A stretch of 39,048 bases of DNA from NCBI GenBank assembly GCA_947631175.1, contig CANRKI010000011.1:1-39048 (forward strand). The letters run 5' to 3'. Source of the DNA: an uncultured Flavobacterium sp. (GTDB lineage Bacteria; Bacteroidota; Bacteroidia; Flavobacteriales; Flavobacteriaceae). Positions 1 through 39,048 of the stretch are shown in pieces (within the stretch, counting starts at the first letter, position 1; each line of letters begins with the position of its first letter). Both the position numbers and the translations under genes were made by a program. The notes below the pieces were generated by a model that was not told where the DNA came from, did no database searches, and saw only the letters and a list, made by a program, of their open reading frames with translations.

Positions 1-22
1 TGTTAGATTTTGGAAGTTTTTA

Positions 23-110
23 GCATAAAAAAATATAGCGGATAGCCCGACCCGAGCTATCCGCTTTTTGTGTTTTTAAAAGGTTTTTTGTTGCGAGGGG
101 AACGCCCTGA
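23..110. repeat. Intergenic structured repeat, copy A (right part; left part lies outside the window or is absent)
   Basis: AGCGGATAGC(37-46)-CCGACCCGA-GCTATCCGCT(56-65) perfect 10-bp hairpin, followed by GCGAGGGGAACGCCC(93-107); nearly identical string at 6042-6110. Confidence 0.85.
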
Positions 111-182
111 TTTTGTATGGATTTACTTTTTATTGATGCGTATTAATTCTTACATTAGCGAGATATTAATGATAATTGATTT

Positions 183-2654
183 ATGGATAAAATTAAATCG
201 TATTTACCGCAGGTTTATGCAATATTGGCTTTTGTTTTGATCTCTGTGGTCTATTTTAGTCCTGTTTTACAGGGTAAAAAAATTCAGCAGTCTGATATTG
301 TTCAGTATGTTGGGATGGCTAAGGAGCAAAATGATTTTAGGGCGGCTGAATCGGCTGAACCTTATTGGACGAATAGTGCTTTTGGTGGTATGCCAACGTA
401 CCAGTTGGGGGCAAAGTACGAGCATAATTATATAAAAATGTTGGATGAGGCGCTTCGATTTTTGCCACGTCCGGCGGATTATTTGTTTTTATATTTTTTA
501 GGATTTTTTATTTTATTACGTTGTTTAAAAGTAGATGTTTTAAAGTCGTTTATTGGGGCTTTGGCATTTGGTTTTTCGACGTATTTGATTATTATTTTAG
601 GTGTTGGTCATAACGCTAAGGCTCATGCAATTGCTTATATGCCTATGGTTGTTGCTGGGGTTTTACTTGTTTTTAAGAAAAGATATGTTGCGGGTGGTTT
701 GTTAACTACGGTTGCGGCTGCTTTGGAGATTAATGCGAATCACTTTCAGATGACGTATTATCTGTTAATTTTATTGTTGGTTATCGGTATTTATTATTTG
801 GTTGCTCTTGTTAAGGCAAAGGATTTTAAGGCCATTTTAAATATTGTTTTGGTTTTCGCTGTTTCTGGAATTTTAGCTTTAGGTTCTAATGCTAGTAATT
901 TAATGGCAACATCAGAATACGCTAAATCATCGACTCGAAGTGATTCTGAATTATCTTTTGAACCAAATGGTAGTGCAAAGGTTTCGAGTAACGGTATGAG
1001 TTATGAATATATTACAGAATATAGCTACGGAATTTTAGAGAGTTTGAATTTAATTTCGCCAAAAATTTTTGGTGGATCTAATAATGAAGATGTAGGAATA
1101 GGTTCTGAATTATATAATTTATTGACTGATGTTGGGGCTTCGTCTCAAGAGGCAGCTGAGTTTGCCGCTCATGCGCCTACATATTGGGGAGACCAACCAA
1201 TTGTTGCTGCACCTGCTTATATTGGAGCTGCTGTTTTTTGTTTAGCTATTTTATGTCTGTTTATTGATAATAGACGTTTAAAATACATTTTTGCTACAGG
1301 TGCTTTGGTTTCTTTAATTTTATCTTGGGGTAAAAATTTTCCGTTGGTTACTAATTTCTTTATTGATTATGTTCCAATGTATAATAAGTTTAGAGCGGTT
1401 TCTTCTATTCAGGTAATTTTAGAACTTTGTTTACCGCTGTTAGCCATTTTAGGGTTGTATTCTTTTTTTAAAAATGATAATTCTGAGGTAAAACTTAAAG
1501 CATTAAAAAACACAGCTTATGTTGCTGGTTGTTTTTTAGTTGTTTTATTTCTTGGCTTTTTTATGTTTGATTTTAGAGGTGGAGCAGATGATTATTATGC
1601 ACAAGCTTATGGTGAGTTAGGCCCTGAATTTGTTAAAGCTTTGATTGAAGATCGTAAATCGATGTACTTGTCTGACTTTTTACGCAGTACATGTATTATC
1701 GCTCTTGTTTTGGCGGTATTGTTTTTCTTTATCAAAAAGTCAATTTCAGAAAAATATGCATTATTGATAATTGGTGCTGTAATGGTTTTTGATTTAGTGT
1801 TTGTTGCTCGTGGCTATGTTAATAATGATGATTTTGTTTCGGCTAAATTAGTTGATGCACCTTTTGAACCAACTCCTGCTGATTTGTATATTTTAAAAGA
1901 TACTACACATTATAGAGTTTTTGATTTACAAGGCGGAATGAATAGTGCTCGAACTTCGTATTTTCATAAATCTATTGGTGGTTATCACGCGGCGAAACCA
2001 TTAAAAATGCAACAACTTTTTGATTATCAAATAGCAAAACAAAATTTTGAGGTTATCAATATGCTTAATGTTAAGTACGTTTTACAACCAAGTGAAGAAG
2101 GTATTGTACCCTTACAAAATGATAAAGCCAATGGAAATGCTTGGTTTGTAAAAAATATTGAGAAGGTTAACTCGGCCGATGAAGAAATGAAGGCTTTAGA
2201 TAAGTTTGACTCTAAAACTGTAGCGATTATTAATCAAGATAAGTTTAAAGACATAGCAAAAACTTTAGCAACTAATTACACAGTTGATACAGATGCTTAT
2301 GTTAACTTACAAGTTTATAAGCCTAATTATTTAAAATATATTTCGAACAATTCAAAATCTGCTGTAGCCGTTTTTTCTGAGATATACTATCCTAAAGGTT
2401 GGAACGCTTATATTGATGGAGAATTAGCTTCGCATTTTGAGGTAAATTATACTTTACGCGCTTTGTTGGTTCCTGAAGGGAAACACACTATCGAGTTTAA
2501 ATTTGAACCCGAGGTTGTTCGTGTTGGAGGTTTAATTTCATTATTCTCGAATATTGGTATTTTTATTTTAGTTGTATTAGGAGGTTTTATTGGAATGAAA
2601 TCGTGTAAAAAAAATAAACACGAAAAGGAGCAAAGTACAGCTCATGTAGCGTAA
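183..2654 (+). CDS. YfhO-family multi-spanning membrane protein
   Basis: 823 aa, many TM segments; N-terminal 'QQSDIVQYVGMAKE...YWTNSAFGGMPTYQ' and C-terminal 'YYPKGWNAYIDG' motifs typical of the YfhO family. Confidence 0.85.
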   Translation: MDKIKSYLPQVYAILAFVLISVVYFSPVLQGKKIQQSDIVQYVGMAKEQNDFRAAESAEPYWTNSAFGGMPTYQLGAKYEHNYIKMLDEALRFLPRPADYLFLYFLGFFILLRCLKVDVLKSFIGALAFGFSTYLIIILGVGHNAKAHAIAYMPMVVAGVLLVFKKRYVAGGLLTTVAAALEINANHFQMTYYLLILLLVIGIYYLVALVKAKDFKAILNIVLVFAVSGILALGSNASNLMATSEYAKSSTRSDSELSFEPNGSAKVSSNGMSYEYITEYSYGILESLNLISPKIFGGSNNEDVGIGSELYNLLTDVGASSQEAAEFAAHAPTYWGDQPIVAAPAYIGAAVFCLAILCLFIDNRRLKYIFATGALVSLILSWGKNFPLVTNFFIDYVPMYNKFRAVSSIQVILELCLPLLAILGLYSFFKNDNSEVKLKALKNTAYVAGCFLVVLFLGFFMFDFRGGADDYYAQAYGELGPEFVKALIEDRKSMYLSDFLRSTCIIALVLAVLFFFIKKSISEKYALLIIGAVMVFDLVFVARGYVNNDDFVSAKLVDAPFEPTPADLYILKDTTHYRVFDLQGGMNSARTSYFHKSIGGYHAAKPLKMQQLFDYQIAKQNFEVINMLNVKYVLQPSEEGIVPLQNDKANGNAWFVKNIEKVNSADEEMKALDKFDSKTVAIINQDKFKDIAKTLATNYTVDTDAYVNLQVYKPNYLKYISNNSKSAVAVFSEIYYPKGWNAYIDGELASHFEVNYTLRALLVPEGKHTIEFKFEPEVVRVGGLISLFSNIGIFILVVLGGFIGMKSCKKNKHEKEQSTAHVA

Positions 2655-2661
2655 TGAATCA

Positions 2662-3942
2662 ATGAAAAAAGTATTAATTATATCTTATTATTGGCCACCA
2701 GCAGGTGGTCCGGGTGTGCAACGCTGGTTAAAATTTGTAAAATATTTACCAGATTTTAATATACATCCTGTGGTTTATATTCCAGAGAATCCTACTTATC
2801 CGTTATTAGATAAAAATTTAGAACAAGAGGTAGATTTAAATAAGATAACAATTTTAAAAAATAAAATATTTGAACCTTATGCTTGGGCATCTTTTTTCTC
2901 GAAAAAGGATACAAAAAAAATTAGTTCAGGTATTATAACAAATAAACGAAAGCAAACATTTATTGAAAAGATGTTGCTTTGGGTACGCGGAAATTTATTT
3001 ATTCCGGATGCTCGTGTATATTGGGTAAAACCGTCGATTAAATATCTTTCAGAATACATTAAGGCAAATAATATCGAAACGGTTATTACAACAGGTCCAC
3101 CTCATAGCTTGCATTTAATTGGTTTAGGCTTAAAAAATGAATTTCCAAATATAAAGTGGCTAGCCGACTTTAGAGATCCTTGGACAACAATTGGATATTA
3201 TAAAGAATTAAAATTATCAAATCGTTCTCATAAAAAGCATTTACAGTTTGAACACAATGTTTTAAATACTGCCGATCAAATTTTAGTAACAAGTCCAACA
3301 ACTAAAAAAGAGTTTGAACAGTTAACCAAACAACCAATAACTGTTATAACAAATGGTTATGATGTTGAAAACGTTGGTAAAGTAGCCTTGGATGATAAAT
3401 TTAGTTTGGCGCATATAGGCTCTTTTCTTTCTAAACGTAATCCACGTGTTTTTTGGAAATCCTTATCCGAATTAATTAAAGAAAATTCACTTTTTAATGC
3501 GCATTTTGAGTTGAAATTAATTGGAGCTGTATCGCAAGAAATTTTAGATACTATTGCCGAATTTAAATTAACGACTCATACCAATTATTTAGGTTATATG
3601 TCGCATCACGAGGCTGTAATTGCACAACGCAGTTCACAGGTTTTATTGTTGATAGAGATAGATTCGGATGAGACTCGAAGTATAATTCCAGGTAAGTTAT
3701 TTGAATATATGGCGGCCGAGCGTCCCATTTTAGCTATTGGACCAGAACAAGCCGATATTGAAAAAATAATTAAAGAAACCAATACTGGTGTTTTCACTAC
3801 ATATGATGAAAAAGATAAAATTAAAGAAACAATCTTATCTTATTTTAATCAATACCTAGATAAAAATTTAAAGGTTTATCCAGTTGGATTAAATCAATAC
3901 AGTCGAAAAAATTTAACACAACAATTGCAACAATTGCTATAA
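2662..3942 (+). CDS. Glycosyltransferase (GT4-like)
   Basis: 'MKKVLIISYYWPPAGGPGVQRWLKFVKYLP' N-terminus and 'PGKLFEYMAAERPILAIGP' C-terminal GT-B motif. Confidence 0.85.
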   Translation: MKKVLIISYYWPPAGGPGVQRWLKFVKYLPDFNIHPVVYIPENPTYPLLDKNLEQEVDLNKITILKNKIFEPYAWASFFSKKDTKKISSGIITNKRKQTFIEKMLLWVRGNLFIPDARVYWVKPSIKYLSEYIKANNIETVITTGPPHSLHLIGLGLKNEFPNIKWLADFRDPWTTIGYYKELKLSNRSHKKHLQFEHNVLNTADQILVTSPTTKKEFEQLTKQPITVITNGYDVENVGKVALDDKFSLAHIGSFLSKRNPRVFWKSLSELIKENSLFNAHFELKLIGAVSQEILDTIAEFKLTTHTNYLGYMSHHEAVIAQRSSQVLLLIEIDSDETRSIIPGKLFEYMAAERPILAIGPEQADIEKIIKETNTGVFTTYDEKDKIKETILSYFNQYLDKNLKVYPVGLNQYSRKNLTQQLQQLL

Positions 3943-3946
3943 AATT

Positions 3947-3987
3947 AAAATCCCGACATGAGATAAAACTCGTGATCGGGATTTTTT
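3947..3987. terminator. Bidirectional rho-independent terminator
   Basis: AAAATCCCGACATGAG-ATAAAA-CTCGTGATCGGGATTTTTTT hairpin between convergent genes. Confidence 0.8.
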
Positions 3988-4011
3988 TAACCTAACTAAA
4001 TTTATTATTAA

Positions 4012-4521
4012 TTATCTTCTGTGATGACGTGGACCTTTATCATGGTGGTTACCTTTGTGGTGGTTGTCATGGCCATGATAATAGCGCCCTTCGTTATAAT
4101 GGTATGCATCATTCACATAGATACGAGAGCCTTTGTAATCAATGAAAGCAGATCCAATTTGTGCTACTTTGTTATTTCTGTGGTAAGTAATTATGATATT
4201 GTTAATACGTGCGATACGTCCTCTTCTGTCGTACGAAACGTTTACGCGATCCTGTCTTCCGCCACCGCCAGTAGCAATATTTACTGTATTTCCGTTTCGA
4301 GTTCTAATGTTAACTGAACTTCCGGTGTTGTTTCTGTATAGCGGCGCATAATCAAACGAACCATTTTTGTATATAATAAATTCTACACCTTGTTCAACTA
4401 AAACAATAGATTTGTTTTTATGATCAAAATTAGAATATATTTTATCTGTGTTAGTTGTTGTAGCAAAAGATGCAGCATTAACTCCTAATACCATCATCAT
4501 TAATAAAACTAATTTTTTCAT
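4012..4521 (-). CDS. Secreted hypothetical protein with His-rich C-terminus
   Basis: 169 aa, signal peptide MKKLVLLMMMVLGVNAASFA, tail 'HGHDNHHKGNHHDKGPRHHRR'. Confidence 0.75.
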   Translation of the reverse strand: MKKLVLLMMMVLGVNAASFATTTNTDKIYSNFDHKNKSIVLVEQGVEFIIYKNGSFDYAPLYRNNTGSSVNIRTRNGNTVNIATGGGGRQDRVNVSYDRRGRIARINNIIITYHRNNKVAQIGSAFIDYKGSRIYVNDAYHYNEGRYYHGHDNHHKGNHHDKGPRHHRR

Positions 4522-4654
4522 ATTCTAAATATTTAAGATTTAAAAGATCTAACACTTTATTTTTACTTGTTAGATGTAAATAAATATCCAATTTGTGTGC
4601 CAAAAAAAATTTAATACTAGATTTGTTTATTAAACCTTCATAAATTACTTATTA

Positions 4655-5836
4655 ATGATTTATAAATTAATTACTTACAAAAAACTTTTTCTGCTACTTT
4701 TTTTTACTACGCTTTTACAAGCTCAAGTACCAAATTCGTTTTATTTAACCAAAGTAAATTTGGTATCTGCACAAAACATGAATCAAAACCTAAATACTTT
4801 TGAAAGTTTAGGTATAAAATCAGTTGGTACTACAGCCCAAGAAAACACCTATCAGTGGCTTAAAAATCAATACTTAAGTTATGGTTATACTGAAAGTGCT
4901 ATTAGAACCTTTACTTTTACTTACGCTTCGCAAACAAATAAAAATTTAGAAGTCACTAAAATAGGCAGTCGCTTTCCTGATACTTATGTTGTGGTTTGCG
5001 GACATTTTGATACTAAAAACGGTCCAGGAGTTAATGATAACGGAAGCGGAGTTGTATCAATTTTAGAAATTGCTCGCATTTTACAGCAAGTGAACACAGA
5101 TTACTCCGTTCGATTTATTAATTTTTCGGGAGAAGAAGATGGCCTATTAGGTAGTCAGAACTATGTGAATACAGTTGTAAATGCAACTTCGCCTAAAATG
5201 GATATTCGTGTGGTTTTAAACCTTGATGAAATTGGTGGTGTTGCCAATGCTGTTAATAATAAGGTAAATTGTGAGCGTGATTTATCGGCGCCTACAACTA
5301 ATAATGCGGCAAGTAATCAATTTACTCAAGATTTGATGCGTTATGTTTCGGCGTATTCAAATTTAACCCCAGTTTTGGCCCGTGCTTATGCATCGGATTA
5401 TATGCCTTTTCAGGCCAATAATGATGTGATTACTGGTTTGTTTGAGTTTAATGAATCTACGCATCCTCATTCGCCAACCGATGTTTTAGCAAATATGGAT
5501 CCTGCTTATCATTTTCAGGTAACCAAAGCTGCTACGGCTGCTGTTTTACATTTTGCGGTAGCAAATGAAAATTTAGGAGTTGAGTTGCCAACCGATAAAA
5601 ACTTAAAAGTTTACCCAAATCCTGCTAAGGGTAAGGTTTCGATTTTTGTAAACGACACTTCAGATTTGGTGGATGTGAATTTATTTGATTCGAACGGAAG
5701 ATTAATTATTGCGGATAAAATTACGGTACTAAATAATGAAGCTGATTTGTTGCTAGGTAATTTAAAAGCCGGTATTTATATGTTGACAATTATGTCGAAA
5801 ACTATTACTTATCAACAAAAGTTGTTTATAAACTAG
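4655..5836 (+). CDS. M28 family metallopeptidase with T9SS C-terminal sorting domain
   Basis: 'CGHFDTKNGPGVNDNGSGVVSILEIARIL', 'NFSGEEDGLLGSQNYV'; C-term 'LKVYPNPAKGKVSI...LKAGIYMLTI...KLFIN'. Confidence 0.88.
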   Translation: MIYKLITYKKLFLLLFFTTLLQAQVPNSFYLTKVNLVSAQNMNQNLNTFESLGIKSVGTTAQENTYQWLKNQYLSYGYTESAIRTFTFTYASQTNKNLEVTKIGSRFPDTYVVVCGHFDTKNGPGVNDNGSGVVSILEIARILQQVNTDYSVRFINFSGEEDGLLGSQNYVNTVVNATSPKMDIRVVLNLDEIGGVANAVNNKVNCERDLSAPTTNNAASNQFTQDLMRYVSAYSNLTPVLARAYASDYMPFQANNDVITGLFEFNESTHPHSPTDVLANMDPAYHFQVTKAATAAVLHFAVANENLGVELPTDKNLKVYPNPAKGKVSIFVNDTSDLVDVNLFDSNGRLIIADKITVLNNEADLLLGNLKAGIYMLTIMSKTITYQQKLFIN

Positions 5837-5926
5837 TTTTAAGACTTAAGTTATTAACAATTTGTGTTGATAACTGTGTTTAAAACCTATTTTTTGTGGA
5901 TAAGATTGTGTAAAAGCTGTTGATAG
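5823..5926. other. Cluster of DnaA-box-like 9-mers
   Basis: TGTTTATAA 5823-5831, TTATTAACA 5851-5859, TGTTGATAA 5865-5873, TGTGGATAA 5895-5903 (exact complement of TTATCCACA), TGTTGATAG 5918-5926. Confidence 0.4.
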
Positions 5927-5942
5927 TTGTTTTACTGAATTT

Positions 5943-6110
5943 CGCGTTAGGGATAGAAGCGATATCCTTTTTATGTTTTTTAGAGGATTTTTTTTTATCT
6001 TTTCGTGTATTTGAGTTGATTTATTTTCATAAAAAGATAAAGCGGATAGCCCGACCCGAGCTATCCGCTTTTTATGTTTTTTGAGATTTTTTAATGCGAG
6101 GGTAACGCCC
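5943..6110. repeat. Intergenic structured repeat, copy B (most complete); right hairpin also likely a bidirectional terminator
   Basis: TATCCTTTTTATG (5963-5975) pairs with CATAAAAAGATA (6028-6039); AAAGCGGATAGC/GCTATCCGCTTT hairpin 6039-6071; GCGAGGGTAACGCCC 6096-6110; right half matches copy A. Confidence 0.85.
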
Positions 6111-6113
6111 TTA

Positions 6114-6758
6114 TTATTTTTCTCCGTCCCATTCGCTATAAAATTGCGATAGAAATTGGAGCATGAATTCGTGGCGTTCTTCGGCTATTTGCTTGGCTTG
6201 ATCTGTATTCATTCTGTTTTTTAACAGTAATAATTTTTCGTAAAAATGATTGATCGTGGTGCCATTGTGTTTTTTATATTCCTCCTTGGTCATGTTTAGT
6301 TTGGGTTCTAAACCTGGCAGGTGGATGGGATTGTTTTTATAGCCACCGTAGTTAAAAGTTCTGGCAATGCCGATGGCGCCAATGGCATCTAAACGGTCTG
6401 CATCTTGAACGATTTGTAGTTCGATTGAATTGAATTGTTGATTGAAATTGCCGCCTTTGAAGGAGATATTCGCAATTATTTTTACCACATGATCGATTGT
6501 TTCTGTAGCTATATTTTGTGTTTGTAAGAAATCACGTGCGATTTTTGGTCCAATGGTTTCGTCGCCATTGTTAAATTTACTGTCTGCAATGTCGTGCAAA
6601 AGTGCAGCTAGTTGAACAACAATAAGCTCGCATGGCGTGTTTTTAGCAATGTTTAGCGCATTGTTATATACACGTTGAATGTGATGAAAATCGTGTCCAG
6701 ACTCGGCATTTTCGAATGTTTTTTTTACGAAACTTATAGTGTTGTTTATTGTTGTCAT
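6114..6758 (-). CDS. HD domain phosphohydrolase
   Basis: 'ESGHDFHHIQRVYNNALNIA...VQLAALLHDIADSKF' HD motif, 'QDADRLDAIGAIGIART'. Confidence 0.88.
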   Translation of the reverse strand: MTTINNTISFVKKTFENAESGHDFHHIQRVYNNALNIAKNTPCELIVVQLAALLHDIADSKFNNGDETIGPKIARDFLQTQNIATETIDHVVKIIANISFKGGNFNQQFNSIELQIVQDADRLDAIGAIGIARTFNYGGYKNNPIHLPGLEPKLNMTKEEYKKHNGTTINHFYEKLLLLKNRMNTDQAKQIAEERHEFMLQFLSQFYSEWDGEK

Positions 6759-6771
6759 TTTTTAAAATATT

Positions 6772-6795
6772 AAAGGCTGGTTAGTACCAGCCTTT
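6772..6795 (-). terminator. Terminator-like hairpin between the desaturase and HD genes
   Basis: AAAGGCTGG-TTAGTA-CCAGCCTTT perfect 9-bp stem; U-tract weak on the minus strand. Confidence 0.55.
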
Positions 6796-6806
6796 AAGTT
6801 ACTATT

Positions 6807-7829
6807 TTATTTTACTAATGAAGGATTAACCCATTTAAAAATATGAGCCTCTTGAGGAACAACTAATCGTTCAGCAAGTTTTGTCATACGGTCTGGTAGT
6901 CTCATTAAATAATCTCTCGCTTTTTCTGCTTCGTCAGTAAGTCCGTTTACTTTATCAATTTGCCATCTGTCGATTAATTTTTTAAGGATATCCACATAAT
7001 CTAAAGAGGTGTAAACGCCTAGACGTTGTGCAGAGTCAGAAAAATTAACGAAAGCCGATCCTTTTTCTCCGCCAGATTCGCGGATTAAGTTAGCAGGCAT
7101 AACGATTTTTTTCTTCATCATGTAATGAAAAGCAAGCATCATTTCTGATGGGTCAACTTTAAAAATTTTGTTTACAAATTCCGAATACGCATGGTGGTGG
7201 CGCATTTCGTCTCCTGCAATCATTTTACAAAGTTTAGATAATTTTTTATCACCGTATTGTTTTGCAATTTGTGCCACTCTGTTGTGTGATACGTAAGTTG
7301 CTAATTCTTGAAAACTTGTAAACACAAAGTTTTTGTACGGATCGCGGTCTGCACCGTTATCAAAACCGTCATTAAGTAAGTGGTGCGTAGTAATTTCGAC
7401 TTCGCGCATGTTTACTTTTCCAGAAAGATATAGGTACTTATTAAGTAAGTCACCGTGTCTGTTCTCTTCACCTGTCCAGTTTCTGAACCATTTTGCCCAA
7501 CCGTTTTCGCGGCCGTTTTCTTCTCTTTGGTTAATTCCATCTAAATCTAGTAACCAAGATTCGTATGTAGGTAAAGCTTCTTCAGTAATTGTATCACCAA
7601 CAAGTACAACCCAGAAATCGTAAGGGAGTTCCTTTGCGATTTCTCTTAACTCAACCACTTCTTCAAGGAAGGTTTCAGATTGAGAATTTGGCAAAAGATC
7701 TGTAGGTTGCCAAATTTTTTCTACAGGAAGTAAAAACTGATCCATAAAAGCATCAACGTTTTTTTCAAGAAACTGCATTACTTCCAAACGTACATTTTGT
7801 ATCGACATATCGTTAGTTTTTAATGTCAC
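6807..7829 (-). CDS. Acyl-ACP desaturase (ferritin-like type 2 fatty acid desaturase)
   Basis: 'TGEENRHGDLLNKYLYLSG' and 'IAGDEMRHHHAYSEF' di-iron EExxH motifs. Confidence 0.9.
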   Translation of the reverse strand: MTLKTNDMSIQNVRLEVMQFLEKNVDAFMDQFLLPVEKIWQPTDLLPNSQSETFLEEVVELREIAKELPYDFWVVLVGDTITEEALPTYESWLLDLDGINQREENGRENGWAKWFRNWTGEENRHGDLLNKYLYLSGKVNMREVEITTHHLLNDGFDNGADRDPYKNFVFTSFQELATYVSHNRVAQIAKQYGDKKLSKLCKMIAGDEMRHHHAYSEFVNKIFKVDPSEMMLAFHYMMKKKIVMPANLIRESGGEKGSAFVNFSDSAQRLGVYTSLDYVDILKKLIDRWQIDKVNGLTDEAEKARDYLMRLPDRMTKLAERLVVPQEAHIFKWVNPSLVK

Positions 7830-8547
7830 GAACTATAGTTTCTCTTGTTTTTTCAAAAATTTCATTAAATGGATAATCTTTTACAGCAAGAGGTTCGTGA
7901 ACTGTTAATTTAATTTTTGTACCTAATCCCATTGGAAATTTACCGTATTGTAACATTTTCCATGAGTTGTTAATAGTGATAGGTACTATATATGCATTGG
8001 GTGCGTATTTGCATAATATTTTTAGTCCACTTTCGGCAAATGTTTTTGGTTCTCCATTTCGGCTACGTGTGCCTTCCGGGAAAATAACTGCCGATCGTGT
8101 ATGTTTTTCTATATATTCGCCTAATCCTTTAATAACAGGTAGGGCTTGTTTAGGATCTTTTCTATCTATTAAAACGTTTCCTCCGTATTTTAAATTATAC
8201 GAAACAGAGGGAATTCCTTTGCCTAATTCGATTTTAGAGATAAATTTAGGATGGTATTTACGTAAAAACCAGATAATTGCCATTATATCAAATAAAGATT
8301 GGTGATTTGATACAAAAATTAATGGTACGTTGTTTGGTATTTTTTCGCGTCCTTCAATGGCATATGAGCTAAAGATAGAATACGCTGATTTTTGTAGAAA
8401 AAAGTTTAAGATATCCACACTCACTTTATGAGCTTGATACCCAAATACATTTAAGCAAATCCATTGGATAGGCTGGAAAATTACTAGTAAAAGTACTAAT
8501 AAAATGACATATAGTATTGAAAAGGGATAGGATATTATTTTTTTCAT
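7813..8547 (-). CDS. 1-acyl-sn-glycerol-3-phosphate acyltransferase (PlsC family)
   Basis: 'FVSNHQSLFDIMAI' HX4D motif and 'IFPEGTRSRNGEP'. Confidence 0.9.
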   Translation of the reverse strand: MKKIISYPFSILYVILLVLLLVIFQPIQWICLNVFGYQAHKVSVDILNFFLQKSAYSIFSSYAIEGREKIPNNVPLIFVSNHQSLFDIMAIIWFLRKYHPKFISKIELGKGIPSVSYNLKYGGNVLIDRKDPKQALPVIKGLGEYIEKHTRSAVIFPEGTRSRNGEPKTFAESGLKILCKYAPNAYIVPITINNSWKMLQYGKFPMGLGTKIKLTVHEPLAVKDYPFNEIFEKTRETIVRDIKN

Positions 8548-8589
8548 TGATTTACATAATATTTGCGCAAAGATAATCTTTTAAATAAA

Positions 8590-8612
8590 AAAACCACGTA
8601 AAACGTGGTTAA
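8590..8612 (-). terminator. Rho-independent terminator of the bacilliredoxin gene
   Basis: AACCACG-TAAAA-CGTGGTT followed on the minus strand by TTTTTTTATTT. Confidence 0.75.
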
Positions 8613-8636
8613 TTACATTATGAATACTGATAAATG

Positions 8637-9047
8637 TTAGCAAAATTCATTAAAGGCATCAACTAGGTTCTCTGCGATAAGTTCTGCAGGGCGTCCTTCA
8701 ATATGATGTCTTTCTAGCATGTGTACTAGTTCACCGTCTTTAAATAAAGCAATTGCTGGAGATGAAGGAGGAAAAGGGAACATTTTTTCACGAGCAGCGT
8801 TTACTGCATCCTTATCAACACCTGCAAAAACTGTAACAGCTTGTGTAGGTTTTTTAGCGTTATTTAAACTCATGATAGCTCCTGGACGTGCGTTACGAGC
8901 GGCACAACCACAAACAGAATTTACTACTACTAAAGTAGTTCCTTGTTTTGCTATAGATTCTTCAACTTGTTCTGGAGTAAATAATTCTTGGAAACCAGCG
9001 TTAGTTAATTCTTCACGCATTGGTTTTACCATTTCTGCTGGATACAT
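8637..9047 (-). CDS. BrxA/BrxB family bacilliredoxin
   Basis: 136 aa, 'VVVNSVCGCAARNARPG' CGC motif of the YphP/YqiW family. Confidence 0.9.
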   Translation of the reverse strand: MYPAEMVKPMREELTNAGFQELFTPEQVEESIAKQGTTLVVVNSVCGCAARNARPGAIMSLNNAKKPTQAVTVFAGVDKDAVNAAREKMFPFPPSSPAIALFKDGELVHMLERHHIEGRPAELIAENLVDAFNEFC

Positions 9048-9187
9048 ATCTTTTTTATTATTAATTTCTACAACAAATTTACGAACATTTATTCAATAAT
9101 AGATTAATGTTTTAAAATACTTAACTATTTATAAAATAAGTGCTTTTACTTGGTTTACATATACGTGCCAATAACATGTGTTTTTTT

Positions 9188-9224
9188 ATAAAAAAAAATA
9201 GCAAGAAAATTTTTCTTGCTATTT
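9188..9224 (-). terminator. Rho-independent terminator of the TonB receptor gene
   Basis: AAATAGCAAGAAAA-T-TTTTCTTGCTATTT with U-tract on the minus strand. Confidence 0.75.
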
Positions 9225-9244
9225 AAACCTATGACTAAGTTTTA

Positions 9245-11410
9245 TTAAAATCTATAATTTACTGATGCTGCCATGTTAAAAGGATCAATTTGGTTGATAT
9301 AACCACCTCTGTAATATGAGTTGTATCCGATAACATCTGTTATGTTGTTTAAGTATACACGAAAATCAAGTTTTTTATATGTGTATCCAAGTTGTGCATT
9401 TAGTGTTGTATAATCTGGCATTAGGAATGGATGAGCTCCATTCATTAAATTACCATGAGAGTCACGTGTTGTTGCTTGGTCGTTTACTGGTCGTGACCCT
9501 ACGTAGTAAATACCTGCTGATATTGAAAGACCATCGACAAATGAATTTGTATTTTGGAACTTATATTGTGCCCAAGCATTTGCTGTTGAGTAAGGCGAGT
9601 TCATTGGACGTGAACCTTGTACGAATGATGGAGAGTTATAATATCCAGCGTCAGTATAAGAATAGCCTAATAAAACTTGTAAGTTTGATAAAACTCGACC
9701 GGTAATCTCAGCTTCAAATCCTTCACGTCGTAAATTTCCAGCATAATCATAAAAGTTTGTTGCGGCGTTTGTGATAGGATCATAGTACTGATATGTTAAA
9801 TTATCTTCGTTCATATTGAAGTAATTTAAATTTGCTCTTAATCTATCTTCAAACCATGATGTTTTAATACCTGCTTCAAATTGATCGGTAATAGATGCGC
9901 CAGCTTGGCTGCCATCAATCATTGTTCGGGCTGCAGTACGTAAACTTGTAGTAGTAGCATAAGTTCCGTAAATGTTTATATTTTTGATAGGTGAGTACAT
10001 TAAACCTAACATTGGGTCAATAGTAGATTCATCGTATTGGTTAGAGTACGAAACACGTGATGCAGCAACAAGTTTAATTTTATCGGCATATGAAATTTGG
10101 TGTTGGGTTAAGAAACCATAAGAGGTCATATTTTCCATAACAGAATCACCCAATTGTAATTTTGCCCAATCTGCAGGAGTTAAGTCTATATAATTGTTTA
10201 TTGGTTGGTAAGCATTTATATCACTATTCACATTTGTAATTCCTTCTGCAGTTCTAGAGTCAGTTCTTGTTGTTGAAAGGTCGTAACCTACTTGCCATGA
10301 CCATTTAAATTTACCAAATGCATACTCTTTTCCCATTAAGTCAACTTGTAGGGTTGCGTTTCTATCGTCTTTAAAATTACGAGCTAAACCTCTACTTCTT
10401 AAATGTTCATTTCCAACACCTCTAATTGCTGTAAGGGTTGTACCTAAAACATCTCTCTCATAAAAATTTGACATCCAAGCAACTCGAACATTCATTTTGT
10501 CATTTAATTGACGAATTATTCTTGCTGAATAGGATAATGTTTTCATATCTTCATTATCGATATTAAATCCTAAAAAGCGCGAGTTAAAGTCAATTAAACC
10601 ATTTTGTGTGATACCTTTTGTGTTAAAAGTTCCTCTATCAGGAGTAGCCTCTCCTTTAAAGTAATCCATTTCTGCAATGAATTCTGTTTTATCATCTATT
10701 TTCCAAGCGATCGAAGGATTGATATAGAATTTTTCTTTATTGATAATATCTCGGTAACTATCTCCTTTCTCGTAAGCACCATTTATACGAAAGGCAAAGT
10801 TTCTGTTCTCACCAATCGCTCTTTGTATATCAAAAGTTGGTCTAATTTGGTTCCAAGATCCGTAGCGAACCCCTACATTTCCAGCATTGATATAGCGCGG
10901 TGTTTTAGTTACAATATTAATTATACCACCGGCCGATCCTAAGCCGTTTGCCATACCTTGTGTAATTGCTGATGCACCTCTTATTACTTGTAGCGATTCA
11001 ACACCTTGCATGTCTGTAATACCAGATGAAGTTCTGAAATCTGAGTCCATTCGGATTCCATTTTTTAAAACGGGAGTCCCTCTGTATCCTCTAATTGACA
11101 TAGATTCTCTGTTTCCGCCATAAGATCCAAATAGTGTCACTCCAGGCACATTTCGAGCAGCTTCGGTTATTGTTAGAGCGCCTTGATCTTGAATCAGTTT
11201 TTCTGAAATTACTGATATCGATTGCAATTGATCTTGTGGTGATCCAGGAAAACGGGTAATGGTTTCGAGCCCGCGTTGTTTTTTGTTTCTTTCCCCAAAA
11301 ATTTCAACTTCTTCTAATTTTGTCGAATTTTTGAGTGTATCATTTTGTACTTGAGCATTAGCGAGTAAGGTAGACGCTAAAACAATTAGTGGTATTGAAA
11401 AGACTTTCAT
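9245..11410 (-). CDS. TonB-dependent siderophore receptor
   Basis: 721 aa; signal peptide; plug domain 'SISVISEKLIQDQGALTITEAARNVPGVTLFGSYGGNRESMSIRGY'; C-terminal 'INQIDPFNMAASVNYRF'. Confidence 0.9.
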   Translation of the reverse strand: MKVFSIPLIVLASTLLANAQVQNDTLKNSTKLEEVEIFGERNKKQRGLETITRFPGSPQDQLQSISVISEKLIQDQGALTITEAARNVPGVTLFGSYGGNRESMSIRGYRGTPVLKNGIRMDSDFRTSSGITDMQGVESLQVIRGASAITQGMANGLGSAGGIINIVTKTPRYINAGNVGVRYGSWNQIRPTFDIQRAIGENRNFAFRINGAYEKGDSYRDIINKEKFYINPSIAWKIDDKTEFIAEMDYFKGEATPDRGTFNTKGITQNGLIDFNSRFLGFNIDNEDMKTLSYSARIIRQLNDKMNVRVAWMSNFYERDVLGTTLTAIRGVGNEHLRSRGLARNFKDDRNATLQVDLMGKEYAFGKFKWSWQVGYDLSTTRTDSRTAEGITNVNSDINAYQPINNYIDLTPADWAKLQLGDSVMENMTSYGFLTQHQISYADKIKLVAASRVSYSNQYDESTIDPMLGLMYSPIKNINIYGTYATTTSLRTAARTMIDGSQAGASITDQFEAGIKTSWFEDRLRANLNYFNMNEDNLTYQYYDPITNAATNFYDYAGNLRREGFEAEITGRVLSNLQVLLGYSYTDAGYYNSPSFVQGSRPMNSPYSTANAWAQYKFQNTNSFVDGLSISAGIYYVGSRPVNDQATTRDSHGNLMNGAHPFLMPDYTTLNAQLGYTYKKLDFRVYLNNITDVIGYNSYYRGGYINQIDPFNMAASVNYRF

Positions 11411-11448
11411 CTTATTATTATTATTTAGATTTAATTAAAATAATTTAG

Positions 11449-11456
11449 CAAATGTA
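11449..11456 (-). promoter_or_regulatory. Candidate -7 element (TACATTTG, minus strand) for the siderophore receptor
   Basis: Matches the Bacteroidetes TAnnTTTG element upstream of the ATG at 11410. Confidence 0.4.
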
Positions 11457-11613
11457 AGTCAAAAAGAATTACAATTCTGTTTTTATTTATACTAAATCTA
11501 AATAGATGTTTGTTTTTTCTTTTATTTTTGAATTTTATGGATTTTGTATTTTATTTTTTAAATAAAATGTTAATTTTTCGTATTAAATAATTTCAATCGT
11601 GTTTTATGATACA

Positions 11614-12186
11614 TTACTTTTTTATGAAAGTGTATGTTTTTTCGGGTGTTATGCAATAATCCAGTTTAATGTCGCCTTCATAAACATCTTCAATCTGGTT
11701 TTCTGCTTCAAAAAAACTCAAACCAATTTTAATTGTTTTTGAAGAACATTTACTCAAAAATTTATCATAAAAACCTTTTCCGTAACCTACACGATTTCCT
11801 TGCTTATCAAAGGCAAGTAAAGGAATAAAAACAACTTCAATATCTATCTCGCTTATCTTTATTCCGTTCACTGGTTCTGGTATTCCGTATGAGTTTAAAA
11901 CTAATTTAGTACTATCGTTTAATAAAAAGTGCGTCATCTCTCCGGATTCAAAGTCTGATTTTGAGATAATAATGTTTTTATCTTTCCCGCTTAAAATTTG
12001 GATTATGTACTCGGTGTTAATTTCTTTCAACTTTTCGATAGGTAAAAAAACATGGTAATTTGTGTATTCCCAAACCGGAAGTTTTAAAAGATTGTTTGCA
12101 ATTTCTATCGCTTTATCCTCTAACAAATCTGTAGTAATTGCAGCACGTAAATCTTTATATTTTTTTCGAATTTCTTTTTTAAACAT
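11614..12186 (-). CDS. 5-formyltetrahydrofolate cyclo-ligase
   Basis: 'KKEIRKKYKDLRAAIT', 'VVFIPLLAFDKQGNRVGYGKGFYDKFL' signature; ORF reaches 12225 but the internal ATG at 12186 avoids overlap with the upstream gene. Confidence 0.85.
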   Translation of the reverse strand: MFKKEIRKKYKDLRAAITTDLLEDKAIEIANNLLKLPVWEYTNYHVFLPIEKLKEINTEYIIQILSGKDKNIIISKSDFESGEMTHFLLNDSTKLVLNSYGIPEPVNGIKISEIDIEVVFIPLLAFDKQGNRVGYGKGFYDKFLSKCSSKTIKIGLSFFEAENQIEDVYEGDIKLDYCITPEKTYTFIKK

Positions 12187-12187
12187 T

Positions 12188-13156
12188 TTATTTGATTTTT
12201 GATACGTTAAAAACGGCGTCACCACTATATACAGTAGCGTTTTTATTTACGTTGATTAGGTAGCAATTGTTTTGTGCAACAATATCAAATTCCTTTTGTC
12301 CGTAGGGATCGTAGCACGTTGCCAGTTTTTGACCTTTAGTTACATAGTCACCTACATTAACATACGTTTTAAAAAGCCCAGAGTATTTGGTTCTAAGCCA
12401 AGATGTTTTTTCTATAACTTTATTGGTGTATGTTGGGTTTGGGGTTTGGTGCTTTTCTTGTAACATATTATAATGTTTTAAAATGCGTTTTACACCCTCA
12501 ATTCCAATATTTGTGATCTCGTCGTTAATGTCCCACGACATTCCTCCTTCAAATAATAATATTTTCACTCCGTTTTTATCACAAGTTTCTCTAAAAGTAC
12601 CATCAATATTTTTAGAGTATACGGTAAAAGGAGCGTTAAAAATTTGTGCCAATTCAAAAAGTTCAATTCGTTTTGGATCCACACGAATTTGTGCGGCATT
12701 AAAACGCTTGTCACCGCCGGTATGAAAATCAATAATTAAATCAATGTTTGGAATAATTTCTTTTGTGATTTTATTTGCCAGCATGCTCGCAAGCGAGCCC
12801 GCATTACTTCCTGGAAACGCACGATTTAAATCTCGTCCATCTGGCAAATCTCGAGCTTGGTTGTAAAAGCTTAATAAATTAAAAATGGGAATACAAATTA
12901 TTGTACCGCATTTGGGTTTATTTATGTTTTTGGAGATGATTTCGCGCACAATATCAATGCCGTTAATTTCGTCTCCGTGCATACCAGCACTAAACATTAT
13001 TGTTGGCCCCGGATTTTTAGATCGGTTTACATAAATAGGAATTTTTATAGGTGTCATGGTATGTAGTTGTCCTACTGTAAACTCAAGCATTTTCTCTTCG
13101 CCTGGATAAATAATATTCGAGAATAATTTAATACCGTTGTTGTCTGTATATTCCAT
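12188..13156 (-). CDS. Succinylglutamate desuccinylase/aspartoacylase family protein
   Basis: 'MFSAGMHGDEINGIDIVREI' zinc motif, 'LIIDFHTGG'; ORF opens at TTG 13192, first ATG at 13156. Confidence 0.8.
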   Translation of the reverse strand: MEYTDNNGIKLFSNIIYPGEEKMLEFTVGQLHTMTPIKIPIYVNRSKNPGPTIMFSAGMHGDEINGIDIVREIISKNINKPKCGTIICIPIFNLLSFYNQARDLPDGRDLNRAFPGSNAGSLASMLANKITKEIIPNIDLIIDFHTGGDKRFNAAQIRVDPKRIELFELAQIFNAPFTVYSKNIDGTFRETCDKNGVKILLFEGGMSWDINDEITNIGIEGVKRILKHYNMLQEKHQTPNPTYTNKVIEKTSWLRTKYSGLFKTYVNVGDYVTKGQKLATCYDPYGQKEFDIVAQNNCYLINVNKNATVYSGDAVFNVSKIK

Positions 13157-13213
13157 TTTGGAAAAATCTTGTGGAGTTAAAGATACAATCAATTTTTCAT
13201 CAATTGTATTTTG

Positions 13214-13221
13214 TAAATTTG
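13214..13221 (+). promoter_or_regulatory. Candidate -7 element TAAATTTG upstream of uvrC
   Basis: TAnnTTTG match 16 nt before the uvrC ATG. Confidence 0.35.
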
Positions 13222-13236
13222 AAAAAATAATAAATC

Positions 13237-15039
13237 ATGTCCAATTCGCTAATTCAACTTCAAATACAAACTTTACCCGATAATCCTGGCGTTTATCAAT
13301 ATTTTGATAAAGAAGGTAAACTATTATATGTAGGTAAAGCTAAAAACTTAAAAAAGCGAGTTTCTTCTTATTTTAATAAAGTTCATACCGTCGCTAAAAC
13401 AAACGTTTTAGTTAAAAAAATACATACGATTAAGCATATTGTTGTACCAACAGAAACGGATGCACTTTTGTTGGAGAATAATTTAATTAAAAACTTTCAG
13501 CCACGCTATAATGTATTATTAAAAGATGATAAAACATATCCGTGGATTTGTATAAAAAATGAAAGATTTCCGCGTGTGTTTTGGACTCGAAATATGATAA
13601 AAGATGGATCCGAGTATTTTGGACCTTATACCAGTCAAAAAACGGTACACGTTTTACTCGATTTAATTAAAGAGTTATACAGTTTACGAACCTGTAATTA
13701 TGATTTATCTGTAGCTAACATTAAATCCGAAAAATTTAAAGTTTGTTTGGAATATCATATAGGAAATTGCAAAGGACCTTGTGAAGATTTAATTGATGTA
13801 AAGGAATATAACAATAACATTCAGGCAATTCGAGATATTTTAAAAGGAAATTTTAAAGAGAGTTTAAAAGATTTTAAAAAACATATGACCGAATTGGCAA
13901 TGGATTTAAAGTTTGAAGAAGCCCAGAAAATAAAAGAAAAAATTGAGGTTTTAGAGAAATATCAAGCAAAATCAACAATTGTTAATCCTAAAATCACCAA
14001 TCTGGATGTTTTTTCTATTATTTCTGATGAAACTGCCGCATACGTAAATTACATTCAAATTTCGCACGGAGCAATTATTCGTTCGCATACATTAGAGCTT
14101 AAAAAGAAATTGGAAGAAACCGATCAAGAACTATTAGAATTAGCAATTATTGAAATTCGTGAACGTTTTCATTTAACATCTAAAGAAGTTTTGGTACCGT
14201 TCGAGGTTGATTTAGGAGAAAATATTAAAGTAACTGTACCTAAATTAGGTGATAAAAAAGAAATTTTAACTTTATCCGAACGAAACGCAAAATTTTATAG
14301 ACTAGATCAACTAAAACAATTAAAAATTGTAGATCCTGATCGTCATACCAATCGCATTATGGCTCAAATGAAAGCGGATTTACATTTGCCCGTTGAGCCC
14401 AGACATATTGAGTGTTTTGATAACTCTAACATACAAGGAACAAATCCAGTTGCTGCTTGTGTGGTTTTTAAAGATGGTAAACCATCTAAAAAAGATTATC
14501 GCCATTTTAATATTAAAACCGTCGAAGGGCCTAATGATTTTGCCTCTATGGAAGAGGTAGTGTATCGACGTTATAAACGAATGTTAGATGAACAACAACC
14601 ACTTCCGCAACTAATTGTGATTGATGGTGGTAAAGGTCAGCTTTCATCTGCATTAAAGTCTATAGACGATTTGGGATTGCGTGGTAAGATTACGATAATA
14701 GGTATTGCCAAACGTTTAGAAGAAATATTTTTTCCCGGAGATTCTTATCCTTTATATCTAGATAAAAAATCCGAATCGTTAAAAATAATTCAACACATTC
14801 GTAATGAGGCGCACCGTTTCGGAATTACGTTTCATAGAAATAAAAGATCACAAAATGCCATTCAATCAGAACTAGATGAAATTCCTGGAATAGGCGAAAA
14901 AACAACTATTACATTATTAGAACATTTTAAATCGGTAAAAAAAATAAAAAGTGCTACATTTGAGGAACTTACTCAAGTTGTAGGAAAAGCAAAAGCTAAA
15001 AATATTCATACTTTTTTTACCAATAAAGCATCACAATGA
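13237..15039 (+). CDS. uvrC: Excinuclease ABC subunit C
   Basis: 'LPDNPGVYQYFDKEGKLLYVGKAKNLKKRVSSYF' GIY-YIG, 'YFGPYTS', 'IECFDNSNIQGTNPVAACVVFKDGKPSKKDYRHFNIK', C-terminal HhH. Confidence 0.97.
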   Translation: MSNSLIQLQIQTLPDNPGVYQYFDKEGKLLYVGKAKNLKKRVSSYFNKVHTVAKTNVLVKKIHTIKHIVVPTETDALLLENNLIKNFQPRYNVLLKDDKTYPWICIKNERFPRVFWTRNMIKDGSEYFGPYTSQKTVHVLLDLIKELYSLRTCNYDLSVANIKSEKFKVCLEYHIGNCKGPCEDLIDVKEYNNNIQAIRDILKGNFKESLKDFKKHMTELAMDLKFEEAQKIKEKIEVLEKYQAKSTIVNPKITNLDVFSIISDETAAYVNYIQISHGAIIRSHTLELKKKLEETDQELLELAIIEIRERFHLTSKEVLVPFEVDLGENIKVTVPKLGDKKEILTLSERNAKFYRLDQLKQLKIVDPDRHTNRIMAQMKADLHLPVEPRHIECFDNSNIQGTNPVAACVVFKDGKPSKKDYRHFNIKTVEGPNDFASMEEVVYRRYKRMLDEQQPLPQLIVIDGGKGQLSSALKSIDDLGLRGKITIIGIAKRLEEIFFPGDSYPLYLDKKSESLKIIQHIRNEAHRFGITFHRNKRSQNAIQSELDEIPGIGEKTTITLLEHFKSVKKIKSATFEELTQVVGKAKAKNIHTFFTNKASQ

Positions 15040-17276
15040 CAAAACCAACATTATTATTTTTTTTCCTTTTTATAACATTTGGCCTTTATGCGCAAGACAC
15101 CTTATCTGTGCAAACTAAGCCAAAAATTGGTCTTGTTTTAAGTGGCGGTGGGGCAAAAGGCTTAGCTCATATTGGAGTGTTAAAAGTTTTAGAAGAACAA
15201 GGAGTCGAAATTTCTTATATTACAGGTACAAGTATGGGAGCCATAATTGGAGGCTTGTATGCTTCGGGCTTTAATGCAGCTCAATTAGACTCTATTTTTA
15301 AAACTGTTGATGCAAATGCTTTGGTTCAAGATTACGTTCCGCGTATGTCTAAAAGTTTTTACGAGCGCCGTGATGACGAAATTTATGCCCTACAATTGCC
15401 TTTTGATAATTTTAAAATTGGCATGCCACAAGCCTTATCTAAAGGAATGTATAATTATAATCTTTTGACCCGATTAACATATCACGTTAAAGAGATAAAT
15501 GATTTCTCGAAACTTCCAATTCCCTTTGCTTGTATTGCTACAGATATAGAAACAGGTAAAGAGGTGGTTTTAAATAAAGGAAAATTAGCTCAATCTATTA
15601 TTGCAAGTGGTGCTTTTCCTTCTTTATTCAGCCCTGTCGAGATTGATGGTAAAATTTTGATTGATGGTGGAGTTGTAAATAATTATCCCGTAGAACTAGT
15701 TCGTAAAATGGGTGCCGATATCGTAATTGGTGTTGATGTACAAGATGAACTAAAAACCAGAAAAGATTTAGGAGGTGCCATGGGCGTACTGTTACAAACC
15801 ACAAACTTTCCTATGATTGAACAGATGCAGAAGAAAAGATTGTTGACAGATATTTATATTAAACCCGATATCAAAGGTTTTAATGTGGTTTCTTTTGATT
15901 TGGGCGATCAAATTATTCCTCGTGGCGAAGAGGCAGCGAACGAGGTGTTAAATAAAATTAGAATTATCTCGTCTGATTACGAAAATAAAAAAGTAATAGC
16001 AAACTATATAAGTCCTTCAGACTCCTTATTAATTGGAAATATTTTAGTTGACGAAAAGCAATTGAAATATTTTAACGAAGAATATGTGGTTGGAAAACTA
16101 AATATAAAACCTTTCAGAAAAGTTGCTTATCAACAATTAGAAGATGGAATTGCAAGTTTAAATGCAACTCAAAATTTTCAGACAATAAATTATGAGTTCA
16201 AAAAAAATCCGTATTTTCCTAATTACGTTGATATTGATTTTACATTGTCTGAAAATCCTGTAGAGCGTTATTTAAAATTTGGATTACATTATGATGGTGT
16301 TTTTAAAAGTTCAGCCTTAATAAATATCACTCAAAAAAAATTAATATTTACCAACGATGTGGTTTCTTTAGATGTTATTTTGGGTGATAACAACCGTTAC
16401 AACTTTAGATATTATTGGGATAACGGTGCAAGTTGGAGTGTTGGAGTAAACTCAAAATTAACTGCTTTTGGACGTAACATTCCATATCAAATTAACACCA
16501 TACCCGATTTTCAAAATGTTGATATCACCAAAATAGCCTACGATTATAAAGATCTTTCTAACCAACTATATGTACAAACATTTTTTAAATCTCGGTATTT
16601 AATTGGATTAGGACTCGAACATAAATATTTAAAACTAAAATCTAATAATATAAATAACCAAAGTATTATTTTAGAGAAAAATCATTATTTAAATGGCTTA
16701 TTCACTTTTAAATATGATACTTACGATAATAAATATTTTCCTAAAAAAGGAGTGATGTTTAATGGCGAATACAAACACTTTTTCTTGAGTTCTGAATCCA
16801 ATTCCAAATCTGACTTTGCTCCATTTTCCATCGTAAAAGGTGATTTAGGAATTGCACAAGGTTTAACAAAAAAATTGACACTAAAACTTGAATCCGAACT
16901 AGGTATTATGTTAGGACCTTATTCAACTCCATTTTTAGACTTTATTATAGGAGGATACGGGTTTGCGCAAAGCTCAAGCATGCGACACTTTTACGGATAC
17001 AATCACACCTCGCTTGTGGGTAATAATTATATAAAGGCATTAATAGATTTAGATTACGAGTTTCTGCCAAAACACCATATAAACGCATCGGCTAACTTTG
17101 CCAATATTGGACATGATATTCTTGAAAGTGGTAAATTATTTAGTACACCTAAATACGACGGCTATGCTGTTGGATATGGCTACCAAACTATATTAGGACC
17201 TATCGAAATTAAACACTCTTGGTCTCCAAATACAAGCGATCATTTTACATGGGTTAGCGTTGGATTCTGGTTTTAA
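15036..17276 (+). CDS. Patatin-like phospholipase with C-terminal BamA-like outer-membrane domain
   Basis: 'GLVLSGGGAKGLAHIGVLKVLEEQGVEISYITGTSMGAIIGGLYASG' GxSxG, 'IDGGVVNNYPVELVRKMGADIVIGVDV'; C-terminal beta-barrel-like half ending '...WVSVGFWF'. Confidence 0.92.
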   Translation: MTKPTLLFFFLFITFGLYAQDTLSVQTKPKIGLVLSGGGAKGLAHIGVLKVLEEQGVEISYITGTSMGAIIGGLYASGFNAAQLDSIFKTVDANALVQDYVPRMSKSFYERRDDEIYALQLPFDNFKIGMPQALSKGMYNYNLLTRLTYHVKEINDFSKLPIPFACIATDIETGKEVVLNKGKLAQSIIASGAFPSLFSPVEIDGKILIDGGVVNNYPVELVRKMGADIVIGVDVQDELKTRKDLGGAMGVLLQTTNFPMIEQMQKKRLLTDIYIKPDIKGFNVVSFDLGDQIIPRGEEAANEVLNKIRIISSDYENKKVIANYISPSDSLLIGNILVDEKQLKYFNEEYVVGKLNIKPFRKVAYQQLEDGIASLNATQNFQTINYEFKKNPYFPNYVDIDFTLSENPVERYLKFGLHYDGVFKSSALINITQKKLIFTNDVVSLDVILGDNNRYNFRYYWDNGASWSVGVNSKLTAFGRNIPYQINTIPDFQNVDITKIAYDYKDLSNQLYVQTFFKSRYLIGLGLEHKYLKLKSNNINNQSIILEKNHYLNGLFTFKYDTYDNKYFPKKGVMFNGEYKHFFLSSESNSKSDFAPFSIVKGDLGIAQGLTKKLTLKLESELGIMLGPYSTPFLDFIIGGYGFAQSSSMRHFYGYNHTSLVGNNYIKALIDLDYEFLPKHHINASANFANIGHDILESGKLFSTPKYDGYAVGYGYQTILGPIEIKHSWSPNTSDHFTWVSVGFWF

Positions 17277-17296
17277 CATATTGTATATTTTTTACT

Positions 17297-17346
17297 AAAA
17301 AGACTTAAATATTATGCGGATGCAAAAATATTTGAGTCTTTTTTTG
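17297..17346 (+). terminator. Rho-independent terminator
   Basis: AAAAGACTTAAATATT ... AATATTTGAGTCTTTTTTT. Confidence 0.75.
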
Positions 17347-17505
17347 TGTTTTAAAAAAAAAATATCATATTTGTGTATATGCAAGCACAATGGTTGGGTT
17401 TATTAGCACTATTAAAATTCCTTATCAAAAGGAATCCAGAATGAACATATCTATTTAAAATATGTCCGATTTGAATATAAGTAACCTAATAGCACTTTAT
17501 ACATT

Positions 17506-18663
17506 ATGCCTTTTTACCACAAATTGGGTGAAATACCCCACAAACGTCATATCATTTTCCGTAAACCTAACGGAGAATTGTATTATGAACAATTGTTTGG
17601 CACCATTGGATTCGACGGTATGTCAACCAATATGTACCATGTGCATAGACCTACTCAAGTAAAAGAAATTAGAAAACAATACTCCATTGCTCCTAAAATA
17701 GCAAAAGAAAACAGTATAAAATCATACAGACTACGAGGGTTTCAGGTTCCACAAGTACAAGACTATTTAGAGAGCCGTAAAGTTGTACTTACCAACTCAG
17801 ACTGCTCTATTATTTTAGCCGCACCAACTAACAAAACACAAGATTACTTTTTTAAAAATACTGACGCAGACGAAGTAATCTTCATCCATCGTGGTACAGG
17901 AACCCTACGCACTATGTTAGGAAACCTTGACTTTAAATACGGAGATTATCTTGTTATTCCTCGCGGAATGATATATAAAATCGATTTTGATACCGAGGAC
18001 AACCGCCTTTTCATTGTCGAGTCACGTCGTCCAATTTATACACCAAAACGTTACCGTAACTGGTTCGGACAACTTTTAGAGCACGCACCTTTTTGCGAAC
18101 GCGATATTAGACAGCCTAATAAACTAGAAACCTACGACGAAAAAGGAGAGTTTATTATCAATGTAAAAAAGAAAGACGATATCTTCGAAATGGTCTACGC
18201 AACACACCCGTTCGACGTAGTAGGTTACGACGGATACAACTATCCGTACGCCCTTTCCATTCACGATTTCGAACCCCTAACTGGGCGCATTCATCAACCG
18301 CCTCCAGTACATCAAACTTTCGAAACCGATGCTTTCGTAATCTGCTCATTTGTACCGCGACTTTACGACTATCATCCAGAGGCCATCCCTGCGCCATACA
18401 ACCACTCAAACATCGATAGCGATGAGGTGTTGTATTACGTAGACGGTGACTTCATGAGCCGTAACGACATCGCGCCAGGCCACATTTCTCTACACCCTGC
18501 TGGTATTCCGCACGGACCTCACCCAGGAGCAGTAGAACGTTCTATTGGTAAAAAAGACACCCAAGAACTTGCCGTGATGGTCGACACCTTTAAGCCACTT
18601 ATGCTTACTGAAGATGCCATGCTAATAGCAGATGAAGAATACTATAAATCTTGGTTAGAATAA
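17506..18663 (+). CDS. hmgA: Homogentisate 1,2-dioxygenase
   Basis: 'MPFYHKLGEIPHKRHIIFRKPNGELYYEQLFGTIGFDGMSTNMYHVHRPTQV', 'ISLHPAGIPHGPHPGAVERSIG'. Confidence 0.93.
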   Translation: MPFYHKLGEIPHKRHIIFRKPNGELYYEQLFGTIGFDGMSTNMYHVHRPTQVKEIRKQYSIAPKIAKENSIKSYRLRGFQVPQVQDYLESRKVVLTNSDCSIILAAPTNKTQDYFFKNTDADEVIFIHRGTGTLRTMLGNLDFKYGDYLVIPRGMIYKIDFDTEDNRLFIVESRRPIYTPKRYRNWFGQLLEHAPFCERDIRQPNKLETYDEKGEFIINVKKKDDIFEMVYATHPFDVVGYDGYNYPYALSIHDFEPLTGRIHQPPPVHQTFETDAFVICSFVPRLYDYHPEAIPAPYNHSNIDSDEVLYYVDGDFMSRNDIAPGHISLHPAGIPHGPHPGAVERSIGKKDTQELAVMVDTFKPLMLTEDAMLIADEEYYKSWLE

Positions 18664-18704
18664 AATAAGGAGCATAAAATTAGTGCACCAAAATAAACCA
18701 AGTT

Positions 18705-18775
18705 CCCGCTTTTCGCTTTATCTTTTGTTTCATTACATTACACAAAAGGATACCGCTACAATCGGGGCTAAAAGC
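18705..18775 (-). repeat. Intergenic structured repeat, diverged copy C (reverse orientation)
   Basis: Reverse complement GCTTTTAGCCCCGATTGTAGCGGTATCCTTTTGTG...ACAAAAGATAAAGCGAAAAGCGGGA aligns to copy B TTAGGGATAGAAGCGATATCCTTTTTATG...CATAAAAAGATAAAGCGGATAGCCC. Confidence 0.7.
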
Positions 18776-18829
18776 CATCGTTTTTTTGCAAAAAATAAAA
18801 ATTAAACAAACTCACTACATTACAAAATC

Positions 18830-19993
18830 ATGGAAAACAATACATTAAAATCTGTTGAATACGGATTAGAAAAAATATTTGAAGGAGCACAAGACTTTTT
18901 ACCAATCTTAGGTACAGACTATGTTGAATTTTACGTAGGTAACGCAAAACAAGCCGCTCATTATTACAAAACAGCTTTTGGTTTCCAATCAGAAGCTTAC
19001 GCTGGGCTTGAAACAGGGATGAGAGACAGAGCTTCTTACGTTGTAAAACAAGATAAAATACGTATCGTATTAACAACGGCATTAAACTCACAATCACCAA
19101 TTGGTGAACACGTTAAAAAACATGGTGACGGTGTAAAAGTAGTTGCACTTTGGGTTGAAGACGCACGCTCTGCTTACGAAGAAACGACAAAACGTGGTGC
19201 GGTTTCTTTCTTAGAACCAACTGTATCCACTGACGAAAATGGGGAAGTAGTACAATCAGGTATTTACGCATACGGAGAAACAATATTTATGTTCACCGAA
19301 CGTAAAAACTACAACGGTATTTTCATGCCAGGGTATAAAAAATGGGAATCAGATTACAATCCATCATCAGTTGGTTTAAAATATGTAGACCATATGGTAG
19401 GTAACGTGGGGTGGAACCAAATGGATGTTTGGGTAAAATGGTTTGAAGAGGTTTTAGGTTTCGTAAACTTTTTATCTTTCGACGACAAACAAATAACTAC
19501 CGAGTATTCTGCATTAATGTCAAAAGTTATGGCAAATGGTAACGGTCGTATTAAATTCCCAATTAACGAACCAGCAGAAGGTAAAAAACGTTCTCAGATT
19601 GAGGAGTATTTAGATTTTTACGAAGGGGAAGGTGTGCAACATATTGCTGTGGCAACAGATGATATTATTAAAACTGTATCAGAAATGAAATCTCGTGGTG
19701 TCGAATTTTTATCTATTCCACCGCAAGCTTATTATGATGCAATTCCTGAGCGTTTAAAAGATCATATGAATAAATTTAAAGAAGATATCTCTGAACTTCA
19801 AAAATTAGGTATTATGATTGATGCTGATGAAGAAGGATATTTACTTCAAATTTTTACAAAACCAGTTGAAGATAGACCAACATTATTTTTCGAAGTAATT
19901 CAGCGTATGGGCGCTCGTGGTTTTGGAGCAGGTAACTTTAAAGCATTGTTTGAATCAATTGAAAGAGAACAAGAATTAAGAGGAACACTATAA
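18830..19993 (+). CDS. hppD: 4-hydroxyphenylpyruvate dioxygenase
   Basis: 'DYVEFYVGNAKQAAHYYKTAFGFQSEAYAGLETG', 'GVQHIAVATDDI', 'PTLFFEVIQRMGARGFGAGNFKALFESIEREQELRGTL'. Confidence 0.95.
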   Translation: MENNTLKSVEYGLEKIFEGAQDFLPILGTDYVEFYVGNAKQAAHYYKTAFGFQSEAYAGLETGMRDRASYVVKQDKIRIVLTTALNSQSPIGEHVKKHGDGVKVVALWVEDARSAYEETTKRGAVSFLEPTVSTDENGEVVQSGIYAYGETIFMFTERKNYNGIFMPGYKKWESDYNPSSVGLKYVDHMVGNVGWNQMDVWVKWFEEVLGFVNFLSFDDKQITTEYSALMSKVMANGNGRIKFPINEPAEGKKRSQIEEYLDFYEGEGVQHIAVATDDIIKTVSEMKSRGVEFLSIPPQAYYDAIPERLKDHMNKFKEDISELQKLGIMIDADEEGYLLQIFTKPVEDRPTLFFEVIQRMGARGFGAGNFKALFESIEREQELRGTL

Positions 19994-20072
19994 TATGAAC
20001 TTAACAAGTTTTTATTAAAACCTTGAGTTTAAGGCAGGTTGTTATTAAATATTTGTTAAACTTAAATAATCA

Positions 20073-20105
20073 TTGAGAATCTTCCAAAAAAACATTCTAA
20101 ATTTG
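20073..20105 (+). promoter_or_regulatory. Candidate RpoD-type promoter for an intergenic small transcript
   Basis: TTG 20073-20075, 22-nt spacer, TAAATTTG 20098-20105 (Bacteroidetes TTG/TAnnTTTG). Confidence 0.5.
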
Positions 20106-20111
20106 TATCAG

Positions 20112-20226
20112 CAAAAATAAGGAGTTAGTAGGCCTTATGAATAGCGAGTAAATTTTCATAATTTATAGTTTTTTGGTTGGTTAATAGCATAAAATCCTGG
20201 TCATTTAGTTGACCGGGATTTTTGTT
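20112..20226 (+). ncRNA. Candidate intergenic small RNA, about 115 nt
   Basis: Starts just downstream of the predicted promoter; hairpin TTATGAA(20135-20141)/TTCATAA(20155-20161); ends at a strong terminator at 20191-20226. Confidence 0.4.
20191..20226 (+). terminator. Rho-independent terminator
   Basis: AAATCCTGGTCA-TTTAGT-TGACCGGGATTTTTG. Confidence 0.8.
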
Positions 20227-20283
20227 TTATAATTTTTTTGGTATATTTATTGTTTATACACTACCAAAAATACTTGTCTATCA

Positions 20284-21054
20284 ATGAAATTACTTTATAC
20301 ATCAATATTCTTTATTTTATTTACATTTTTATCCTTTGCCCAAGGGAAAGTGTACGACACTGGTGAGTACTTTAAATTCAGAATTCATTACGGCATAGTA
20401 AATGCTGGATATGCCACTTTAGAACTTAAAGAGGCGGTTCGCGAAGGTAAAAAAGTACATCACGCAAAAGGATACGGCTGGACAACAGGTATCACGAAAG
20501 CCGTTTTTAAGGTCGAGGATGATTATCAATCATATTTTGACAAAAAAACAAACAAGCCTTACGAATTTATTCGTAATATTAACGAAGGCGGTTATAAAAA
20601 AAATCAACAAGGATTCTTCAATCAAAACAAGCAAACAGTATTTGTGAAAGACTACAAACACAAAACTGAAAAAAGTTTTTCTGTTACGGAAAAGGTACAA
20701 GATATTCTATCTTCTTTTTACTATCTAAGAAATTATTCGGGATTGGATAAGTTAAAAGAAGGAGAGGCTATTGTTATTGATATGTTTTTTGATAACGAAA
20801 TTTATAAATTTAAATTAAAATATTTAGGTAAAGAGAATTTAAATACTAAATTTGGGAAAGTTTCATCGCTTAAATTTAGACCCTACGTACAGTCGGGTCG
20901 CGTTTTTAAAGAGCAAGAAAGTTTAACTGTTTGGGTTTCAGATGATGAGAACAGAATTCCGTTGTTGGTGAAGGCTGATTTAGCAGTAGGTTCTTTAAAA
21001 GCATCAATAATTGAGGCAAAAGGAATTCAACAACCACTTACTATAATCAAATAA
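20284..21054 (+). CDS. DUF3108 domain-containing protein
   Basis: 256 aa; signal peptide; 'YDTGEYFKFRIHYGIVNAGYATLEL...VWVSDDENRIPLLVKADLAVGSLKASI'. Confidence 0.85.
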   Translation: MKLLYTSIFFILFTFLSFAQGKVYDTGEYFKFRIHYGIVNAGYATLELKEAVREGKKVHHAKGYGWTTGITKAVFKVEDDYQSYFDKKTNKPYEFIRNINEGGYKKNQQGFFNQNKQTVFVKDYKHKTEKSFSVTEKVQDILSSFYYLRNYSGLDKLKEGEAIVIDMFFDNEIYKFKLKYLGKENLNTKFGKVSSLKFRPYVQSGRVFKEQESLTVWVSDDENRIPLLVKADLAVGSLKASIIEAKGIQQPLTIIK

Positions 21055-21058
21055 ACAA

Positions 21059-21985
21059 ATGGAAACTGCTCCTAACTACCTAGATCAAATTGAAAAACTT
21101 GAGGAAAAGTTTACTCAAATTAATCAAAAAACACAAACTCATCTTGAAGGATTACTTTGGGCAAAACCAATAACATATTGGGATTACATCCAAACTGACG
21201 CACTTTTAAGTTTACAAACACAACGAACCACCTTGCCAGACGAGATGGTTTTTATTATGTATCACCAAGTGAACGAATTGTTGTTTAAAATGATTCTTTG
21301 GGAAATACAACAAGTGGCATACTGCCAGGATTTAACAACTACTTTTTTTACTGAAAGATTAAATAGAATTAGTCGTTATTTTAACATGCTTACAACCTCT
21401 TTTGATATTATGAAAGAAGGAATGGAAGTAGAACAGTATCTAAAATTTAGAAATACACTTACTCCTGCCAGCGGATTTCAAAGTGCTCAATATCGATTGG
21501 TCGAATTTGCATCTACAGATTTAATTAATTTAATTGATCACCGTTACCGCGAAAATATTGATCGAAATACGCCATACGAACATGCTTTAGAACATTTATA
21601 TTGGCAAGCTGCAGGAAAGGATTACAAAACAGGTGAAAAATCGTACTTAATTAACGAGTTCGAGAAAAAATATAAAAAGCCGTTTTTAGATTTTATGGAA
21701 GAATATAATACCATAAACTTATGGCGTAAATACAAACAATTACCTTCTGAAGATCAACAGAACCCAGAACTTATCCAAGCGATGAGGCACTATGATAAAA
21801 CCGTAAACATAACTTGGGTGATGGGACATTATCATGCTGCGGTTAAATATATCGAAAGTGTACCAGGAACTCAAGAAGCAACTGGTGGAAGTGATTGGAA
21901 AAAATATATGCTACCTCAATACCAACGCCGAATTTTCTTTCCAGAATTATGGTCAGATGACGAACTTAAAAATTGGGGTAAATAA
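21059..21985 (+). CDS. Tryptophan 2,3-dioxygenase family protein
   Basis: 'YWDYIQTDALLSLQTQRTTLPDEMVFIMYHQVNELLFKMILWEI', 'ASGFQSAQYRLVEF', 'GTQEATGGSDWKKYM'. Confidence 0.9.
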   Translation: METAPNYLDQIEKLEEKFTQINQKTQTHLEGLLWAKPITYWDYIQTDALLSLQTQRTTLPDEMVFIMYHQVNELLFKMILWEIQQVAYCQDLTTTFFTERLNRISRYFNMLTTSFDIMKEGMEVEQYLKFRNTLTPASGFQSAQYRLVEFASTDLINLIDHRYRENIDRNTPYEHALEHLYWQAAGKDYKTGEKSYLINEFEKKYKKPFLDFMEEYNTINLWRKYKQLPSEDQQNPELIQAMRHYDKTVNITWVMGHYHAAVKYIESVPGTQEATGGSDWKKYMLPQYQRRIFFPELWSDDELKNWGK

Positions 21986-22007
21986 TCAAAAAAATAATAA
22001 ATTAGTT

Positions 22008-23258
22008 TTGAAATATTTATCAGTTCTCTTAGTAACAATTTTATTTTTTAGCTGTACAGACAAAGAAAAACAGCAAGATGAAAATATTGAAGTAAAAAAA
22101 ATAGAAACTCCTGAAGAAGAGCTTAGAAAAGCTTATGGATTTATTTTAAACCAATATAACGTTAAATACGATACAATTGTTTCGGGAGATAGCTTTGGTA
22201 AAATTTTAGGAGATAATAATTTTAGTGCCGCACAAGTACATGATATTAACCAAAAAATAAAAAACGACTTTAATGTTCGTGATATTAGAATAGGTAAGCC
22301 TTATACATTACTTAAATCTAAAGAAACGGATAGTTTGTTGTATTTTATTTACGAAAAAAGTAGATTAAAATATACGGTTATCAGTTTAAAGGATTCAATT
22401 TCAGTTACTGATAAAGAAATTCCTACGGTTTTAAAAACTCGTACTGTTGCTGGTGAGCTAGACGGTTCGTTATCAGAATCCTTAAATAGATTAGGTGTGC
22501 AGCCTGGTATAGCTACAAATTTATCTCGAATTTATGCTTGGTCTATAGACTTCTTCAAATTAGATAAAGGAGATAAATTTGCTTTAAACGTTACTGAACG
22601 ATTTTTAGAAAACGGTGAATATATTGGTGTCGAATCGATAAACGGTTCTTTCATTGAGTATAGAGGTAAAAAAATGTATGCCTTTCCATTTAAAAAATCA
22701 GCAGATCAAAATAACTTTGAATATTACGATGAGGAAGGAAAACAAATGAAAAATATGTTTTTGAAAGCTCCTCTAAAATATTTCAGAATAACGTCTAAAT
22801 TTACAAGACAGCGTTTTCATCCTGTTCAACTAAAATGGAAAGCACATAATGGTACTGATTATGCCGCGCCACATGGAACAGAGATAATGACAACTGCCGC
22901 AGGTACCGTTGTGCAAACAGGTTATACTGCCGGTAATGGTAATTTTGTGAAAGTTAAACACAACGGAACCTACACGACTCAATACTTACATATGTCCAAA
23001 ATTTTAGTAAAAAAAGGACAAAGAGTCGCTCAAGGCCAGGTAATTGGTAGAGTAGGAAGTACAGGTTTAGCAACAGGACCGCACGTTTGCTACCGTTTCT
23101 GGAAAAATGGTGTTCAAGTAGATCCATTATCTCAAAAACTACCTAATGCTGAACCAATGGATAAAAAACAACTTCCATTGTATTTAAATAGCATAAAAAC
23201 AATAAAGCAAGAGCTTGATAGCGTTGCTGATTCAAAATTCTCAATTAAAGATAATTAA
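22008..23258 (+). CDS. M23 family metallopeptidase, predicted lipoprotein
   Basis: In-frame TTG at 22008 gives (M)KYLSVLLVTILFFSC lipobox; 'WKAHNGTDYAAPHGTEIMTTAAGTVVQTGYTAGNGNFVKVKHNG' and 'GRVGSTGLATGPHVCYRFWKNG' LytM motifs. Confidence 0.85.
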   Translation: MKYLSVLLVTILFFSCTDKEKQQDENIEVKKIETPEEELRKAYGFILNQYNVKYDTIVSGDSFGKILGDNNFSAAQVHDINQKIKNDFNVRDIRIGKPYTLLKSKETDSLLYFIYEKSRLKYTVISLKDSISVTDKEIPTVLKTRTVAGELDGSLSESLNRLGVQPGIATNLSRIYAWSIDFFKLDKGDKFALNVTERFLENGEYIGVESINGSFIEYRGKKMYAFPFKKSADQNNFEYYDEEGKQMKNMFLKAPLKYFRITSKFTRQRFHPVQLKWKAHNGTDYAAPHGTEIMTTAAGTVVQTGYTAGNGNFVKVKHNGTYTTQYLHMSKILVKKGQRVAQGQVIGRVGSTGLATGPHVCYRFWKNGVQVDPLSQKLPNAEPMDKKQLPLYLNSIKTIKQELDSVADSKFSIKDN

Positions 23259-23261
23259 CCA

Positions 23262-24884
23262 ATGGCATTATATTCGATAGATCCTTTATCTACAAATTCA
23301 TGGAATGAAATTCAAAAGCATTTCGATGAAATACACGATGTAGATGTTAGAAATTTATTTCGAATAGATAAAGATCGATTTACAAAATTCTCTATTCAAT
23401 TAGACGATTTGTTTTTTGATTTCTCTAAAAACAGACTTACCGATAAAACACTTGATTTATTAGTACAACTCGCTAACGAAGTACAACTGCAAGATGCAAT
23501 TGAAAAATACTTTAGCGGTGATATTATTAATGAAACCGAAAATAGAGCCGTTTTACACACGGCTTTACGTGCTCCAAAAGGTGATGTAGTTAAGTTTGGT
23601 AACAAAAATATAGTTAACGAAGTACATAATGTCCGCGTGAAAATTAAAAAATTTTCGCGCGAAGTTATTTCTGGTGCTCGAACAGGTTTTACCAATAAAC
23701 CCATTACAGATGTGGTTAATATTGGTATAGGCGGATCCGATTTAGGACCACGTTTTGTAACCGAAGCACTTACACATTACAAAAATCATTTAAACACCCA
23801 CTTTGTGTCTAACATTGATGGTGATTATCTTCATCATTTATTACAAAAGTTAAATCCAGAAACAACATTGTTTATTGTTGTATCTAAAACTTTTACTACT
23901 GATGAAACTCTATCAAATGCAACCACAATTAAAGACTGGTTCTTAAAAAAAGGATGTATTTTAGATATCGAACGTCATTTTATTGCCGTAACCTCAAATG
24001 TAAAGCAAGCTGAATCCTTTGGAATTGCTGCCGAAAATATTTTCCCAATGTGGGATTGGGTCGGTGGACGTTATTCTTTATGGAGTGCAGTTGGTCTTTC
24101 AATAGCATTATCAATTGGTTATAAAAACTTTGAATCCTTATTAGAGGGAGCTTTTGAAATTGATACGCATTTTAAAACAGCCGATTTCAAAGAAAACATT
24201 CCAGTAGTTATGGCTTTGTTATCAATATGGTATAATAATTTTTATTTAGCCGAGACCGAAGCTGTAATTGGTTATTCTGAGTATTTGGAGCGTTTTCCAA
24301 GTTATTTACAGCAATTACTTATGGAAAGCAACGGTAAATCAATAGATCGTAGCGGTAAAAATGTTGATTATCAAACAGGGGCAATAATTTGGGGAAGTTG
24401 CGGATCAAATGCCCAACATGCCTTTTTCCAATTAATTCACCAAGGAACTAAATTGATACCAATTGATTTTATTGGATTTATAAACCCATTAGTACCACAA
24501 AATACACATCATAACAAATTAATGGCCAACTTGTTTTCACAAGTAGATGCTCTTTTGGCTGGAAGATCTAAAGAAGAAATTGGATTCATGGAGATTAATG
24601 ATGATCAACGTGCTTACAAATATTTTGCAGGAAACAAGCCTTCAACTACTATTTTGTTTGAATCATTATCTCCAAAATCAATCGGAAAATTAATTGCTTT
24701 ATATGAACACAAGACGTTTGTACAAGGTGTAATATGGAATATTTATAGTTATGACCAGTTTGGTGTAGAATTAGGAAAGCAAATTTGTTCTAAAATTTTT
24801 GAGAATAATTTAAAGGATTTAAACGAAAAAGAATTATTCTTTACTAATCAAATATTAAATTATTACAATAAAAACAAAAAATAA
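23262..24884 (+). CDS. pgi: Glucose-6-phosphate isomerase
   Basis: 'NIGIGGSDLGPRFVTEAL', 'VSKTFTTDETLSNATTIKDWF', 'MWDWVGGRYSLWSAVGLSIAL'. Confidence 0.97.
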   Translation: MALYSIDPLSTNSWNEIQKHFDEIHDVDVRNLFRIDKDRFTKFSIQLDDLFFDFSKNRLTDKTLDLLVQLANEVQLQDAIEKYFSGDIINETENRAVLHTALRAPKGDVVKFGNKNIVNEVHNVRVKIKKFSREVISGARTGFTNKPITDVVNIGIGGSDLGPRFVTEALTHYKNHLNTHFVSNIDGDYLHHLLQKLNPETTLFIVVSKTFTTDETLSNATTIKDWFLKKGCILDIERHFIAVTSNVKQAESFGIAAENIFPMWDWVGGRYSLWSAVGLSIALSIGYKNFESLLEGAFEIDTHFKTADFKENIPVVMALLSIWYNNFYLAETEAVIGYSEYLERFPSYLQQLLMESNGKSIDRSGKNVDYQTGAIIWGSCGSNAQHAFFQLIHQGTKLIPIDFIGFINPLVPQNTHHNKLMANLFSQVDALLAGRSKEEIGFMEINDDQRAYKYFAGNKPSTTILFESLSPKSIGKLIALYEHKTFVQGVIWNIYSYDQFGVELGKQICSKIFENNLKDLNEKELFFTNQILNYYNKNKK

Positions 24885-25093
24885 AGGTTGTTTTTGTTAA
24901 ATATAAGCTTTGTTTTTTGTTAATAGTGTATTAAGTATTTGTTGTTTTTAACGTTTTTATTTCGTTATTATATAATATACAATATTTTAATTTTGTTAAA
25001 TTATATAAATAAAATTAAAATTAACATTAAGTAAACTTTTAATTAAAATAAAATAACGAATTTTGCACCAAAATCTATAACAATACAACAAAA

Positions 25094-27865
25094 ATGAAAA
25101 ACTTCAGAAATTGGGTAAGTTTATGCCTTATGGTATTTACCTCTGTTGCTTTTGCTCAAACAAAAATTACTGGTAAAGTAGTTGACGGTGAGTACTCAGG
25201 TGGACTTCCTGGAGCAAGTATCGCTGTAAAAGGTACTTCAAACGGAGCTACTTCTGACATGGATGGTAGTTTTGAACTAACTACAAATCTTGAATCAGGT
25301 CAAGTGGTAATTTCTTTCATCGGTTACGAAACTAAAACAGTTTCTTTTAAAGCTCAAAACGGTATTGCTAACATTGGTAATGTAACTGTTTCTGCTTCAG
25401 ACAACATGTTAGAAGGAATTGTGATTCAAGGTGTAGCAGACGTTGCTAAAGATCGCAAAACTCCAGTAGCTGTTTCGACTATTAAAGCTGCTGAAATTGT
25501 TGAAAAATTAGGAAACCAAGAATTTCCTGAGATGTTAAACTCTACACCATCGGTTTACGCTACAAAATCTTCTGGTGGTTTTGGTGATTCTAGAATTAAC
25601 ATTCGTGGTTTCGACCAAAAAAACATTGCAGTAATGGTTAACGGTATGCCAGTTAACGACATGGAAAACTCTTCTGTTTATTGGTCTAACTGGGCTGGTT
25701 TATCTGACGTTACTTCTGCAATGCAGGTTCAACGTGGTTTAGGTTCTTCTAAACTTGCTATTTCTTCTGTTGGTGGCACTATCAACATTTTAACAAAATC
25801 ATCAGACATGAAAGCTGGTGGACGTATTTCTGCAGGTCTTGCAAACGATGATTACTTTAAGTCTACTGCTTCTTATAACACAGGTAAATTAGAAAACGGA
25901 TTATCAGCTTCTATCTTATTATCTCACACTATGGGTGATGGTTACGTAGATGGTACTTCTTTTGAAGGATCTAACTACTACGCTGCTGTTGGTTATGAAA
26001 CTAAAAACAAAAAACACGATTTCCAATTAACTTTTACTGGCGCGCCTCAATCTCACAACCAAAGAAATACTTATATTTCTATTGCTGAGGCTCAAGCAGC
26101 TTCTGATAATGGAGATCCAAACATTAAATACAATAAGGATTGGGGTTACTTAAACGGTAAAGAATTTAGCTGGAGACGTAACTATTACCACAAACCAATT
26201 GGTTCTTTCAACTGGAACTATAAAATTAACGAAACTACAAAATTAGCTTCTGTATTCTACGGTTCTTGGGGACGTGGAGGTGGAGGACGTGCTTATGGAC
26301 GTGCTACATATAGAGATGCTAATAACAGAAACGTTACTGTTTATCCTGATGACGCTATCTTTAGAGATGCTAATGGTGTTATGGACTTCAATAAAATTGT
26401 TGCTTGGAACCAAGGTAGTGCTTTTTCTCACAATGGTAACGCACTTACAAACAATACTCCAGGTGTAATGGGATATTCTAATGCAGGTATTGGTACAATT
26501 AACTCTGTTAACTCTCACGACTGGTACGGAGGTATTATCTCTTTAAACAAAAAATTATCTGAGAAATTTACTTTAGATTTTGGTATTGACGCTCGTACAT
26601 ATGTTGGGTACCACTTCGAAAACGTTGCTAATTTCTTAGGAAATAATTCTTACTACGATACTACTCGTCTTGTTGATGGTAGCTCAAGAAATCAATACTT
26701 CTACAATGCATACGGTTCAGACGTATCTTATAATCCTTTTGCTAGCTTAAACGGTAACGATGCGATTAACTATAACAACGATGGTAAAGTAAACTGGTAC
26801 GGTGGTTTTGCTCAGTTAGAATACTCTAACGATAACTTAACTGCTTTCGTACAAGGTGCACTTTCTAACCAAGGTTTCAAACGTATTGACTATATCGTTT
26901 ACGGTCAAGAAATGGAAACTTCTTGGAAAAACATGTTAGGTGGTAACGTTAAAGCTGGTGCTAACTACAACATTGACGAAAATCACAATGTATTCGTAAA
27001 CGGAGGTTGGTATTCTAAACAACCTTTCTTTAATGGTGTTTACTTAAATAACCGTAACGAATTAAACCCGAACTTAAAAAATGAAACTGTTATCGGTTTA
27101 GAAGCTGGATACGGATTCCGTTCAGAAAAATTCAATGCTAACGTTAACGTGTACAGAACTTCTTGGGCTGATAGAGTATTAACAAGATCATCTCAATTCA
27201 CAGTTGGTGGAGAAAACGTTCAAGGTACAGCTAACTTATTTGGTATCGAGCAAATTCACTACGGTGCTGAGGTTGACTTCTTATACCGTCCAACTTCTCG
27301 TTTCGATGTTAAAGGATCTTTCTCTATCGGTGATTACAGATACGGTAAAAACGTTATTGCAACTTACTTAGATCGTGAAACAAACTTACCAATCTTAGAC
27401 GATAACGGTGATATCAAATCAGAAACTTTATACTTAAAAGATGCTAAAGTAGGTGATGCTGCGCAATTAATGGCAAACGTATCTGCTGCATACAAAGTTT
27501 TAGATAGAACTAATCACACAATCAAAGTTGACGCTGGATACCGTTTTGTAGACCAATTATACTCTCAAATCGATGCTTCTAAAATGAATACAGTAGATAA
27601 TAAAGGCGCTTTAGAATTACCATCTTACAACTTATTCGATGCTGGTGCAACGTACACAATGAGAGTTGGTAAAGAAAAAGCAAACTCAGTTAACGTTCGT
27701 TTCAACTTAAACAACGTTTTCAATACAATTTACATTGCTGATGGTATGACTGCTCAACACGTTGACGCTAACACTACATCAACTTGGAAAGGTATTGATA
27801 CTCGTAACAACGTATGGTTTGGTGCAGGTAGAACTTGGAACTTTACATTATCATACAACTTCTAA
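25094..27865 (+). CDS. TonB-dependent receptor with N-terminal carboxypeptidase-regulatory-like domain
   Basis: 923 aa; 'ITGKVVDGEYSGGLPGASIAVKGTSNGATSDMDGSFEL'; plug 'INIRGFDQKNIAVMVNGMPVNDMENSSVYWSNW'; C-terminal 'WNFTLSYNF'. Confidence 0.93.
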   Translation: MKNFRNWVSLCLMVFTSVAFAQTKITGKVVDGEYSGGLPGASIAVKGTSNGATSDMDGSFELTTNLESGQVVISFIGYETKTVSFKAQNGIANIGNVTVSASDNMLEGIVIQGVADVAKDRKTPVAVSTIKAAEIVEKLGNQEFPEMLNSTPSVYATKSSGGFGDSRINIRGFDQKNIAVMVNGMPVNDMENSSVYWSNWAGLSDVTSAMQVQRGLGSSKLAISSVGGTINILTKSSDMKAGGRISAGLANDDYFKSTASYNTGKLENGLSASILLSHTMGDGYVDGTSFEGSNYYAAVGYETKNKKHDFQLTFTGAPQSHNQRNTYISIAEAQAASDNGDPNIKYNKDWGYLNGKEFSWRRNYYHKPIGSFNWNYKINETTKLASVFYGSWGRGGGGRAYGRATYRDANNRNVTVYPDDAIFRDANGVMDFNKIVAWNQGSAFSHNGNALTNNTPGVMGYSNAGIGTINSVNSHDWYGGIISLNKKLSEKFTLDFGIDARTYVGYHFENVANFLGNNSYYDTTRLVDGSSRNQYFYNAYGSDVSYNPFASLNGNDAINYNNDGKVNWYGGFAQLEYSNDNLTAFVQGALSNQGFKRIDYIVYGQEMETSWKNMLGGNVKAGANYNIDENHNVFVNGGWYSKQPFFNGVYLNNRNELNPNLKNETVIGLEAGYGFRSEKFNANVNVYRTSWADRVLTRSSQFTVGGENVQGTANLFGIEQIHYGAEVDFLYRPTSRFDVKGSFSIGDYRYGKNVIATYLDRETNLPILDDNGDIKSETLYLKDAKVGDAAQLMANVSAAYKVLDRTNHTIKVDAGYRFVDQLYSQIDASKMNTVDNKGALELPSYNLFDAGATYTMRVGKEKANSVNVRFNLNNVFNTIYIADGMTAQHVDANTTSTWKGIDTRNNVWFGAGRTWNFTLSYNF

Positions 27866-27887
27866 TCGTTTTTCGATTTAAATATAT

Positions 27888-27917
27888 AAAACCCCTGAAC
27901 AATTTGTTCGGGGGTTT
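27888..27917 (+). terminator. Rho-independent terminator
   Basis: AAACCCCTGAACAATTTGTTCGGGGGTTT hairpin just after the TonB receptor stop. Confidence 0.75.
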
Positions 27918-28050
27918 CCCATTTTTAGCTTCGCTACAAAATGCGCCGTGCTGTACGCACTCGCTGTTGTTACGCTTCGCTCCACAACGAGCTCAAACAG
28001 TTGCTCCCATCACTAACCCGCTTCGCCAACTACTAAATAAAGCTCTGATT
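27918..28050. repeat. GC-rich intergenic element with repeated GCTTCGCT/CGCTTCGC words and short hairpins
   Basis: AGCTTCGCT 27927, ACGCTTCGCT 27972, CCGCTTCGCC 28018; GTGC/GCAC 27948-27960; GTTGT/ACAAC 27966-27988; flanked by two terminators. Confidence 0.4.
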
Positions 28051-28088
28051 TAGCCTTTTAATGCCATAGAAGTTTAGTAAATAAAAAA

Positions 28089-28119
28089 AATCCTCGAGCA
28101 AAACGTCGAGGACTTTTTA
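28089..28119. terminator. Rho-independent terminator
   Basis: AATCCTCGA-GCAAAACG-TCGAGGACTTTTT; A-tract on the other side suggests it may be bidirectional. Confidence 0.75.
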
Positions 28120-28181
28120 TTTATTAAATAATTTATAATCATGTTTTAACCATCAAATTACTAGACTTAAAAATTTATAAT

Positions 28182-29785
28182 CTAACTGATCAATTTTTGG
28201 GTTAAAATTTTATGAACTTCTGAAAACTGTTCTTGATTAACTAAAAGGATAAGTTTTTTAAGCGTTGTACATTATCATGTATACTTTCATTTGTTGTTTT
28301 ATATGATAACACAGTTTTTTATTAGTAAATAGAGTCTATGTAAAAAAAATTTTTCATCTTCTGTCCATTTTTCCGATTCACCTATAATTTGTTTTTTCCA
28401 GGCCTCAAACGAAGCCCTTGGTGAGTATGCGAGCGCATTACATTCGATCGAGAATTCTATGAATTTTTTAGGTTCACCAGCCCATATTTCATCTTTTATA
28501 CTTTGCGGTCTAAAAAAGTAAATACTGTTTAAGCCATACTTGTCAAAATTAATTCGTGCAATTCCAGATATATTTTCTGTGTCAATAAAAAAGTTGTTTT
28601 TAATGTTTGAATATTCGTGTGTAGTAAAAATTGTATTGCTATCATATAGACTATCAATATCTTCTTTTATTTGGTAAAAATCATCATCTTTTGGCGTTTC
28701 ACCAATTCTAATGATATCGGCACCAAATGATATGATTAATCCACTAGCAGATAGTACTTTTAAAAAGTTATTTCCGTATTTACCTAAAGTGTATTGCGTG
28801 CTTTTACTACTTATTATACTCCCTTTTAATTCATTTTCAAAATCTTTTAGCTGTATCTCATTTGTTAATTTTGATATGGCTTTTTTGTTCTCAAAATGTT
28901 TTGATATTGGATCGATAATGTAATTACAAAGTTTACGTTGTTGGATTGTGATATATTTTTTTGCTTGATGCTGACAGCAAACCAATCCCCATAATTTATT
29001 ATCAATAATGATCGAGAAGCTAGCACTAGCTGTTAAGTTAGTATTTTTTAAATATTGTAGGTGATTGGGAGACATCGCTCTTATTTTTGATTTAGACAGA
29101 TTAATTTCAGAGGGTTTTAATCCTATAATCTGAATAGTTTCTTCAAAAATATCAGGAGTTTGTCTATCTAAATTTGTAGTAAATAATTTTCTCGCTTGTT
29201 TAGGAATGTCAAATTCTGGATGCCTATATCCTAATGCCGAGGGTAAATTTCCTTTAATACTTTCCGCAAGAACAATTCCAGTTTCATCTTGTAGGAATTG
29301 GTAAATCATTAGGCGGTCAGAATTTATAATTTGATATATTTTATCGGCTAGTGATTGCCATATGTTTTCAGAATTATCAATTTCGGATTTTATTTCTTCA
29401 AATGTAAATATATCTAAATCAACTTTTTCATTTTCTTCAAATTCTAAGAAAATTTTATCGCTATCTAAGTAAACAGATATCTGTAGTCAATATCGTTAAT
29501 ATTAATATGATAATAATCGATTTTATTATTTAAATGATTTTCCTCTAATGTTAAAATGTTACTATTTATTTTAGTGTCAATTAAATTTTCGGAATATATT
29601 AAATCTTTTTTTAATAAGTTTTTCGATATCTCGTCAAATAATTTACCAGAATTTTCGCTAACAGCAATACACTCTCCTTTGGTATTTAATACTAGTAGGT
29701 AACCAAAAGGTTTAATTTTCCACAAAGATGGATTAATTCATCTTCACAATTAAAAATTTGTATACATCTATTCCCTTTTTAACAT
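28182..29785 (-). pseudogene. Frameshifted bacteriophytochrome (PAS-GAF-PHY) without a histidine kinase domain
   Basis: GAF-PHY ORF 28299-29309 ('YRHPEFDIPKQARKLF', 'MSPNHLQYLKNTNLTASASFSIIIDNKLWGLVCCQHQ', 'PRASFEAW'), PAS ORF 29465-29725 ('IKPFGYLLVLNTKGECIAVSEN'); upstream alternate frame encodes 'NCEDELIHLCG'; linker 'QISVYLDSDKIFLEFEENE...NIWQSLADKIYQIINSDRLMIYQF' in a third phase. Confidence 0.85.
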
Positions 29786-29840
29786 TGTTATTGTTTTTAG
29801 TCCAAATTAAATATAGCGAATTTTTTAAAAATAAATGGTT

Positions 29841-31193
29841 CTAAAATCCTAAAATTAATTTAGCGATAGAAAAATAGATTAATAATCCAAAAATGTCGTT
29901 ACTAGTGGTGATAAACGGACCCGTTGCTATTGCTGGATCTATGTTGTAACGGTGTAGCATTATAGGTACAAATGTACCAACTAAACTGGCTAAAATCATC
30001 ACGCTGATTAATGCTATAACAATGGTGGTCGATACTTCGTACGAGGTACCCATATAAAAATGTGTGCCTAATAAAAGTAAGATTGCTAGTACAGAACTGT
30101 TTAATAAGGCAAGCAGCATCTCTTTACCTAAACGACGCCATAGTGAGCCAGATAGGCTGTTATTTGCTAAACCTTGTACAATAATTGCAGACGATTGTAC
30201 ACCAACGTTTCCAGCCATTGCCGCTACAAGTGGTGTGAAGAAAAATAAGGTTGCGTATTTTTCCATGGCACTGCTAAAGTTTTCGGAAATGTTTACGGCT
30301 ACAAAACTACCACCTAAGGCAAGTAATAACCACGGAAGTCGCGCTTTTGTAAGTTCCCATATACTATCATCAGCCTCAACGTCGTGCGAGATACCAGCTG
30401 CTAATTGGTAGTCACGATCGGCCTCTTCTTTAATTACGTCAACGATATCGTCAATGGTGATGCGACCAACTAATCGACCGGTTTCGTCGATTACAGGAAT
30501 GGCCTCGAGGTCGTATTTTTGCATGATACGTGCGACTTCAACATCCTCGGTATCAACTTTTACAGAGTCCACTTTTGGTATAAAAATGTCTTTAATCTGT
30601 GTGGTTGTGGATGATGTGATAAGGTCTTTTAAGGAAAGTCTTCCTTTTAAACGATCTTCGTCATCGACTACGTAAATAGAATGAACGCGTGAAACGTTTT
30701 CGGCTTGTTTTCTAATTTCTTGAATACAAGTTAATACATTCCAGTTTTCGTTAACTTTAATGTATTCCTTAGCCATTAACCCTCCGGCGGTATCTTCGTC
30801 GTAGCGTAATAACTCAACAATATCTTTTGCGTGTTCAAAATCTTCAAGCTCCGAAATTACCTCGTCTTTAATTTCTTGGGGTAATTCAGCAATGATGTCT
30901 ACCGCGTCATCGGTATCCATTTCGTCTAACTCTTCAGCAATTTCTTTAGCCGAAAGGTTGTTTAAGATTTTTTCTCGAACTTCATCATCAAGTTCTAATA
31001 GAATTTCCGAACTAATACCAGAATCAAGGATTTTAAACAGATAGCCTGCATCTTCTCCTTTTAACTCGTTCATTAATTCGGCAATATCAGCAAAGTGAAT
31101 ATCCTCGAGTTTACGAATAATTTCGGTCTCGTTTTTATTAGCAATTAAGCTTTCAATCTCTTGGATAAATTCGTTACTGATTTTAAATTCCAT
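29841..31193 (-). CDS. mgtE: Magnesium transporter MgtE
   Basis: MgtE N domain, CBS pair '[11 protein letters not shown]', '[14 protein letters not shown]', membrane part '[23 protein letters not shown]'. Confidence 0.96.
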
Positions 31194-31965
31194 TGGCTTG
31201 TATTTTTAAAGTTAAGTCTATAAATTCTTGTACACTAACTTGTTCTGGTCGTAGGTTTAAAAATTCGTCGGCTCTTAATTCGTCGGATAAGTTTAAACCT
31301 TTTAAACTGTTACGTAATGTTTTACGACGTTGGTTGAATGCAGTTTTAACTACATTAAAAAATAATTTTTCGTCGCAAGGTAATTTGTAATTTTCTTTAC
31401 GTTTCATACGCATTACACCTGATTTTACTTTTGGTGGTGGCGTAAAAACGTTTTCGGATACGGTAAATAAATACTCGGTATCGTAAAAAGCTTGAGTAAG
31501 TACGGATAAAATACCGTAGGCTTTACTACCTTTAGGTTCACAAATACGTTCTGCTACTTCTTTTTGAAACATACCTGCAAATTCTGGGATTTGATCGCGC
31601 ATTTCGAGTGTTTTAAACACAATTTGTGATGAAATGTTGTACGGGAAATTTCCGATGATTGCGAAAGGTTCGTTACCAAAATTTTTGGTTAAATCGTATT
31701 TTAAAAAGTCTTCGGATAAAATTTTGTTTGAAAGCTTTAGATAATGATTTTTTAAATATTCAACCGATTCGGTATCAATTTCGATTACCCAAGTTTCAAT
31801 AGGTTTTTCTAACATGTATTTTGTTAAAACACCCATTCCTGGCCCAATTTCAATTACTTTGTTGTACCCTTCTAAAGTTAGGGCGTCGGCAATTTTTCGA
31901 GCTATATTTTCGTCATTTAGAAAGTGTTGTCCTAAATGTTTTTTTGCTTTTACTTTCTCCATCAT
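31183..31965 (-). CDS. rsmA: 16S rRNA (adenine(1518)-N(6)/adenine(1519)-N(6))-dimethyltransferase
   Basis: '[25 protein letters not shown]', '[16 protein letters not shown]', '[14 protein letters not shown]'. Confidence 0.97.
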
Positions 31966-31979
31966 TTTTTTGTATGGAA

Positions 31980-32291
31980 TTAATATTCTTCTAAAACTGC
32001 TAATTCTGTTGCAAAAATCAACATTTTATCTGCAAAAAGTTTATATCCTTCGCCTAATAAAATATCGTGTTCGTTTGCATAGAATTTTGCTAACGTATCT
32101 GTACTATCGGTCTCGAATTGGGTTGAGTAGGTAAGTCCGCCCATTTCCTCGTTTACTAAAACTTTTACCATACGCGCCGATTTGAAATATGGCGTTTGCA
32201 TCATTTGTTTAATAAAAGAGTTTTTCATCCAATTCATCCACTGTTCATGCACAGTTTCATCAATATTCATTGTTACGTTATAAATAATCAT
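31980..32291 (-). CDS. DUF4286 family protein
   Basis: 103 aa '[23 protein letters not shown]...GGLTYSTQF'. Confidence 0.8.
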
Positions 32292-32296
32292 ATATT

Positions 32297-34075
32297 CTAT
32301 ATGTTTTGATCACCGCGTAGTTTTCTGTACTTAGTTTGAGCTTCTAAAAAGTAGATACTATTTTGATGATTTATGATAATATTTTCAAAGTTTTGTTTTG
32401 CCTTTTCTAAGTCAATGTTTTCGCTATACCAATTTCCTAATAAAAAATAAGCATCGTCGCGATACAAACTCTCCGGAAATTTCTGCAAAAGTAACTCTAA
32501 ATTGGCAATAGCCTGTTTAGGTAAAGCTAAATCGTGATTTACTTGCGCAAGTCTATATAAGGTTACATCCTCAATCGCTTCGCCTGCATGCTCCTTTAAA
32601 ATGGCTGTATATGCGGTTTGCGCTTGGGTATTTTGTTTTTTAAATTTTAAAAAATCTGCCTTTGCAAATTTAGTTAAACTTACTTTAACTGTGTCTTGCT
32701 GTGTAACATCATTTATCAATAAAAAATAATCTAACGCATCGTTTGCTATTAAAAGCGAAGTTGATTGCTTTAGTACTTTAAATTGTTTTTGCGCCCAATC
32801 AAAGTCGGTTTTAAAATAACTTGTTAAGGCCATTTTAAATTGTGCTTCGTGTCCAATTTCATGATTTTTTAAGTCGTCCTGAATTTGAGCATAATACACT
32901 ATGGCTTGGTTAAATTTTTCGTTTGAAAGATATAAATCGGCCAATAATCCTTTTACTTCGCCCATTTCAAAGGCTGACAAAGGTAGTTTTAATAATTGAT
33001 CTATTTTAGCCTTTGCATTGTTAAAATTATTGAGTTCAAAACCATCAAAACGTGCGATTTGTATTACTAAGGGAATTGAACTTTTGGTTATACCGTAGTT
33101 TTGTATTTGATTTTCGAAAGTTGTTTTAATATCGTTGTATGCTGATTTTGGGCTGTTTTTTATTGTTATTTTGTTTTTAATCGTTTGAATGACAATTTGT
33201 GTTTGTACATCTATGGTGTTGTTTAAAACAAAGTCGGCCATTTCAGTTGCGACTTCTATTTTATTTTCGGCAACAGCAGCTTGAGTTAGGGATATTAATT
33301 TGTTGATATTGTTTCCTTCGCGTTTAAAAATAGCTCTTTCTTGTACAAAAGCTTTTTCATAATCTTGTTGTTGTACAAAATACCAGCTTAAAAAATGATT
33401 CCAAAAAATATCTTGTTCGTTTTGTACTCTGCTTAAAAGTGATTTACGTAATTGATTAGAAAAGTTTGCCTCGGCATCCTCATTCATATATCTCGCCAGC
33501 ATATTTTGCACGAGTGTTACTGAGTTTTGATTTTTATTTGCGTAATCTAACAACTTTTGTGTCATCTTTTCCAAATCGCCCTTTTGTCCGTATAAAAGAG
33601 AAAGTTGATAATCAAAGTTTAAATGTTCGTTTTCGGCAATTGCTAATTCGTATGCCTGTATGGCATAATCTACTAAAACTTTATTTTCGAATTCGCGGGC
33701 AATGCCATATACATAGTTTTGATTTTCTTTAATTAAAGAAATGGCTTTTTCGTAATTTTTAACTGCTTCTGCGTTGTTTTTTTGTAGTTGGTAATTGTAG
33801 CCTAAATCTACATAGCATTGATATTGGCTGTATTTTTCAATACGTTCTTTAATTAGTTTTTCGGCTTTTTGATAGCTTTTTAACTCTTGATAACAAGTAA
33901 TAAGTCTTGGATAGTTTACTTGTGCAAAAGGTTTTTCTTTATAAAATTCTTCATAAAAAGTGACTGCTTTACTAAATTCTCCTTTTTCAAAATACGAATT
34001 GGCAAGCTCTGATTTTTGAGCTAGTAATTGATTAGTGATAAGGAAGAAAAATAAAATGTGTAAAACCTTTTTCAT
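32297..34075 (-). CDS. Tetratricopeptide repeat protein, secreted
   Basis: ATG at 34075 gives signal peptide MKKVLHILFFFLITNQLLAQ; TPR-like repeats throughout; ORF track start at 34105 lies inside the serS terminator. Confidence 0.85.
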   Translation of the reverse strand: MKKVLHILFFFLITNQLLAQKSELANSYFEKGEFSKAVTFYEEFYKEKPFAQVNYPRLITCYQELKSYQKAEKLIKERIEKYSQYQCYVDLGYNYQLQKNNAEAVKNYEKAISLIKENQNYVYGIAREFENKVLVDYAIQAYELAIAENEHLNFDYQLSLLYGQKGDLEKMTQKLLDYANKNQNSVTLVQNMLARYMNEDAEANFSNQLRKSLLSRVQNEQDIFWNHFLSWYFVQQQDYEKAFVQERAIFKREGNNINKLISLTQAAVAENKIEVATEMADFVLNNTIDVQTQIVIQTIKNKITIKNSPKSAYNDIKTTFENQIQNYGITKSSIPLVIQIARFDGFELNNFNNAKAKIDQLLKLPLSAFEMGEVKGLLADLYLSNEKFNQAIVYYAQIQDDLKNHEIGHEAQFKMALTSYFKTDFDWAQKQFKVLKQSTSLLIANDALDYFLLINDVTQQDTVKVSLTKFAKADFLKFKKQNTQAQTAYTAILKEHAGEAIEDVTLYRLAQVNHDLALPKQAIANLELLLQKFPESLYRDDAYFLLGNWYSENIDLEKAKQNFENIIINHQNSIYFLEAQTKYRKLRGDQNI

Positions 34076-34097
34076 GATCAAAGAATGTATAAAATAA

Positions 34098-34146
34098 AAA
34101 AACAATGTACTAATGTAGCAAAAAAACTACAGTAGTACATTGTTTA
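34098..34146 (-). terminator. Rho-independent terminator of serS
   Basis: AACAATGTACT...AGTACATTGTT 11-bp stem with inner TGTAG/CTACA; TTTTTTTATTTTAT on the minus strand. Confidence 0.8.
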
Positions 34147-34173
34147 TATTAAGGTTTTCAGGTTATTATTGAA

Positions 34174-35445
34174 TTAGTCAATAATATCGAACCCTGTATA
34201 TTTACGTAACACTTCAGGAATAACGATACCTTCTGGTGTTTGGTAATTCTCTAGAATACCAGCTAAAACACGAGGTAAAGCTAATGACGATCCGTTAAGT
34301 GTATGTGCTAATTGCATTTTTCCGTCTTTTCCTTTAAAGCGTAATTTTAAACGATTTGCTTGGAAAGTTTCGAAGTTAGAAACAGATGAAATTTCTAACC
34401 AACGATCTTGCGCTGTAGAGAACACTTCAAAGTCATATGTTAAAGCAGAAGTGAATCCCATGTCGCCACCACATAAACGTAAAATACGGTAAGGTAATTT
34501 TAATTCATCTAAAATTCCTTTAACGTGATCTACCATTCCGTCTAAAGCTTCATATGATTTTTCAGGATGTTCGATACGAACAATCTCTACTTTGTCAAAT
34601 TGGTGTAAACGATTTAATCCACGAACGTGTGCTCCGTATGAACCAGCTTCACGACGGAAACAAGGTGTATATCCTGTTTTACAGATTGGAAAATCTGTTT
34701 CTTGTAAAATTACATCGCGATATAAATTAGTAACCGGAACCTCGGCAGTTGGGATTAAGTATAAATCATCAACACCTACGTGGTACATTTGACCTTCTTT
34801 ATCTGGTAATTGTCCTGTTCCGTAACCTGATTCTTCGTTAATTAAGTGTGGTACTTGTACCTCGTCGTATCCTGCTTCAGAGTTTTTATCTAAAAAGTAA
34901 GAAATTAAGGCACGTTGTAACTTAGCTCCTTTACCTTTGTAAACAGGGAAACCTGCTCCAGTAATTTTAACACCTAATTCAAAATCAATAATGTCGTATT
35001 TTTTAGCTAATTCCCAATGAGGTACTGCACCTTCGTGTAAAGTAGGAATTACCCCAGCTTCAAAAACATTTAAATTATCATCTGCTGATTTTCCTTCTGG
35101 AACAATATCAGCTGGTGTGTTTGGAATTTTATATAATTCTTGTGTTAAATCTTCGGTAACCGATTTTAAAACTTCAGCTAATTCATTTGATTTTTCTTTG
35201 AAGTCAACAGTTTTTTGTTTTAAAATATCTGCCTTAGCTTTTTCTCCAGCTTTCATTAAAGCTCCAATGTCTTTGGATAGTTTATTGGATTCAGCTAAAA
35301 TATTATCTAATTCCACTTGAGTGCTTCTGCGTGTTTCGTCTAAGTCAATTACTCTTTGGATTAAATCAGCTGCATCAAGATTTCTTTTCGTAAGGGCTTT
35401 CACCACTTTCTCTTGATTTTCTCTAATAAAGGCTATTTGTAACAT
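34174..35445 (-). CDS. serS: Serine--tRNA ligase
   Basis: 'MLQIAFIRENQEKVVKALTKRN' and class II motifs 'PCFRREAGSYG', 'LHQFDKVEIV', 'NGSSLALPRVLAGILENYQ'. Confidence 0.97.
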   Translation of the reverse strand: MLQIAFIRENQEKVVKALTKRNLDAADLIQRVIDLDETRRSTQVELDNILAESNKLSKDIGALMKAGEKAKADILKQKTVDFKEKSNELAEVLKSVTEDLTQELYKIPNTPADIVPEGKSADDNLNVFEAGVIPTLHEGAVPHWELAKKYDIIDFELGVKITGAGFPVYKGKGAKLQRALISYFLDKNSEAGYDEVQVPHLINEESGYGTGQLPDKEGQMYHVGVDDLYLIPTAEVPVTNLYRDVILQETDFPICKTGYTPCFRREAGSYGAHVRGLNRLHQFDKVEIVRIEHPEKSYEALDGMVDHVKGILDELKLPYRILRLCGGDMGFTSALTYDFEVFSTAQDRWLEISSVSNFETFQANRLKLRFKGKDGKMQLAHTLNGSSLALPRVLAGILENYQTPEGIVIPEVLRKYTGFDIID

Positions 35446-35597
35446 AAGTTTAATAATGTATTAAGTAGCAAATTTAAACAATTGCAATGTAATTATCTCT
35501 ATTCTTTATGGCTTTTATTTTAAATATGTACGCGGAGTTAACACCAGTTAAAAAAATCTAATTTTATTTATTACTTTTGATAGATAGTTATTTACCA

Positions 35598-37502
35598 ATG
35601 AAAAAGTTATACCTTTTACCTATACTATTCGCTTCCTTTTTTGCTATAGCGCAAGAAAATGCGGTAGAAAACCTTTCGCAACATGAAGCCATGAGGGCTT
35701 TGCCAAAGTTTAATGCTAGAGTAAATCCAAATACCCAAAATTATGATATTAAGCACCAACGCTTAGAGTTAAACATAACGCCAAATCAACCCGCGATTTC
35801 TGGAAAAGTTACTACAACTTTAAAAGTTCTAGATCCCACAACAACACTAGTTTTTGACTTACATGCGAATTTAAACGTGAGTTTGGTACGTTTAGCAAAT
35901 CAAGATTTAACTTTTTCGCAAGCTAATAATGAACTTGTTATTTATTTGAATCAACAAGCAGAAACAAATTCCGAATTAGTTGTTGAGATTACGTATTCAG
36001 GAAATCCAAACCGTGCAGATGAGGCTTTTGCATACGGAAATAGTGGCGGAACGGATTATACTTGGACGCTTTCTCAGCCTTTTGGAGCTAAAGATTGGTG
36101 GCCTTGTAAAAATGATTTGGGAGATAAAATTGATACTATTGATATTTTAATTACACATCCATCAAACTATAAAGCTGTAGCTAACGGTGTTCAAATATCA
36201 CAAACTACCTTACCAAACAATTTAACAACAACACATTTTAGACATGCTTATCCGATTCCATCTTATTTAGTTGCGGTTGCAGTGGCTAATTACACACTTT
36301 ACTCTCAGGTAGCGGGTGTTGCTAATGATGTGCCTATTCTGAATTATTTTTATCCATCTAATCTATCAAACAAGCAGGCCGCTGTTGCTATAACACCTCA
36401 TATTTTTAATTTATTCGAAAATTTGTTTGGCCCTTATCCTTATCGTACAGAACATTATGGACATGCCGAATTTACTTTTGGAGGCGGAATGGAGCACTCT
36501 ACGATGTCGTTTATGGGAGCTTGGTCTCGAAGTTTAATTGCACACGAGCTTGGACATCAGTGGTTTGGTAATAAAGTTACTTGTGCCACTTGGAACGATA
36601 TATGGTTGAATGAAGGTTTCGCTGAATATACAACAGGTTTGGTTGAGGAACATTTGATAGGAGTAAACTCATTTAAAAACTGGAAACAATCTAAAATTAA
36701 TAACATCACTTCGTTACCGGGAGGGAATTTATATTTAACTGATACACAAGCGAGTTCTATAAACGGAATTTTTAATGGTAGAATTTCATATAACAAAGGC
36801 TCAATGGTTGTACATATGTTGCGCTACGTAATGGGTGATGTAAATTTTTATCAAGCCTTACAAAATTATTTAAATGATCCTTTGTTAGCATACAGCCATG
36901 CCACAACACAACAGTTAAAATCGCATTTGGAAGCCGTTCATGGTAGTAGCTTAACCGAGTTTTTTAATGACTGGATTTACAATCAAGGTTACCCAACGTA
37001 TACAGTTTCAGTTCAAAATATAGCGAACAATCAATTACAAATAAACGTAGCTCAGTCGCAGTCACACAATTCAGTTTCGTTTTTCGAGATGCCGTTAAAA
37101 TTTAGGGTGTTTTATGATGCAACTAATTTTGAAGATTTTTTAGTAAATAACACCAGCAATAATCAAACTTTTATTTTAGACTTGAGTGAACCAGCGACAC
37201 AAGTTATTTTTAATCCAGATGCTGATATTATTTCAAAAAACAACACTATAACGCTTTCGATTAATCAAATTGCGTTTGAAAATCAAGTGGTCATTCACCC
37301 CAATCCTGTAAAAAATATTTTATACATTGAGGTGCCAAATACTATAGAAATAAAAAAAGTTACGGTTTATAGTTTAGATGGAAAATTGAGTAAACAAACA
37401 TTGATGAATAGTATTGATGTTAGTGATTTGCCTAGCCAAACTTATTTAGTTAAGATAGAAACAACCCGTGGTGTGAGCCTTAAAAAATTCATAAAACATT
37501 AA
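35598..37502 (+). CDS. M1 family aminopeptidase with T9SS C-terminal sorting domain
   Basis: 'GGGMEHSTMSFMG', 'IAHELGHQWFGNKVT...WLNEGFAEYTTGL'; C-term 'VVIHPNPVKNILYIEV...TYLVKIETTRGVSLKKFIKH'. Confidence 0.92.
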   Translation: MKKLYLLPILFASFFAIAQENAVENLSQHEAMRALPKFNARVNPNTQNYDIKHQRLELNITPNQPAISGKVTTTLKVLDPTTTLVFDLHANLNVSLVRLANQDLTFSQANNELVIYLNQQAETNSELVVEITYSGNPNRADEAFAYGNSGGTDYTWTLSQPFGAKDWWPCKNDLGDKIDTIDILITHPSNYKAVANGVQISQTTLPNNLTTTHFRHAYPIPSYLVAVAVANYTLYSQVAGVANDVPILNYFYPSNLSNKQAAVAITPHIFNLFENLFGPYPYRTEHYGHAEFTFGGGMEHSTMSFMGAWSRSLIAHELGHQWFGNKVTCATWNDIWLNEGFAEYTTGLVEEHLIGVNSFKNWKQSKINNITSLPGGNLYLTDTQASSINGIFNGRISYNKGSMVVHMLRYVMGDVNFYQALQNYLNDPLLAYSHATTQQLKSHLEAVHGSSLTEFFNDWIYNQGYPTYTVSVQNIANNQLQINVAQSQSHNSVSFFEMPLKFRVFYDATNFEDFLVNNTSNNQTFILDLSEPATQVIFNPDADIISKNNTITLSINQIAFENQVVIHPNPVKNILYIEVPNTIEIKKVTVYSLDGKLSKQTLMNSIDVSDLPSQTYLVKIETTRGVSLKKFIKH

Positions 37503-37528
37503 TAGTTATAAAATAACACTTTAAAAGT

Positions 37529-37549
37529 AAAAGTAAAAGTTTACTTTTG
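37529..37549 (+). promoter_or_regulatory. Candidate promoter region of the rseP-like gene
   Basis: AAAAGTAAAAGTTTACTTTTG; TACTTTTG (37542-37549) fits TAnnTTTG. Confidence 0.35.
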
Positions 37550-37578
37550 CCAACATACAAATTAATCCAAACAGAAAA

Positions 37579-38907
37579 ATGATTCAAGTAGGACAAATCC
37601 TTTTTATTTTATCCGTATTAGTTATACTACACGAATTTGGACATTACATCACAGCAAAAATGTTCAAAGTAAAAGTTGAAAAATTTTATTTATTTATGGA
37701 CGCTGGATTTTCTTTAGTTAAAAAGAAAATTGGTGATACAGAGTGGGGAATAGGGTGGTTGCCTCTTGGTGGTTACGTAAAATTAGCCGGAATGGTTGAT
37801 GAAAGTATGGACACAGAGCAACTAAAGCAAGAGCCACAACCTTGGGAGTTTAGATCCAAACCAGCTTGGCAACGTTTAATAATCATGCTTGGTGGTATTA
37901 TTGTTAATGTTTTATTAGCTTGGCTTATTTATACTGTAGTTTATACAACTTATGGTCAAAAATATATTTCTACAGAAGCAATTCAGAAAAATGGATTAGC
38001 TTTTGGTGAATCAGGATTAAACGCAGGTTTTAAAAACGGAGATAAAATTGTTGCTGTAGATGGTAAATTTCAGGAGCGTTTTAACCGTATGACTTTAGAT
38101 TTACTTTTAGGGGATCATGTTGTAGTTGAACGTAATGGTATGCAAGAATCTTTTGTTTTATCAGACGAGGCTAAAAAAGATATTTTAGGAGGAGAAGGTA
38201 AAGATTTTATTCAGCCACGACTTGCAATAGTACAAGTAGACTCTGTTATTCCGGGAATGTTAGCTCAAAAGGCGGGTGTTTTAAAAGGAGATAAAATTCT
38301 GGGTGTAAATGGTTCACCAATAACATTTCAGGACGAATTATCTACTGCTTTAGGAAAATATAAAAATCAAGACGTAACGTTAAATGTTTTACGTAATGGA
38401 ACACCAATAGATCTGTCTTCAAAAGTTACTGAAGATGGTAAAATAGGTGTGTTTAATAGAACAGATATTTCTAAAGACTTTCAAATTGTTAATAAACTTT
38501 CAATTGGTGAAGCTGTGTCTGCAGCAGTTGATGAGTCGTATCAATTAATTGTGTACAACGTAAAACAGTTTAAATTAATTTTACGTCCAAAAACAGAAGC
38601 TTACAAACATGTTAAATCTCCAATTGGTATTGCTAGAGCTTTACCTGATACCTGGAACTGGGAATTTATTTGGAATTTCACAGCATTATTTTCAATTGGT
38701 TTAGCGTTCATGAACATCCTTCCAATACCAGGTTTAGATGGTGGACATGCACTTTTTACCATCGCTGAGATGATTACAGGAAAAAAATTATCAGAAAAAA
38801 CAATGGGATATGTGCAAACCACAGGAATGATTATCTTGTTGACACTAATGGCATTAACTTTTGGGAAAGACATTTTTGAATTAATAGTCGATAAATTCGT
38901 GAAATAA
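37579..38907 (+). CDS. rseP: RIP metalloprotease (site-2 protease family)
   Basis: 'LVILHEFGHYITAKMFKVKVEKF' HExxH, PDZ region, 'NILPIPGLDGGHALF'. Confidence 0.93.
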   Translation: MIQVGQILFILSVLVILHEFGHYITAKMFKVKVEKFYLFMDAGFSLVKKKIGDTEWGIGWLPLGGYVKLAGMVDESMDTEQLKQEPQPWEFRSKPAWQRLIIMLGGIIVNVLLAWLIYTVVYTTYGQKYISTEAIQKNGLAFGESGLNAGFKNGDKIVAVDGKFQERFNRMTLDLLLGDHVVVERNGMQESFVLSDEAKKDILGGEGKDFIQPRLAIVQVDSVIPGMLAQKAGVLKGDKILGVNGSPITFQDELSTALGKYKNQDVTLNVLRNGTPIDLSSKVTEDGKIGVFNRTDISKDFQIVNKLSIGEAVSAAVDESYQLIVYNVKQFKLILRPKTEAYKHVKSPIGIARALPDTWNWEFIWNFTALFSIGLAFMNILPIPGLDGGHALFTIAEMITGKKLSEKTMGYVQTTGMIILLTLMALTFGKDIFELIVDKFVK

Positions 38908-38923
38908 TTTTTTAAAAAAATGT

Positions 38924-38953
38924 TTGCAAGTATAAAAAATCGATTTATATTTG
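38924..38953 (+). promoter_or_regulatory. Candidate promoter of tRNA-Asn
   Basis: TTG 38924-38926, 19-nt spacer, TATATTTG 38946-38953. Confidence 0.55.
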
Positions 38954-38979
38954 CACCGCAATAAAGGTAACACACACCT

Positions 38980-39048
38980 TCCTCCTTAGCTCAGTTGGTT
39001 AGAGCATCTGACTGTTAATCAGAGGGTCCTTGGTTCGAGCCCAAGAGG
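38980..39048 (+). tRNA. tRNA-Asn (GTT), truncated by the window end
   Basis: Acceptor TCCTCCT, D-arm GCTCAGTTGGTTAGAGC, anticodon arm TCTGA-CTGTTAA-TCAGA (GTT at 39014-39016), T-arm CTTGG-TTCGAGC-CCAAG, then AGG of the 3' acceptor strand. Confidence 0.95.

Follow-up and report, generated by a model that had tools for sequence, protein, structure and literature searches.

The intergenic element at positions 5944-6110 of the window, the 39,048-nucleotide stretch of Flavobacterium DNA analysed here, was found to be a complete Flavo-1 repeat (Rfam RF01705) of type II and of a long subtype; it is referred to below as copy B. The explanation that accounts best for it, and that we regard as probable, is that Flavo-1 is a non-autonomous, probably mobile structured repeat, the long form of which would have been co-opted as a bidirectional terminator. 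A comparative-genomic study predicted Flavo-1 to be a probable non-cis-regulatory RNA of Bacteroidetes (Weinberg et al. 2010, PMC2864571), and Rfam has listed it since 2010 as an sRNA without a function. It is recast here as a mobile-like structured repeat, to which an outer helix and a third arm are added and, for one subtype, a testable role in bidirectional termination. What is new here is the architecture of the whole element, together with the evidence that the fold is kept on one strand, the pattern of presence and absence between species, and the terminator subtype.

Identity and Extent of Copy B

The covariance model of RF01705 matched copy B with 49.9 bits (5939-6060, plus strand; gathering cut-off 42), aligned to model positions 1-76 and with the P2 stem and its purine internal loops present. 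Copy B belongs to the Flavo-1 family and, since it scores above the gathering cut-off, the family is not new; the initial annotation had suggested a comparison with Rfam and had counted a match to a known family against its own reading. The predicted fold of copy B has an energy of -52.2 kcal/mol, compared with -33.0 ± 3.8 in shuffled sequences (z = -5.1). The sequence and coordinates given earlier for a pair of related repeats were correct: copies A (17-88) and B (6021-6092) form the top direct-repeat family of the window, with 72 nt at 85% identity and an identical hairpin core, followed downstream of the repeat core by GCGAGGGGAACGCCC in copy A and GCGAGGGTAACGCCC in copy B (6096-6110). The right end of copy B, ACGCCC, was set by comparing 42 copies and lies, as had also been noticed, 3 nt before the stop codon of the HD gene (6114-6116). 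No match to copy B was found in the plasmid and phage sequences searched. The features of the region are as follows.

4655..5836, plus strand: left neighbour, M28 peptidase with Por secretion tail, directed at copy B (Pfam PF04389, PF18962)
5944..5949, plus strand: P1 outer helix, 5' strand GCGTTA (covariation with the 3' strand, 44 copies)
5950..5967, plus strand: P2, the Flavo-1 arm, 5' strand GGGATAGAAGCGATATCC (Rfam alignment, pair counts)
6035..6052, plus strand: P2, the Flavo-1 arm, 3' strand, including AGCGGATAGCCC (Rfam alignment, pair counts)
6041..6069, unstranded: alternative hairpin AGCGGATAGC-CCGACCCGA-GCTATCCGCT (minus-strand terminator prediction, 15 pairs; covariation)
6055..6061, plus strand: P3, 5' strand CCCGAGC, with tandem G.A inside (read from sequence alone)
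6096..6102, plus strand: P3, 3' strand GCGAGGG (read from sequence alone)
6103..6108, plus strand: P1 outer helix, 3' strand TAACGC (covariation with the 5' strand, 44 copies)
6114..6758, minus strand: right neighbour, HD-domain protein, directed at copy B (Pfam PF01966)

Architecture and Strand of the Fold

Flavo-1 elements were found to have two end types, type I reading TTTTAGCCCCGATNG core ... GCGGGAA ... and type II reading GCGTTAGGGAT core AGCCCGACC ... AACGCCC. Type II elements measure 79-191 nt and have a sharp right end, ACGCCC|AAA. The Rfam model covers only P2 and short flanks, and P1 lies outside it. The two strands of P1 covary across 44 copies, none of 2000 shuffles doing as well, and its variants include GCGTT/AACGC, GCATT/AATGC, GTGTT/AACAC, GCGTG/CACGC, GCGTA/TACGC and GCGCG/CGCGC. 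Together with P2 and with P3, as read from the sequence, P1 is predicted to form a three-way junction. The left arm of copy B described in the initial annotation is present but longer than was thought, with GCGTTA (5944-5949) pairing with TAACGC (6103-6108), and the segment GGGAT...ATCC (5950-5967) pairs, in agreement with the Rfam model, with a stretch at about 6035-6052 that ends in AGCCC.

In ungapped apical P2 stems the wobble-type deviations on the Flavo-1 strand comprised 16 G.T against 1 A.C, all in different stems (p = 3e-4), and in apical P2 the plus strand is the better folder of the two. If a double-stranded palindrome were decaying, G.T and A.C should be equally frequent; the pair counts therefore indicate that the Flavo-1 fold is preserved on a single strand, either of RNA or of single-stranded DNA. 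The apical loops of many P2 arms hold a second recurrent palindrome resembling GGCTGAGGTTCTCGAAGCC, for example G000:C17:21830-21925 (L027) and C5:8333-8426 (L023), and one P2 loop contains a terminator-like hairpin, AAAAAAAGTCCCACTGGAGTTTAGTGGGACTTTTTTT; repeats may thus be nested inside repeats.

Dispersal across Genomes

The whole 2.86-Mb genome contains 111 Flavo-1 matches above the cut-off, whereas 10 were found in the closest relative detected (G195). Two complete relatives have 55 and 68 matches above the cut-off. Matches occur in 92 of 99 genomes of the genus and, across a sample of the order, in 17 of 72 genera. Genomes G018, G020, G058, G085 and G087, with a few others of the genus, have no match, while most genomes of the genus have dozens; patchy loss or a missing mobiliser may lie behind this.

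When flanks in this genome were compared with 1.59 Mb of G195, 18 elements had both sides matched, and 16 of these are missing from G195, leaving sites of the empty kind expected of miniature inverted-repeat transposable elements (MITEs); with G195 only about 79% identical, the 16 absences are unpolarised and may be gains or losses. The absence is clean at C97:5104. The two elements common to both genomes are C27:16878 and copy B, beside which the identity to G195 is 79%. Copy B is kept beside the HD gene in G195, with different sequence to its left; a tandem-like ACTCTTGCTTAAGAGTTG run lies directly left of the orthologue there (L194, 600-700). Inspection of the HD gene flanks in 28 other species revealed nothing resembling copy B. 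The exact hairpin core was encountered elsewhere in one Chryseobacterium contig only, in a scan that may omit close genomes; that contig (L251, 2648-2666) has the exact core ATAGCCCGACCCGAGCTAT without the terminator arm. Several long copies of this genome are nearly identical across a long stretch, which suggests recent amplification. The description of copy B as a dispersed structured element is borne out by more than 100 copies, a covarying three-arm structure and presence/absence between species.

Position at Gene Ends and the Long Subtype

Gene context, assigned with a simple ORF finder, was convergent for 49, tandem for 30 and divergent for 12 of 91 elements, against a convergent expectation from G195 of 14% of intergenic bases or 18% of intergenic regions. 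Elements of types I and II usually follow an independent terminator; between the right end of an ordinary type II copy and the stop codon that faces it there are typically 40-90 nt, which include the terminator of the facing gene.

The long subtype, in which T-rich sequence follows AGCGGATAGC-CCGACCCGA-GCTATCCGCT or a variant of it, has 17 copies here and 8 in the examined part of G195, copy B included. One misread copy, C9:9269, was left out. The first arm of this hairpin is part of the 3' strand of P2, and the hairpin and P2 are therefore mutually exclusive. Both helices nevertheless covary among 19 distinct long copies, with three pairs in each changed on both sides, although there are few compensatory changes, in about three columns per helix, and some of them may stem from template switching in palindromes. 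None of 500 shuffles reached the covariation score and slid controls were much lower, with 96.3% of P2 cells paired in long copies. In two columns a substitution in the shared strand (G to A in one, A to G in the other) is accompanied by the compensating substitution (C to T and T to C, respectively) in the P2 arm as well as in the hairpin arm; here a single strand covaries with two partners that exclude each other.

Copy B shows the GC-rich hairpin and T-tract at a gene end that are characteristic of a terminator: a terminator is predicted on the minus strand, and T-tracts flank the hairpin on both sides, TTTTT at 6069-6073 for the plus strand and ATCTTTTTAT for the minus strand. With thresholds picked after the data were seen, 15 of 19 long copies have their right end no more than 15 nt from the stop codon that faces them, compared with 6 of 23 copies of ordinary type II (p = 0.0016); the facing gene lacks a separate terminator in 16 of 19 versus 9 of 23 (p = 0.0045). 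Two sites that are occupied by long elements in this genome, C1:21290 and C1:18636, hold plain hairpin terminators with A- and T-tracts in G195, an exchange of plain terminators for repeats from one related species to another; the element at C1:18636 is not the sole terminator for both genes, as this genome has a further, separate one on the left side there. Copy B very probably serves as the terminator that the M28 peptidase and HD genes share. The view that it is more than a simple terminator was right for the element, but it dismissed termination too strongly for the long subtype to which copy B belongs.

Proposed Mechanism and Alternative Explanations

According to the favoured explanation, Flavo-1 would be a dispersed, non-autonomous repeat folding into a three-way junction and gathering at gene ends, mainly between convergent genes. 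Elements of the long subtype would be able to pair the 3' strand of P2 with sequence in the P3 loop instead, giving a strong hairpin with T-tracts on both sides, and in copy B this hairpin would end transcription of the peptidase from one side and of the HD gene from the other. The mobilising machinery would recognise the three-arm form, and mobility, not loss, would be behind the presence/absence differences. A bolder proposal, which we put forward tentatively as something short of probable, is that Flavo-1 elements are not RNA genes but a distinct kind of mobile element, a three-way junction that a machine acting in trans would move by reading its single-stranded fold, without duplicating the target site; one branch would have evolved a second, exclusive fold as a bidirectional host terminator. 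If this were true, one strand would be selected for two incompatible structures.

A passive dispersed repeat or genomic parasite without host function, its likeness to a terminator being a by-product of the palindrome, would suit types I and II, which usually have an independent terminator before them and need do nothing; the long copies, however, systematically adjoin the stop codons of genes that lack a separate terminator, and compensatory changes preserve their hairpin, so that we consider this explanation improbable. The Rfam classification (Gene; sRNA) and a one-strand structure that tolerates G.T pairs, as expected of RNA, would agree with a family of small RNA genes, copy B being one that makes a discrete RNA. 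This is rendered still more doubtful by a copy number above 100, with loops that diverge between copies, by the concentration of the copies at the 3' ends of genes, by their lineage-specific presence, and by the finding of no promoter scoring above chance near copy B. In addition, transcriptomics of F. psychrophilum gave no clue to Flavo-1 function and no consistent transcription of the matches, which lie sense, antisense and outside transcribed regions (PMC9723704). A regulated attenuator, in which P2 and the terminator hairpin would switch read-through on a signal, would make use of the two exclusive, covarying helices and of the two columns that covary with both partners, but is very unlikely, given that, by gene orientation, the elements lie downstream of genes and mostly between convergent ones rather than as leaders upstream of a common, recurrent set (12 of 91 are divergent), and that the hairpin is perfect and likely dominant.

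Candidate Mobilisers and Known Systems

Mobilisation of Flavo-1 by a RAYT/Y1 transposase was rejected: PF01797 is absent from this draft genome and from many Flavo-1-rich genomes of the genus, and Y1 shows no link with Flavo-1 copy number in the genus. Mobilisation by reverse transcriptase was likewise set aside, no PF00078 being detected in this draft genome. A DDE-type MITE was rejected because there is no target-site duplication, the mean direct repeat at 42 type II and long copies being 1.40 compared with 1.46 ± 0.23 in shuffled pairs. The labels REP and MITE proposed in the initial annotation fail on these same two counts, the lack of a Y1/REP transposase in the genome and of a target-site duplication. 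GCGTTAG resembles the core of an integron attC site, but this reading was rejected because the two core sites do not follow the attC order. A replication-strand bias is the expectation for single-strand transposition; none could be shown among G010, G036 and G195, where a trend in the best-scoring copies of G010 was lost with an origin placed from sampled GC skew.

With Flavo-1 as described in RF01705, copy B shares a score above the gathering cut-off, the P2 arm with purine-rich internal loops and the same clade, whereas the whole element also includes P1 and P3, has two end types and a long subtype with a terminator, and shows the behaviour of a dispersed repeat. REP/RAYT systems are similarly dispersed, structured, extragenic, free of target-site duplications and located at gene 3' ends, but the Flavo-1 host genome lacks a Y1 transposase and the Flavo-1 fold is larger and three-armed. 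MITEs are also short, non-coding and multi-copy, with complementary ends and sites that are empty in a relative, but Flavo-1 has no target-site duplication and its ends covary as a helix instead of forming a fixed terminal repeat. The DNA uptake sequence terminators of Neisseria and Pasteurellaceae (PMC1852404) offer another case of a genome-wide repeat supplying intrinsic terminator hairpins at gene ends; those are pairs of 9-11-nt uptake signals, whereas Flavo-1 is one larger element carrying the hairpin, an arm of which is shared with another helix.

Other Copies in the Window

Two further copies were located in the window.

17..115, plus strand: copy A, sister long-subtype element, right half only (repeat match, contig start, intact sister in L042)
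18698..18773, minus strand: third Flavo-1 copy, type I (RF01705, 71.4 bits)

Copy A goes undetected by the Rfam model and has no left arm because contig C11, at base 1 of which the window begins, starts within the element, and the intact sister in L042 continues through the sequence of copy A. Contigs C112, C170 and C202 also start or end in or near sister copies, and Flavo-1 repeats probably break the assembly. The region of the third copy is rearranged relative to G195, with 2756 nt between matched flanks here versus 95 nt there. At the other end of the window a tRNA gene (38980-39048) is truncated by the contig end.
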